Assembly: GCA_002719955.1 (NCBI GenBank)
Contig: PBFW01000025.1
Location: 18,268 to 82,267, forward strand
Direction of reading: 5' to 3'
DNA from: Deltaproteobacteria bacterium
GTDB taxonomy: Bacteria > Myxococcota_A > UBA9160 > UBA4427
Length of the DNA: 64,000 nt
In this document: positions 1 through 64,000 of the stretch, piece after piece
Position numbering within the stretch: position 1 is the first letter of the stretch
Layout of the letters: every line of letters starts with the position of its first letter
Position numbers and translations under genes: made by a program
Notes under the pieces: generated by a model
What the model was told of the DNA's origin: nothing
Databases searched by the model: none
What the model saw: the letters and a program-made list of their open reading frames with translations, nothing else

Positions 1-1
1 G

Positions 2-916
2 GAGCAAGCGGAAGGTTACGCGGAAAGAATCCGTTCGCTGCTGCCCGAGGATTCGACTTTCGAGCCGCTGATGACACTCTATCTCACGGACGCGATGTCG
101 AGGGAAGAAGTCGAGCGCGCGTCGAAGTCGGCTCAGGTGGCAGCCATCAAGTTCTATCCGAAGGGCGCAACCACGCATTCAGCGCATGGAGTCGACGCGC
201 TGGAGAAGCTCTCGCCGGTTCTCGAGGCTCTCGAAGATCATGACCTGCCGCTTCTTGTTCATGGGGAATCGGTTTCTGTGGAGACGGATATCTTCGACCG
301 AGAACGGCGTTTCCTCGAAGACACACTGGCCCCTCTCGTCTCCCGGCATGAGGGGCTGCGCATCGTTTTCGAACATATCACGACCGCGGAAGCGGCGGCC
401 TTCGTCGAGGAGTCGCCGGCCCGAGTGGGCGCCACGATCACTCCGCAGCACCTGCTCATGAATCGGAACGCGATCTTCGAGGGGGGACTGCGTCCGCACC
501 ATTATTGTCTGCCCGTACTCAAGCGAGAACGGGATCGAGTCGCTCTGGTTCGCGCCGCGACCGGGGGCGATCCGAGTTTTTTCCTCGGAACCGATAGCGC
601 CCCCCACGAACGTGCCGCAAAGGAAGCGCCCTGCGGTTGCGCGGGTATTTTCAGCGCTCCGATTGCGATCGAGTGCTATGCGGAGGCTTTTGCCCGAGCG
701 GGTGCCCTCGGTCGACTCGAAGGATTCGCGAGCCACCACGGGGCCGATTTCTACCGCTTGCCACGCAACCGTGACAGCATCTACCTCGATCGTCTCGATT
801 GGACCGGACCAGATTTTGAGGGAGCGGTCAAGGTGTTCTGGGCGGGTGAGCCGCTTCGCTACCGGATGCGCGAAGCGACTCGAGGTCGCACGGACACCCT
901 CGACGCTGGCTCATAG
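2..916 (+). CDS. pyrC: Dihydroorotase, PyrC class II type, 5' end outside window
   Basis: Frame is open from base 2 (EQAEGYAERIRSLLPEDSTFEPLMTLYLTD...); motifs AIKFYPKGATTHSAHGV, LVHGE, FEHITT, TITPQHLLMNRN, GTDSAPH. Confidence 0.93.
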   Translation, partial: EQAEGYAERIRSLLPEDSTFEPLMTLYLTDAMSREEVERASKSAQVAAIKFYPKGATTHSAHGVDALEKLSPVLEALEDHDLPLLVHGESVSVETDIFDRERRFLEDTLAPLVSRHEGLRIVFEHITTAEAAAFVEESPARVGATITPQHLLMNRNAIFEGGLRPHHYCLPVLKRERDRVALVRAATGGDPSFFLGTDSAPHERAAKEAPCGCAGIFSAPIAIECYAEAFARAGALGRLEGFASHHGADFYRLPRNRDSIYLDRLDWTGPDFEGAVKVFWAGEPLRYRMREATRGRTDTLDAGS

Positions 917-940
917 CGGCTGCGTCGCACTCGGGTCAGG

Positions 941-1408
941 TCAGTCGAGGTCCTTGGACATCGCGCGGTGCTTGATCCCGGCTTCGATAAATTCGTCGCC
1001 TTCGCTCCGGTAACCGAGCCTCTCGTAGAAGGGGACGGCGGCGACCTGGGCATTCAGGCAGATGCGTGAGAGCGCGCGGTTTCGTGCCCGCGACTCGATC
1101 GCTTCCATCAGCAAGCGCCCGAGTCCGAGATGACGTGCGGATTCGAGCACGGCCACTCGTTCGGCCTGCGCGGTCGATCCGATGACGCGCATTCGGGCGG
1201 TCCCGCGGGCGCGTTCATCGGGGCCGGGATGCGTGAGTGCAATGAAGTGTTCCGCGATCTCGTCGAGTCCGTCCCATTCGAGCTCCGCCGGAACGGATTG
1301 TTCCTCGACGAAAACGATTCGGCGGATCTTGCAGCATTCGGCGAACCAAGGAGGATCGATGCCCCGTTCAATGGGAGCGAAGGAGATCCGCTCGATCCGG
1401 GGCTGCAT
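941..1408 (-). CDS. GNAT family N-acetyltransferase
   Basis: MQPRIERISF...RRIVFVEEQSVPAELEWDGLDEIAEHF..ARMRVIGSTAQAERVAVLESARHLGLGRLLMEAIE..AQVAAVPFYERLGYRSEGDEFIEAGIKHRAM: GNAT acetyl-CoA binding pattern; internal ATG preferred over the 200-aa ORF start. Confidence 0.78.
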   Translation of the reverse strand: MQPRIERISFAPIERGIDPPWFAECCKIRRIVFVEEQSVPAELEWDGLDEIAEHFIALTHPGPDERARGTARMRVIGSTAQAERVAVLESARHLGLGRLLMEAIESRARNRALSRICLNAQVAAVPFYERLGYRSEGDEFIEAGIKHRAMSKDLD

Positions 1409-1593
1409 CGTCGATCGAGACCTGGCGTCCAGCAACACAGCGAGCCTCCCTGAGATGGGCTTGTCGGTCGATGAGGATGGATCAGCGGGCGCGAAGATCG
1501 TCCCGGGTCTCGGATGCGATGCGGCGTTTGCGAGCGATGCCATTGTACAGAAACCGATGGCCCGAAATGACGCCCTACAGCAAAGACGTCCGT

Positions 1594-1635
1594 AAAAAAG
1601 CAGACGCCCCGGCGTCGGCAGACGTCGGGGCGTTT
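1594..1635 (-). terminator. Intrinsic terminator on the minus strand
   Basis: Minus strand ACGCCCCGACGTC-TGCC-GACGCCGGGGCGT (one mismatch) followed by CTGCTTTTTTAC. Confidence 0.7.
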
Positions 1636-1727
1636 GACTTGAATGATTCGATCGGTTGCTCAGACCGCCGGCTCAGGGCTCAAGTGAGCCGGACTCGATC
1701 ATTCCGGTTTTTCTTCTCTTGCTCTAG

Positions 1728-1817
1728 CTACTCAATCAAAATTCGTTGTTCTTCTGGAAGAGCGAGCGCCTTGAATCTCGAAGGACTCCTGGCTGAATGG
1801 CTCTCGGGAATCATCAT
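1728..1817 (-). CDS. Candidate small protein (29 aa, MMIPESHSARSPSRFKALALPEEQRILIE)
   Basis: ATG preceded by GGAAGG at suitable spacing, stop TAG at 1728-1730; lies between a sigma-54-like promoter and an intrinsic terminator. Confidence 0.4.
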   Translation of the reverse strand: MMIPESHSARSPSRFKALALPEEQRILIE

Positions 1818-1845
1818 GTCCCGATCCTTCCTTGGAGTATTCTTA

Positions 1846-1861
1846 AGCAGATTGCGTGCCA
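1846..1861 (-). promoter_or_regulatory. Putative sigma-54 (-24/-12) promoter
   Basis: Minus strand TGGCACGCAATCTGCT; GG and GC dinucleotides at the correct spacing for TGGCAC-N5-TTGCW. Confidence 0.55.
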
Positions 1862-2488
1862 ATCTCTTCGCCAAATAAGAAGCCAAATGACTACAGGGAG
1901 TTGCGGGCGAATCGGCGATCCATTGGCCACCGATCGAATCCGATGGAGTGGTGCGTTCTGCTCCACTCGAGCCACTGGGCCGATTGAGGACATTATAAGT
2001 AACGGTTTTATTACAGGAAAATATATTTCATCGGAGAGTGGTGTGATTCGCACCGCCGGAGTATTTTGCACCACAGAATTGATGCCCCCATGGGGGTTTC
2101 TTTCTTTGGAGCCCAGAATCAGGCGGGCGGATGAGAAAATCGATCGCGCGGGCTCGTTGCTGCCTCCGTTTGCCCGCCGCTCCAAGGGGGCCCCGTGTGC
2201 CTGGCATCCGAACTCGACCCGCCGGGGGGCACGGCCGGCCGATCGGTCCGGGATCGGCGAGAGCAGGGACGCCTCGTCATGGCGACCCGTCGGCGGACCG
2301 TGCCCGCCTGGATCTCGCGACCGGGTGATCCTTTCGGCGGCCTTCGGGATGAGCCACCGGTCGAGTTTCGGGGAGCGCCGCGACCGATCGCGCTTCTCGA
2401 TGGCCGAGCTGATCGGGAATGAGTCGGGACGTGATAGCCTGCCGCCAAGGGCGCTGATTCGGCAATGCATGGGGCGGACCGGGTTGTA

Positions 2489-4429
2489 ATGAAAAAGGGC
2501 GAGTCACAGAACGAGGCGCGCAAGGGCGGAGGATGGCTTCGGCTCGTGCTCGTCATGGCGCTGCTCCTGTTCCTCCTGGGCGCGGCCGCGGTCGCCCTTC
2601 GCACCTTCAGCGAGTCGGATGCTGCGAGGGCCGTGCCGATTGCCGACGTTTCGTCAGAGCGGTTGCTTGCTCTCGGAAGCGTCGTTGGGTTCGCGGCCGC
2701 TTATGACACCCACGCCTGGCTCGGGATTCCCTTCGCGAGTCCCCCCGTTGCTTCTCTTCGTTGGCGCGCCGCTCGGCCGGCGGAGGCCTGGGCGGACACC
2801 CTCGACGCGCTCTCTTTCGGATCCCCGTGTCTCCAGTTGGCCGATGGACTCGTCGGCATTCCGGCCGAGGACGACGAGGGTTTCGGGGGTTCCGAAGATT
2901 GCCTCTATTTGAATGTCTGGGCGCCGCGAGCCGAGCCCGAGAGCGTACCGATCGGAGGGGAGCGGCTTCCGGTGATGGTCTGGATCCACGGTGGCGGCCA
3001 TTCCGTTGGGCATGCCGGCTCGCCGATCTATGACGGTGCACGCCTTGCCGGCTCCGAGAGGATCGTCCTGGTGAGTCTCAATTATCGATTGGGTCCACTC
3101 GGATGGTTCTCCCACCCGGCGATACGCGAGACGGCGAGTGATGCGCTCGAGGCCTCGGGCAATTTCGGCACACTCGATCAGATTCGAGCGCTCGAATGGG
3201 TCCAGTCGAATATCGAGGAGTTCGGTGGCGATCCGAATAACGTCACGATCTTCGGAGAGTCCGCCGGCGCGAGGAACGTTTTCTCGCTGCTCCTAGCGGA
3301 GGCTGCGCGTGGGCTCTTCCATCGCGCGATCGCGCAGAGCGGTTCGATGGATTCAGCGAGTCGCGCCGAAGCCGAGAACCCGAGCGGCGCCAACCGATCG
3401 GATCGGCCGCGTAGCACAGCCGACGCCGTGGTTTCACTGCTGGTCGACGCGGGTGTCGTGCCCGACCGTGACGCGGCGCGCGGCTACGCCAGCGAGCTGC
3501 CCGCCGCTGATTTGGCCGAACTCTTGCGAAGCCGTTCCGCGCGTGAAATCCTGAACGCCTATCGAGATCCCGATCGCCCCGGCAGGCTCCGCGTGCCCCA
3601 GCCGATTCGTGATGGTGTCCTTCTGCCGAGCGGCGATTGGGTCGACGCGTTTCGTGTGGGGCATTTCAACCGGGTGCCGATGATCCTGGGTTCGAATCGA
3701 GATGAGATGAAGCTCTACTTCTCTCAGGACGAAGCGCATGTCCGAAAGAGTCTGGGGCTCCTCTACCGGATTCGGGATCTTGATGATTATGGGCGACGGG
3801 CCCGCTATCACAGCGACCTCTGGGCCGTTCGGGCCGTCGCTCGGCCCGCAGCCGCGATCCATGATTCTGGTTGGAGTGAGATCTACGCCTACCGATTCGA
3901 TTGGGATGAATTGCCGAGGGTATTTGGGCAGGACATGTCCGAATTGCTCGGCGCCGCGCATGGATTCGAGCTTCCTTTCCTCTTTGGAAGCTTCGATGTC
4001 GGCGCCCCCCTGCTGAGTCGCCTGCTCTTTCCCCCGGAGACCCTGGCCGATCGTGAGCCCCTGGCGGAGCAGATGATGGGCTACTGGGCCGAGTTCGCGC
4101 GGACGGGTCGCCCAGCCCGGGGCGGGCGTCGGGACGTCCCCGAATGGTTGCGCTGGTCGACGGCGGGGAACGGGGATGCGAATCTGCTCATCCTCGATAG
4201 CGAGGGCGGTGGGGGGATTCGCGTGGCGCAGACGACTCTGTCCCGGGACCACGTGATCGCAGCCGTGGATGCCGAGCCGGAGCTAGGGCAGGCCGAAAAA
4301 TGCGAGATCTTCCTCGATCTCTTCTCCAATCGACCGGATTGGGATCCCGAAGAGTTTCGCCAGATCGGGCGCCGAGGCTGTGCCGGTTTCGGTCCAGAGA
4401 CGATCACCGGCTCTTCGGTCCCGCATTAG
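2489..4429 (+). CDS. Type B carboxylesterase, membrane-anchored/exported
   Basis: N-terminal hydrophobic segment; EDCLYLNVWAP, VMVWIHGGGHSVG, IEEFGGDPNNVTIFGESAG nucleophile elbow, AAHGFELPFLFG. Confidence 0.92.
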   Translation: MKKGESQNEARKGGGWLRLVLVMALLLFLLGAAAVALRTFSESDAARAVPIADVSSERLLALGSVVGFAAAYDTHAWLGIPFASPPVASLRWRAARPAEAWADTLDALSFGSPCLQLADGLVGIPAEDDEGFGGSEDCLYLNVWAPRAEPESVPIGGERLPVMVWIHGGGHSVGHAGSPIYDGARLAGSERIVLVSLNYRLGPLGWFSHPAIRETASDALEASGNFGTLDQIRALEWVQSNIEEFGGDPNNVTIFGESAGARNVFSLLLAEAARGLFHRAIAQSGSMDSASRAEAENPSGANRSDRPRSTADAVVSLLVDAGVVPDRDAARGYASELPAADLAELLRSRSAREILNAYRDPDRPGRLRVPQPIRDGVLLPSGDWVDAFRVGHFNRVPMILGSNRDEMKLYFSQDEAHVRKSLGLLYRIRDLDDYGRRARYHSDLWAVRAVARPAAAIHDSGWSEIYAYRFDWDELPRVFGQDMSELLGAAHGFELPFLFGSFDVGAPLLSRLLFPPETLADREPLAEQMMGYWAEFARTGRPARGGRRDVPEWLRWSTAGNGDANLLILDSEGGGGIRVAQTTLSRDHVIAAVDAEPELGQAEKCEIFLDLFSNRPDWDPEEFRQIGRRGCAGFGPETITGSSVPH

Positions 4430-4535
4430 CCGGCGGCGCTTCCCACTTCCCCCGGTCCGCCTGTGACGACTTCTTTGGCGCGTGGCTGCCATGGCCTAGA
4501 CTCGCGCGCCCCGACGGGAGGGAGCAGAGGACGAT

Positions 4536-4928
4536 ATGGTTTCGAATCACGATGGCACAGGACGGGGGGGCGCTCCGACGGCCACCGTTCTCGATCGACT
4601 CTTTGAGGTCGTGACGGCGCGTCGTGATCAGCGCCCCGAGGGCAGTTATGTTCGAAGCCTGCTCGACGGCGGTTGGGCGGCGATCGAAGCCAAGGTGCGC
4701 GAAGAGGCCCAGGAAGTGGTCGATGCCGCTCGGGATGAGAGCGATCAGGCATTGGCGCACGAGGCAGCCGATCTGCTCTTCCATCTGTGGGTGATGCTCG
4801 CCTCTCGCGGTCTCGAGCCGGCGGCGGTCTACGCCGAGCTCGAGCGCCGCTTCGGAATCGGTGGCCACGAGGAAAAAACCGCTCGGGCGGCCCGGGGCGC
4901 CGAACAAGGCAAGGACGACGAAGTATGA
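4536..4928 (+). CDS. hisE: Phosphoribosyl-ATP pyrophosphatase
   Basis: SYVRSLLDGG...KVREEAQEVVDAARDESDQALAHEAADLLFHLWVML; ATGA overlap with hisG. Confidence 0.9.
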   Translation: MVSNHDGTGRGGAPTATVLDRLFEVVTARRDQRPEGSYVRSLLDGGWAAIEAKVREEAQEVVDAARDESDQALAHEAADLLFHLWVMLASRGLEPAAVYAELERRFGIGGHEEKTARAARGAEQGKDDEV

Positions 4929-5788
4929 TCCCGGATGAACGACTGCGTATCGCGATTCCCTCCAAGGGCCGACTGCGCGAGGCCGCCCTCTCGACCCTCG
5001 AACGTGCGGGACTTCGCTTCAAGGTTTCCGGGCGGCGGCTCTTCTCCGTCTGTTCGGACACGGGCATGCGTATCATCTTCACGAACACGGCGGACATCCC
5101 CGTGCTCGTCGCTGAGGGCGTGGTCGATCTCGGGATTACGGGCAGCGATCAGGTGCTTGAGAAGGGCGTCGACGTCGTCGAGCATCGCCGGCTCGGGTTC
5201 GGGCATTGCCGACTCTCGATCGCCGTGCACAAGGACGCGCCCTATCGCTCGAGTTCGGATCTCGCGGGCAAGGTCATCGGTGCGAAATTCGTGAATCTCG
5301 CGCGGGATTATTTTGAAGCGAAGGGCGTCGAGAACGTCCAGCTCATCGAGATCCAGGGTGCGGTCGAAGTGATGGTTCTGCTGGGCCTGGTCGATGGCAT
5401 CGTCGAAATCGTCGAGACCGGAAATAGTCTCGTCGAGAATGACCTTGTCGAACTCGAACGTGTTCTCGAGGCGGAGGCCGTTCTGATCGGTTCCGCCCAG
5501 CCGCGCGATGCCGAGCTCTCGGGCCAGCTGCTCCGGCGGGTCGATGGCGTGTTGGCCGCGGCGCGTTACACGCTACTCGAGTACAACTGTCCGGTGGATC
5601 GGATCGAGGAAGCCACGCGGATCGCCCCGGGATTCTCCTCGCCGACGGTGGGGCGCCTCCAGGACGGCGCCTGGCTGTCGGTCAAGGTGCTGGTCGAGAA
5701 GTCGAAGACACAGCGGGTCATCGACGCGCTAGAAGGGATCGGCTGCGTTGCGATTCTCGAGACCGAATTGCGCCACGCGCGACTCTGA
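4925..5788 (+). CDS. hisG: ATP phosphoribosyltransferase, HisG long form
   Basis: LRIAIPSKGRL, ADIPVLVAEGVVDLGITGSD, DGIVEIVETGNSL, C-terminal regulatory domain. Confidence 0.97.
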   Translation: MIPDERLRIAIPSKGRLREAALSTLERAGLRFKVSGRRLFSVCSDTGMRIIFTNTADIPVLVAEGVVDLGITGSDQVLEKGVDVVEHRRLGFGHCRLSIAVHKDAPYRSSSDLAGKVIGAKFVNLARDYFEAKGVENVQLIEIQGAVEVMVLLGLVDGIVEIVETGNSLVENDLVELERVLEAEAVLIGSAQPRDAELSGQLLRRVDGVLAAARYTLLEYNCPVDRIEEATRIAPGFSSPTVGRLQDGAWLSVKVLVEKSKTQRVIDALEGIGCVAILETELRHARL

Positions 5789-5907
5789 TCCCCGCACCGA
5801 GAACTTCGGGCGCCACGGTTATGTCCAGAAAACGCCGATTCTGATGGCCCGATGACTCGTGGATCTCACAGGCTTTTTTTCGAGTAGGATTTTTCACTCG
5901 GAAATCT

Positions 5908-6429
5908 GTGGAAGACCAGGGAGTGTCTCGGGCAAAGCATGGAGAAGAGGAGAAGAGTTCACCGCCCCTGGAAATTCTTCGTTATGCATTTCTTGAAATG
6001 GCTGATGATGACACCACGCCCGAGAGGGCTGACTCTCTCATATGGATGCCGGATTTGGCCAGGGTTCTCGCCATCGATGATCGTCAGGTGTTTTGCGACT
6101 GGGTGGCGCGCGCTCGACGTCGCGCAGGTCTCGAGGTGATCGAGGCCTGCGATCTACTCTCGGGGTTGTAGCGAGCGGTCGAGGACGCACCGGATCTCGT
6201 CGTTCTCCCGGAGCGCTTTGGCGAGTTCGGCGGTCTCGAGGTCTGCGAAAGCATAGCAAGTGACCCCACAGCTGGAGGCACCCCGATCATCGTGATGGCC
6301 GACGGTGATGCAGCCGCGCGGCGAAGACGCGCGCTGCGCGCTGGAACGCACCACGTGGTTCCGTGCTCCTTGCGGCCCGCTGATCTTTGCGACCTTGTCT
6401 GGGAGTTGCTCGCGACCGGGGGGCCCTGA
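5908..6429 (+). pseudogene. Degenerate response-regulator receiver protein with in-frame amber stop (TAG 6169-6171)
   Basis: VLAIDDRQVFCDWVARARRRAGLEVIEACDLLSGL*RAVEDAPDLVVLPERFGEFGGLEVCESI..TPIIVMADGDAAARRRALRAGTHHVVPCSLRPADL: receiver-like pattern continuous in one frame across the TAG. Confidence 0.68.
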
Positions 6430-6513
6430 ATTTCGCTGATCGAGCGCTCCGCGATGGCCTCTGCGCAGGGCGCATCCCGCTGCTCCGATTGATCGGCGGG
6501 GCTCTTCGCCCCG

Positions 6514-7368
6514 TCAACCCGCGCGCTGGCGCGCGAGACCGATGGCACTTGAAATCACCATCAGACCTCCGATGAGGGTCCATCGATCCGGCTGCTCCCC
6601 AAAGAACAGGGCGCCCCAGGCGACGGCGAATACGACCTGGAGGTAGGAGAGCGCTGTTCCATGCGCAGCGGGGAGTTGCGCGAGTCCGCGCGTCAGGCTG
6701 ACTTGCCCCACCTGGGTCGCCAGCCCTATGCCGAGAAGCAGAAACCACTCGGAGCCCACCGGCCACAGGAAATTCGGAAGCATCGTGGGGATCGCGGCCG
6801 GCAGCGTGACGAGGGGGAAGTAGAAAACGATCACCAGTGGGTCCTCGCGTCGACTGAGTCGGCGAACGACGACGTAGGCCGCGGCGCTGAAGGTCGCTCC
6901 CGCGACGGCGACGATGACCCAGAAGGGATCGAGGGAGGAAACGTCCTCTCCGAAGAAGAGCGCTGGTCTTGCGACGAGAATGACGCCCACGAGGCTGATC
7001 GCCGTCGCCAGCAGGATCCGGCGCGTGATGGTTTCGCCCAGGAAGACCCCGGCGAAGATCGCTGTGATGGGGGGATACAGGTATTGCAGGACCGTGGCCT
7101 CGGCCAGCGGCAGATGGGTCACCGCGGCGTAAACGCAGGAGAGTCCAGCGAAGCCCAGCCCTCCCCGGATCCACAGCCAGAGTCGGTCTTCGCCCCAGGG
7201 CGACACGCCGGCACGGCGCAGGAGCGACCAGCTGAGAGCGAGGCTCACGATCGCTCGGGCGGCGACGATCTCCTGACTCGGCAATCGCTCGCCCACCAGC
7301 TTCACCAATACGGTCATCGCACTGAAGGCGAGGGCGCTCAACATCATCAAGAGGGCGCCGCGTTGCAT
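6514..7368 (-). CDS. EamA/DMT family transporter
   Basis: Two repeats of about 5 TM helices; MLSALAFSAMTVLVKLVGE, FLGETITRRILLATAISLVGVILVARP, LFFGEQPDRWTLIGGLMVISSAI. Confidence 0.92.
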   Translation of the reverse strand: MQRGALLMMLSALAFSAMTVLVKLVGERLPSQEIVAARAIVSLALSWSLLRRAGVSPWGEDRLWLWIRGGLGFAGLSCVYAAVTHLPLAEATVLQYLYPPITAIFAGVFLGETITRRILLATAISLVGVILVARPALFFGEDVSSLDPFWVIVAVAGATFSAAAYVVVRRLSRREDPLVIVFYFPLVTLPAAIPTMLPNFLWPVGSEWFLLLGIGLATQVGQVSLTRGLAQLPAAHGTALSYLQVVFAVAWGALFFGEQPDRWTLIGGLMVISSAIGLARQRAG

Positions 7369-7468
7369 GGAATTCCCTCTCTTCGCCGAGCTTGGGCGTG
7401 GCCGATCTTGTCACGCTTTGGCCGGGTCCGCCCACCATCGGTAGACTTGCCGATCGGAGCCCCACTCG

Positions 7469-8632
7469 ATGACCGATCTCTCTAAAAGTATTCGACACCT
7501 GCGTGATCTGGTCGCGATTCCCTCGGTGAACCCGATGGGGCGCGAGGATCTCCCACCGGAAATCGTGGGGGAGCAGGCGGTCGCCGAACACGTTGCGGCG
7601 GAGCTGTGCCGGCTCGGGATGGATGCAGCGTTGATTGGCCGTGATGGGCGCACAAGCGTCGTGGCGGAAGCGTGCGTCTCGACTGCGACCGAGACGCTGC
7701 TCATTGCGAGCCACCTCGACACCGTCCCCGTCGACGGCATGGAAATCGACCCCTTTGATCCGGTGATCGAGGGGGATCATCTACTCGGGCGCGGTTCGTG
7801 TGATACGAAAGCGGGAATGGCGGCTCTTCTCGAAGCCCTGGAGCGCGTCCTCGAGCGCGGCCGTTTAAAGCGCAATCTGCTCATCGTCGGGGAAGCGGAT
7901 GAGGAACTCGGCAGTCGGGGTGTCTCCGACGTGTTGGCTCATCTCGGTGATGGCCGACCGGATTGGGTGTTGGCGACGGAGCCCACGGACCTACGTCTCA
8001 TCAACGCCCACAAGGGCGTCATCCACTCTCGGATCTGCGCACGCGGACGCGCCTGCCACAGCTCCGATCCGGCCTCCGGCCGGAATGCCATCGTCCTGCT
8101 CGCAAAGGCGATCCTTGCGATCGAGCAGAGTGCTTCGGTCTTCGCCCATCGCCCCCATCCCCAGCTCGGGCTGGCGACGCTCTCCATCGGCATCGTGCGC
8201 GGCGGCCAGGCACCCAATACCGTGCCCGACGAGGCGTTGATCTGGGTCGATCGTCGAACCTTGCCGGACGAGACGCCAGAGATCGTGCGTGCGCAGCTCG
8301 AGGAGACCCTCGTGCAGGCCGGGGTCGCGGCCGAGGTCTTCGTCGAGAGCTGCAGCGAAGAGAAGCCGCCACTCCTGTCCGACCCCGATGGTTCCGCCGT
8401 GCGGTCGGTCGCCGAAGCCCTCGGGTCCGTCGGCCTGCCCGGGGGGTGTGGGCAGGTCGCCTTCGGAACCGATGCGGGCGTGTTCGCACGCGCGGGGGTA
8501 CCGGGGGTCGTGCTAGGCCCGGGTTCGATCGCGGTCGCTCATACTTCGCGGGAATTCGTCCCGATGGGCCAGGTCGAGACCATGGTGCGGATCTTCGAAC
8601 GACTGCTCGAGTCCGAGGGCGCGGGTTGCTGA
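7469..8632 (+). CDS. M20 family metallopeptidase (ArgE/DapE-like)
   Basis: LIASHLDTVPVDG, LLGRGSCDTKAGMAALL, GEADEELGSRG, TDAGVFARAGVPGVVLGPG. Confidence 0.93.
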   Translation: MTDLSKSIRHLRDLVAIPSVNPMGREDLPPEIVGEQAVAEHVAAELCRLGMDAALIGRDGRTSVVAEACVSTATETLLIASHLDTVPVDGMEIDPFDPVIEGDHLLGRGSCDTKAGMAALLEALERVLERGRLKRNLLIVGEADEELGSRGVSDVLAHLGDGRPDWVLATEPTDLRLINAHKGVIHSRICARGRACHSSDPASGRNAIVLLAKAILAIEQSASVFAHRPHPQLGLATLSIGIVRGGQAPNTVPDEALIWVDRRTLPDETPEIVRAQLEETLVQAGVAAEVFVESCSEEKPPLLSDPDGSAVRSVAEALGSVGLPGGCGQVAFGTDAGVFARAGVPGVVLGPGSIAVAHTSREFVPMGQVETMVRIFERLLESEGAGC

Positions 8633-8759
8633 CGAGCGACTCGGTTCGAAGATCCGTCCGGTTCCCGGTCCGCGCTGGCTATGCGCGAAGTCGCTCAAGC
8701 GAGTCCCGGGGAGGGGTGATGCCCAAGGGGAGCCGGAATCCGCCGGCGGGAGGTGTCGC

Positions 8760-9536
8760 ATGACTTCATCATCCCGATCGATCCTCGCCGTCCTGCTCCT
8801 CGGCTTAGCTCTCGGGTTGTGCCAGGGATGCATCAGCGGTCCACCCCACTCCGCGAAGGAACGCGGGGAGCGGGCGTTCTTGCAAGGTAACTGGCGGAGC
8901 GCCAAGAAATATTTTGCTGAGGCGCTGCGGCTCGAGGCAACCGACGGTCGAGCATGGCTCGGGCAGGCCAGGGCGCAATTGCTGGGGCGTGATGCCGAGG
9001 GGACGCTGCGGAGTCTATCGAGCCTCGCGAAGGTCGATCCCGATCGCTTTCACGGCGAAGCTCGCAAGACCTATCTCTCCGGGCTCGAGGGCGCCGTGCG
9101 CCAGCGCCTGGGGCGGCGTCAGAGCGAGGCGGCACTCCAAGCGGTGCGCGCACTCGCAGAGCTCGACCCGGATCGGAACGGCCTTTCGCGCCTGCTCGGC
9201 CTGTCGCTGATGGCAGAGGGAGATCGCCTCCGCCTGATCGGAGATCGTGATCGTGCGCTCCTGCTCTTTCGCGAAGCGAATCAAGCGATTCCTCACTCAC
9301 TCGATGCCTGGGTCGCTGCCGCGGAGATCCTGATCGAAAGGGGGGATGGGAAGCGGGCGATGCAACTGCTCAAGGCGGCTCGCAAGTCTCATCCGACCGC
9401 TGGAGCGATCAGAATGCTCACGCTCCAGGTGCTGCAGATGCGCTCGGTCTGGCTCGGCATCGACCTGGGACAGGCATCACCGAAGTGCGCGTCGAGGTGG
9501 AACGTCAGAGCCGGGCGGGCGCTCAGCGCAGCGTGA
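8760..9536 (+). CDS. TPR-containing lipoprotein
   Basis: Lipobox-like LGLCQGC after hydrophobic N-terminus; repeated TPR-like helices (GERAFLQGNWRSAKKYFAEALRLEATDGRAWLGQARAQL). Confidence 0.7.
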   Translation: MTSSSRSILAVLLLGLALGLCQGCISGPPHSAKERGERAFLQGNWRSAKKYFAEALRLEATDGRAWLGQARAQLLGRDAEGTLRSLSSLAKVDPDRFHGEARKTYLSGLEGAVRQRLGRRQSEAALQAVRALAELDPDRNGLSRLLGLSLMAEGDRLRLIGDRDRALLLFREANQAIPHSLDAWVAAAEILIERGDGKRAMQLLKAARKSHPTAGAIRMLTLQVLQMRSVWLGIDLGQASPKCASRWNVRAGRALSAA

Positions 9537-10383
9537 TACGGACCGGGATCCAGCGCTGAACGATCGAACCGACCGATCCTTCACGCTTCCAATGGGAGAG
9601 CGCGGCGTCCAGTACGCTGCGCAGTTGCGCGTCCTCCGGACGCGTCGCCCAGGCGAGTTTCTCTTCGGTGAGCGGACGGTAGAGACCATGGAGATCGCGC
9701 TGCTCGATGTCTCCGGCCACCCGCCATACGGTGGGCGCATCGTGGATGAAATAGTCGATCCGATCAGCCCGCAGACTGCGCAGGCCTTCCTCGATGCTCT
9801 CGAATCCAAAACTCGACGAGCGCGGCAGGCTCATCGCGACATAGCGTTCGCCACTGGTGCCGCGCTGGTATCCGACGCGAACTCCGTTGCGGCGGAGCCC
9901 CTGGACGCGACCGAATCGCGCGATGTCGCGGGAGCGGATCAGGGCGAGCTGTCCCACCTCCATATAGGGCAGGGAGAAGGCGACGCGATCGGCCCGCTCG
10001 GGCGTGATGGAAAGTCCGCTCATCACGATATCGACGTCGCCGCGTTCGAGTGCGGCGATCAATTCTGGAAAGGGGTAGCGGGCGAATTCGATCCGTCGGT
10101 CGAGGGCTTCGCCGACCATCCGGGCGAGGTCGCCTTCGATGCCGACGATCTCGCCGTCGATCTCAAAAATGACCGGCGGGTAGTCCGGCGAGACGCCGAC
10201 CCGCAGTGGGGGGCGGCGATCGAAGAGAGGGCCCGAGCCCAGGCATCCGCCAGCCATCGAGAGAAGCAGGGTCAGGCCGACGCACAGCGAGAAACGTCCC
10301 CAACCTCGGGGCCCTCCACGGGCCTGGCCTTGGGGTTGCCTCTCGAGCATCGACCGATCGAAGCTGGGCACGCTCTCCTCCAC
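9523..10383 (-). CDS. Amino-acid ABC transporter substrate-binding protein (SBP family 3), lipoprotein
   Basis: LLSMAGGCLGSG lipobox; LRVGVSPDYPPVIFEIDGEIVGIEGDLARMVGEAL, DIVMSGLSITPERADRVAFSLPYMEVG. Confidence 0.9.
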   Translation of the reverse strand: MEESVPSFDRSMLERQPQGQARGGPRGWGRFSLCVGLTLLLSMAGGCLGSGPLFDRRPPLRVGVSPDYPPVIFEIDGEIVGIEGDLARMVGEALDRRIEFARYPFPELIAALERGDVDIVMSGLSITPERADRVAFSLPYMEVGQLALIRSRDIARFGRVQGLRRNGVRVGYQRGTSGERYVAMSLPRSSSFGFESIEEGLRSLRADRIDYFIHDAPTVWRVAGDIEQRDLHGLYRPLTEEKLAWATRPEDAQLRSVLDAALSHWKREGSVGSIVQRWIPVRITLR

Positions 10384-10494
10384 AAGTCCTGACGCAAGCT
10401 ACTGCCTTGCCAGGCGAACCGCCAATTTCTACTTTGCGTCGCCGGTCGGGTCGGTCGTCCATTGCGGCAGCCGCGCGGGTCGAGAGGGGGGAGA

Positions 10495-13179
10495 ATGAGC
10501 GAAGCCAAACCGAAGACCGTCCTGCGGAGCGCGTATCAGGTCCCGGATTATCTGATCGATCGCGTCGATCTCGCATTCGACCTCGCTGAAGACGAGACGC
10601 TCGTCGAGGCCCGACTCTCGGTCCGGCGTCGCGAAGGTGCGCCATCCCCGTCGGGAACGAGGAGGGCCGGGACGGGAGGGGCGCTCGTGCTCGATGGGGA
10701 AGGTCTCGAGTTGCGTGAGATCGAGATCGATGGTCAGCCGCTCGCAAGAGCCGCCTATCGCGTCGACGCAGATCGTCTCACGATCGAGTCGCCACCTTCA
10801 CGATTCGAATTGCGGACGCTCGTCGCGATTCACCCCGAAACCAATACGGCACTCTCCGGGCTCTTCAAGAGCAGCGGTAATTTCTGCACGCAATGCGAGG
10901 CCATGGGCTTTCGGCGGATCACCTATTTCCTCGATCGTCCCGATGTGATGGCACGTTATTCGGTATCGATCGCGGCGGATCGGGAGCGTTACCCGGTGCT
11001 GCTCTCGAATGGTAATCGGATCGAGTCCGAGGATCTCGGGGATGGGCGCCATCGGGTACGCTGGGAGGATCCCTTCCCGAAGCCGAGTTACCTTTTTGCG
11101 CTCGTCGCGGGAGACCTGCGCTGTCATGCCGGCGAGTACGTGACAGCATCCGGTCGCAGAATTCGGCTCGAGATCTGGGTCGAACCCCAGAATACCGATG
11201 CCTGCGACCACGCCCTGCGCTCGCTCGAGCGCGCCATGAAATGGGATGAGGAGCGCTTCGGTCTCGAATACGACCTCGATATCTATATGATCGTCGCTGT
11301 CGGCGACTTCAATATGGGGGCGATGGAGAACAAGGGGCTCAACGTATTCAACTCGAAATATGTGCTTGCGCTTCCCGAGACCGCGACCGACGACGACTAC
11401 GAGGGAATCGAATCGGTCATCGCCCACGAGTATTTCCACAACTGGACCGGCAACCGGGTCACCTGCCGCGATTGGTTTCAATTGACACTGAAAGAGGGGC
11501 TCACCGTCTACCGGGATCAGCGTTTCAGCGCGGAGATGAGCTCCGAGGCGATCGTTCGCATCGCGAGCGTCAAGCAGCTCCGATCTCGCCAATTCCCGGA
11601 GGACCAGGGGCCGATGGCGCACCCGATCCGGCCCGACTCCTATATTTCGATTGATAATTTCTATACCGCGACAGTCTACGAAAAGGGCGCGGAGGTGATT
11701 CGGATGTACGACGCGCTGCTCGGCCGCGACGGCTTCCGCACAGGGATGGATCTCTATTTCACTCGTCATGACGGTCAGGCCGTTACCTGCGACGATTTTC
11801 GCGCGGCCATGGCGGCGGCGGGCGGTCGTGACCTGGGGCAATTCGAACGCTGGTACGCCCAGGCCGGGACCCCGAGGCTGCGTGCCGAAGGCCATTTCGA
11901 TCTCGCTGCCAGACAGTATCACCTCACGCTGGCCCAGGATTATCCGGAAACCGCCTTCGAGATCGTCGGGGCCGAGCAGCGGGAACCGCTTCATCTACCG
12001 GTACGGGTCGGTCTGCTCGCAGCGGACGGTGCGGCGATTCCGATTCGTCTGGAGGGCGAGGGGGTGGAGAAGGGCACGAGTCGCGTTCTCGAAATGACGG
12101 AAGCCGAACAGACCTTCGTCTTCGAGGGGGTCGAGGAGGAGCCCGTGCCCTCATTGCTGCGCGGCTTCTCGGCGCCGGTCCGGCTCGAGATGGAGCGCAG
12201 CCCCGAGTCCTTCGCTCTTCAGATGGCGCACGACGACGATGCCTTCAATCGGTGGGATGCGGGGCAGCAGCTCGCCCTCGGTCTGCTCGTCGAGTCCGCC
12301 GAGATCGTTCATGCGGGCGGGACGCCCACCCTCGATCCCTCCTTCTCGGCGGCCTGGGTGCGGGTCCTCGGAGACGATTCCCTGGACGGTTCCCTGCGCT
12401 CCCAGGCGCTGACCCTGCCCGCCGAGCGGGTTGCTGCCCAGGAGATGGAGGTGATTCATCCCGACGCAATCCACGAGGCGCGCGAGGCGATGCTCCGCGA
12501 TCTCGCTCGGGCGCATCACGACGTCCTCTGGTCGCTCTATCATGGTCTGGCCCCGAATGCTCCCTACCGCCATGACCGCGTCCAGATCGATCGGCGCCGC
12601 CTTCGCAACGTCGCGCTTCGGATGCTCGCGGCGACGGACGAGGAACAAGCGATCGAGGCGGCCTGGGCGCAATTCGAAGGGGCCGACAATATGACCGATG
12701 CCCAGGCGGCCTTTCTGATCCTGGCGGACAAAGAGCACGCGCGTCGAAATGACGTGATTGCGGCCTTCTACGAGCGCTGGAAGGAGGACCCCCTGGTCCT
12801 CGATAAATGGTTCACCATCCAGGCGAGCTCGACCCGCCCCGACACCCTCGACCGCGTGCGCGAACTCGCGGAGCACCCGGACTTCAATCTCGGGAATCCG
12901 AATCGGGTTCGTTCCCTGATCGGTGCCTTCTGCTCCGGGAATCAGGTAAGGTTCCACGGCGCAGCGGGGGCTGGGTACGTCTTCCTGGCGGACTATGTCC
13001 TGGCGCTCAATGATTCGAATCCGCAGGTCGCCTCACGAATGGCTTCGATCTTCAACGATTGGCGTCGCTACGACCCGGATCGTCAGGCGGCGATCCAGGC
13101 CCAGCTGGAGCGAATCGCCTCGAGTGGATCGCTCTCGAAAGACGTCTACGAAATCGTCAGCCGTGCACTCTCTCGCTGA
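10495..13179 (+). CDS. pepN: Aminopeptidase N, M1 family
   Basis: GAMENKGLN, HEYFHNWTGNRVTCRDWFQLTLKEGLTVYRDQ, KGAEVIRMY. Confidence 0.98.
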   Translation: MSEAKPKTVLRSAYQVPDYLIDRVDLAFDLAEDETLVEARLSVRRREGAPSPSGTRRAGTGGALVLDGEGLELREIEIDGQPLARAAYRVDADRLTIESPPSRFELRTLVAIHPETNTALSGLFKSSGNFCTQCEAMGFRRITYFLDRPDVMARYSVSIAADRERYPVLLSNGNRIESEDLGDGRHRVRWEDPFPKPSYLFALVAGDLRCHAGEYVTASGRRIRLEIWVEPQNTDACDHALRSLERAMKWDEERFGLEYDLDIYMIVAVGDFNMGAMENKGLNVFNSKYVLALPETATDDDYEGIESVIAHEYFHNWTGNRVTCRDWFQLTLKEGLTVYRDQRFSAEMSSEAIVRIASVKQLRSRQFPEDQGPMAHPIRPDSYISIDNFYTATVYEKGAEVIRMYDALLGRDGFRTGMDLYFTRHDGQAVTCDDFRAAMAAAGGRDLGQFERWYAQAGTPRLRAEGHFDLAARQYHLTLAQDYPETAFEIVGAEQREPLHLPVRVGLLAADGAAIPIRLEGEGVEKGTSRVLEMTEAEQTFVFEGVEEEPVPSLLRGFSAPVRLEMERSPESFALQMAHDDDAFNRWDAGQQLALGLLVESAEIVHAGGTPTLDPSFSAAWVRVLGDDSLDGSLRSQALTLPAERVAAQEMEVIHPDAIHEAREAMLRDLARAHHDVLWSLYHGLAPNAPYRHDRVQIDRRRLRNVALRMLAATDEEQAIEAAWAQFEGADNMTDAQAAFLILADKEHARRNDVIAAFYERWKEDPLVLDKWFTIQASSTRPDTLDRVRELAEHPDFNLGNPNRVRSLIGAFCSGNQVRFHGAAGAGYVFLADYVLALNDSNPQVASRMASIFNDWRRYDPDRQAAIQAQLERIASSGSLSKDVYEIVSRALSR

Positions 13180-13202
13180 GTCGTGCACCAGGAATAACGG
13201 TG

Positions 13203-13691
13203 ATGTCCAATCTATATGATTATCGGGTGAAGACCATTCGCGGCGATGACTGCGCGCTCTCCGCTTTCGAGGGCAAGGTCTGCCTCATCGTGAATGTGGC
13301 CTCGGCGTGCGGTCTGACGCCACAATACGATGGGCTGCAGCGACTCTATTCCGAATACCGGGATCAGGGGTTCGAGATCCTCGCATTCCCCTGCAATCAG
13401 TTCGGGGCCCAGGAGCCGGGAAGCGAGAGTGAGATTGCCACGTATTGTGAAACGAATTTCGGGGTTGAATTCCCGATGTTTTGCAAGGTTGAGGTGAACG
13501 GTGAGGCGCGCGAGCCGCTCTTCGCGTGGTTGACGGGTGTCGAAGTCGGGCCCGAAGGTGCAGGTGATGTCGCATGGAATTTCACGAAATTTCTCGTCGG
13601 TCGAGACGGGGGGCTGATCGCACGCTTCGATCCGCCGACCGAGCCCTGTGCAGCATCGGTCAAAGAGAGAATCGGATCAGCGCTCGGCTGA
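13203..13691 (+). CDS. Glutathione peroxidase family protein
   Basis: VNVASACGLTPQYDGLQRLY, LAFPCNQFGAQEPG, WNFTKFLVGRDG. Confidence 0.95.
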   Translation: MSNLYDYRVKTIRGDDCALSAFEGKVCLIVNVASACGLTPQYDGLQRLYSEYRDQGFEILAFPCNQFGAQEPGSESEIATYCETNFGVEFPMFCKVEVNGEAREPLFAWLTGVEVGPEGAGDVAWNFTKFLVGRDGGLIARFDPPTEPCAASVKERIGSALG

Positions 13692-13713
13692 TTCGGCTGC
13701 GCAAGGGAGCATC

Positions 13714-15426
13714 ATGAGGGGTCTCAACCCAGGCCAACCGATCCTGACGGCCAGGAGACTCGGGCGCCGCTTCGGCGATCGCTCGATCCTGAAGGGGGCT
13801 TCGTTCAGTCTGCAGCCCGGCGATCGTGTCGGCGTGCTGGGGCCGAACGGCGTCGGCAAGTCGACGCTGATGAAGATTCTCGCGCGCCGCGATGCGGAAT
13901 TCGAGGGGGATCTTCATATCGCGAAGGGGGCGACCATCGGATACGTCTCCCAGGAACCCGAACTCGACTTCGACAAGAGTGTTCGGGAGAACGTCGAGGT
14001 CGCCGTCGCGCAGACGCGAGCTCTGATCGCTCGCTACGACGAGATCCTCGAGGCCTGGGAAGATCCTGACCTCATGGCAGACGAGGAGAAGATGAACAAG
14101 CTTCTCGAGGAACAGGGCAACGTTCAGGGCGAGCTAGAGGCCCTCGACGCGATGGACCCGGCGGCGCTGGACAATCGAATCGAAGTGGCGATGGAGGCCC
14201 TGCGTCTGCCACCCGGCGAGCGCGATGTGCGTTCGCTCTCGGGCGGCGAGCGGAGGCGGGTCTCGCTCTGCAAGGAACTCCTCGCACATCCCGACGTTCT
14301 GATCCTCGATGAGCCCACGAACCATCTGGACGCGGATACGGTCGCCTGGCTCGAAACCTTTCTGGACAGTTATTCTGGGACCTATGTACTCGTCACCCAC
14401 GATCGATATTTCCTCGACCGCGTGGCGAATCGGATGCTCGAGGTCTATCACGGCGAGGTTCGCTCCTATGAGGGCAACTATTCCGATTTCCTCGAAGCCA
14501 AGGACAAACAGCAGGAGATCCAGGATCGGACCGACGCCAACCTCTTGAAGGCCGTGGCGCGGGAGCTCGAGTGGATCCGCTCGACCCCCCAGGCGCGGCG
14601 AACCAAGTCGAAGGCGCGGATTTCAGCCTATGACGATCTTGTCGAGAAAGCGAGTCGGATTCAGCCCGCTGACGAAATCGATTTGCGGATTCCCTTCGGG
14701 CCGCGACTCGGAAGCAAGGTGGTGAGTCTGCGCGGAGTGGGCAAGGGCTACGACGGCAGTCTCCTTCTGGATGGCTTCGATTTTGACATGCCCCCGGGTG
14801 CGATCGTTGGTGTGACGGGTGCGAACGGTCTCGGGAAGACCACGCTCGTCAACATGATCGTCGGTCGAGAGGGACCAGATTCCGGGACGATCGAGGTCGG
14901 TGAGACCACGAATTTCTGTTATGTGGATCAGACACGGCAGACCTTGCGCGACGATCTGACGGTCTATGACGAGGTGGCCGACGGGTCCGACATCATCGAA
15001 TACGGTGACAAAACGCTATCGGTTCGACATTATCTCGCGAGGTTTCTCTTCAGCGGATCGATCCAACAGACCGAGGTCGGGCGCCTCTCCGGCGGGGAGC
15101 GAAATCGCCTTCAGCTGGCCAAGAGCCTCCGCAAACCGTCGAATTTCATCATCCTCGACGAGCCGACGAATGACCTCGACCTGATGACCCTGCGAGTGTT
15201 AGAAGAGTCTCTTTCCGAATTCCCCGGCTGCGCGATCGTGATTACGCATGATCGGTATTTTCTCGATCGCGTGGCGACGCATATCCTCGGATTCGAGGGT
15301 GATGCCGAGATCGAGTTCTGCAGTGGCTCATGGGATTTCTACGCGGAGCAGCGCGTCAAGCGACTCGCCGCAGCGGGGGGCGCTAAGTCCCAGAAATTCA
15401 AGCACCGCAAGATTGGTAGAGGCTGA
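13714..15426 (+). CDS. ettA: ABC-F protein, energy-dependent translational throttle protein EttA type
   Basis: Two ABC domains with Walker A, LSGGERRRVSLCKELLAHPDVLILDEPTNHLDADTVAWLE; linker EWIRSTPQARRTKSKARISAYDDL typical of EttA. Confidence 0.94.
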   Translation: MRGLNPGQPILTARRLGRRFGDRSILKGASFSLQPGDRVGVLGPNGVGKSTLMKILARRDAEFEGDLHIAKGATIGYVSQEPELDFDKSVRENVEVAVAQTRALIARYDEILEAWEDPDLMADEEKMNKLLEEQGNVQGELEALDAMDPAALDNRIEVAMEALRLPPGERDVRSLSGGERRRVSLCKELLAHPDVLILDEPTNHLDADTVAWLETFLDSYSGTYVLVTHDRYFLDRVANRMLEVYHGEVRSYEGNYSDFLEAKDKQQEIQDRTDANLLKAVARELEWIRSTPQARRTKSKARISAYDDLVEKASRIQPADEIDLRIPFGPRLGSKVVSLRGVGKGYDGSLLLDGFDFDMPPGAIVGVTGANGLGKTTLVNMIVGREGPDSGTIEVGETTNFCYVDQTRQTLRDDLTVYDEVADGSDIIEYGDKTLSVRHYLARFLFSGSIQQTEVGRLSGGERNRLQLAKSLRKPSNFIILDEPTNDLDLMTLRVLEESLSEFPGCAIVITHDRYFLDRVATHILGFEGDAEIEFCSGSWDFYAEQRVKRLAAAGGAKSQKFKHRKIGRG

Positions 15427-15720
15427 TCGTCTCGTTTGTCGAGGGCTGCGGGAGGAATGTTCGACCTTGCACGGATGCGCTGCGATTCAGAGGATCCGAC
15501 GGGGGACGCGTCGCGCAGCGCTCTCGAGATGCATGTGGAGATGCTCCGGCAGAGACGAAGCCTCGCTGGCTGAAGAGTCCGTCTTTCCGCTGGACATTTT
15601 TCGGTGTCGAAACGCCTGAGGTCTCTTCGAGCGCCGAGTTCAGCGCAGCGACTTGACACTCTCCCGCTCGCGCACATCTCCTCACCCATCGGGTGATTTC
15701 ATGCCGTTGGGAGGTGCGCG

Positions 15721-18303
15721 TTGCGCTTCGAAAAATTGACGATCAAGAGCCAGGAAGCCCTTCAGGAAGCTCAAAACCAGTGTGCGGAGCGAGGCCACCA
15801 GAGCATCGAGGCCAGCCATCTGCTGGCGGCACTTCTTGCGCAGAGCGACGGCAGCACGGTCCCCGTGTTGCAGAAGCTTGGTGTTTCCATCGATTCACTC
15901 GCGGGCGAAATCGGACGCCTTCTCGAGCGGCAACCGAAGGTATCCGGCGGGGCGCAGCCACAAATGGCTGCGGGCCTGAATCGGATCTTGCAGGCGGCCT
16001 TCGGAGAGGCGGAATCCCTGCGCGACGAGTATATCTCGACCGAGCATCTGCTCCTGGCGATGGCGCGGGACGAGAGCGATGCGACCGGTCGTACGCTGCG
16101 GGGCGTGGGTGCGAGCTACGATGCGGTTCTCGAGTCCTTGGCGGCGATTCGTGGCTCGACACGAATCACCGATCCGGACCCCGAATCCAAATACCAATCG
16201 CTCGAAAAATTCGGGACCGACCTGACAGATTCTGCTCGTCTTGGAAAACTCGACCCGGTGATCGGGCGCGACGAAGAGATTCGACGTCTCGTCCAGGTGC
16301 TCTCTCGACGCAGCAAGAACAACCCGGTCCTGATCGGAGAACCCGGGGTCGGCAAGACCGCGATCGCGGAAGGCCTGGCCCTCCGCGTGGTTGCGGGGGA
16401 TGTGCCGGAGACGCTCAAGGACCGCAGGGTGGTTTCCCTTGATATAGGTTCTCTCATCGCGGGTGCGAAATATCGGGGCGAGTTCGAGGATCGCCTGAAG
16501 GCCGTCCTGCGTGAGGTCTCCGAATCCGATGGTCAGGTCATTCTCTTCATCGACGAGCTGCACACGATCGTTGGCGCGGGCAATGCCGAGGGTTCCGCGG
16601 ACGCGGCGAATATGCTGAAGCCCGCCCTTGCGCGGGGGGAGCTTCGCTGCATCGGCGCCACCACATTGGATGAATATCGGAAATACGTCGAGGGAGATGC
16701 TGCGTTGGCTCGGCGCTTCCAGCCGGTCTTCGTTGGGGAACCGGGCGTCGAGGATACGGTCTCCATCCTGCGCGGTCTGAAGGATCGCTACGAAGTTCAT
16801 CACGGTGTGAGGATTCAGGATGCTGCCCTCGTTGCCGCATCGACCCTCTCTCATCGCTATATCACGGATCGATTCCTCCCCGACAAGGCGATCGATCTCA
16901 TCGACGAGGCGGCGAGCCGGGTGCGCGTGCAGATCGACTCGATGCCGGAGGAATTGGATCATCTCGAGCGCAAGCGGACACAACTCGAGATCGAACGCGA
17001 AGCGCTCAAGAAGGAGTCGGACGAGGCGAGCCGCGAGCGGCTCGACGCCGTCGAGCTGGAGATCGCCGAACTGCGCGAATCGACGGATTCGATGAAAGGC
17101 AGCTGGCAGATCGAGAAGGGGCTGATCGCGCAGGTGCGGGCGGCCAAGGAGCGTCGCGAGTCGCTCTCGGCTGAATATGCGCGCGTCGAGCGCGCTGGGG
17201 ATCTCGAGCGCGCGGCGGAACTGCGTTATGGCAAGCTCGTCGAGCTCGAGAACGAGATTGCTGAGAAACGGAAGGAGTTGGAGACTCTCCAGACGGCTGG
17301 CAGCCTGCTCTCGGAAGAGGTGACGAGCGAGGAGGTCGCCGAGATCGTTTCGAAGTGGACCGGCGTGCCCGTCACGAAGATGCTGGAGGGCGAGCAGGAA
17401 AAGTTGATCGAAATGGAGAGCCGCCTCGCGCAGCGGGTGATCGGACAAGATGAGGCGCTCTGCGCGGTGTCGAACGCCGTGCGCCGCGCGCGAGCGGGCC
17501 TCCAAGATCCCAGTCGGCCCATCGGTTCATTCATTTTTCTCGGCCCGACCGGTGTGGGCAAGACCGAGACCGCCCGTGCACTCGCCGAGTTCCTCTTCGA
17601 CGATGAGCAAGCGATGGTCCGTGTCGACATGAGTGAATACATGGAGAAGCACTCGGTTTCCCGGCTCGTGGGGGCCCCCCCCGGTTATGTCGGCTACGAC
17701 CAGGGCGGTTTTCTGACAGAGGCGGTGAGACGACGGCCCTATAGCGTCGTGCTTTTCGATGAGATCGAGAAGGCCCATCCGGATGTCTTCAACATCTTCT
17801 TGCAGATTCTCGACGAGGGGCGACTGACGGATGGGCAGGGGCGGACCGTCGACTTTCGCAACACCGTGTTGATCATGACCTCGAATATCGGTAGCCAGCA
17901 CATCGTGGATCTCGGGGTCGAAGACGAACCCGAAATGCGGAGTCGGGTCACCGAGGCGTTGCGGGGGCATTTCAAGCCCGAATTCCTGAACCGGATCGAT
18001 GACGTGGTGATCTTTCACGCCCTTCGTCCAGAGCAGATCGGTTTCATTCTCGATATCCAACTCGAGCAACTCCAGGTGCGGTTGGCAGAGCGGAGGCTGC
18101 GCCTCGATCTCAGTGATCCGGCTCGCGACTTCTTGGCTCAGCGTGGCTATGACCCGCAATATGGTGCGCGTCCTCTCAAACGGCTGATTCAGCGCGAAGT
18201 CCAGGACCCGCTTGCCATGCGGATCCTGGAGGGTGAATTTGTCGAGGGAACAATGGTCCGCGGTGATCTCACCGAAGACGGTGAAGGTCTGGTCTTCGGC
18301 TGA
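15721..18303 (+). CDS. clpB: ATP-dependent chaperone ClpB
   Basis: Clp N domain, [15 protein letters not shown], coiled-coil M domain, [55 protein letters not shown] start. Confidence 0.98.
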
Positions 18304-18452
18304 AAATCTGTTTCTCGGCGTTCGAGGCGGCGTGTCGGAGCAGCTGGTTTTGCTCGTGATTTCCGCGTCGCGGGGGCGGTCGAGGGTCGCCTGAAGTACA
18401 TTGGCGAAGTGGGACGCAGCGAGCCATCGCTTTCGTCCACTCGGAGGTGTGA

Positions 18453-19619
18453 ATGGGTTCTGTCGAGGTAGCTCCGATCTCGCTACCGCGAGAGACCAAG
18501 CGCTTCGTCCGCACCTGGTTCACGATTTACGAGAACGATCCACACTGGATCCCTCCGCTCTATTTCGAACGCAAGCGATTCTTCGACCCGCACAAGAATC
18601 CCTATTTCAACTACGCGCGCGTGGCCTATTTCGTTGCGACTCGTGATGGTCGGGATGTTGGGACGATCGCCGCGGTCGTAGATGAGGTCTACCAGAAGGA
18701 AGAGCCTGGCACGGGCTTCTTCGGCTTCTTTGAATTTGTCGACGACGTCGAGGTGGCGTCAGCTCTTCTCGACGAGGCGCGGGAATGGCTCGCCTACGAG
18801 GGAATGCAGAAGGCCATCGGGCCCTTCAACTTCAATACCAACCACGAGTTCGGTCTCCTCGTTGATGGCTTCGATAGCGATCCGACCGTCGCGAACCCCC
18901 ATAATTCGGCCTATTTCCCTGGGATCTACGAGGAACTCGGGTTGCGCGGTGTGATGGATTGGTTTGCCTACCATTGTCACGTGGAGATGCCGGGCGTCAA
19001 GAAGATGAAGCGCGTCTCAGATCGCCTCTTGAAACGCAACACCGAGATCCGCATTAGGAATCTCGATCTGAAGAATTTCGACCGGGAAACCGCACAAATT
19101 CACAAGATCTACATCGACGCATGGGAGCAGAACTGGGCCCATGTGCGGGTCTCGGACGAGGAGTTCGAGTTCATCGCTCGAGGTCTCAAAGAGATCATCG
19201 ATCCCGCGCTCTGCTTCGTCGCTGAGATCGGGGATCGAATGGCCGGAATTTCCATCACTTTGCCCGATTTCAATCAGGTCGTGAAGAAGATGAGGGGTCG
19301 GGTCTTTCCTTTTGGTTGGGGCCATCTTCTGATGAAGAAGCGAACCATGAATCGCGCTCGCATCTTGATGCTCGGGATCGCCCATGAGTTCCAGAATCTA
19401 CCGCTCGGCGCCGCGCTCTATTCACGGACTTTCGAGGCCGCCCGAGAGAGGGGGTATTCCCAGGGTGAGGCATCGTTGATCCTCGAGAATAACACTCGGA
19501 TGCGGGGTGCCCTCGAGAAGATGGGTGCCACGATCGAGAAGACCTATCGAAGTTACGAGATCGCAACCCATTCGGAGACGATCGATGAGAAGAAGCAGAA
19601 GGAAGGAGCAGCTGACTAA
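18453..19619 (+). CDS. Conserved protein, YghO-like / GNAT-fold-like
   Basis: FVRTWFTIYENDPHWIPPLYFERKRFFDPHKNPYF, AIGPFNFNTNHEFGLLVDGFD; family assigned from memory. Confidence 0.55.
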   Translation: MGSVEVAPISLPRETKRFVRTWFTIYENDPHWIPPLYFERKRFFDPHKNPYFNYARVAYFVATRDGRDVGTIAAVVDEVYQKEEPGTGFFGFFEFVDDVEVASALLDEAREWLAYEGMQKAIGPFNFNTNHEFGLLVDGFDSDPTVANPHNSAYFPGIYEELGLRGVMDWFAYHCHVEMPGVKKMKRVSDRLLKRNTEIRIRNLDLKNFDRETAQIHKIYIDAWEQNWAHVRVSDEEFEFIARGLKEIIDPALCFVAEIGDRMAGISITLPDFNQVVKKMRGRVFPFGWGHLLMKKRTMNRARILMLGIAHEFQNLPLGAALYSRTFEAARERGYSQGEASLILENNTRMRGALEKMGATIEKTYRSYEIATHSETIDEKKQKEGAAD

Positions 19620-19984
19620 TGGACATTCAATGGCACGTGGTCACCGACCTCGATGGCTCTCGCCGCGATGCAGCGGAAGCGAGAATTCGAAAGCTAGGGG
19701 AAGGGCAAAAGGATCTGATCCACGTAGTGATCCACGTCGAGAGCAGCAATCATCACCAACATGGGTCAGCTGAGGTGAAGATTCGATGCCAGGCGAAGGG
19801 TCGGGAGTTGATCGCCCATGAACGTGACGACGAGCCGGAGATCGCGCTGGTCCGCGCAGTGGATATCTTTGAGCGCGAGGTGCGGACGATGCGTGCAAAA
19901 CGTCGGGATCGTCGTGGCCACGCGCCACCGGTTCCGGCCGGAGGAGAGGACGAGAGGCTCGCGGGGGGGGGCGCCGCGGACTGA
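19619..19984 (+). CDS. HPF/RaiA-like ribosome-associated protein
   Basis: DAAEARIRKLGEGQKDLIHVVIHVESSNHHQHGSAEVKIRCQAKGRELIAHERDDEPEIALVRAVDIFEREVRTMR; TAATG overlap with upstream CDS. Confidence 0.65.
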   Translation: MDIQWHVVTDLDGSRRDAAEARIRKLGEGQKDLIHVVIHVESSNHHQHGSAEVKIRCQAKGRELIAHERDDEPEIALVRAVDIFEREVRTMRAKRRDRRGHAPPVPAGGEDERLAGGGAAD

Positions 19985-20248
19985 CGCCAGCCGATCCGCG
20001 GCCCAGCGAGCCGCCTCTCCCATGCCGGTCGGGTCTGCTCGGTGAGACCGCGCGGGATTGGAATCGATTGGGGTGCGGGGCGACTCAAGCGGTTGGCGTG
20101 TCGGATCGAGGTAGGAGATGCGCGCGCGATCCCGCGCCCTGGATCGTTCTGGTTGCCGGCGATGGGGACTGCGGCGTCGATCCAGAGGAAGGTCCCACGG
20201 CTTCGGTTGTCGCGGACCCGTTCTAGCTGGAATCAGGGAGGATTCGAG

Positions 20249-20953
20249 ATGAATCATATTCAAGAACACGGACAGGTCAGTATTCCGATCGACCAACAAT
20301 CGGTCGATGCCCGTGCCGAGTTCATCACACGCACCTATAACCACCTGATGGGCGCGATCGTGGCCTTCGTGGGGGTCGAGTTCCTGCTCTTCGGATCGGG
20401 ATTGGCGGCGCCGATCGCCGAGACCATGCTGAGCGGTTCCTGGCTGCTCGTACTCGGTGCCTTCATGATCGTTGGCTGGTTGGCCAACGGTGTGGCGGCA
20501 CGCTCCGAATCCCTACCCGCTCAATACGCCGCGCTCGGAGCCTACGTCGTCTTCGAAGCACTCATTTTCGTCCCCATACTTTTTCTCGCGGAGGCGACCG
20601 CGAGCGGTGTGATCCAGAGTGCTGCGATCGTGACGCTGCTCGGCTTCGCCGGACTGACTGCCGTCGTTTTTACGACGCGCAAGGACTTCAGTTTCCTTGG
20701 AAGTCTCGTTCGCTACGGATTCATCCTCGCGATCGTTGCGATCATCGGCGGCTTGCTCTTCGGTTTCGAATTGGGCACGTGGTTTTCGGTGGCGATGATC
20801 GGACTTGCGGGTGCGGCGATCCTCTACGACACGTCGAATGTCCTTCACCACTACCCGGAAGATCGTTATGTGGCGGCGTCGTTGTCGCTTTTCGCGTCGG
20901 TGGCCTTGCTCTTCTGGTACGTGTTACGACTCTTCATGGCCTCTGACGACTAG
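20249..20953 (+). CDS. Bax inhibitor-1/YccA family membrane protein
   Basis: FITRTYNHLMGAIVAFVGVEFLL..; seven hydrophobic segments; AAILYDTSNVLHHYPEDRYVAASLSLFASVALLFWYVLRLF. Confidence 0.92.
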   Translation: MNHIQEHGQVSIPIDQQSVDARAEFITRTYNHLMGAIVAFVGVEFLLFGSGLAAPIAETMLSGSWLLVLGAFMIVGWLANGVAARSESLPAQYAALGAYVVFEALIFVPILFLAEATASGVIQSAAIVTLLGFAGLTAVVFTTRKDFSFLGSLVRYGFILAIVAIIGGLLFGFELGTWFSVAMIGLAGAAILYDTSNVLHHYPEDRYVAASLSLFASVALLFWYVLRLFMASDD

Positions 20954-21160
20954 CCCGGATGATAGACTCATGCGGGGGGGAGATGGCAGCTCGGGGGCTC
21001 AAATCGAGCGGCCGTGAGTCTCCTGGCAGCCTTGCGCTTCGTCGGGACGTGTCCGACCATTCGGTACCCCTCCACAGGCGATGCCCGCAGGTAGATTGCG
21101 TACAATCTTCCGATCGCGCGCGCGCGTGCCGCTCGAAGGCAATTCACGGAGGCGTTCGGC

Positions 21161-23872
21161 ATGTCCAAGTCCGAGCCCAGGCCCGATTCGATCGTGATCA
21201 AGGGGCTGACCGGGTCCGCCGTCGGCGATATCGATCCCGAGGAGACCCTCGAGTGGATCGAGGCGCTTGATTCCGTCTTCGAACGTGAAGGGGTGGAGCG
21301 CGCGCATTTTCTGCTCGGACGTCTTGTTCGTCGTGCGCGTCGCAAAGGTGCGCACCTTCCCTATCGCGCAACGACCGCCTATATCAACACGATCTCCGAT
21401 GTGCTCCAGAAGACGAATCCAGGCGATTCAAAACTCGAGGAGCGAATCCGGTCCTTCATTCGCTGGAACGCGATGGCCATGGTCGTACAGGCGAATCGGA
21501 TCGATTCCGCGCTCGGCGGGCACATTTCGAGCTTTGCCTCCGCTGCGACCCTCTACGACGTCGGCTTCAACCATTTTTTCCATGCACCGACCGAGAATCA
21601 CGGTGGCGACCTTCTCTATATCCAGGGGCACGCGGCGCCGGGTATCTACGCGCGGGCCTTCTTGGAGGGACGCCTCACGGAAGACCAGCTGCGAAATTTC
21701 AGACAGGAAGTGGAGCCCGGTGGCCTCTCTTCCTATCCGCACCCGAGGTTGATGCCCGATTTCTGGCAATTCCCAACGGTGTCGATGGGGCTCGGTCCGC
21801 TGATGGCGATCTATCAGGCGCGTTTCATGCGCTACTTGCGCGATCGCGGGATCGTCAAGACGCAGGGGCGCAAGATCTGGGCTTTTCTAGGGGACGGTGA
21901 GACGGACGAGCCCGAGAGCCTCGGCGCGATCTCGCTGGCAGGGCGTGAAAAACTCGACAATCTGATCTTCGTGGTGAACTGCAATCTTCAGAGATTGGAC
22001 GGCCCCGTTCGTGGCAACGGCAAGATCATCCAGGAGCTCGAAGCGAATTTTCGCGGGAATGGTTGGAACGTGATCAAAGTGGTGTGGGGCGGGCGCTGGG
22101 ATCCACTGCTCGCGAAGGATCGCGACGGGCTTCTTCGCAGGCGCATGGAAGAGGCGGTCGATGGTGAGTACCAGGCCTACCAGGTGCGGGGCGGGTCCTA
22201 TACGCGGGAACATTTCTTTGGCAAATCCCCCGAACTCGCGGAGATGGTCGCACCGATGTCCGACGAGGATATCTGGCGCCTCAATCGCGGTGGGCATGAT
22301 CCGCACAAGGTGTATGCCGCTTACGCAGAAGCCGTCGCCCACGAGGGAGAGCCGACCGTGATTCTCGCCAAGACCGTAAAAGGGTATGGGACGGGCGAGG
22401 CGGGGGAAGGGCAGAATCCCACCCACCAGATGCACGACATGGCAGAGTCGGCCCTTCGTACGTTTCGCGATCGTTTCAATATTCCGATCACCGATGACGA
22501 GATCGGTGAGGCGCCCTTCTACAAGCCCGCCTCGGATAGTCCTGAGATGGTGTATATGCACCAACGTCGGGAGGCGTTGGGCGGATTCTTGCCCGCCCGT
22601 CGGACCGACGCATCGCAACTCGTCGTTCCGGAACTCTCGGCCTTCGAGGTGCTGCTCAAGGGGAGCGGTCAGCGTGAAATGTCGTCGACGATGGCCGCGG
22701 TGCGCATTCTCCAGATCCTGACCCGCGACAAGAAGATCGGGAAGCATATCGTGCCGATCGTACCGGATGAGTCTCGAACTTTCGGAATGGAAGGGATGTT
22801 CCGACGGCTCGGGATCTACTCTTCCGTCGGACAGCTCTACGACCCGGTGGACTCGGATCAGGTTGCCTACTACCGCGAGGAAAAGGACGGGCAGATCCTT
22901 CAAGAAGGGATCAACGAGGCGGGTGCGATGGCTTCCTTCGTTGCCGCAGGGGCCGCCTACGCGAATCATGGCGTGCACATGGTTCCCTTCTACATATTCT
23001 ACTCGATGTTCGGGTTTCAGCGGATCGGTGATCTCGCCTGGGCGGCCGGCGATATGCGATGTCGGGGCTTCTTGCTTGGTGGGACCGCTGGACGAACGAC
23101 ACTCGCGGGCGAAGGGCTCCAACATCAGGACGGCCATAGCCATATCCTTGCGAATACGATCCCGAGTTGCGTTTCGTATGACCCGGCGTACGCCTACGAA
23201 CTCGCTGTGATCGTACAGGATGGGATGCGGCGGATGTATTGCGAGGGCGAGAGCATCTACTACTACCTGACCGTCATGAACGAGAAATACGTTCAGCCCG
23301 AGATGCCGGAAGGTGTGGCAAAGGGAATCCTCAAGGGCATGTATCGCGTGCGCGAAGGCCTGGGTGAAGGGCCGCGCGTTCAGTTGATGGGGAGCGGGAC
23401 GATCCTGAGAGAGGTGATCGCAGCAGCGGAGATGCTCGACCACGATCACGGCGTGACCGCGGACGTCTGGAGCGTGACCAGCTTCAACGAATTGGCCCGA
23501 GACGGCCAGGACGTCGATCGTTGGAATACGCTCCATCCGGGGGAGGCTCCGCGCATGAGCTTCGTCGAAAGACAGCTGGCCGGTACGACGGGCCCTGTCG
23601 TCGCGGCGACGGATTATGTCCGACTCTTCTCAGAGCAGATCCGCGCTTATCTTCCCGACACACGGGACTACCGAACGCTCGGTACCGATGGGTGGGGCCG
23701 AAGTGATGGGCGCGAGAAATTGCGCCATTTCTTCGAGGTCCACCGGAACAACGTCTGCGTGACCGCGCTCTCCGCACTGGCGGAAGAGGGTTTGGTCGAT
23801 CGCGATCACGTCACCCGTGCGATCAAGAAATATGGCATCGACTCGGATGGCGAGGCGCCGCGGCATCGATAG
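21161..23872 (+). CDS. aceE: Pyruvate dehydrogenase E1 component, homodimeric
   Basis: NHFFHAPTENHGGDLLYIQGHAAPGIYARAFLEGRL, FLGDGETDEPES, NCNLQRLDGPVRGNGKIIQELE. Confidence 0.98.
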   Translation: MSKSEPRPDSIVIKGLTGSAVGDIDPEETLEWIEALDSVFEREGVERAHFLLGRLVRRARRKGAHLPYRATTAYINTISDVLQKTNPGDSKLEERIRSFIRWNAMAMVVQANRIDSALGGHISSFASAATLYDVGFNHFFHAPTENHGGDLLYIQGHAAPGIYARAFLEGRLTEDQLRNFRQEVEPGGLSSYPHPRLMPDFWQFPTVSMGLGPLMAIYQARFMRYLRDRGIVKTQGRKIWAFLGDGETDEPESLGAISLAGREKLDNLIFVVNCNLQRLDGPVRGNGKIIQELEANFRGNGWNVIKVVWGGRWDPLLAKDRDGLLRRRMEEAVDGEYQAYQVRGGSYTREHFFGKSPELAEMVAPMSDEDIWRLNRGGHDPHKVYAAYAEAVAHEGEPTVILAKTVKGYGTGEAGEGQNPTHQMHDMAESALRTFRDRFNIPITDDEIGEAPFYKPASDSPEMVYMHQRREALGGFLPARRTDASQLVVPELSAFEVLLKGSGQREMSSTMAAVRILQILTRDKKIGKHIVPIVPDESRTFGMEGMFRRLGIYSSVGQLYDPVDSDQVAYYREEKDGQILQEGINEAGAMASFVAAGAAYANHGVHMVPFYIFYSMFGFQRIGDLAWAAGDMRCRGFLLGGTAGRTTLAGEGLQHQDGHSHILANTIPSCVSYDPAYAYELAVIVQDGMRRMYCEGESIYYYLTVMNEKYVQPEMPEGVAKGILKGMYRVREGLGEGPRVQLMGSGTILREVIAAAEMLDHDHGVTADVWSVTSFNELARDGQDVDRWNTLHPGEAPRMSFVERQLAGTTGPVVAATDYVRLFSEQIRAYLPDTRDYRTLGTDGWGRSDGREKLRHFFEVHRNNVCVTALSALAEEGLVDRDHVTRAIKKYGIDSDGEAPRHR

Positions 23873-23911
23873 ACAGGGGGCGCCCGGAAGCGGGCGACGG
23901 AGAGCACGAAA

Positions 23912-25294
23912 TTGGGCCTATCCCTGGAAATCTGCGTTCCTGATATCGGCGACTTTGAAGAGGTCGAAGTGGTGGAGTTGCTCGTCGCGAAGGGGGACAT
24001 TATCGAATTCGATGACCCCGTGATCAGCATCGAGAGCGACAAGGCGACGATGGAGATCCCTTCGACCGCGGCGGGTGTCGTCGCTGAATTGAGAGTTTCG
24101 GAGGGCGATCGCGTCTCTGAGGGCAGCGTGTTGATCGTGCTCGATGTTGCGGAGGATGCGGGGAGATCGGCTGTGCCCGAATCCGACGAGGTTGCACTCG
24201 GATCCGAGTCGGTCCCCGTGGCACCCCGGGTGGACGCCGCAGAGGAGGCCTCGGCGGCGCTACCGTCGGTCGAATCGGCGCGGCCCACGCGGGAGATGTC
24301 CGAAGCCGCGCGCCATCCCGTGCCCGATCGGCGAGGGTTGCCCCACGCGAGTCCACTGGCGCGACGCCACGCGAGAGAGCTGGGCGTCCCGATCGATTCG
24401 ACGCAGGGTTCGGGCGCGCATGGGCGCGTCTTGATCGACGATCTGAATCGAGAGGTGCGCGATCGCTTCGCGAGGGATGCGGTCGGGATCGAAGGTTCTG
24501 CGAGAAGGGATGTCGCGCCGATCCCCGCGCTCGACCAGACCGTATTCGGTCCCGTACACGACCAGCCGCTCACTCGGATCCAGAAGGCGTCGGGCGCCGC
24601 GCTCCATCGCAGTTGGCTGAATGTTCCGCAGATGACGCACCACGATGAGGCCGATGTGACCGAGCTCGAGCGTTTTCGACGAGATCGTCGTGAACTCGCG
24701 AGTGGCCGCGGCTTGAAGCTCTCACCGCTTCTTTTCGTCATGAAGGCTGTGGCGGTCGTATTGGAAGAGTTCCCGGCCTTCAGATCGTCGCTGACCCCGG
24801 AGTTCGATCGCCTGATCGTGAAGGACTATTTCCATCTCGGGATCAGTGTGGACACGGATGAGGGTCTCGTCGTGCCGGTCATTCGCGAAGTCGATCGCAA
24901 GGGCATCTTCGAGCTCGCGGAGGAGCTGGGCGAAACCGCCGCGCGCGCGCGGGCGCATCAGCTCTCGCCGGAGGATCTCAGGGGAGCCTGCTTCACGATT
25001 TCGAGTCTCGGTGGAATCGGCGGGACCGCCTTTTCAGCGATCGTGAACGCCCCCGAAACGGCCATTCTCGGCCTATCCAAGATGCGCATCCGACCGCAGT
25101 GGAAGGGGCCGCCACCCAGCGACCTGCTAGATGCAGACGGCGCCCATGAGCCGGGGACGGGCCTTTTCGAGCCGCGGCTCGTCTTGCCCCTCTCCCTCTC
25201 CTACGACCACCGGGTCATCGACGGTGCGAGTGCTGCGCGGTTTGCTGCTCGTCTCTCACGCGTGTTGTCGGAGCCATTGCGGCTCCTTCTCTAG
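23912..25294 (+). CDS. aceF: Pyruvate dehydrogenase E2 (dihydrolipoamide acetyltransferase)
   Basis: Lipoyl motif ESDKATMEIPST; peripheral subunit-binding domain; SYDHRVIDGASAARF; directly downstream of aceE. Confidence 0.94.
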   Translation: MGLSLEICVPDIGDFEEVEVVELLVAKGDIIEFDDPVISIESDKATMEIPSTAAGVVAELRVSEGDRVSEGSVLIVLDVAEDAGRSAVPESDEVALGSESVPVAPRVDAAEEASAALPSVESARPTREMSEAARHPVPDRRGLPHASPLARRHARELGVPIDSTQGSGAHGRVLIDDLNREVRDRFARDAVGIEGSARRDVAPIPALDQTVFGPVHDQPLTRIQKASGAALHRSWLNVPQMTHHDEADVTELERFRRDRRELASGRGLKLSPLLFVMKAVAVVLEEFPAFRSSLTPEFDRLIVKDYFHLGISVDTDEGLVVPVIREVDRKGIFELAEELGETAARARAHQLSPEDLRGACFTISSLGGIGGTAFSAIVNAPETAILGLSKMRIRPQWKGPPPSDLLDADGAHEPGTGLFEPRLVLPLSLSYDHRVIDGASAARFAARLSRVLSEPLRLLL

Positions 25295-25504
25295 AGGCTG
25301 TCTCCAGCCCTGCAGACCTCTCCGCTCGGCCCCCGAAGCGACCCCGGAGCGCGCGATGTCGTTGCCGCTCTCGCAGTCACCCGAAAACCGCGCATTCAGG
25401 TCCCCCCGTCGAGTCTTTTACGGAGCCGTCTTGAGGAAGCCCTCTCCGACCGCCTCCCGGACGAGGTTTCGAGGCGATCCGGAAGCCGCTCCGCGCTGCG
25501 CTCG

Positions 25505-26385
25505 GTGGCGATGGTGCGCGCTCGTGTGTGCTTGTCGGGTGGTGGCGAGATCGAGGGCCGAACCCAGAATCTGAGCTCTGTGGGTGTGCTCGTTGCCATC
25601 AGCGGTTTTGCGCCCGCCATCGGGCAGGACGTCATCTTCTCGGTCGTACACCCCATGAGCGGGGAGGAACGGGCGATTTCTGGAAAGATCGCACGTCACG
25701 ATCGCGATCAGACCGGGCAGGTCCGCGGACTCGGAATTCATTTCAGCATCGACCTCGCGCAGGTGGACGAGACGATCAACGACCTGAATCAGGTGAAGGC
25801 CAGCCAACACGCTCGGCGGCTGGGTGGAACCACCGGCTCGATCGATACCCTCGGCCTGAATGATCTGCTGATGAGCTTCGGACAACGCTTTCCGCGCGGT
25901 CGCTTCACGCTGATGAGAGGCGGCTAGGTCGGGACGATCCACGTCGAAGACGGGTTGATGATGTTCGCGCAGGTCGGGGCCGCGACGGGCATGAAGGCGC
26001 TCGTGCGGATGGCCGAGTGGGACGACGGGAATTTCGATTTCCACACGAATCTTCGGGCGGGGGGCAGGAAGAGGGCGAGCCGATGTCGCTAGCGATCGAG
26101 GTGGTTCTGCTCGAAGTCGCACGGCTCGCCGACGAGGGCCGGAAGCTTCGGATGTCCGGACTGTCCCGAGGTGCGGGGCTCCGCGTGCCACACCGGGTCG
26201 TTGACCTCGGCTCTTCCGATCGATCGAAAATCGAAGCCCAGATCCTGGATCTCGTAGGAGCGGGGATGACCGTCACCCGACTCCTCGACATGATTCAGGA
26301 GCCCGACAGATTGATCGGAAGGAATCTTCTGGCCCTGATCGAACGAGGCGTCGTTCAGCTCGAAAACGGCTCCGCCGAGGGCTGA
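25505..26385 (+). pseudogene. PilZ plus DUF4388 (PATAN-like) signalling protein, broken by in-frame TAG (25925-25927) and a frameshift near 26055-26062
   Basis: EIEGRTQNLSSVGVLVAI..GEERAISGKIARHDR..GLGIHFS, then GSIDTLGLNDLLMSFGQRFPRGRFTLMRGG*VGTIHVEDGLMMFAQVGAATGMKALVRMAEWDDGNFDFHTNLRAG (frame shift) QEEGEPMSLAIEVVLLEVARLADEG. Confidence 0.65.
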
Positions 26386-26414
26386 GGCAGTTCTATCGAT
26401 CGACCCCCGAAGGA

Positions 26415-27740
26415 ATGCTCAACAAGATTCCTTCGCATGCCGATCCAGGGCTCATGACCACATCCTTCGCCCTCGATCCCCCCGACCCGAGCTGTGACGC
26501 TGCTCCCGACGCCTCCCGGGGTTCCGATATCAGCGAACTCTTCTCCGAGATCGGCGGGCGTTTCGAGCGTGCTGGGGCGGTCGGTCTGGTCTTGATCGGC
26601 GCACCGATGGTCGCGGAGATCGAGCGCCGGCACGGAGACGAGGCGCGAATGCGCTGTCTCGAATCCCTGCGCCGGCGGGTCGTCGAGATTGCGGAGGAGC
26701 GGCTGCGATCGGATTTCATCGTCTGCCAGGCGGAACAGGGCGCTCACGAACTCATGGTGCTGCTCTTTCGAAAGCCGGGATCGGCGGGCTTCTATCGAAC
26801 GGAGATGCCGGGCTTTCGTCAGGAACTCTCTCGTTCGCTGCGGGGCGATGGTGGGCAGGTTTTCTATCCCTATCAGAAGGGAGCCGCACATCTGCCGACA
26901 GGGATGTCCGTTGAACTCCGCAATCCCCAGTTCGGAAGGGCGACACAGCTGCGTCGGCTCATCGACGAAGCACGCCGAGACTGCCATTACGACATCGAAT
27001 CCACTCGTCGCGAGACGCGCCAGGGATTGCTGGAGACGATCCTCGACCACCGAATCTACTCGGTCTATGAGCCGATCGTCGAGGTCGAGAGCCGAACGGT
27101 CTTCGGCTACGAAGCCCTGGCTCGTGGACCCGAGGGCTCGCATTTTCATTCGCCGCTTGCGCTCTTCTCGGCCGCTGAGGAACACGGGCTCGTATTCGAA
27201 CTCGATTGCGTGTGCCGTGAAAGCGGGTTGCGCGGGGCGATCGATTTTCCGGCCGGGACGAAACTCTTCCTGAATATCAGGCCGACGGCCATCCACGATC
27301 CGAGCTTTCGAGAGGATCGGTTGATCGAGACCCTCGAACGTCGCCAGCTTGTTCCGACGGACGTCGTTTTCGAAATCTCCGAACAGGAATCGATCACGAG
27401 CTTCGGGGCCTTCCGGGAGATGGCAGACTACTATCGGAGTCTGGGCTTCCAGTTTGCGCTCGATGATACCGGGACGGGATATGCGGGGCTCGAGGAGTTG
27501 CTCGAAGTCGAGCCCGAATATATCAAGATCGACCGCGCGATGGTTTCGGGGGTCGATCAGGATCCGGCACGTCAGGGTGTGCTGACAGCGCTCCTCCAGA
27601 TCGCTGATAAGATGGGCTCCCAGGTGATTGGCGAGGGCCTCGATACGCTCGAGGAACTCGAAATGCTTGGTCGGCTCGGGATCCGCTTCGGTCAGGGCTG
27701 GCTCTTCGGTCATCCGACTCCGCTTCGCGCGGCCGAGTGA
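26415..27740 (+). CDS. EAL-domain cyclic-di-GMP phosphodiesterase-like protein
   Basis: VFGYEALARGPEGS, FLNIRPTAI, VVFEISEQESI, FALDDTGTGYAGLEELLEVEPEYIKIDRAM, VIGEGLDTLEELEMLGRLGIRFGQGWLFGHP. Confidence 0.94.
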   Translation: MLNKIPSHADPGLMTTSFALDPPDPSCDAAPDASRGSDISELFSEIGGRFERAGAVGLVLIGAPMVAEIERRHGDEARMRCLESLRRRVVEIAEERLRSDFIVCQAEQGAHELMVLLFRKPGSAGFYRTEMPGFRQELSRSLRGDGGQVFYPYQKGAAHLPTGMSVELRNPQFGRATQLRRLIDEARRDCHYDIESTRRETRQGLLETILDHRIYSVYEPIVEVESRTVFGYEALARGPEGSHFHSPLALFSAAEEHGLVFELDCVCRESGLRGAIDFPAGTKLFLNIRPTAIHDPSFREDRLIETLERRQLVPTDVVFEISEQESITSFGAFREMADYYRSLGFQFALDDTGTGYAGLEELLEVEPEYIKIDRAMVSGVDQDPARQGVLTALLQIADKMGSQVIGEGLDTLEELEMLGRLGIRFGQGWLFGHPTPLRAAE

Positions 27741-27753
27741 TGCCGGCGGAGGC

Positions 27754-28629
27754 CTACTCGGCTCCGCCATTGCGTTCCAGAAACTCCAGAACCGCCTCAC
27801 TGAAGAGGTCGTTTCGATCACCCGCCACCATATGGCCGGCTCCGGAGACGTCTGCAAAATCGGCGTGGGGGACCAGTTCGAGGAAGACCCTTGCCCCGTC
27901 CTCGCTCAGAAGATCCGACATCTTGCCCCGCACGAGGAGTGTTGGAATCGTCAGGCTCGCGGCGGCTTCGTCGAGCGAGGCCGGTGTCACGAATTTGTTT
28001 CCGGATTTTGGGTCGACGGTGAGAAAGTCCGGATCCCAGTGCCAGTGGTAGCGTCCGTTTTCGCCCCTGCGAAGATTCTTTTCGAGGCCCGAAACATCTT
28101 TCGGTCGGGGGCGGTGTGGATTGTAGGCGGCGACGGCATCCGCGACTTCGTCGAGGCTGGCGAATCCATTCAAACCGCCGCGCATGAACTCCATGATGCG
28201 ATGGGTGCCTGTGGTTTCCATGCGCGTGGCAATGTCGACGAGGACGAGCGCACGTGCGAGCGAATTGCCTGCGTCGTGGATTGCTAGCAGAGAAGAAATG
28301 CCGCCGAGTGATGCACCGATCAGGACAGGTGCTTCGTCCAGGGTGCGGGCGATCGCGGTGACATCGTTTCGGAAACTTTCGTGATGATAGGCACCGGTCG
28401 GATCCCAGTCGCTTTGGCCGTGTCCGCGAAGGTCGATGTTGATCGCGTACCAGCCAGATTCAGCCAGCCGTTGTGCGGTTCCGCTCCAGGAGTGGCGGGT
28501 CTGACCGCCACCGTGAAAGAGCAGGGCCGGGCGGGCGCCCGGGTCGCCATAACAATCCGCCGCGAGGGTGATGCCCTCGCTCGCCGGTATCCGTTTGTGT
28601 TCGGTTTCGATTTCCGAAAGAGCCATCAT
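27754..28629 (-). CDS. Alpha/beta-fold hydrolase
   Basis: PALLFHGGGQTRHSW, LIGASLGGISSLLA, C-terminal D and H regions. Confidence 0.92.
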   Translation of the reverse strand: MMALSEIETEHKRIPASEGITLAADCYGDPGARPALLFHGGGQTRHSWSGTAQRLAESGWYAINIDLRGHGQSDWDPTGAYHHESFRNDVTAIARTLDEAPVLIGASLGGISSLLAIHDAGNSLARALVLVDIATRMETTGTHRIMEFMRGGLNGFASLDEVADAVAAYNPHRPRPKDVSGLEKNLRRGENGRYHWHWDPDFLTVDPKSGNKFVTPASLDEAAASLTIPTLLVRGKMSDLLSEDGARVFLELVPHADFADVSGAGHMVAGDRNDLFSEAVLEFLERNGGAE

Positions 28630-28691
28630 TTTCTACCTTCTACTGCGATTCCACTTTCAGCCCATAGGCCGCCTGCTTCGAGACCGACGTG

Positions 28692-28953
28692 TCACTCGCT
28701 CTCGGGCCAGAGCCGTTGGGCGAGATCGGCATCGCGAGCGAATGCCGAGACCTTAGCGGGGCGTGCGTCTACGAAATAGATCCGATTGGGTGCGCTGATT
28801 CTGGCTTCCGAACACAGGTAGATCGAGGTCCGCGCGCCCTGTGCGCGGTTGCGAAAGAAAGGCGATTTCGGCTCCCTGGTCTAAAAGTGCGATCGCCGTG
28901 GCTTCTCCTATTCTCGAGGTGGCTCCGGCGATGACACAGGTTTTTCCGTTCAC
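28692..28953 (-). pseudogene. Short-chain dehydrogenase/reductase remnant with large internal deletion
   Basis: N-terminus MNGKTCVIAGATSRIGEATAIALLDQGAEIAFLS, then in another frame an SDR-like C-terminus NRIYFVDARPAKVSAFARDADLAQRLWPESE*; catalytic core missing. Confidence 0.7.
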
Positions 28954-29918
28954 TCGGTGTCTGTTCCGAGGGTGTGTCGAAAGAATCGCGTCACCCTCTC
29001 GTTCAAGAGCAGCTGCATCTCCGTTTCTCCCTTGAGTTCGCTGAACGCCCGCGTGGGACGGGACTGATTCGCTCGAGGGTTCTTCTCGTGCAGGCCGTGG
29101 AGCAGCTCGATTCCGTCACAGAAATGGAAATGGTCGGCCCCCTCGATGATTTCGAGTCGGCTGGTCTCGCCGAGTCTTTCGAGGAGTGGTCGAATGCTCG
29201 ATTCCAGATCGACGAGGACGTCGTCGCGTCCGGCGAGGACCAGCGTTTCGATCGGATTCGCGACGGGAAGTTCCCCGGGTTCGAAGGCCTTGCGCCCCAC
29301 GAAGGGTTCCGAAGCCGGCGCGAGACAGCAGATCGCGCGCACGCGACGGTCGAGGGCGGGGATCTTGAGCGCGGTCCAGCCGCCATAGGAATGTCCCAGG
29401 ACGCCGATCGATGTGGGGTGGAGGGGCGGGATTCGATCCTGCTCCTGGTCTTCGTCCAGAAGCGCACGAATCGATCTGGCGAGATCGGTCGGCCGCTGGC
29501 TTCGGGCGCGAAGATGAACCTCTCGTCGCTGCTCGTCGGTCGTCAGAGCGAGCATCTCACCAAAGGTGTTGCCCACGTGATCGGGTGCGATCACGACGAA
29601 GCCCCAGCTCGCGAGGTGGGTCATGAGAAACGTCGACTGCTGACGCAATCCCGAGTTGCCATGGGAAAAAGCGATGAGTGGAGCGGGGCTCGAACGGGGC
29701 GCGAGACCCGTCGACGCCCGGTGAGGAAGCCCGAGGGGGTGAGGCGCATCGTATGTGGGGTCGTCGGCGTTCGTCGCATCGGCGAGGGCGGGGTACCAGA
29801 TCTCGGCCGGTAGGAGCCGGCCCTTTTCGATCGGATCGAGGGGCGAGGCGATTTCGGTCTGAAGCGCGCCGACGGGGAAGGGCCCACGCTTCGAGAGATC
29901 GGGAAGGGGCCGGGACAT
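28950..29918 (-). CDS. Alpha/beta hydrolase, dienelactone hydrolase/PAF-acetylhydrolase-like
   Basis: PLIAFSHGNSGLRQQSTFLMTHLASWGFVVIAPDHVGN, IGVLGHSYGGWTAL, GADHFHFCD; ATGA overlap with the SDR remnant. Confidence 0.88.
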   Translation of the reverse strand: MSRPLPDLSKRGPFPVGALQTEIASPLDPIEKGRLLPAEIWYPALADATNADDPTYDAPHPLGLPHRASTGLAPRSSPAPLIAFSHGNSGLRQQSTFLMTHLASWGFVVIAPDHVGNTFGEMLALTTDEQRREVHLRARSQRPTDLARSIRALLDEDQEQDRIPPLHPTSIGVLGHSYGGWTALKIPALDRRVRAICCLAPASEPFVGRKAFEPGELPVANPIETLVLAGRDDVLVDLESSIRPLLERLGETSRLEIIEGADHFHFCDGIELLHGLHEKNPRANQSRPTRAFSELKGETEMQLLLNERVTRFFRHTLGTDTE

Positions 29919-29941
29919 GGGGGGTGTTTATGTCGCTCAGC

Positions 29942-29958
29942 GGGGCTCGGCAAGCCCC
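29942..29958 (-). other. Hairpin just after the second stop of the diiron gene frame
   Basis: Minus strand GGGGCT-TGCCG-AGCCCC; no U-tract. Confidence 0.45.
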
Positions 29959-30082
29959 CTCAGTCTTCGGCGAGCGAATCGACGAGGGCGACGAGGTGTA
30001 GCGCAGGCGCCGCGCCCGCTTCGATCTTTCGGTCGTCGAGATCGGCGACCTGGTGAAGGAAGCGATCGATCAGGCTTTCTGC

Positions 30083-31204
30083 CTAGTCCGTCCGGTATCG
30101 TGGGCCCATTTTCTGGCGACCGGAGTTGATCGCCTTGAGCTCTTCCATCGCGAGGGTCGCGACGTCTGCGCCGGCGACCTCGTCGTTTTCGGCGGCCAGC
30201 TCATCCATGTCGACCCAGGCCTGATAGAGCGGACGCGTGCGATCGGTGATGATGCCGCACTTGAGAAGCGTCTTGATCAGCACTCGGAAGATATTGGTGT
30301 TTTTCGTCATGTCGCGACGACGGTCTGTTTCGGTGAACGCCTCGAGGATTGCACTTCGTACCCATTGCCAGTCGAGGTCGAACTCCGCGTAGATCTCCTG
30401 CTTCTGCTCGGCATTGATCAGATTGAAGAGCAGGATCTGGAAGGCTTCGGCGGCCCAGATCTCGACATGCTCGTGCTCTTCTTCGGAAAGCTGGGGGATC
30501 GTGCGATCCGCCCAGATCTTGCCGAATTTGTGGTGGAAGGCTTCATCGGACATGGTGAATTGGATCAGGCGTCGGAGCAGCGGATCCTGTGTCTCGCTCT
30601 GAATCGTTGCGAAGGCTCCCATGGCGAGTCCTTCGATGAGCATCTGCATGCCGATGAGCTTCTTGTAGACGGCACCGCTTCGTATGATCTCGTTCATCAG
30701 GCTCTGGAGGGTTTTCCCGGAGCGAAGGGGTGGGCCCCAGCGAGTCGAAATATACTTAGAGAAACCCGTGACGTGGCGCGCTTCTTCGCGGGCCTGGTTG
30801 GACGCATATTCCATTGCGCCCGGGTCTCGAAGGATCTGGGTCAAGTTGGCTGAGAGTGAGGCCGCACCCTGTTCGCCGTGGAGGATGCTCGAGAGGACGA
30901 AGCGCGTATTCTGGTTGGCGAGTCGAATCTGCTGCTGCTCATCCAGCTCATCCGCGATCGAGGTCTTGAGCTCGATACAGAAATCTCGCGGCATGACCGT
31001 CTCTTCTTTGAGGTTCATGGGCTCCGATTCGAAATCTACATAGCGTGCATCCGTCGGATCCCAGAAATGGTCCACCGTGGCGGCGATGATGCTGTCGAAG
31101 GCATCGGTACGATCCGCATAACGATCAACTTCGATCAATGCGTCGAAGTTGTCGCGATCGACCGTGTTGTAGATCGGGTCGTAGGCGATATGTCGTTCAC
31201 TCAA
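30083..31204 (-). CDS. Ferritin-like diiron protein (oxygenase/R2-like)
   Basis: HGEQGAASL, QAREEARHVTGF, MQMLIEGLAMGAF, MSDEAFHHKFG: four-helix diiron ligand pattern; TTG start at 31204 proposed from SD-like AGGAG. Confidence 0.72.
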   Translation of the reverse strand: MSERHIAYDPIYNTVDRDNFDALIEVDRYADRTDAFDSIIAATVDHFWDPTDARYVDFESEPMNLKEETVMPRDFCIELKTSIADELDEQQQIRLANQNTRFVLSSILHGEQGAASLSANLTQILRDPGAMEYASNQAREEARHVTGFSKYISTRWGPPLRSGKTLQSLMNEIIRSGAVYKKLIGMQMLIEGLAMGAFATIQSETQDPLLRRLIQFTMSDEAFHHKFGKIWADRTIPQLSEEEHEHVEIWAAEAFQILLFNLINAEQKQEIYAEFDLDWQWVRSAILEAFTETDRRRDMTKNTNIFRVLIKTLLKCGIITDRTRPLYQAWVDMDELAAENDEVAGADVATLAMEELKAINSGRQKMGPRYRTD

Positions 31205-31312
31205 TGGGATGAGTCTCCTGCGGGTGGCGTGATCGAGAATGGGAGATCCAGAAACGGGGTCAGGTCCCCCTTCGGTACCCCGTCGTGGCGCGCCGGTCGG
31301 TCGGGTCATCGA

Positions 31313-31326
31313 TGACGCTAACGTCA
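31313..31326. promoter_or_regulatory. Palindromic operator candidate upstream of the diiron protein gene
   Basis: TGACGCTAACGTCA (TGACG-CTAA-CGTCA), about 110 bp upstream of the proposed start. Confidence 0.35.
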
Positions 31327-31409
31327 GTTCTGGTCGTGAGTAAAGGAAAACTGCCTGACCTGGAGTTCAGGTTCCGTTCGGACCGGCTCGAAGGGGTTCC
31401 AGACCGGAT

Positions 31410-32375
31410 TCAGGCGAGGAGGGCGCCCGGATCGCAGGCCTCGGCACAGCTGGGCTCGGCGCTCGGATCGGGATCGGCGATCTCGATCTGGATCGTCGTG
31501 TGCTCGATCGAGAAACGCGCTGCGAGTTCTTCGCGAACTTCCTGGAGGAGTTCTTCCGGATCGGTGGCCTGATCCACGACCAGATGGCTGGAGAGCGAAA
31601 CCTCGCCGTTTCCGATCGTCCAGACATGCAGGCAATGGAGCGTCACGACCCCGGGGACCTCGAGCAGCACAGATCGGATCTCCTCGGGGTCGAGGTGGCT
31701 CGGGGCCGTCTCCATGAGGACGTCGAGGGCCTCGCGGATGAGGTGCCACGCCGAGAGCAGAACCAGCGCGCTTACGACCAGCGAGACGGTCGGGTCGAGC
31801 CAGATCCAGTCGAAGGCCCAGATCCCCACGCCGGATAGAACGACGCCAACGCTCGCGAGCGTGTCGCTAGCGATATGGAGCCAGGCGCCCCGTATATTGA
31901 GCGATTCGCTGCGTCCAGCTTCCAGGATCCAGAGGCTGATCAGGTTGATCACCAGCCCGCCGCTGGCGACGATCATCACTCCCTGACCTTCGACGTCGTA
32001 GGGCGTCAAAAAACGCTCGAAGGCATGAATCGTGATGAACACGGCGACCACGGCAAGGGCGAGGCCGTTGGCGAGCGCGGCGAGGATTTCCGCCCGACTA
32101 TTGCCGAAGGTTCGGCGCCTGCTCGCCGGGCGAGACGCCATCCAGACGGCCAATAACGAGAGCGCGAGCGCGGCGACGTCCGAGACCATATGCAGGGAGT
32201 CCGCGAGCAGCGCGAGAGACCCGGTGATGAGTCCGCCGATGAACTCGACGCCCGCGTAGGAAAGCGCGAGACAGAGGACGAGGAAGAGCCGTCGCCGATT
32301 CATCGTACGGGCGTCACCGTGGTGATGTCCGTGCGCATCGGTCGATTGTCCACCGTGGGAATGCGCGTGGCCCAT
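31410..32375 (-). CDS. Cation diffusion facilitator family transporter
   Basis: His-rich N-terminus HAHSHGGQSTDAHGHHHGD; GSLALLADSLHMVSDVAAL; HIASDTLASVGVV. Confidence 0.95.
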   Translation of the reverse strand: MGHAHSHGGQSTDAHGHHHGDARTMNRRRLFLVLCLALSYAGVEFIGGLITGSLALLADSLHMVSDVAALALSLLAVWMASRPASRRRTFGNSRAEILAALANGLALAVVAVFITIHAFERFLTPYDVEGQGVMIVASGGLVINLISLWILEAGRSESLNIRGAWLHIASDTLASVGVVLSGVGIWAFDWIWLDPTVSLVVSALVLLSAWHLIREALDVLMETAPSHLDPEEIRSVLLEVPGVVTLHCLHVWTIGNGEVSLSSHLVVDQATDPEELLQEVREELAARFSIEHTTIQIEIADPDPSAEPSCAEACDPGALLA

Positions 32376-32403
32376 GATTGTTGGCTCAGCTCCCCGTGTT
32401 CGC

Positions 32404-33939
32404 CTAGCGCCCCAGGGCTTTCGCCATGCGGTCGATCACTTCCCTAAGAATCGGTCGCGAAGTTGCAAAGTTGAGACGTACGTGACCCTCGGAGTCCCCA
32501 CCGAAGATGCGGCCGTCCGAGAGCGCGACGTGACCATGGCGCATGAAATGGGCGGCTGGCGAACCCGTGAGCCCGAGCGGTCGACAGTCGAGCCAGGCGA
32601 GATAGGTCGCCTCTGGGCGGTGGAAGCGGATCTCCGGAATCCGCTCGGAGAGGGCACGCTCGGCGAAATCGCGGTTCTGCTGGAGATAGGGGCATACCTC
32701 GTCCAGCCAGGGCTGCGCCCAGCGCCATGCTGCGATCGAGGCATGGAGGCCGAAGAGGCCGAGTCCACCCCGGATCGGTCGAGGCACCACGGAATTGAAC
32801 CGCCGCTGGAGCGCGGCGTCTCCGAAATGGGCGATCGCGCAACGAAGCCCGGGGGTATTGAAGGCTTTGCTGGCCGAGGTGAGGGTGAGCGTCCGCCTGG
32901 CGATCTCGGGCCCCAGGGTCGCGAGCGGAATGTGCTGGCGGCGATCGAAGAGCAGGTCGGCGTGGATTTCATCGCTCACGACGACGAGGTCGTTTTCGGT
33001 CACGATGGCGGCAATTCGTTCGAGTTCCGCCCGGGAAAATACGCGGCCCGAAGGGTTGTGCGGATTGCAGAAGAAGAGGATCGGCGTATCGCCATCGATC
33101 GCATCCGCCAACCCATCGAAGTCGAACTCGAGTCGATCGCCCGCGGCTTCCATGCGTTTTTCCTGCAGCCGGCGTCCCGTGTCGCGAATCGCTTTCAGGA
33201 AGGGTGGATAGATCGGCGTCTGTACAGCGACGCCCTGGCCGGGTTTCGAGAACGCTTCGATCGCGAGGTATAGCCCCTGCACGACTTCGGAGAGAATCTC
33301 GACTCGCTGCGGGTCCGGATTCCAGCCGAAACGCTCGTGCATCCGCTCGCAAAAAACACCCGGCAGACCCGTGTCCGCCAGCGCGATCGGGTAACCGACA
33401 TCTCCCGATTCGGTGAAGCGTCGTAGCTCGGCCTGAATCGGCGCCGCCACGGGAAAATCCATTTCCGCCACCCAGGCGGGCAGAATATCCGGGGGATAGG
33501 TGTGCCATTTCTCGCTCCGCCGATTGCGCAGGACACGAATATCCAGCTCATCGAGGATCGCCGGCCGATGTCTCAGGGCGCGTTCCGCGTCGCGCAGCGC
33601 GTCGGACTCGGGTTGTCCTTCCACACCCTCCGCGCGCAAGAGTCCTTCGATCGCGGCGGGGTTGGCGCCGGCGCGTTCGAGAAGTGCGACGGATTCGGAC
33701 TCGAGTCGAACGAAGACCTCGCTGATGATGTCGCCGCGTTCGTCGAGGGGTTGGACTTCGTCGCGTCCGGTCGGATCGAGATGCCAGTGCGGGTTTTGGT
33801 CGAAGCAGTCGAAACGCAGCCACTCCCGATCGCCCTCGGGCGAGAGGACGCGCAGCGTGTTTCCCGCACCGCTTCCGAGTTTGCGATGTTCGACGCCGAG
33901 GGCGAGTCCCCGCCATCGGCCCTGCCATTTCCAACCCAT
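32404..33939 (-). CDS. PatB/MalY-type PLP aminotransferase (cystathionine beta-lyase-like) with about 125-aa N-terminal extra domain
   Basis: RSEKWHTYPPDILPAWVAEMDFPVAAPI, FFCNPHNPSGRVFSRAELERI, VVSDEIHADLLF, TLTSASKAFNTPGLRCAI; N-terminal part RFDCFDQNPHWHLDPTGRDEVQPLDERGD in the same frame. Confidence 0.85.
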   Translation of the reverse strand: MGWKWQGRWRGLALGVEHRKLGSGAGNTLRVLSPEGDREWLRFDCFDQNPHWHLDPTGRDEVQPLDERGDIISEVFVRLESESVALLERAGANPAAIEGLLRAEGVEGQPESDALRDAERALRHRPAILDELDIRVLRNRRSEKWHTYPPDILPAWVAEMDFPVAAPIQAELRRFTESGDVGYPIALADTGLPGVFCERMHERFGWNPDPQRVEILSEVVQGLYLAIEAFSKPGQGVAVQTPIYPPFLKAIRDTGRRLQEKRMEAAGDRLEFDFDGLADAIDGDTPILFFCNPHNPSGRVFSRAELERIAAIVTENDLVVVSDEIHADLLFDRRQHIPLATLGPEIARRTLTLTSASKAFNTPGLRCAIAHFGDAALQRRFNSVVPRPIRGGLGLFGLHASIAAWRWAQPWLDEVCPYLQQNRDFAERALSERIPEIRFHRPEATYLAWLDCRPLGLTGSPAAHFMRHGHVALSDGRIFGGDSEGHVRLNFATSRPILREVIDRMAKALGR

Positions 33940-34046
33940 CCGCGAAGAGTAGCGACCGTTGTGGCGTAGGCACGAACCAGAGGCGCTATGCTCGCGCGCG
34001 AGACGACCGCAGCCACGAATCAGGGCTGTAGGGGGGCGTACTCCTC

Positions 34047-35312
34047 ATGTCCGTTCGAATCGAAATGCCGCAGCTCTCTTCGGAGGGCGAGAGCGCGACG
34101 CTTGCGACCTGGTTGGTCGCGGTTGGGGATGACGTCGTGGCGGGTGACGTCATCGCTGAACTCGAGACCGATAAGGCGACCGTCGAGCTCGAAGCGCCGA
34201 TCGGCGGCACGATCGCTGAATTGAGTCTCGTCGAGGGGACCGAGGCGATCGCGCCGGGATCATTGCTGGGGACGATCGAGCCGGGGGACGGCCTTTCGAC
34301 CGAAGTGGGCCCCGCTGCGGCGTCCAGGCCATCCGAGCTGGCCCCGAGCGCAGGGTCCGATTCGGAGGGGCCCGCCGCCGGATCGGAGGCCGCCGAGACG
34401 CAGGGTCCACGGTCGACCCCGCTCGCGCGCCGGGCTGCGGTCGCCAACGAAGTCGATCTCGGAGCCATCCCCGGCAGTGGCCCGGGCGGACGGATCGTCG
34501 AGGCGGATGTCCTGCGCGTGATGGACGGCGGCGCCTCGCCCGCTGAGGAGGCGAAGCCGAGCCCTCTGGCTCCCCCCGCGCCCGGGCCTCCGCCTTCGCT
34601 CGCCGAGCCGGCCGGCGACGGATTCCAGACGACGCGGCTCAGTGCGATGCGCAAGACGATCGCCCGGCGCATGACCGAGTCGAAGCAGCAGGTGCCGCAT
34701 TTCTATCTTCGGATTCGCGCATCCATGGACGCGGTGATCGCCGCGCGGGCGCGACTCAATGCGGGGCTCCTCGAGGAGGGGCGGGGGATCAAGATCTCGG
34801 TCAACGACTTCATTCTGCGTGCGTCCGCCCTGGCGCTGCGGGACGTGCCCGAGGCGAATGTCCAATTCGCCGGCCGGGTGATGCACGTCTTCGATCGTAT
34901 CGACGTGTCCGTGGCGGTGGCGACCGAGGGCGGGCTGGTCACCCCCATCGTACGTGATGCCGATCGCAAGGGACTCGCGGTGTTGGCCGAAGAGGTCAAG
35001 TCGTTGGCCCTTCAGGCCCGCGAGGGGAGTCTCATGCCCGATCAATACCAGGGGGGCACCTTCACCATCTCGAACCTCGGCATGTACGGGATCGATACGG
35101 TCTACCCGATCCTGAATCCACCCCAGGCGTGCATTCTGGGTGTCGGGGCCGCTGAAGAACAGCCGGTCGTGCGGGACGGCGAGATTGGAGTCGGTCGTGT
35201 CGCGTCGCTGACCCTCGCGGCGGATCATCGTGTCGTCGACGGCGCCGTAGGGGCGCGGCTCCTTTCGTCGCTCCGCGATCGACTCGAGGATCCGATGGGG
35301 ATGATGCTCTGA
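34047..35312 (+). CDS. 2-oxoacid dehydrogenase E2 (dihydrolipoamide acyltransferase)
   Basis: Lipoyl motif ETDKATVELEAP; TPLARRAA..VDLGAIPGSGPGGRIVEADV; AADHRVVDGAVGARLL. Confidence 0.94.
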   Translation: MSVRIEMPQLSSEGESATLATWLVAVGDDVVAGDVIAELETDKATVELEAPIGGTIAELSLVEGTEAIAPGSLLGTIEPGDGLSTEVGPAAASRPSELAPSAGSDSEGPAAGSEAAETQGPRSTPLARRAAVANEVDLGAIPGSGPGGRIVEADVLRVMDGGASPAEEAKPSPLAPPAPGPPPSLAEPAGDGFQTTRLSAMRKTIARRMTESKQQVPHFYLRIRASMDAVIAARARLNAGLLEEGRGIKISVNDFILRASALALRDVPEANVQFAGRVMHVFDRIDVSVAVATEGGLVTPIVRDADRKGLAVLAEEVKSLALQAREGSLMPDQYQGGTFTISNLGMYGIDTVYPILNPPQACILGVGAAEEQPVVRDGEIGVGRVASLTLAADHRVVDGAVGARLLSSLRDRLEDPMGMML

Positions 35313-35402
35313 CGCGTCGGCCAGCGTCTGAGAGGCGGCTGATCGATGACACGAGGAAGGCCGAGGGGGCCATCGCGCCCTCTCTAAGGGAGAAAGATTC
35401 CA

Positions 35403-36806
35403 ATGGGCAACGCAAGCTATGACGTGGTCGTGATCGGCGGGGGGCCGGGCGGATATCCGGCGGCGATCCGCGCGCGTCAACTGGGACTCTCCGTTGCGCT
35501 CGTTGAGCGCGAACACCTCGGTGGGATCTGCCTCAACTGGGGTTGCATTCCGACGAAGGCGCTCTTGCGCTCGGCGGAAATACATCACCTGGTCCAGCGG
35601 GCGGACGAATTCGGTCTGAGCGTCAAGGGCGTTTCGTTCGATCTCGAGAAGATCGTCAAGCGTTCACGGAAGGTCTCCGCACGATTGAAGAGCGGTGTGA
35701 AGGCTCTTCTCAAGAAGAACGGTGTCGAGGTGCACGAGGGGGTCGGTCGGCTCGTGGGCGCGGGACGTGTCGCTGTGGAGGCGGGGAACGGCGAGGCGAT
35801 CGAAATCGAGGCTCTGAACATCGTCCTCGCCACGGGGGCCCGGGCGCGTTCGTTGCCGGGCCTGGAAGCGGACGGCGACCTGATCTGGAGCTACAGGGAG
35901 GCGATGGTTCCGACGGAGCTGCCCGGGCGCCTGCTCGTGGTCGGCAGCGGGGCGATCGGGATGGAATTTGCGAGCTTCTACCGTGATCTCGGAAGCGAGG
36001 TGACCGTGGTCGAAGCCTTGCCCCGGATCCTGCCCGTCGAAGACGAGGAAATCTCGCAGGTCGCCCACAAAGAATTCGAAAAGCAGGGTATCGAGATCCA
36101 CGTTTCGGCCACGGTCTGCTCCCTCGAAAAAGGTCAGGGCCAGGTCGAAGCGACGATCACGCCGGAGACTGGCGACACGAAGCGGGTGACCTTCGACCGG
36201 GTGATTCTGGCCGTGGGGATCGTCGGGAACGTCGAGAATCTCGGCCTCGAAGGGACGGGTGTCGAGGTCGATCGAACGCATATCGTTACGAACGAATGGA
36301 CCGAGACCGGTGAGGCGGGGGTCTACGCGATCGGGGATGTTGCTGGACCGCCCTGGCTCGCCCACAAGGCGACCCATGAGGGCATTCTGTGTGCCGAACG
36401 AATTGCCGGGGATTCGGCGGCTCATCCGATTCGGCGGGAGCGAATCCCCGGATGCACCTATTGTCGTCCCCAGGTCGCGAGCGTCGGTCTGAGTGAAGTG
36501 GCCGCGACGGAATCGGGGCGTGAAGTCAGGGTCGGGCGCTTTCCCTATCGCGCGAATGGCAAAGCGATCGCGCTCGGCGAGATGGATGGGCTGATCAAGA
36601 CGATCTTCGATGCGAAGACCGGCGAGCTTCTCGGCGCCCACCTCGTGGGTGCCGAGGTGACTGAATTGATTCAGGGCTTCGTCGTGGCGATGAATCTGGA
36701 GACGACCGAGGCGGAGCTGATGAACAGCGTCTTCCCCCACCCGACGCTCTCGGAAATGATGCACGAGTCGACGCTGGCCGCCTACGGTCGCGCGATTCAC
36801 ATGTAG
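35403..36806 (+). CDS. lpdA: Dihydrolipoyl dehydrogenase (E3)
   Basis: [37 protein letters not shown] redox motif, C-terminal [13 protein letters not shown]. Confidence 0.98.
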
Positions 36807-36825
36807 CCATTTCGATTCCCGGGAC

Positions 36826-37782
36826 GTGAAACGCGCTGAAAGGGTGATTCGAGTGACCGATCGGCTTCTGCAGATCGAGGGGCAGGAGGCTCTTCGCGGG
36901 CATCCGCCGCGGCCGCCCTGGATCCGAATTCGGCTCTCGGCCGACCCGAAGGTCGAGCAGACGCGAGCGCTGATGCGGCGCCTCGAACTCAATACGGTCT
37001 GCGAGGAAGCCGCCTGTCCGAATCTCTCGGAGTGTTGGGCGGACCGCCACGCGACGGTGATGATCCTGGGATCGGTGTGCACACGGGCCTGCGCTTTCTG
37101 CAATATCGAAACGGGATCGCCCGACGCTGTCGATCCCCGAGAACCGGAACAGCTCGCGCGGGCCGTGGCCGAACTCGGTCTCGAACATGTCGTGATCACC
37201 TCCGTCGATCGGGACGATCTGGTGGACGGGGGAGCGGGGCAATTCGCGAAATCGATCGAGAGGATTCGCGCGGCTGCTTCGGATACGACGATCGAGGTCT
37301 TGACCCCGGATTTTCGCCGCAAGCCCGACGCGTTGGACGTCGTCGTCGCGGCTGCGCCCGACGTCTTCAACCATAATCTCGAGACCGTGCCGCGGCTCTA
37401 CCGACGGATTCGGCCGGGTGCCGACTATCGCCACTCCCTCGCCGTCCTGGCGCGTGCCAAGGATCTTCGCCCGGAGCTCTTCACCAAGAGCGGGATCATG
37501 GTCGGATTGGGCGAGGAACGCGACGAGATTCGCGGGGTGATGGATGATCTGCGCACGGCCGAGGTCGATTTCCTGACCGTTGGGCAATATCTCCGCCCGA
37601 CGCGCGAGCATGCCTCGGTCGAGTGCTATCGGACGCCCGGGGAATTCGAGGAGATCACATCGGAGGCGACGGAGCGGGGATTTCTGGTCGTCTCGGCGAC
37701 GCCGCTCACTCGTTCGTCCTACCACGCGGGTAGAGATTTTCGGCGATTGCGGGCTGCGCGGGCATTGCGACCGGAATCATGA
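36826..37782 (+). CDS. lipA: Lipoyl synthase
   Basis: [23 protein letters not shown] radical-SAM CxxxCxx[33 protein letters not shown]. Confidence 0.98.
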
Positions 37783-38712
37783 CGGGGTGAACGGGGTTTG
37801 GAGTGCTACGCCAGACCCCGGCGCGCCGAGGCCATCGACGGAGAGGCCCGTGCTGGGGATTCCGCCTTCGCGAATCGAAGCATCCGCTCGACGCAGGTCT
37901 TCCGGACTGGTCGGGGGAAGTCCCGCCTCCGCGGCGCGCTTCTGGCAGGCGATATAGATCGCCTGTTCGGAGAGGCGTCGGCATTCGATGCGTCCGCCCT
38001 TGTTGACCGGGTTGAAGAGCGGGCCCGCTTCCGCACCTCGGATCAAGATCCATCGTTCGAGTGCCTGCCGGGCATCATCGTTCGCGGCGAATCTGCGCGC
38101 CGGGTGTTCAGGGGGTCCGGGGACGACCAACGCACCCGTCGCGAGGTCATAGTCGCCGAGTTCGAGGGCAACGGCTTCCGAGCGTCGTAGGTTCGCCCCG
38201 TAGAGGAGCGCGAGCAGTGCCTCGTCTCGCGCGCCCGCTGGACTGCGATCGCTAGCGCAGGCCTGGGCCAGCTTCTGGAGCTCGAGTGCACCAAGGATCT
38301 TCGGCTTGCGGGGCGAAGCCCCGCGAACCGGTGGGAGGTCGATGGCCCGCTGATAGGCGTCGGCAGACATCAGTCCCCGTCGCCAGCACTGCTTCAGAAC
38401 GCCACGAAGTGCGGCCAGATGCTTGTTGGCCGTCGCCGGCGCCAGGTTCGCAGTCAGCCGCGTGCGAAGTGCCGCCGTGTGTTCGAGTCTGAGCATCTGC
38501 CAGGGAAGATCGTGGGGGCCGAAACGGCCCTCGGAGGCCCAACCAGCCAACTTGGTGAGCGCCTCACGCATCGTCCGCCGGGATCCCTCGCCGAGTTGCT
38601 GAAGGTAGGCGTCGACGGGATCGAAATTCTTGGTCTCGAGGTCTCCCCCCCTGGAGATCGTCCGGTCCGACGCAATCGGTCGCTGGCTCCAGCCATCAGT
38701 CCCTGCAGGCAT
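37777..38712 (-). pseudogene. Tyrosine recombinase (XerC/D-like) lacking a recognisable C-terminal catalytic box
   Basis: SAM-like N-domain; RDEALLALLYGANLRRSEAVALELGDYD retains first catalytic Arg; expected HxLRH-like box reads TSPEDLRR and no H/W...Tyr nucleophile follows. Confidence 0.65.
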
Positions 38713-38880
38713 TCGCCCCCCTTTTCAGCACCTGAGCGGTGCCCTTCTCCGGCGTGAATGATGTTCATCAGGATGGGCGAGGGCCGTGGACTCCGGTATC
38801 GGGGAAAAACCGTAAGGCCGGTGTCTGAAAGCGCTTGTCCGCTTCTCAGGCCACGCCTCGGTTCGGCCGACAAAGCAGCG

Positions 38881-39350
38881 ATGAAGAATCCCTTTTTCCA
38901 ATTGGGCGCTGCTCTGGTCCTCTTATCCGTCGGGCCCTGGGAGGGAGGACGGTCGGCGAGTCCATCGGGCTCCTCGAGGCCGATGAGCCGGTACTGGTCT
39001 TCAAGATTCCGAATGCGGATGATTTCAGGCGGGTGCGGGCGGCCATCGACGACGATCGAGTCGTCTGGGAGAGCGGCGAGGGATTCGCGTTGCTCGGCGG
39101 ACGCGCCTACGTGAAGGATTTGAAAGAGGTCGGGGGACTGATCGGGACCGGTGGATGGGCCGACAGGCCGGTCCAGATCGTTGGCCTCGGCATGGACGAA
39201 CGGGGCGCGGAAGAGGGCGAGGGGCCCATGCTCGGGCTCGGCCAGGAGGAGCGTATGGTCCAGCTGCGAAGGCTCGTGAACAACCCCTTGCTCAATCGCG
39301 CCGAACAGGTCTTCGTGCTGACGGCGATGAACGAGGGTCTGGAGATCTGA
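38881..39350 (+). pseudogene. Small exported protein disrupted by a frameshift (candidate)
   Basis: Signal-peptide-like MKNPFFQLGAALVLLSVGPW in one frame, then TVGESIGLLEADEPVLVFKIPNADDFRRVRAAIDDDRVVWESGEGFALL.. in another frame. Confidence 0.4.
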
Positions 39351-39400
39351 TCTCCGGGATCGCTCGTGCTGGGTGATCTGGCCGCGCCGCGCGGCCCCGT

Positions 39401-40579
39401 TCAATCATTGCCAGAGGCGACTTCACCGGGCTTGAGTGCGCTGCGATCGCGGTACCAGCCGATCGTGTCTTCCGCCTGGGCGCGTTCGCTCTCGAGAAAG
39501 CGTTCGACGGCCGCTGCGAAGCGGGCATCCGGGAGGAAATGTGCGCTGTAGGTGGGCACGGCGTCGAACCCGCGAACCTGCTTGTACTCACCACCTGCCC
39601 CCGGTTCGAAGCGAACGAATCCCTGCGCGATGCAGTGTTCGATGGCGGCGTAATAGCAGACGTTGAAATGCAGGTGGCGAACCATTCGGGTCGCCCCCCA
39701 ATAGCGTCCGTAGAGCGTGTCGCCCTTTTCCACGTTGAAGGTTCCTGCGATCTTCTCGCCTTCGTGTTCCGCGATGACGAAACACAGACGATCTCTGAAG
39801 CGCTCGACGAGCAGTTCGAAGACCTCTCGATTCAGGTATTGCCGTCCCCAGGCGCGGACTCGGATCGTTTCGAGATAGAAGCGGAACATCGGGTCGATCA
39901 GCTCGGGCGTGATCTCGTCACCGGTATAGGTCGTGATGGCGACGCCCTGTTTCTCCATCTCGCGCCGTTCACGGCGAATCTGGTTGCGTCGCTTCGAGCG
40001 GAAGGCGGCCAGGTAATCCTCGAAATCGCCGTAGCCATGGTTGTGCCAATGGTATTGGAGCCCCACCCGCGTGTGGTATCCGAGCGGGCTCAATGCTTCC
40101 GCTTCGTCCGCACGACAGAAATTGACATGAATGCTCGACAGTTCATTGCCTTGGCAGAGCTCACGAAGGGCCGCTGCGAGACGTTCGATCCAGAGGGCGC
40201 GATCTGCTTCGGGCGCGACCAGAAAACGCGCACCAGCGACCGGGGAAAAGGGCACGCCGACCAGTAGCTTCGGGTAGTACTGGATTCCGGATCGATAGGC
40301 GGCGTCCGCCCAGCTGTGGTCGAAGACAAATTCGCCCTCACTGTTCGTCTTCACGTAGAGCGGACAGGCGGCGACGAGGCGGCCCTCCTCTCGGGCGACG
40401 AGGGGTCTGGCATCCCAGCCCGATTCTTTGTCGAGGGCGCCAGCCTCTTCGAGGGAAGCGAGAAAAGCCCATTCGAGAAAGGGGGATTCGTCTCCGACGA
40501 GGTGGTCCCATTCGTTTCGGGGCAACTGCGCCACGCCTTCTTCGAGCTGGATCGTGAATCTGGGCGCGTCGTCGGCCAT
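39401..40579 (-). CDS. GNAT-type/peptidoglycan-recognition acyltransferase-like family protein
   Basis: SPFLEWAFLASLEEAGAL, YPKLLVGVPFSPVAGARFLV, FRSKRRNQIRRERREMEKQGV, YGRYWGATRMVRHLHFNVCYYAAIEHCIAQGFVRFEPGAGGEYK. Confidence 0.8.
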   Translation of the reverse strand: MADDAPRFTIQLEEGVAQLPRNEWDHLVGDESPFLEWAFLASLEEAGALDKESGWDARPLVAREEGRLVAACPLYVKTNSEGEFVFDHSWADAAYRSGIQYYPKLLVGVPFSPVAGARFLVAPEADRALWIERLAAALRELCQGNELSSIHVNFCRADEAEALSPLGYHTRVGLQYHWHNHGYGDFEDYLAAFRSKRRNQIRRERREMEKQGVAITTYTGDEITPELIDPMFRFYLETIRVRAWGRQYLNREVFELLVERFRDRLCFVIAEHEGEKIAGTFNVEKGDTLYGRYWGATRMVRHLHFNVCYYAAIEHCIAQGFVRFEPGAGGEYKQVRGFDAVPTYSAHFLPDARFAAAVERFLESERAQAEDTIGWYRDRSALKPGEVASGND

Positions 40580-40652
40580 GCGGGTCGAGTGTAGCCCCCG
40601 AGATGTCTAGCGGTGCTGCGATGTGTTCTGCGAGCGGGCTATGCTCGAGAGG

Positions 40653-41108
40653 ATGACTTCGACCGCGAAGAACGAGACGACTGCGCCGCGATCGATTCTC
40701 CCGGCCTCGCCAGATGATGAGCGCAACGGTCGGTGTGATCAATCTCGGGCGATGGCGGGCCCCCGGGGAGGTACGCCGCCCCCGGATCCGCCTGCGAACG
40801 ACCCTTCGAGGGATCGAGACCGTAACCTCGCGACGAAGGAAAGAAGGAAATCCGCTCGACCGCCCCGATTCAAGGTCATCCTCTATAACGACGACTACAC
40901 ACCGATGGAATTCGTCGTGCAGGTGCTTGAGAAGGTCTTTCAGAAGAGCCCCTCCGCCGCGACCCAGATCATGTTGCAGATCCATCGGGGCGGGATGGGC
41001 GTGGCCGGTGTCTTTGTTCTCGAGATCGCCGAGACAAAGTCGGCGACGGTGCAACGAATGGCCGAGGAGCGGGGATACCCGCTGCGGACGGGAGTGGAAA
41101 AAGAATGA
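40653..41108 (+). CDS. clpS: ATP-dependent Clp protease adaptor ClpS
   Basis: PPRFKVILYNDDYTPMEFVVQVLEKVF, IHRGGMGVAGVFVLEIAETK; start codon uncertain; ATGA overlap with clpA. Confidence 0.92.
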   Translation: MTSTAKNETTAPRSILPASPDDERNGRCDQSRAMAGPRGGTPPPDPPANDPSRDRDRNLATKERRKSARPPRFKVILYNDDYTPMEFVVQVLEKVFQKSPSAATQIMLQIHRGGMGVAGVFVLEIAETKSATVQRMAEERGYPLRTGVEKE

Positions 41109-43408
41109 GTTCGATCGGCCGGGACCTCCAATTGACGCTGCAAGCGGCCCATCGCGAGGCCGTCGTTCGGAGGCATGCCTACCTGACGGTGGAACACCTT
41201 CTCTACGCAGTGATCCACAACGAGGATGGCGCGACGATCCTGCTTCATTCGGGTGCGGATGTGGATCGGCTGCGAATCGAACTTGAGCGTTTCTTCGACG
41301 AGGATCTCGAGAGCGTACCCGGTGGCGACCCCGTCGAGACCCTTCAGACCCTGGCCTTTCATCGCGTGGTTCAGACAGCGATCGACCACACGGCGAATGC
41401 CGAAAAAGAAGAGGTCGAAATTGGGGACCTGATCGTGGCGCTCTTCAACGAGCCCGATGCGCATTCGATGATGTTGCTGCGGGGGCAGGGTGTTTCCCGC
41501 CTGGATCTGCTCCGATATATCAGCCACGGAGAATCGAAACTCGGTGTTGAAGGATCGTTGGGTGAGGGCATCGGTGCCTCCCCGCTTCTGGGCGGTGATG
41601 ATTCCGAGGGCGTGCCCGCCGATCCGCTGGCGGCCTTTGCGACCAATCTGACCGAGCGCGCGGCACAGGGCAAGCTCGATCCGCTGGTCGGCCGGGGCCG
41701 GGAACTCGATCGTGCGATTCATATTCTGGCGCGCCGGCGGAAGAACAACCCGATCTTCGTGGGCGAGACGGGGGTTGGGAAGACGGCTCTGGCGGAGGGC
41801 CTCGCCCTGCGTGTCCACGAGGGGCGCGTGCCCGAGGATCTCGAAGGAGCGGAGATTCATTCACTCGATCTGGGAGCGCTTCTCGCTGGAACGCGTTACC
41901 GAGGCGATTTCGAGGCTCGTTTCAAGGCGCTGCTGGGCGCACTCGAGGAACGGGAACGCTTCATCCTCTTCATCGACGAGATCCACACCATCCTCGGTGC
42001 GGGATCAGCCCAGGGAACGACGGTCGATGCCTCCAATCTGCTGAAGCCGGGGCTTGCCGACGGCTCGCTGCGATGCATGGGGTCGACGACCTACCAGGAA
42101 TACCGCCATTTCGAGCGGGATCGGGCGCTCTCGAGGCGCTTCCAAAAGATCGACATCGAGGAACCGTCCTCGCAGGAATGCGTCCGGATCCTGAAGGGCC
42201 TCGCTCCCCGCTACGAAGAACACCACGGTGTCCACTACACCGGCCCCGCACTCAAGGCCTGCGTCGATCTCGCGGTGCGACATATCAATGATCGCTTCCT
42301 GCCGGACAAGGCGATCGATGTCATGGACGAGTGCGGCGCCGAGGTGCGCCTGCGGCCGACGGGCAAGAAACGACGCACCGTCGGCGTACGGGACGTCGAA
42401 CGGACCGTTGCGAGCATGGCCCGTGTGCCGGTCGAGACGACGGTTTCAGAGGACGCCGGGCGTCTCGAACGGCTCGAAGCTGACCTCAAGGCCGTCGTAT
42501 TCGGTCAGGACCGGGCCGTCGAGGCCGTGGCCAACGCCGTCAAACGTTCGCGCGCTGGTCTTGCGGCGCTCGAGAAACCGACCGGCTCCTTCCTTTTTGC
42601 GGGGCCGACCGGTGTGGGCAAGACGGAACTTGCTAAACAGCTGGCGGAGACGTTGGGCGTGCCCTTCCTGCGCTTCGATATGAGCGAGTACATGGAGAAA
42701 CACTCGGTTTCGCGTTTGATCGGGGCGCCGCCGGGCTATGTCGGCTACGACCAGGGTGGGATCCTGATCGAACAGGTCCGCAAACACCCCTACGCAGTGC
42801 TGCTTCTCGACGAGATCGAGAAAGCCCACCAGGATGTCTTCGATGTGCTGCTACAGGTCATGGATCACGCGACCCTGACCGATAACCAGGGTCGCGAGGC
42901 CGATTTTCGGCACGTCACCCTGATTATGACGTCGAATGCCGGCGCCAGGGAGATGTCGACCAACGCGATCGGTTTCACCGATGCCAAGCGAGGCGATGGC
43001 CAACACGAAATCGAAAAGATCTTCAGCCCCGAATTTCGCAATCGTCTCGATGAGGTCGTGCGCTTCGATGCGTTGCCCAAGGACGTGATGGAGAAAGTCG
43101 TCGAGAAATTTGTGCGGGAACTCCGTGACCAGCTGGCCGAACGCAAGATCGAGATCGAGTTGCGGCCGGCGGCGTGCCTGCGTCTGGCCGAGCAGGGCTA
43201 CGAGCCTGAATTCGGGGCACGGCCGCTCGCTCGCGTGATCCAGCAGGAGATCAAGAACCCACTGACCGACGAGGTCCTCTTCGGGAGGCTGAAGGGTGGA
43301 GGTCGCGTCGAGGTCGATGTCGATGGAAGCGGTGAGTTCGAGTTCGTTTTCTGCGATCAGCGACCCGCCCGATCAGCCGCTGCCAGGAAGAGCGGACGGG
43401 ACGACTGA
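41105..43408 (+). CDS. clpA: ATP-dependent Clp protease ATPase subunit ClpA
   Basis: Clp N-domain, two AAA+ modules ([64 protein letters not shown]), follows clpS. Confidence 0.98.
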
Positions 43409-43437
43409 GGAAGGGGCCGCTTCGAGGTTCGTGACCC

Positions 43438-44985
43438 CTACGCTGATTTCGCTCGGATCGCTGGCGGGTTCCGCCACTGGCCTCGCACGAAACTCAGTCC
43501 GAGGTAGGCCATACGCGCGAGATGGTCGAAGATCAGTGTTGCCCAGAGCCAGACGACATCGACCTCGAAGATGGCGGCGAGCAGGATGGCGACGGGAACG
43601 CGGATTCCCCAGTTCCCGATCGCGGCGGCGATCAACGGGGTCACCGTGTCCCCCGCCCCCTTGTGAGCACCGCCCAGGGTGAAGTGCAGTTGGAGGAAGG
43701 GCTGGGCGATCGCCAGGCATAACATGAAGGGCGCAAGTCCGTTCACCACTGCGACGTCGTTCGTGAATAACTGGGCGAGAGGGACGCGGAACCACGCAAA
43801 GAGCAGGCCGAGGGGAAGGGCGGTGGCGGTTGCGAGCACGAGTGACCGTTTTGCCCCCCGAAGAGCATCGTTCGGGCGGCCGGCTCCGAGGGCCTGACCG
43901 ACGATGGTCGAGCAGGCCTGGGCATAGCCCGTCCCGGGGATCCATGAGAAGGAGAGGAGTGAGATTCCGACCGTGTAGGTTGCAACCGCCAGTGTTCCGT
44001 AATAGTTGCCCAGGAGCCAGAAATACGAGAGCAGACCAAAATTCAGGATGATCCGTTCGACCACGCCGGGGACGGCGATGCGCACGACCTCTCGAATGAT
44101 GGGATTGCGGCGCAGGAGGTCGGAGAAGCGCAGTGCCGTCGGGGCCTCTCGTGGGATGCGAATCAGAACGAGCAGGAAGAGGACGAGCCCGATGCCCTGG
44201 CTGATCGCCGTTGCGAGCCCAGCGCCCCAGAGTCCGAGCGCCGGGAATCCGAAATGGCCGAAGATCAGGACGGCGTTCAGCCCGAGTTTCGCGCCCGCTA
44301 CGATTATGGCGACGGCCATCGGCGTTCGCGTGTCGCGATTCGCCCGCAGGGCGCTCTCTGCGATCATCGAAAAGGACAACATCAGCGAGGCGCCAACCGT
44401 CAATTCGAGATAGGGCGCGGCCACCTCGATCACGGGCGCCTCCGCGCCCAATGCGGCGAGGGATCGTTCGCTAAAGAAATAGAGGACACCTGCGTAGAAA
44501 ATCGTCACGAGGGCCGAAACCTGAACGGATCCCGCGAAGGCGTGGCGCGCGCGGGCGGGATCCCGGCCGCCGATCGCACGGGCCATCAGAGCGATGCAGG
44601 CCAGACCGATGGCGAAGAGCGTCGAGTGGATGAGGTGGAAGAGCTGGGTTGCGTAGCCGACGGCGGCGAGTGGGACCGCCGCACCGCCCTCTGAGGCGAG
44701 ACGCCCGATCATCATCCGATCGATCACACCCGTGAGGTTGAGCAGCACCTGGGAGGCCATGACCGGCCAAGCGAGCCGCAGGATCTCCCGAACGGACTCG
44801 TTTCCTCCGGCCGCGAGGGGGGCGTCATGGAGCGGGGCGGAGAGGCCGACCGTGGCCCCAGCCGCCAACGAACCGGCCGGCACGGCAGGGCCGACCTCGG
44901 GGTCGAGTGGGTTGCCGGGGGCATCGATGGCGACTTCGGCCCCTTCGTCGAGGATCGCACCGCTCGTTTCGTCTGCGCCGCTCAC
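43438..44985 (-). CDS. MATE family efflux transporter
   Basis: REILRLAWPVMASQVLLNLTGVIDRMMIGRLA and many TM helices; GTGYAQACSTIVGQALGAGRP. Confidence 0.94.
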   Translation of the reverse strand: MSGADETSGAILDEGAEVAIDAPGNPLDPEVGPAVPAGSLAAGATVGLSAPLHDAPLAAGGNESVREILRLAWPVMASQVLLNLTGVIDRMMIGRLASEGGAAVPLAAVGYATQLFHLIHSTLFAIGLACIALMARAIGGRDPARARHAFAGSVQVSALVTIFYAGVLYFFSERSLAALGAEAPVIEVAAPYLELTVGASLMLSFSMIAESALRANRDTRTPMAVAIIVAGAKLGLNAVLIFGHFGFPALGLWGAGLATAISQGIGLVLFLLVLIRIPREAPTALRFSDLLRRNPIIREVVRIAVPGVVERIILNFGLLSYFWLLGNYYGTLAVATYTVGISLLSFSWIPGTGYAQACSTIVGQALGAGRPNDALRGAKRSLVLATATALPLGLLFAWFRVPLAQLFTNDVAVVNGLAPFMLCLAIAQPFLQLHFTLGGAHKGAGDTVTPLIAAAIGNWGIRVPVAILLAAIFEVDVVWLWATLIFDHLARMAYLGLSFVRGQWRNPPAIRAKSA

Positions 44986-45914
44986 GGGTCGCGCAATTCG
45001 CGGGGCAGCTTGAAGCGGACACCCTCGTCGACCTCGGGCAGGGAATCGAGGATCGGAGGGTCATCGGTGAATTCGCGGAGACGCTCGATCACGCCCTGGA
45101 CCAGAATGTCCGGGGTCGAGGCGCCGGCCGTGACTCCCACGCATCGGACGTCCTCGAGCCAGTCGCGGCCGACGTCGTCGGCGGTCTGGATCAGATAGGA
45201 GGGAACGCCGAGTCGCGAAGCGACTTCGACCAGGCGATTGCTATTCGAGGAAGCGGGGGCGCCGACGACCAGCACGAGGTCCGCCTGTCCAGCGAGCTCT
45301 TTGACAGCATCCTGGCGATTCTGCGTTGCATAACATATGTCGTCGCGCTTGGGCAGGACGATCCGGGGGAAGCGAGCGGCGAGGGCACGCATGACATCGC
45401 GCGTATCATCGACGGAGAGTGTCGTCTGGGTGACGCAGCCCAGTCTCTGAGCGTTGCGGACAACCAGCGAAGAGACGTCCTCGACCGTTTCGACCAGATA
45501 CATCGCGGAGGGGGCCTGCCCCATCGTTCCCTCGACCTCGACGTGCCCCTGGTGGCCGATCATGACGATCTCGTAGCCCTCCGAGACCATTCGGTGGACC
45601 TCGTTATGGACCTTCGTCACCAACGGGCAGGTCGCGTCGATCGTCTCGAGCTGCTTGGCCTCGGCGCGCTCGCGAATCGCAGGCGACACGCCATGCGCCG
45701 AATAGATCAGGACGGCCCCCTCGGGCGCGTCTTCGGGATTCTCGATGAAGGTGGCCCCCTTGTCCCGGAGCCCATCGACGACGTGGCGGTTGTGGACGAT
45801 CTCGTGGCGGACGAAAACCGGGCGATTCCGTCGTTGTAGGGAGAGTTCGACGATTTCGATCGCGCGGTCGACGCCGGCGCAGAATCCGCGAGGGCTGGCG
45901 AGGAGTATCCGCAT
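44982..45914 (-). CDS. ispH: 4-hydroxy-3-methylbut-2-enyl diphosphate reductase
   Basis: LLASPRGFCAGVDRAIEIVE, IYSAHGVSP, DATCPLVTKVH, TQTTLSVDDT, ICYATQNRQ; Cys ligands present. Confidence 0.98.
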   Translation of the reverse strand: MRILLASPRGFCAGVDRAIEIVELSLQRRNRPVFVRHEIVHNRHVVDGLRDKGATFIENPEDAPEGAVLIYSAHGVSPAIRERAEAKQLETIDATCPLVTKVHNEVHRMVSEGYEIVMIGHQGHVEVEGTMGQAPSAMYLVETVEDVSSLVVRNAQRLGCVTQTTLSVDDTRDVMRALAARFPRIVLPKRDDICYATQNRQDAVKELAGQADLVLVVGAPASSNSNRLVEVASRLGVPSYLIQTADDVGRDWLEDVRCVGVTAGASTPDILVQGVIERLREFTDDPPILDSLPEVDEGVRFKLPRELRDP

Positions 45915-46012
45915 GACGGGACGGATACTAGCGTTCCGCCTTGGGCATCGGGAAAAATCGAATGGGATCGTTACAATCGGCGTTCTCAACTATTGGCAGG
46001 AGGCATATCGAC

Positions 46013-47221
46013 ATGTCGGACCTCGAATCGTTTCGCCAACAGACCCGCTCCTGGCTCGAAGCCAACGCGCCCAAAGGCATGTTGGGAATCTCGACGACGG
46101 AACTCACGGGGGTCTGGGGAGGAAAGAAGTGGACCTTCTCGAGTGAGGACGAGAAGAATTGGCTCGAGGTGATGGCGGAAAAGGGATGGACCGCACCGAC
46201 CTGGCCAGCGGAATTTGGTGGGGGCGGTCTCAGTGGCGCCGAGGCGAAGGTCCTAGCCCAGGAGATGAGGGCGCTGGAATTGCCTCCGCCTTTGATCGGC
46301 TTCGGATTGACGATGATCGGCCCGACGCTGCTGCGGTTTGGAAACGAGGAGCAGAAGAAGGAGCATATCCCGAAGATCGTGCGGGGTGAGATCCGTTGGT
46401 GCCAGGGTTATTCGGAGCCCGGTGCTGGCTCCGATCTCGCCTCGCTGCAGACCCGTGCCGAGCGAGAGGGTGATCATTTCGTCATCAACGGGACCAAGGT
46501 CTGGACCTCTTACGCAGATGAGGCGGACTGGATCTTCGCGCTCGTTCGAAACGATGCCTCCGGTATCAAACAGGAGGGGATCACCTTCCTCTTGATCGAT
46601 ATGGACGACCCGGGCGTCGCGGTCAGTCCCATCCTGTTGATCTCGGGCAAGTCGCCCTTCTGCGAGACGCATTTTACGGACGTCCGGGTGCCGGTCACCA
46701 ACGTGATCGGCGAGATCGGTGCCGGCTGGACCGTGGCGAAGGCGCTGCTTGGACACGAGCGGACGATGATCGCGGATACTTTCGGTGGCGCGGGACTGAA
46801 GACGCGGGGAATTTCGAAGCGGAGCTTCCTCTCGGATCTCGCGGTCGAACACCTGGGAGAGGCGCACGGTCGCGTGGCCGATGGCGTGATTCGGAATGAT
46901 GTCACGCAGATCGAAATGGACAGTCGAGCCTTCGCGCTCACCGTCCAGCGGACGAAGGACGCAGCCAAGGCGGGGCAGCAGCCCGGGGCCGAGAGTTCGA
47001 TGTTCAAGATCTACGGAACCGAGCTGAATCAGCGTCGCTACGAGTTGATGGTTCGAATTCTCGGTCCGGATGCCCTCGGATGGGAGGGGCCGGGCTTCGA
47101 GGAATTCGCCTTGGATACGACCCGCGAGTGGCTTCGCTCCCGGGGCAATTCGATCGAGGGCGGGACCTCCGAAGTCCAGCTCAACATCATTGCCAAACGA
47201 GTGCTCGGCCTGCCGGCCTAG
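46013..47221 (+). CDS. Acyl-CoA dehydrogenase family protein
   Basis: QGYSEPGAGSDLASLQTRAE, INGTKVWTSYADEADWIFALVR, SIEGGTSEVQLNIIAKRVLGLP. Confidence 0.96.
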   Translation: MSDLESFRQQTRSWLEANAPKGMLGISTTELTGVWGGKKWTFSSEDEKNWLEVMAEKGWTAPTWPAEFGGGGLSGAEAKVLAQEMRALELPPPLIGFGLTMIGPTLLRFGNEEQKKEHIPKIVRGEIRWCQGYSEPGAGSDLASLQTRAEREGDHFVINGTKVWTSYADEADWIFALVRNDASGIKQEGITFLLIDMDDPGVAVSPILLISGKSPFCETHFTDVRVPVTNVIGEIGAGWTVAKALLGHERTMIADTFGGAGLKTRGISKRSFLSDLAVEHLGEAHGRVADGVIRNDVTQIEMDSRAFALTVQRTKDAAKAGQQPGAESSMFKIYGTELNQRRYELMVRILGPDALGWEGPGFEEFALDTTREWLRSRGNSIEGGTSEVQLNIIAKRVLGLPA

Positions 47222-47258
47222 TTCGAAGCGAATCCGCAGCAGAGAATCGGAGAGGACT

Positions 47259-48413
47259 ATGGAACTGGTACTGAACGAAGACCAGGAGATGATCGCCCAG
47301 ACGGCACTCGACTTCGTCGACGAGAACTCACCGGTCTCGCGATTCCGCGAGCTGCGGGACTCGGGCGAGGAACTCTGCTATTCGGCGGCGCTCTTCAAGG
47401 AGATGGCCGAACTCGGTTGGACGGGGATTCCTTTCGACGAGAAGCAGGGCGGTGCGGGCATGGGTTTTGCTGAGATGGTGCTGATCGCTGAGGCGCTCGG
47501 GCGCAAGCTCGCGCCCGAACCCTTCCTGGGGGCGGTGACGATGGGTGGGAGTGCGCTTGCGCTCGGCGAAAATGATATCCTCCGGGATGCCTGGCTGCCG
47601 AGCGTGATCGATGGATCCAAGGTGGTCGCCTTCGCTCATCAAGAAGCGCGCTCTCGCTATGACGTGTGTTCGATCCAGACGAGAGCCGAAGCCTTCGGCG
47701 GAGGCTATCGCTTGAGCGGCGAGAAGGTCCAGGTCCTCGATTCGGTGGGCGCGGACGCGGTGATCGTGCCGGTGCGGACCGGCGGCGGATCGGGCGATCG
47801 GGAGGGCATCACGCTCTTTCTGGTCGAAGCGGGGGCGACCGGACTCGCGATCGAACGTCAAAGACGGGTCGACCATCGCAACGCGGCGATCGTCCGCCTC
47901 GATGGCGTCGAGGTGAGCGGTGACGCGATTCTCGGGTCCCTTGGGCGGGGCGCGGAACTGCTCGAAGCGGTGATCGGCCGTGCCACAGTCGTTCTCTGCG
48001 GTGAGATGTTAGGCGGTATGTCCGAGGCTTTCGATCTGACCATCGAGTACCTTAAGACCCGCGATCAATTTGGCCAGAAGATCGGCAGTTTTCAGGGTCT
48101 GCAACATCGCGCTGCGATCGTCTTCATGGAAATAGAACTTGCGCGCTCCTGTGTCATGGCCGCGGCGCGAGCCGTCGACGGAAGCGAAGAAATGGGAAAT
48201 CCGGAGGTCGCCAAGCTCGTTAGCCTCGCGAAGGCGCGCTGTTCGGATGCATATATCCTGGCGGCGAACGAGGGTGTCCAGATCTTCGGAGGTGTCGGAA
48301 TGACCGATGAATACGATATCGGTTTCTATCTGAAGCGGGCGCGGGCCGCCGAACTGACCTTTGGAGACGCCGCGTTTCATCGCAATCGTTGGGCTAGGCT
48401 TGGTAACTATTGA
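47259..48413 (+). CDS. Acyl-CoA dehydrogenase family protein
   Basis: LNEDQEMIAQTALDFV, GLQHRAAIVFMEIELARS, QIFGGVGMTDEYDIGFYLKRARA. Confidence 0.95.
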   Translation: MELVLNEDQEMIAQTALDFVDENSPVSRFRELRDSGEELCYSAALFKEMAELGWTGIPFDEKQGGAGMGFAEMVLIAEALGRKLAPEPFLGAVTMGGSALALGENDILRDAWLPSVIDGSKVVAFAHQEARSRYDVCSIQTRAEAFGGGYRLSGEKVQVLDSVGADAVIVPVRTGGGSGDREGITLFLVEAGATGLAIERQRRVDHRNAAIVRLDGVEVSGDAILGSLGRGAELLEAVIGRATVVLCGEMLGGMSEAFDLTIEYLKTRDQFGQKIGSFQGLQHRAAIVFMEIELARSCVMAAARAVDGSEEMGNPEVAKLVSLAKARCSDAYILAANEGVQIFGGVGMTDEYDIGFYLKRARAAELTFGDAAFHRNRWARLGNY

Positions 48414-48444
48414 TGGGCATGAAGAGGTGGGGAGAGGCTCTGTT

Positions 48445-49470
48445 TTGAATCCGAGAGAGCGGTTCTTGCGATCCTGTGGCGGGGAAGAGGTCGATCGACC
48501 GCCGGTTTGGCTGATGCGTCAGGCGGGACGCTATCTGCCCGAGTATCGCGCGGTTCGAAAGGGCGTGCGCTTTCTCGAAATGTGCGCCGATGTGGAGAGG
48601 GCGGTCACCGTCTCGCTTCAGCCGGTCGATCTCGTGGGTGCCGAGGCGGTGATTCTCTTTCAGGATATCTTCACGCCGATTCCGGCGATGGGCGTCGATC
48701 TCGATTTCGCACCAGGTCCAGTGATCGCGAAACCGATTCGTGAGGCCGCGCAGATCGAAGCGCTCAGAGTTCCCGATCCGCGCGAGACGGTTCCCTATGT
48801 GTTCGAGATCCTCGGCCGACTGCGCGAATCGTTGGCGACGCGTGAGATTCCGCTGCTGGGTTTCGCGGGTGCGCCCTTCACGCTCGCGGCCTATCTGATC
48901 CAGGGCAGCGGATCGAAGGATTTTTCGGTGCTGAAGGCGATGCTCCAGAAGCGGCCGGACGAGGTCGAGGCCCTGCTCGAGAAATTGACGATTCTGACGA
49001 TCGACTATCTGCGCGCGCAGGTCGAAGCGGGTGCCGAGGCCGTTCAACTCTTCGATACCTGGGCGGGATTACTCGATCCCGCCGCGTATCGCCGCTGGGT
49101 CCACCCCTATCACCAGCGCATCGCAGAGGCCCTGGAAGACGTGCGGGCACCGCTGATTCTCTACGTCCAGAACGGCTCTCATATCGCGGATTCGATGGCA
49201 ACTTCGGGCGCGGATGTCATCTCTCTCGACTGGCGGGTGGAATTGGCGGAGGTTGCTCGGGATTTCGGATCCCAGGTGAGTCTTCAGGGCAACCTCGATC
49301 CGTGTTGGTTGCACGCGCCGCGCGAGCGGATTTTCGAGATGGTGCGTGCGATGGCCGATGCGGCCTCTCCAGCCAGGGGCCATATCCTGAATCTCGGACA
49401 CGGCTGTCTGCCCGATACGCCGGTCGAGGGCGTGAAAGCCTTTACCGATGCCGCGCGAGCGCTGGCATGA
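48445..49470 (+). CDS. hemE: Uroporphyrinogen decarboxylase
   Basis: PPVWLMRQAGRYLPEYRAVR, QDIFTPIPAMG, GFAGAPFTLAAYLIQG, NLGHGCLPDTPVEGVKAF; TTG start inferred. Confidence 0.97.
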   Translation: MNPRERFLRSCGGEEVDRPPVWLMRQAGRYLPEYRAVRKGVRFLEMCADVERAVTVSLQPVDLVGAEAVILFQDIFTPIPAMGVDLDFAPGPVIAKPIREAAQIEALRVPDPRETVPYVFEILGRLRESLATREIPLLGFAGAPFTLAAYLIQGSGSKDFSVLKAMLQKRPDEVEALLEKLTILTIDYLRAQVEAGAEAVQLFDTWAGLLDPAAYRRWVHPYHQRIAEALEDVRAPLILYVQNGSHIADSMATSGADVISLDWRVELAEVARDFGSQVSLQGNLDPCWLHAPRERIFEMVRAMADAASPARGHILNLGHGCLPDTPVEGVKAFTDAARALA

Positions 49471-49471
49471 C

Positions 49472-50539
49472 TCAAGAGCGAAGCCCTGCCCGCCCCTCCG
49501 CATCGGTGTGCGCTCGCCGCTGAATCCAACCCGCGACGGCCTTCGCGAAACGCGGATCGCCATTCGGACAGGGGGCGACCCAGAGCGCTTCCCCTCCTAT
49601 TTCGGCCCATCGTTGGCGCAATTGGATTCCGATTTCTTCGAGGGTCTCGAGGCAATCCGCGACGAAGGACGGGCAGAATACCGCCAGTCGCTTGACGCCC
49701 CGCGTCGCCAGTTCCGGAAGCACCCCGTCCGTATAGGGCTGGATCCAGGGCTGTCGGCCGAGGCGTGACTGGAACGAAACGCTCGTGTGCGAACCGTCCA
49801 GCCCGAGAGCTTCGCCGAGGCCCCGCGCCGTGGCGTAACACTGGGCGCGATAACATCGGCGCAGACTTTGACCGGGCGCCTCGCAGCAAGTCTCGCTCCC
49901 GAGGCAATGGCGCTTGGTGGGATCGCTCGCGCGGATCTGATCCTCGGGTAGGCCATGAAAGCTGAAGAGGACGTGGTCGGCCCGGAACGCGTCGAGGCTC
50001 GGGCCGCTGATTTCGCGCCAACTCTCCAGGAAATCCGGCTCATCGAAGAAGGCGCCGAGGATTTCGAGCGGGGGAATATCACCGGAGCGGTTCAGTTGGG
50101 TGAAGACCTCAGCGGAGATCGAGGCGGTGACCGCCGCCGCGTATTGGGGGAAAAGGGGAAGGACCAGCAGCCGCCCCACGCCGGCGGCTGCGAGCGCGTC
50201 GAGCCCTTGTTGAATAGAGGGTTCCCCGTATCGCATGGCGAGTTCGACGTGATAGGCGTCTCCCAACTCCTCGGCGACGGCGCGAGCGAGTGCCCGGGAG
50301 TGCACGAGGAGCGGTGAGCCCGCCGGTCCCCAGATCTTCTTGTATGCGGCCGCGGATCGCGCGGATCGGGTAGGCAGAATCACCAGATTCAGCAGCGACC
50401 AACGCAGTGGGGCCGGAAGCGTCAAGACCCTGAAATCGCTCAGGAACTGGCGCAGATAGCGGCGAACGGGAGCGGTCTCGGGGGCCGCGGGTGTTCCCAG
50501 ATTGACGAGCATAACGCCCGTCGAGGGCGAGGTGTCCAT
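49472..50539 (-). CDS. hemH: Ferrochelatase with internal Cys-rich segment
   Basis: GVMLVNLGTPAAPETAPVRRYLRQFLSDFRV, LFSFHGLPEDQI, CLGSETCCEAPGQSLRRCYRAQC, SFQSRLGRQPWIQPYTD. Confidence 0.96.
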   Translation of the reverse strand: MDTSPSTGVMLVNLGTPAAPETAPVRRYLRQFLSDFRVLTLPAPLRWSLLNLVILPTRSARSAAAYKKIWGPAGSPLLVHSRALARAVAEELGDAYHVELAMRYGEPSIQQGLDALAAAGVGRLLVLPLFPQYAAAVTASISAEVFTQLNRSGDIPPLEILGAFFDEPDFLESWREISGPSLDAFRADHVLFSFHGLPEDQIRASDPTKRHCLGSETCCEAPGQSLRRCYRAQCYATARGLGEALGLDGSHTSVSFQSRLGRQPWIQPYTDGVLPELATRGVKRLAVFCPSFVADCLETLEEIGIQLRQRWAEIGGEALWVAPCPNGDPRFAKAVAGWIQRRAHTDAEGRAGLRS

Positions 50540-50628
50540 GAATTCTCTTATCTTTCCCGTCGTCGCGCCGAATCGTGCGACTGGCTCGGGAAAAGGGTCA
50601 TTCCCCACAGCGGTTGCGGTACAACAGA

Positions 50629-50657
50629 ATTATAGTCACACCGACGACGACAGTCAG
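50629..50657 (-). promoter_or_regulatory. Putative sigma-70-type promoter for hemH
   Basis: Minus strand CTGACT-N17-TATAAT, about 90 bp upstream of the hemH ATG. Confidence 0.45.
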
Positions 50658-50783
50658 CGCGGTTGGCATCGTGTCGTTGGAGCCGTTCAGTTTTCCGGCC
50701 GGATCGACGTTTTTTTCGGGGGCGGAATCCGTGAAAAACGAGGGCCGACGAGGGCCCAGCCGAAGTCGAAGTAGGGGTGTTTC

Positions 50784-51490
50784 TTGGCGACTGTGCTGAT
50801 CGTCGAGGACGAGGACTCGTTTCGCGAGACGCTGAGTCGATACCTCATCCACGAGGGCCACGAGGTCATCGCGGTGGCGTCGGGGTTCGAAGCATTCGAA
50901 GCGGGCCTCGATGCCGCTCCCGATGTGTTGAACGCCGACTGACTGTTGAAGAACCATATTCATGGCCTCCACGTCTCCGAGGTCTTCCGCGCCCTTCATC
51001 CCCACCTCAACACGATTCTCATGACTGGTTTTCCTCCCGCGATCTGTTCGAGGAGTCGGATCGATGCGGTGTGTCTCGGTTGCTTGAGAAGCCCTTCGAT
51101 CTCCAGGATCTGCATGAGGCCGTCGATGGTGCACTCGCCGGTTGCAAGGCCGGTGAGGGCCTGGGGCCACCGATTGCAGCGCTCACAGTCGGGATCGCCG
51201 GAGAGCTCGAATTCACTTCCCAACGCGCCACCGAGATCCTGGCTGCCGCAGGGATTTCGCTTGAGGTCACACATCTGGACGAGGTCGTTGCGGGCGATTC
51301 ACTCGAGTTGCTGGCGGCTTCCGAGGAGGATTGGGTCGAGGTTCGACCCCGCTCGGACAGTGGCGAGGGCTGGCTCATGCGAGCCCGCCGGCGTGCGGGA
51401 CAGACCGGCTGGTTGGCCGTCTTCTGGCCACTCGAAGAAGAGCAGCGGCGGAGCGAGCCGCGGGTGCGGATGATGTGCGAAATGAGATGA
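50784..51490 (+). pseudogene. Response regulator broken by TGA (50940-50942) and a 1-nt frameshift near 51031
   Basis: ATVLIVEDEDSFRETLSRYLIHEGHEVIAVASGFEAFEAGLDAAPDVLNAD*LLKNHIHGLHVSEVFRALHPHLNTILMTGF, then shifted frame SRDLFEESDRCGVSRLLEKPFDLQDLHEAVDGAL. Confidence 0.78.
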
Positions 51491-51855
51491 CAGCACGAAG
51501 CCTCAAGGATCACGGGCCGGTCGTCGTGATCGAGCGCGACGGGGCCGTGCGCCGCCTGCTAGTCTCACAGGTCGAGCGTGTCGGCGCGATCTGTTATGCG
51601 AGCGATGATCTTTCGAGCGCGCTGCGGTTGCTCGACGCCGAACCCCGCGCGCTCACGGTCCTGGTTGATTCCGCGCTGGCGGGCTCTGAAATGGGGGATT
51701 GGGTCGAACGGATCCATGCCGTTCGACCCGGAGCTTCGATCGTCGGAACGGGCGGGGTCGGTGCGGAGTCGGACCTTCTCGCCCACGGCGTCGACAGGGT
51801 GCTGCGCAAGCCCTGGTGGATCAATCATCTGCTCGACGCGATAGAGGGGCCGTAG
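51487..51855 (+). CDS. Receiver-like (response regulator) protein
   Basis: PVVVIERDGAVRRLLVSQVERVGA..TVLVDSALAGSEMG..VRPGASIVGTGG..GVDRVLRKPWWINHLLDAI; ATGA overlap with preceding pseudogene. Confidence 0.62.
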   Translation: MTARSLKDHGPVVVIERDGAVRRLLVSQVERVGAICYASDDLSSALRLLDAEPRALTVLVDSALAGSEMGDWVERIHAVRPGASIVGTGGVGAESDLLAHGVDRVLRKPWWINHLLDAIEGP

Positions 51856-51874
51856 GCGGCACAAATCGGCTGAA

Positions 51875-52651
51875 TCAGGGCGTCGATGGGGCGCTCTTGT
51901 CTGTCTCGGGTTCGGCCTCGCCCGCGGCCTTCGTCTCCTGACCGCGCGGCGTGCGGCGGATACCGCCGCGTGTGAGCGAGAGCCACATATACCAGGCGGG
52001 GTATGAGAGCGAGAGTTCGGTCAGGTAAAAGGACCCCGCCGCGCTCGGCCGTGCGACGCAAAGGATCAGCGCGCCGGCCCAAACGGTCGCCCCCAACCCG
52101 AGTGCGAAGCGCAGACGCTTCGGCCGAACCTTGCTCGGGTAGAGATATTTCATGGGGACGAAGACGGCGATAGAGAGGCCGACGACCCAGAGCGTGCTCG
52201 CGAGAGGCTCGAGGCCGAGGAGGTAGAGGTAGATCGCGAGGATATTCCAGTAGGAGGGGAAGCCCAGAAAGAAATCGTCTTCAGTCTTTGCGTCCTGGTG
52301 AGAGAAACCGTAGGCGCTCGCCAGGACGGGCGCGGCGAGCCAGCCCGGATGAGAGATGGAGCCGGCGCCCCACATGAACACCGCGGGAACGATCACGAAG
52401 TTCAAATAATCGATGATGTCATCGAGTCGGCGCCCGTCGATCTGCGGCGTGTGCTCGGTGACGCGCACCGCCCGTGCCAACGTTCCGTCGAGACCGTCGA
52501 CGAGGAGCGAGGCGAGCATTATCAACGCGGCCGCGTCGAGTCGATTCAGCGCGATCGCGATCAACGCGAAGGTGCCGAGCACCGCGCCGCTCGCCGTGAA
52601 TAGATGGACGCTCCAGGAGAGCGCTATGCCCAGGTCGGATCGTTTTGACAT
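51875..52651 (-). CDS. pcs: CDP-alcohol phosphatidyltransferase, phosphatidylcholine synthase-like
   Basis: ALSWSVHLFTASGAVLGTFALIAI; DGLDGTLARAVRV..PQIDGRRLDDIIDYLNFVIVPAVFMW: CDP-alcohol transferase motif. Confidence 0.82.
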   Translation of the reverse strand: MSKRSDLGIALSWSVHLFTASGAVLGTFALIAIALNRLDAAALIMLASLLVDGLDGTLARAVRVTEHTPQIDGRRLDDIIDYLNFVIVPAVFMWGAGSISHPGWLAAPVLASAYGFSHQDAKTEDDFFLGFPSYWNILAIYLYLLGLEPLASTLWVVGLSIAVFVPMKYLYPSKVRPKRLRFALGLGATVWAGALILCVARPSAAGSFYLTELSLSYPAWYMWLSLTRGGIRRTPRGQETKAAGEAEPETDKSAPSTP

Positions 52652-52752
52652 GGTTCTTCGTCGGAGGGTCCACGAAGCATATCAGAGCGGCTATTCTCGC
52701 TCTCCTCGATGCGGCGATTGGACGCAGGCTGTCGAGGGGGGGATTCTTTGTG

Positions 52753-53400
52753 ATGAGTGATAGGACCGAGACGCAGGTTTCGGTCACGCGGGGCAGGCTG
52801 GGCGAGCACTCGCCCAGCGCGGGGCAGGTCCGGACGACGCGCCTCGAGCGGGCGCTCGACTGGGCTGCCGGTCTCGCACCTTCCCCGATCCGGGTGGCGA
52901 CCTCCTGCTGCGGAATGTCGATGGTGCAGGGGGGGGACGTTTTCGAGGCCCTCGGGACCGGCCCGCCGGCGGTCTCCAGCCGCTCGGCGGACCTGCTCAT
53001 CGTTGCGGGCTCAATCACCCACCGTCAGCGCCCCCTGATCCGAGGGATCTACGAGCGGATGCTTGAGCCGCGCTGGGTGATCGCCTGGGGAGCTTGTGCG
53101 ATTTCCGGAGGGGCCTATGACAACTATGCGACAATCCCGGGGCTCGGTCGGATCGTGCCCGTGGACCTCGTCGTGCCCGGCTGCCCTCCGCGGCCGACCG
53201 CTCTGCGTGAGGCGCTCGTATTACTCCGTTCGGGGGCCGCCCGTGATTCGGAACGCACGTCAAGAGATCGCGAGGATTGGCCGATTCTGAGAGCCGCGGT
53301 GGCGGTCGAGTCTCCCGCGTCCAAGGAAGAGCCCACGGCGCGACACGCGGCCGGGGTGGAACAAAGATTGGAGGGGAGTGAGAATGTCGATCGCGATTGA
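52753..53400 (+). CDS. nuoB: NADH-quinone oxidoreductase subunit B-like (N2 cluster) protein
   Basis: VATSCCGMSMVQGGD, LLIVAGSITHRQRPLIRGIYERMLEPRWVIAWGACAISGGAYDNYATIPGLGRIVPVDLVVPGCPPRPTAL: all four Cys present. Confidence 0.88.
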   Translation: MSDRTETQVSVTRGRLGEHSPSAGQVRTTRLERALDWAAGLAPSPIRVATSCCGMSMVQGGDVFEALGTGPPAVSSRSADLLIVAGSITHRQRPLIRGIYERMLEPRWVIAWGACAISGGAYDNYATIPGLGRIVPVDLVVPGCPPRPTALREALVLLRSGAARDSERTSRDREDWPILRAAVAVESPASKEEPTARHAAGVEQRLEGSENVDRD

Positions 53401-54715
53401 GCTGCCTTCGCTCGGAGAGAGCGTCTTCGAGGGGACCGTGTCGCGATGGCTCGTCGCCGAGGGCGAGAGGGTCGAGGTCGATCAGCCGATCGTCGAGGTG
53501 ACGACCGACAAGGTCGATGCCGAGATCCCGTCGCCGAGCGCGGGGCTGGTCGAGCAGATCCTCGTGGCCGAAGGGGAAGTCGTCGAGGTCGGGGCCGCCC
53601 TGGCTCGCATCGATCCCGACGCGAAGCCCGCTGCCGAGACGAGCGCCAACCCCTTGGCCGAAGCGCCAGTCGACGCGCCCGCCCAGATGCCGAGCGGCGT
53701 TCCCGCGTCCCCCGCCGCACCCGCCCCCGCGGAAATTTCGTCTCCGTCCGCTCCTGATTCGCTCGTCGGGAGAGACGTCGCAGCGACCCCGGTTGCCCGC
53801 CGCATCGCGGAAGAGGCCGCGATCGATTTGCGCAAGGTCGAGGGCACCGGCAGCGCCGGTCGGGTCACCAAGGAGGATGTGCTGCGTCATCAGACGGGGG
53901 GTGTTGCACTGGCCGTCGAGCGGCCTGCGCCCGTCGCTCCGCCTCCGCCCCCCCCGGCGGCGCCCCCCCGCGCGGCGGTGCGTCCCGCGCCCTCCTTCAG
54001 CTACGCGCTGCAGCCCGGTGATCGCGTGATTCCGATGACGCCGATGCGGCGGATCATCTCCGATCACATGGTCTATTCCAAGCGCACGAGCCCTCATGTT
54101 GGGACCGTCGCCGAGGTCGATCTCTCGCGCGTGGTGAAGCTGCGCAATGCGCACAAGAAATCCTTTCAACAGACCTACGGAAGGTCGCTGACCTTCCTGC
54201 CCTTCGTCATTCACGCGACGGTGCGAGCGCTCCGCGAATTCCCCGCGCTGAACGCGTCGATCGTCGAGGAGGCGATCGTCGAAAAACAGGCGATCCACGT
54301 CGGGGTCGCGACAGAGACCGAGAAGGGGCTCGTCGTTCCGGTCGTGCGTGACGCCGATCGTCTCTCGCTTGCCGGAACGGCGATGGCGATCGACGATCTC
54401 TCGTCGCGCGCCCGAGACAAGAAGCTCTCCGCTGACGATCTGCGCGGGGGAACCTTCACCGTCTCGAATCCCGGGCGTCAGGGCAATCTCTATGGCTTCG
54501 CGATCATCAATCAGCCCCAGGTCGGAATCCTGCGAATGGGCGAGATCGCCAAGCGTCCCGTCGTGCGGACGCTAGATGGAGAGGACGCCATCGTGATTCG
54601 GACGATGATGTACATGGCGCTCTCCTACGATCATCGTGCGGTCGACGGGGCACCGGCCAACGGTTTTCTGCACCGAATCCGCGAACTCCTCGAGGCGGGA
54701 GAATTCGAGTTCTGA
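53384..54715 (+). CDS. 2-oxoacid dehydrogenase E2 (dihydrolipoamide acyltransferase)
   Basis: IELPSLGESVFEGTVSRWLVAEGERV, lipoyl motif TTDKVDAEIPSP; ATPVARRIAEEAAIDLRKVEGTGSAGRVTKEDVL; SYDHRAVDGAPANGFL; overlaps the nuoB-like stop by 17 nt. Confidence 0.94.
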   Translation: MSIAIELPSLGESVFEGTVSRWLVAEGERVEVDQPIVEVTTDKVDAEIPSPSAGLVEQILVAEGEVVEVGAALARIDPDAKPAAETSANPLAEAPVDAPAQMPSGVPASPAAPAPAEISSPSAPDSLVGRDVAATPVARRIAEEAAIDLRKVEGTGSAGRVTKEDVLRHQTGGVALAVERPAPVAPPPPPPAAPPRAAVRPAPSFSYALQPGDRVIPMTPMRRIISDHMVYSKRTSPHVGTVAEVDLSRVVKLRNAHKKSFQQTYGRSLTFLPFVIHATVRALREFPALNASIVEEAIVEKQAIHVGVATETEKGLVVPVVRDADRLSLAGTAMAIDDLSSRARDKKLSADDLRGGTFTVSNPGRQGNLYGFAIINQPQVGILRMGEIAKRPVVRTLDGEDAIVIRTMMYMALSYDHRAVDGAPANGFLHRIRELLEAGEFEF

Positions 54716-54772
54716 GCCGGGCGCCGGCGTTCCTCGGCCGAGGCCTGCGGCAACTCGGAGAAGTGAGGCGAG

Positions 54773-55516
54773 ATGGAAGCATCAGCAGTGTCGATCGAGC
54801 CGTCGACCGAGCTCTTGGTCGAGTGGTTGGGCGAGGTTCCCTACGGCAGTGCCCTCGACCTCCAGGCGTCCGCCGTCGCCCATCGCCTCGCCGGCCAGGC
54901 GGGAGATCGCCTCCTGCTCCTCGAGCATCCCGAGGTCGTGACCCTCGGCCGGAGTACGGACCCCGGGAATCTTCGGAAGAGCCCGAAGCGGTTGCGCGCA
55001 CTCGGGATAGACGTTTTCGAGGTGGGCCGCGGCGGCGACATTACCTATCACGCCCCGGGCCAATTGGTCGGTTATCCGATCCTCGACCTCGCTGCCTGCG
55101 GCCGACGGGACGTGCACGACCATCTGAGACGCCTCGAGGCCGGTCTGATTGATGCGCTCGAGGAGTTCGGGATCCCAGCGGGCCGGGTGGAGGGCTGGAC
55201 GGGCGTGTTCATCGATCGTGCCCGCAGCGCGATGCCGGAGGGTGCGGAGCGCAAAATCGCGTCGATCGGGGTCGGACTCCGGCGTTGGGTGACTTTTCAC
55301 GGATTCGCCCTGAACGTGACGCTCGACCTCGCGGGCTTCGATTCGATCGTGCCCTGCGGCCTGCACGGGGTGGAGATGACCTCGGTCGCGCGAGAACTCG
55401 AACGCGAGGGAAGGGCCGGAGAATACATCCCCGTGGAACTCGGTCGTCGGGTACGCGACGCGGTGGCCAGGGCGATGCGGGCTCGGCTGGGGATGGGTTC
55501 CGGCGCGATCGACTGA
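54773..55516 (+). CDS. lipB: Octanoyltransferase
   Basis: VTLGRSTDPGNLR, VGRGGDITYHAPGQLVGYPILDL, ERKIASIGVGLRRWVTFHGFALNV, SIVPCGL. Confidence 0.96.
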   Translation: MEASAVSIEPSTELLVEWLGEVPYGSALDLQASAVAHRLAGQAGDRLLLLEHPEVVTLGRSTDPGNLRKSPKRLRALGIDVFEVGRGGDITYHAPGQLVGYPILDLAACGRRDVHDHLRRLEAGLIDALEEFGIPAGRVEGWTGVFIDRARSAMPEGAERKIASIGVGLRRWVTFHGFALNVTLDLAGFDSIVPCGLHGVEMTSVARELEREGRAGEYIPVELGRRVRDAVARAMRARLGMGSGAID

Positions 55517-55557
55517 GGCGGTCGCTCTGGACTGGCCACTCCTCTATCGTTGGGGGG

Positions 55558-56010
55558 ATGCCTGCACGGGTCGTCGTCGTAAAACGAACTCGAAGTCGCT
55601 CCTTCGCATTGCTCCGGGCGGCTCCCGCCTGGGTCAGTTCGGTTTGGGCTGCGTTGCGGGGGCCCGGTCTGGTCTCGGCACGAGCGGTCGATCGTGACTT
55701 CCCGAGCGATAGCGGCATCCCCGAACTCCGTTTCCTGTCGGACGGCGCGCATCGCTGTACGGGATGTGATCTCTGCACGCGGATCTGCCCGAGTCGTGCG
55801 CTGCACCTCGACGCCTCACCGGGCGAGGGTTGCGTCGAGGTCGCGCGCTTCGAACTTGCGCTGGGCGACTGTATCGGGTGTCGACGTTGTGCCGAAAATT
55901 GTCCTGAGGAGGCCCTCGAAATGCGGGAGACCCCGCCGGCTGTGATCGCCCGCTCGACAGGGATTCCCGAGTCCATCGATCTGCTCGAGCCGAGAGGCAC
56001 CGGGAGATGA
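55558..56010 (+). CDS. NuoI-like 2x[4Fe-4S] ferredoxin-type protein
   Basis: [16 protein letters not shown] and [20 protein letters not shown] overlap with nuoC-like gene. Confidence 0.85.
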
Positions 56011-56513
56011 GTGGCCTCGACCCGAACGTGCTGCGGACCCGGCATCGCGACCTCGAGATCGACGTCGCTGAGTCGAGTGGTCCGGAGCTGCGCGTCTCGG
56101 TTTCGGCGACCCAGGCGCGAGCGCTGCTGGTCCGGCTGCGGGATGAGGAAGAGTCGGCGATGAAACGCCTCGTTGATCTCACGGCGATCGACCGCGGGGA
56201 GGGGGCCCTTCGCTTCGAGGTCGTCTATCGGCTTCAGTCGATCGAACGCGACGCGAGTCTTCGGGTTCACGCCCATATCCCGCGCGAAGTGGACGCGTTC
56301 GGGGTTGTCGAGCCGGTCGTTGATTCCGTGACGTCGATCTGGTCGGCCGCGAATTGGCTCGAGCGCGAGGTCTACGACCTCTTTGGCATCCGCTTCAAAG
56401 GGCATCCCGATCTGCGAAGGCTCCTGCTCGATGACGGATTCGAGGGCGCCCCGCTTCGCAAGGATCATCCGCTCCAGGTCGACCGCGCCCTGCCGCCGGA
56501 GGGCGAGGGTTGA
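56007..56513 (+). CDS. nuoC: NADH-quinone oxidoreductase subunit C-like (30 kDa) protein
   Basis: [11 protein letters not shown]...[76 protein letters not shown]. Confidence 0.93.
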
Positions 56514-57679
56514 CGAGCGAACGGGAACGCGCCGAAACGGAGTCGCTCTCCGATTCCCTGGGCTTTTCGGAGACGCGGGTCGAGGCCGGGATGATCCATC
56601 CCGGTGTGAGCCATGCGATGACTCCGGTCGGCGGGACGACGAGTTTCCTCGTCGAACTCGATGAGGATCGGATGACCGATCTTGAGGTGGAAATCGGCCT
56701 GGGTCATCGCGGTTTCGAGAAGGAAATCGAGTCGACGACATTCGAACGGGCCCTTCCTTATGTGGCTCGACTCGGCCACGCGGGCGGGGTCCTCGCGGAG
56801 ACCGCCTACTGTCTCGCGCTCGAGGCGTTGACCGGTATACCCTTGCCGGATCGGGCCATCTGGCTCCGCATGCTCGTAAACGAGATCGCTCGGGTGACCG
56901 ATCATTTCGCTCGGCTTGGCGCGGTCATGGCAGCCATTGGGCTGCGCGACGCCAAACTCACCGCGGAGCGGGGAGAACTCGAGGCCGCGAGGCTTCTGTC
57001 CTCCGCCGTCGGGCGAGGGCCGCTCGCCGGCTGGGTGAGAATCGGTGGCGTCGCTTGTGCGCTGCCGGAAGATTTCGCGGAACGATGGGTCGCGAGCCAG
57101 CAGCGACTGGCTGATCTGCTCGCGCATTTCGAGACGATCGGTGCGTCCAATCCGACCTGTGAGCGCCGTCTACGCGATGTGGCGTCGATGTCGGCGGAGG
57201 ATTGTCTCGTCTGGGGCGTGACGGGGCCGGTGCTTCGCGCCTCGGGTTCTCCAAGGGATATCCGTCGCGACCGCCCCTACCTCGCCTACGCGGCACTCGA
57301 CTTCGACGTTCCGATTGGCACGGTCGGGGACGATCTCGACCGGATGCTCGTTGTGATCGAAGAGGTGCGCCAGAGCCTCGGGATGATCGAACAATGTCAT
57401 AAGCTCCTGTCGAGTCTCGGGCCAGGCGCCATTGTGACGCCGACGGACGGTGTGGCCCTCCCGCCCGGCGAGGTCGTTGCGAGCTTGGAATCGTCGACCG
57501 GTGAATTGGCCTTTCTGATCGTATCGGACGGATCCGAGGTGCCGCGTCGGATTCGCTGTCGTCCGCCGAGCCTCTTTCATGCGCAGGCGATGCCCGCCAT
57601 GTTGAGGGGGGCGCGGCTCGATGATCTCCTGCCGACCGCTGCGGTCCTTCACCTCGTGTCCGGGGAGTGCGATCGGTGA
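56510..57679 (+). CDS. nuoD: NADH-quinone oxidoreductase subunit D-like (49 kDa) protein, divergent
   Basis: [78 protein letters not shown]: NuoD-like framework, no hydrogenase CxxC pairs. Confidence 0.86.
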
Positions 57680-58176
57680 GTGCCGGTCCGCCGCCGCTTC
57701 GGCCTTTTGGACTCGTCCTCCATCACGATGGCTGCTTCAGTCACGAAGGCGAACCGATCCTGCATCGCAAATTGCGAGAACATTTCGAGCGATCCGTCGG
57801 ATATCTGCCCGACGAGAAGAAATTCATCGTTCATCTGCAGGATTTTCGGGGTGAGGTGGAGGTCGAGGAGGCCGGATTCTTCGTGCGTGAGATCGACCTC
57901 GACCTGGGCGAAGTCTTGCTCTCGGATGGGACTCGAGAATCTCTCGAACTCTCGAGTCTGGCAAACTCATCGATCGATGGTGCCTTGCTCTGCCGCGTGA
58001 AGAGGGGGCTCGTCGCGGGGGGGCTCTTGGCGCGCTTCAGCCATTCGGCCCAGGCGGATCTCTTGCAGGCCGTCGAATGGGACGCGGAGGCCCTCGCGAT
58101 CGTGATCGGCGGAAAACAGCTTTCCTTCCCCGATCTGGACGCCGATCAGCCGGATGGGGATCCCGGCCTCGATTGA
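57676..58176 (+). CDS. Hypothetical protein (DUF1285-like?)
   Basis: FGLVLHHDGCFSHEGEPILHRKLREHFERSVGYLPDEKKFIVHLQDFRGEVEVEEAGFFVREI; GTGA overlap with nuoD-like gene. Confidence 0.55.
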   Translation: MSAGPPPLRPFGLVLHHDGCFSHEGEPILHRKLREHFERSVGYLPDEKKFIVHLQDFRGEVEVEEAGFFVREIDLDLGEVLLSDGTRESLELSSLANSSIDGALLCRVKRGLVAGGLLARFSHSAQADLLQAVEWDAEALAIVIGGKQLSFPDLDADQPDGDPGLD

Positions 58177-58260
58177 CTCGGACAGGTGGTGTTGGTACAT
58201 CCTGAAGGCCACGCGCCCCCGCCCGGGAGCGCCGGATCTGGACTGGACGCGATCCGATGA

Positions 58261-58334
58261 GGCGGCGTAGCCAAGTGGTAAGGCACGGGCCTGCAAAGCC
58301 CTGATCCCCGGTTCGAACCCGGGCGCCGCCTCCA
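58261..58334 (+). tRNA. tRNA-Cys (anticodon GCA), CCA encoded
   Basis: Cloverleaf GGCGGCG...CCTGCAAAG...GGTTCGAACCC...CGCCGCC-T-CCA. Confidence 0.96.
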
Positions 58335-58510
58335 GCACTCATTGAGAACTCTGGGATGGATATGGGGATTGTCGCGAGGGGCCCCTCGTGGCGACTCGTC
58401 GGGTCATGCTCGTCCGGATTGTCTCCTGGTCTTCCTGGGGAGGCTCGATCAGATAGCCTTCCGGTCTTCGCCAGGTGGCGAGGGCGGGCGCGCGGGGCGG
58501 AACGAGTGGA

Positions 58511-59272
58511 TCAGGGCTCGAGCTTGCGGCCCTTCGGATCGAAGATCGAGGACTCGTGAAGGCCGAGCCTCTGCAGGAAGAGCAGTGCGGATACGCCGAG
58601 AACGCCGACACCGTATCTCACGGAGCGGCCGAAGTTGATCGATGAGGCGTCCTCGAAATAGGCGGTGGGGCAGCTGATCTCGCCGATCTGGAATCCCTGG
58701 TGGAGGATCTGCGCGAGCATCTGATTGTCGAATACGAAATCGTCCGAGTTCTCGAGCAGTGGCAGCCGTTCGAGGACCCGGCGCGTGAAAGCGCGGTAAC
58801 CGGTGTGGTATTCCGAGAGTTTTGCGCCGGAGAGCAGGTTCTGGGTGGCGGTCAGGAAGCGATTCGCGACGTATTTGTAGCGAGGCATTCCCCCCCGCAG
58901 TGCGCCCCCGCCGAGCACCCGCGAGCCCAGCACGACATCATAGGGACCGTCGGTCAGCAGGCCGACCATCGAGGGGATCAGCTTCGGTGTGTATTGGTAG
59001 TCGGGGTGGAGCATGACGACGATATCCGCGCCGAGTCGTAACGCTTCCTGGTAGCAGGTTTTTTGATTGCCCCCGTAACCCCGATTCTGGGGGTGCACCA
59101 GGGTCCGCAGACCCAGACGCTCCGCTTCGGCGACCGTCGAATCATCACTTGCATCGTCCGTCACGACGACCTCGTCCACCAGATCCATCGGGATCTCCTG
59201 GACGGTTCGCTCGAGGGTTCGAGCCGCGTTGTAGGCGGGCATCACGACGACTACGCGCTGCTGGTGGAACAT
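58511..59272 (-). CDS. Glycosyltransferase family 2
   Basis: RVVVVMPAYNAARTLERTVQEIPMDLVDEVVVTDDASDDSTVAEAERLG..HPQNRGYGGNQKTCYQEALRLGADIVVMLHPDYQY. Confidence 0.94.
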   Translation of the reverse strand: MFHQQRVVVVMPAYNAARTLERTVQEIPMDLVDEVVVTDDASDDSTVAEAERLGLRTLVHPQNRGYGGNQKTCYQEALRLGADIVVMLHPDYQYTPKLIPSMVGLLTDGPYDVVLGSRVLGGGALRGGMPRYKYVANRFLTATQNLLSGAKLSEYHTGYRAFTRRVLERLPLLENSDDFVFDNQMLAQILHQGFQIGEISCPTAYFEDASSINFGRSVRYGVGVLGVSALLFLQRLGLHESSIFDPKGRKLEP

Positions 59273-59381
59273 CCGAGGTTTCAGGCTCCTTTGCGTGTCC
59301 CGAACCCGAAGGGTCGGGTTGGGCAGCTCGCGGGTTTCGAGCAGGGCGTTCGGGAAGACAAGAGGATAGACTTTGCCCCCT

Positions 59382-59466
59382 GCCCGGGTGGCGAAATGGT
59401 AAACGCGGACGACTTAAAATCGTCTGGCCTATGGCCGTGCAGGTTCGAGTCCTGCCCCGGGCACCA
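59382..59466 (+). tRNA. tRNA-Leu (anticodon UAA), CCA encoded
   Basis: GCCCGGG...GACGACTTAAAATCGTC...long variable arm...GGTTCGAGTCC...CCCGGGC-A-CCA. Confidence 0.95.
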
Positions 59467-59497
59467 TCCTCCGGCTTTCTACGCTCCGCCCGGACGC

Positions 59498-59812
59498 CTA
59501 TTCCAGCTGATCCAGCAGCCGTTCCCGAATATCGTCGGTCGCGAGGAGTTCTTCGAGCGCATCGCGGTCGAGCAGGGTCGTCCGCTGATAGTTCTGATCC
59601 GGACGCTCGATCTCGACGCGGTAGATCTCTTTTGGATCGTCGAAGATCTGGCGGATCCGCAAGGATTGATCCGGGTCGCCCTCGAGAATCTGCACCCGCA
59701 GCGAATCGACGATCCGATCGCTGCGATCGACACACAGAGAGAGCGGGTCCATTGCCTCCGCAGAGGAGCGGCGGGCGTTTCCGAGTAGCTTGAAGGTTCC
59801 GTGTGGCTTCAT
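59498..59812 (-). CDS. Hypothetical protein (104 aa)
   Basis: Coherent ORF MKPHGTFKLLGNARR...IYRVEIERPDQNYQRTTLLDRDALEELLATDDIRERLLDQLE. Confidence 0.45.
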   Translation of the reverse strand: MKPHGTFKLLGNARRSSAEAMDPLSLCVDRSDRIVDSLRVQILEGDPDQSLRIRQIFDDPKEIYRVEIERPDQNYQRTTLLDRDALEELLATDDIRERLLDQLE

Positions 59813-59848
59813 GGGGAGATCAAGGATACCGGTCGGTGGACGGGCGAT

Positions 59849-60289
59849 TCAAGCATGAATCGAGTGTCCGCGTAGACGGCGCATTCGTCGCGCACGTGCG
59901 CGCTCTTGATCGCGCGCGGCAAAGAGGCGAGCGATCGGCAGCAGGTCGCTCGGGGAGTTGCCGTCGAAGGCGATGCCGAAAACCGCATCGTCGTCTCTCC
60001 CCCTGGGCGGCCCGAAGAGCGACGGATGGAGCGTCTGCTTCGACCAGGCGACATGGCCCCTGCTGGTGAAGACCCGTTCCGTCGGCAGTCGGACCTCAAT
60101 GCGAACCGGAGTGCCCGGCTTCGGGCCCACCGCGGCCGAGATGCGAAGGCCCCCGAGTCCGATATTCGTGCAGTGAGCGAGGGGAGCGGCGGGGCTTCCG
60201 TCGAGGGTCGTCACGAAGAGCCGGACGCGAAGCGGGACGCGCTCTCCGTTTCGCGAATCGTTGCGGTGCTGTCGAAGCGCTCTGCCCAT
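59849..60289 (-). CDS. PilZ domain protein
   Basis: NGERVPLRVRL (RxxxR) and NIGLGGLRI ((D/N)xSxxG-like); C-terminal FGIAFDG. Confidence 0.86.
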   Translation of the reverse strand: MGRALRQHRNDSRNGERVPLRVRLFVTTLDGSPAAPLAHCTNIGLGGLRISAAVGPKPGTPVRIEVRLPTERVFTSRGHVAWSKQTLHPSLFGPPRGRDDDAVFGIAFDGNSPSDLLPIARLFAARDQERARARRMRRLRGHSIHA

Positions 60290-60680
60290 GCTGGACTCCG
60301 ATCGTGCTCCTCTCTATCGGCGGGAGAGATCGGATCTCTTGAGTGCAATTCGAATGCGCGTGCCGGTGTGTTCGTCTCGATCGGGTGCGGAAATCCCTTG
60401 TACGTCCCTAAGGGGTTCATCTCGGGCGAGGCGAATCACAGATCGATGTGGCGGTCCTCCCCGCCCGGTGCTGGAATTCAGCATGGCTGGGCGAAGTGGC
60501 CAGAGGCCACGACGAAGCGGGCTCTGTGCAGTCCTTTCCCGCGGTTCGCCGATTGCCGCTCCCTGCTCGAGGCCGTCGATCCGCTTCGAGCTATGCTGAT
60601 CTGCTGACCCCGGCCGGCGCGGACGAACCGTTTCCTCGCGCGAGCGCCGGCCTACGCGGACGAGTCCGTTTCGGAACCCC

Positions 60681-61493
60681 ATGGCCTCAGCCGGCAACAG
60701 ATCTCGTCGTTCCACGGGGCGACGTTCGAACGACGTCTCCTCGGATTGGATCTACGGTTTTCATCCCGTTCGCGAAGCGCTTCGCGCGGGGCGGCGGAGG
60801 CTCGAATGTCTCTGGCTGCGGGCGGGGTCGGCGAGAGCGGATCACGACGAGCTTTCCACGCTCGCGCGGGATGCCGGAATTCCGGTGGAGATCGTGGAGC
60901 GCGCTGCCATCGATGAACTCGCGGGCTCCGAGGCTCAGACCCAGGGCGTCGCGCTCCGGGCCGGTCCCATTCCGGAGCTCTCGCTCGACGAGCTGATCGC
61001 GTATGTGGGATCGCGGCGGAATTCCGGTGGGGGCCAGATCGTAGCCCTGGACGGGGTTAAAGACCCTCAGAATGTAGGGGCGCTGGCGCGGGTGGCCGAA
61101 TCGGCTGGGGCGGACGGTCTCGTGCTGACGGAGCGACGGGCTCCGGAGCTCACGCCCGCCGTAAGTCGAGCCTCCGCCGGGGCGGTCGAGTGGTTGCGGG
61201 TCGCGCGGGTCCCCAATCTTGGTCGGGCCCTTTCGAGCCTCAAGGAGGCCGGGTTCTGGATTGTCGCGGCGGCTCCGGAGAACGGCGCCTGTCTTTTCGA
61301 AATAGAGGACCGGCTACTGACCGGGAACCTGGTGGTGGTTCTGGGCGCTGAGAGCAAGGGAATCCGACCGGGAGTGTTGAAATTGGCCGACCATGAGGTC
61401 GCCATCCCGATGCGGGGCAACGTCGCTTCACTGAATGTCTCCACCGCCGGGGCGATCATTCTCTACGATCTGCTCCGCCGGTCTATCAGATAG
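60681..61493 (+). CDS. rlmB: 23S rRNA 2'-O-methyltransferase RlmB / TrmH family
   Basis: IYGFHPVREALRAGRRRLECLWL, LDGVKDPQNVGALARVAESAGADG, VLGAESKGIRPGVLKLADHEVAIPMRGNVASLNVSTAGAI. Confidence 0.94.
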   Translation: MASAGNRSRRSTGRRSNDVSSDWIYGFHPVREALRAGRRRLECLWLRAGSARADHDELSTLARDAGIPVEIVERAAIDELAGSEAQTQGVALRAGPIPELSLDELIAYVGSRRNSGGGQIVALDGVKDPQNVGALARVAESAGADGLVLTERRAPELTPAVSRASAGAVEWLRVARVPNLGRALSSLKEAGFWIVAAAPENGACLFEIEDRLLTGNLVVVLGAESKGIRPGVLKLADHEVAIPMRGNVASLNVSTAGAIILYDLLRRSIR

Positions 61494-61564
61494 CCAAGAT
61501 GCCCCCTGGGGATTGCGGTCTGATCGAATTTTCTCGCGGGGACGTGTAGAAGTCCCTGAGGCGC

Positions 61565-61594
61565 TTGCCAGCGGGGATATGGCCGGTCTATAGT
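61565..61594 (+). promoter_or_regulatory. Putative sigma-70-type promoter for the tRNA-tuf cluster
   Basis: TTGCCA-N18-TATAGT upstream of tRNA-Thr. Confidence 0.5.
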
Positions 61595-61683
61595 CCGCAG
61601 CTCTCAGTTTCAATACTTGAAGGTTTATGAGGGCCGCTTCGGGCGGATCGGTTACGGCCGTCTGCATGGGGCGGACGGCCTTG

Positions 61684-61756
61684 GCTGGCGTAGCTCAACT
61701 GGTAGAGCATCGGATTTGTAATCCGAAGGTTAAGGGTTCGAGTCCCCTCGCCAGCT
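61684..61756 (+). tRNA. tRNA-Thr (anticodon UGU), CCA not encoded
   Basis: GCTGGCG...GGATTTGTAATCC...GGTTCGAGTCC...CGCCAGC-T. Confidence 0.96.
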
Positions 61757-62122
61757 CCGGCGCTGTGGTTCGACCAGGAGCCAGATCGCAAATCGGACGG
61801 GTCAAGAATAGGTTGTGCGTCGAGTTTCGATCCCGGGCAACGAATCATTTTCAGCTCTTTCGATCCAGATATTTTTCGTGGGTGAACTCAAGGATTCGAA
61901 TCAGCGTTCGACCGGCCATCGTCACGGACAGGCTGATCCGTCAACAAAATCGAATGATTATGTTTTAAGGAAGGTTTCCGACAGCTTCGGCGGGTAGGTA
62001 CGCAGAACTTCGCGGATCTGATTCCGACTTCGCTCGTTCTTGCAAACTAGAAGCGAGCCCACTGGGCCGTCGTGTGGCTGACGGGGAATCTCGAGCATCA
62101 AGACGGGTTGACTTCGAGCGTG

Positions 62123-62208
62123 GAGGGATACCGAAGCGGTTAAACGGGGCAGACTGTAAATCTGCTGGCCTTTGGCCTACGGAGGTTCGAATCCTCCTCC
62201 CTCCACCA
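62123..62208 (+). tRNA. tRNA-Tyr (anticodon GUA), CCA encoded
   Basis: GGAGGGA...CAGACTGTAAATCTG...variable arm...GGTTCGAATCC...TCCCTCC-A-CCA. Confidence 0.96.
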
Positions 62209-62322
62209 GCCCGCAAGCAGGCGGATGGCTTGCAGTTTGATCGGGACTTTCTCGGGATTTTCCTCGGGACCAAGCGCGAAGGTAGACGTGGTTCGGAAGA
62301 GCATGGGGACGAAAAAGAATGT

Positions 62323-62399
62323 GCGGGAATAGCTCAGCTGGCTAGAGCACCAGCCTTCCAAGCTGGGGGTCGCGGGTTCGAATCCCGTTTCCCGCTCCA
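62323..62399 (+). tRNA. tRNA-Gly (anticodon UCC), CCA encoded
   Basis: GCGGGAA...CCAGCCTTCCAAGCTGG...GGTTCGAATCC...TTCCCGC-T-CCA. Confidence 0.96.
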
Positions 62400-62495
62400 A
62401 TAAATGATTGACTGACGATCGGCGGGCCGGGGTGGCTCAGAGAAGCACTCGAAGGGCTCGCGAGAGCGAATCGAGTTTGGAGGCAGAAGAGATCG

Positions 62496-62571
62496 GCTCA
62501 CGTAGCTCAGGTGGTAGAGCACGTCCTTGGTAAGGACGAGGTCAGCGGTTCGAGCCCGCTCGTGAGCTCCA
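62496..62571 (+). tRNA. tRNA-Thr (anticodon GGU), CCA encoded
   Basis: GCTCACG...GTCCTTGGTAAGGAC...GGTTCGAGCCC...CGTGAGC-T-CCA. Confidence 0.96.
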
Positions 62572-62663
62572 GATGGTAGCGATTCAACGGTGACGCCCGG
62601 AATAATGAGGGCGCGTGCAGAGCGCGAGTGGACATGAGGTCAACCGACTGATATCGGGAAGGC

Positions 62664-62759
62664 GATAGCCCCGCTCCTTGCTGCCTCGTTGAGGAGAGAA
62701 GTTCAAGAAGAGAACAGGGGGAAAAGGGACTCGCGGGGTATCAGCCCAACCAGGCAGCA
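62664..62759 (+). promoter_or_regulatory. Structured tuf leader candidate (crossing complementary segments)
   Basis: GATAGCCCCGC (62664-62674) vs GCGGGGTATC (62733-62742); TGCTGCCT (62679-62686) vs AGGCAGCA (62752-62759). Confidence 0.35.
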
Positions 62760-62809
62760 GGCGCTACGCCAGGCAGGCCAGCTAGCAAAGAGAAGAGCAG
62801 GCATTATTG

Positions 62810-64000
62810 ATGTCCAAGGAAAAGTTCGAACGTAATAAGCCTCACGTGAACGTGGGTACGATTGGTCACGTTGATCACGGCAAGACGACCCTGACGGCTG
62901 CGATTACATCACGTCAGGCTCATAAGGGTCTTGCGGAGAACATGGCTTTCGACCAGATCGACAAGGCTCCGGAGGAGCGTGAGCGGGGGATCACGATCGC
63001 AACGGCTCACGTGGAGTACGAGTCGGACGGTCGTCACTACGCGCATGTAGATTGTCCTGGTCATGCCGACTACGTGAAGAACATGATCACGGGTGCTGCC
63101 CAGATGGATGGAGCGATTCTGGTGGTGTCTGCTGCGGATGGTCCGATGCCTCAGACGCGGGAGCACGTTCTTCTGGCCCGTCAGGTGAATGTTCCTCATA
63201 TCGTAGTTTTCCTGAACAAGGTGGATCAGGTGGACGACGAGGAACTTCTGGAGCTGGTGGAGATGGAGATCCGGGAGCTTCTTTCTGGTTACGATTTTCC
63301 GGGCGACGATATTCCGATCATCATGGGTTCAGCGCTTTCTGCCGGCGAGGACTCGAGCAACGACGAAGCGAACAAGTGCATCGATGAGCTGATGGAGGCT
63401 CTGGACGCGAATATTCCGGAGCCGGTTCGCGACCTGGACAAGGATTTTCTGATGCCGATCGAGGATGTTTTCTCGATTACGGGTCGTGGAACGGTGGTGA
63501 CGGGTCGCATCGAGGCGGGCACGATCCATCCCTCGGACGAGGTCGAGATCGTGGGTATCCGGGATACGACGAAGACGACGATCACGGGCGTGGAGATGTT
63601 CCGGAAGCTGTTGGACGAGGGTCGCGCGGGTGACAACGTGGGTTGTCTTCTGCGTGGAACGGGCAAGGACGAGGTGGAACGCGGTCAGGTATTGGCGAAG
63701 CCGTCGTCGATTACGCCGCATACGAAGTTCCGGGCGCAGGCCTATATCCTGACGAAGGACGAGGGGGGTCGTCACACGCCCTTCTTTAACGGTTACCGGC
63801 CTCAGTTCTATTTTCGGACGACGGATGTGACGGGCATTGCGAATCTCCCGGATGGGACGGAGATGGTGATGCCGGGTGACAACGTGGAGATGACGGTGGA
63901 GCTGATCACGCCGATCGCGATGGACAAGGAGCTTCGCTTCGCGATTCGGGAAGGGGGCCGAACAGTGGGTTCGGGTGTCGTCTCGGAAGTCATCGAATAA
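62810..64000 (+). CDS. tuf: Elongation factor Tu
   Basis: [64 protein letters not shown]-terminal domain; stop at 64000. Confidence 0.99.

Follow-up and report, generated by a model that had tools for sequence, protein, structure and literature searches.

A putative sigma-54-dependent noncoding RNA, conserved at one locus in a single deltaproteobacterial genus

When a short open reading frame is preceded by a plausible ribosome-binding site and lies between a promoter and a terminator, is its product a small protein or an RNA? The question is raised by a compact minus-strand unit in the stretch of 64,000 nucleotides analysed here (the window), which belongs to a metagenome-assembled genome of 5.85 Mb in 77 contigs (completeness estimated at 94%, contamination at 8.6%) from lineage UBA4427, which GTDB places among the Myxococcota. 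A first-pass annotation, made from the letters of the DNA, had described a sigma-54-like promoter, a 29-codon frame with a ribosome-binding site and an intrinsic terminator, and had left the product as a regulated small protein, a dual-function RNA or a small RNA (sRNA). The reading preferred here, at a probability of roughly 0.83, is that the unit is monocistronic and encodes a noncoding sRNA of about 240 nt that acts in trans, predicted to depend on sigma-54 and an activator and to be independent of Hfq. This reading rests on five genomes of one genus: that of the window and those of four relatives. The features of the locus are collected in Table 1.

Table 1. Features of the putative sRNA locus, in positions of the window
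Feature	Position	Strand	Sequence or description	Basis or remark
UAS3, enhancer-like palindrome	2057..2073	-	TGGTGCAAAATACTCCG	~211 bp upstream of -24; leave-one-genome-out score 19.6
UAS2, enhancer-like palindrome	2039..2055	-	CGGTGCGAATCACACCA	~193 bp upstream of -24, 18 bp from UAS3; leave-one-genome-out score 18.0
UAS1, enhancer-like palindrome	1949..1965	-	TGGAGCAGAACGCACCA	103 bp upstream of -24; leave-one-genome-out score 22.4
Predicted sigma-54 promoter, -24/-12	1846..1862	-	TTGGCACGCAATCTGCT	sole exact match in window; conserved in relatives; rpoN present
Predicted noncoding sRNA	1594..1835	-	~242 nt	start placed by promoter spacing, end by T tract
29-codon frame	1728..1817	-	ATG ATG ... 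GAG TAG	judged not a gene; absent from 4/4 relatives
5' hairpin	1805..1823	-	CGGGA-loop-TCCCG	minimum-energy fold in 4/5 genomes, not G005
Hairpin 2	1668..1692	-	CCGGCTCA-CTTGAGCCC-TGAGCCGG, loop TTGAGC[C/A]	compensatory changes between genomes
Hairpin 3	1653..1667	-	CGGT-CTGAGCA-ACCG	stem kept in 5/5 genomes
Predicted intrinsic terminator	1594..1633	-	12/13-pair stem (1633-1604), then CTGC + T6 (1599-1594)	conserved 5/5

Promoter, upstream palindromes and candidate activators

An exact TTGGCACG-N5-TGCW element occurs once in the 64 kb of the window, at the promoter itself (1862-1846); with one mismatch allowed, two matches were found against 0.30 expected from shuffles. The corresponding place in all five syntenic loci carried the -24/-12 element TTGGCACG-N5-TGC[A/T], mean pairwise identity across the promoter core was 78% among the five genomes, and rpoN was present in the host genome (E = 4.6e-64). 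The first-pass annotation had called this promoter from its -24/-12 spacing and had named rpoN and conservation in relatives as checks; both came out in its favour. Because rpoN is present, the element is found in 5/5 loci and enhancer-like sites are conserved along with it, the sigma-54 reading is strongly supported. The second-best sigma-54-like match in the window, TTGGCACGGGCGGTGCG at 52480-52464 on the minus strand, had no upstream palindromes near it.

Sigma-54 promoters require an activated enhancer-binding activator (bEBP), normally bound upstream. Three palindromes with the consensus TGGTGCA-N3-TGCACCA, missed in the first pass, were located upstream of the promoter. The sites used to build the scoring matrix were first chosen by eye, so that a leave-one-genome-out design is the relevant control; the sites of the window were thus scored with a matrix built without the window's own genome, from the remaining four. 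Across the five genomes, the three top sites of each genome were these palindromes (scores 12-23), and in 500 shuffles the third-best site never scored above 5.2. For shuffles of the window (n = 500) the third-best score was at most 3.7, as compared to 19.6 for UAS3. Their spacing was also preserved: in every one of the five genomes UAS1 was located 103-105 bp upstream, and in four the UAS2/UAS3 pair, whose members are separated by 18 bp, was at about 193-197 and 211-215 bp, with UAS3 at the same position in G002, G003 and G004. The outer pair is present in G005 as well, at an exact distance made uncertain by a masked run of N.

A strict tandem-palindrome pattern matched the sRNA locus in four of the five RNA-carrying genomes; elsewhere in nine genomes it gave two unrelated-looking matches, similar to a reversed-pattern control. 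Within the genus, there is essentially no second locus with the tandem pair. Single site-like matches in the host genome were no commoner than those of the reversed-pattern control, and a scan of that genome for other promoters sharing the palindromes revealed no other site-like match near a -24/-12 element.

The host genome encodes 17 full bEBPs, none of them on the stretch of its contig (C25) that carries the RNA. The 17 were compared with those of eight relatives in a phylogenetic profile (nine genomes). The best match was a response regulator (L111) whose gene adjoins one for a histidine kinase and which is present in G000, G001, G002, G003, G005 and G008; it was not assigned as the activator of the sRNA, its orthologues extending to other genera in which no copy of the RNA was found. 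An autoregulated bEBP gene was considered and rejected, the sole cluster of site-like sequences lying within bEBP coding sequence. This cluster (L100:1737-2013, on G000:C26) comprises three palindrome-like sequences within 280 bp (scores 11.8, 15.8 and 12.5), inside the region encoding the ATPase domain, and is possibly due to chance. Hfq (PF17209) was not detected in the 94%-complete host genome; the control search was positive in five known genomes.

A conserved 3' half with twin loops

The transcript predicted from promoter to T tract measured 222-252 nt across the five genomes, in line with the first-pass estimate of about 240 nt. Its two halves have diverged to different extents: mean pairwise identity among the five genomes was 76% in the 3' half and 48% in the 5' half, as compared to 36% for the spacer preceding the promoter and 30% over the 80 nt that follow the terminator. 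When the whole intergenic gap was searched against 60 relatives, matches were obtained in four same-genus genomes and covered window 1596-1704, the part that follows the frame.

The predicted fold of the 3' half runs from hairpin 2 through hairpin 3 and a short closing helix to the terminator. Hairpins 2 and 3, which lie between the frame and the terminator and were overlooked in the first pass, have the loop motif YTGAGCM in common (TTGAGC[C/A] and [C/T]TGAGC[A/C], respectively). The predicted probability of being unpaired was 0.93-0.99 for the hairpin 2 loop in four genomes and 0.75-0.97 for the hairpin 3 loop; in G005, hairpin 2 is remodelled and hairpin 3 retains the loop motif. In the five-sequence alignment, 96.9% of cells were paired and four pairs had changed on both sides, as compared to no two-sided changes and at most 47% paired in controls with the structure slid along the alignment. 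Covariation of this kind, drawn from five sequences and a consensus structure that came from the same alignment, is good but not final evidence that the 3' fold has been conserved with compensatory changes. The full-length fold was only mildly more stable than shuffles (z = -2.0).

The near-perfect hairpin and T6 tract read as a terminator in the first pass were confirmed as a stem of 12 pairs in 13, conserved in the five genomes and with one compensatory change at its base. A terminator scanner alone gave 6 hits against 5.1 in shuffles, no excess, and the case for the terminator therefore rests on conservation.

Known families offered no identity for the RNA. A search of the window with the Rfam 15 covariance models brought only tRNAs to the gathering score, and at E up to 5 the region 1500-2200 yielded two chance-level matches to unrelated families; candidate membership of a known sRNA family (Qrr, GlmY/Z and others) was rejected, with no match at either the gathering or the relaxed threshold. 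Six tRNA genes, all on the plus strand, are packed into 4.3 kb of the window (58261-62568).

Small protein, leader or relic

One question about the unit is whether the 29-codon frame is translated. The letters are as first described: a plausible Shine-Dalgarno sequence, GGAAGGA, lies at 1831-1825 (minus strand), 7 nt before ATG ATG, and the frame stays open for 29 codons, as would be expected of a regulated 29-residue small protein or of a dual-function RNA encoding one. However, its status as a gene did not survive comparison, in that none of the four same-genus relatives has a matching frame, ribosome-binding site or start. Small frames in the relatives' RNAs specify unrelated peptides, and some run through the terminator. 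The half of the RNA that holds the frame is the divergent one (33% identity between the window and the others, with 75% in the 3' half), and both ATGs fall in the loop of the 5' hairpin, the equivalent stem of which is part of the minimum-energy fold in three relatives that have no ATG there. The frame is probably a chance one inside the RNA, and a protein product, whether alone or from a dual-function RNA, is very unlikely. The sRNA option of the first-pass annotation stands, the region after the frame being conserved in both sequence and structure. The case shows that a frame, a ribosome-binding site and flanking signals are insufficient to call a small protein before relatives have been checked.

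The surroundings of the RNA bear on a different possibility, that it serves the genes downstream as a sigma-54-dependent leader whose terminator is regulated, in the manner of a riboswitch or attenuator. In the window, the RNA is flanked by an esterase gene on one side and a GNAT acetyltransferase gene on the other; at the loci of the four same-genus relatives (L003-L006), the esterase gene is again on one side, and the other side has genes for GNAT and dihydroorotase. Between the RNA and GNAT those four have a secreted chalcone-isomerase-like gene, identified by eye, which is missing there in the window. The genes to be controlled would be GNAT in the window and the chalcone-isomerase-like gene followed by GNAT in the relatives. 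They are on the same strand as the RNA, the gap from the end of the terminator to the annotated GNAT frame is about 50 nt in the window, the corresponding gap to the next gene is about 85-130 nt in the relatives, and a structured RNA ending in a terminator fits an attenuator. Yet the next downstream gene varies among genomes, a TATTCT/TACAAT-like -10 element is found between terminator and gene, four of the six loci from genera without the RNA have a similar GGGCTAT motif before GNAT, and no alternative pairing that could act as an anti-terminator was identified. Since the downstream genes appear to have -10 elements of their own, a free-standing sRNA is favoured; we consider a leader unlikely.

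Two details of the neighbouring genes were noted. The ATG of the longest GNAT frame (window 941-1543, minus strand) shares bases with a TACAAT (-10-like) motif; translation probably begins at the ATG near 1408 instead, in agreement with a promoter for GNAT itself just after the sRNA terminator. On the other side, a motif of the type GTGATAG-C-TGC just upstream of the esterase gene (window 2400-2465), conserved in all five genomes, is probably the -10 region of that gene.

The narrow distribution of the RNA invites a third explanation, that of a promoter-less or decayed relic, for example of a mobile element, with motifs arising by chance. A covariance model of the 3' half (R1), searched over 30 genomes of the family and 80 of the order, found convincing copies in five genomes, all of one genus, and none elsewhere among the genomes searched. 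Weaker matches in the family (L028-L040) were rejected as being without promoter and loop motif, and the order search added one further weak match in another family (L088, in G040; E = 3.2e-6). A scan of GTDB representatives with the conserved-motif pattern returned three same-genus records, no record titled as a myxobacterium, and two others (L084 and L086) that were rejected as chance matches inside unrelated DNA. No copy was detectable in four other genomes of the genus (G001, G006, G007 and G008), in none of which could a GNAT orthologue be detected: the contig of G001 ends at the locus, G007 has another gene in its place, and in G006 and G008 the flanking esterase lacks a close orthologue. 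Esterase and GNAT genes are adjacent without the RNA in six genomes of other genera (G017, G018, G023, G024, G026 and G028).

From these distributions, this genus would have acquired the unit between two conserved genes, or the unit would have been lost elsewhere, and an origin of that sort might suggest a relic. Decay, however, does not fit a promoter, palindromes and stems that have been kept, with compensatory changes, while spacers diverged to about 36% identity. Such conservation largely refutes the relic reading, which we regard as barely conceivable.

Kinship with known sRNAs and a possible mode of action

Among sRNAs with comparable control, the Qrr RNAs act with Hfq, and GlmY and GlmZ are under sigma-54/GlrR control, the GlrR site being TGTC-N10-GACA. 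The locus described here resembles both in being an sRNA gene with a sigma-54-type promoter, predicted in our case. As with the Qrr sRNAs of Vibrio, which are controlled by LuxO or SypG from a TGGCA-N7-TGC promoter with two or more palindromic upstream bEBP sites (PMC10162802), there are several palindromic sites upstream; unlike those, the sites read TGGTGCA-N3-TGCACCA rather than the LuxO site TTGCAWWWTGCAA, Hfq was not detected in the host, and there was no Rfam match. GlmY and GlmZ, intergenic sRNAs of enterobacteria (PMC7073468), share the intergenic setting but differ in their upstream sites and likewise produced no Rfam match here.

A closer parallel in architecture is Pxr of Myxococcus xanthus, a lineage-restricted sRNA with a predicted sigma-54 promoter, an upstream enhancer-binding region and three stem-loops, in a host without Hfq, where pxr adjoins the gene of its own activator, pxrR (PMC5684412, PMC5568312). 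All of these traits recur here, Hfq being undetected in the host, except that no bEBP gene is adjacent and the flanking genes differ; the comparison between the two is one of architecture. Dv_sRNA2 of Desulfovibrio, an sRNA gene of unknown function targeted by the response regulator DVU0679 (PMC3333781), offers the parallel of an sRNA gene under a response regulator, but it adjoins the regulator gene, which is not the case here. The palindromes have the 7-bp half-site and 3-bp spacer of the NtrC operator, TGCACCA-N3-TGGTGCA with consensus TGCACCAnnnTGGTGCA (PMC8743547), with the halves inside out; membership of the NtrC regulon was rejected, since the sites do not match the NtrC consensus. By analogy, the RNA would have the anatomy of the Pxr/Qrr-type sigma-54 sRNAs, with no detected kinship to a known family.

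The locus combines a -24/-12 promoter that has the GG...GC core at the correct spacing, upstream palindromes, rpoN and bEBPs in the host, and a structured, terminated RNA without a conserved frame. The proposed order of events is as follows: an activated bEBP would bind the upstream palindromes and switch on the sigma-54 promoter; the RNA would be transcribed from it, and transcription would stop ahead of the next gene, at the intrinsic terminator. Once folded, the RNA would have a 5' half that varies and a 3' half that is conserved, the latter with two adjacent hairpins that display the YTGAGCM loop. These twin loops would be the most likely functional contacts, by pairing with mRNA or by binding a protein, in either case without Hfq. 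A fuller account, which we offer tentatively and hold to be possible but doubtful, is of a new family of Hfq-independent sRNAs that entered one genus recently, by insertion between two conserved genes. Its sigma-54 activator, apparently a dedicated one, would have an inside-out NtrC-type operator found essentially only here, and the RNA would act through the two copies of the YTGAGCM loop, perhaps by titrating an RNA-binding protein.

The sigma-54 sRNAs that are understood sit at the top of decision circuits: Qrr in quorum sensing, Pxr in multicellular development, and GlmY/Z in the supply of envelope precursors. The RNA described here would add a conserved case from a deltaproteobacterial lineage represented here by metagenomes alone and without detectable Hfq, and its defined RNA, operator and promoter may provide a way to ask how such sRNAs work without Hfq.
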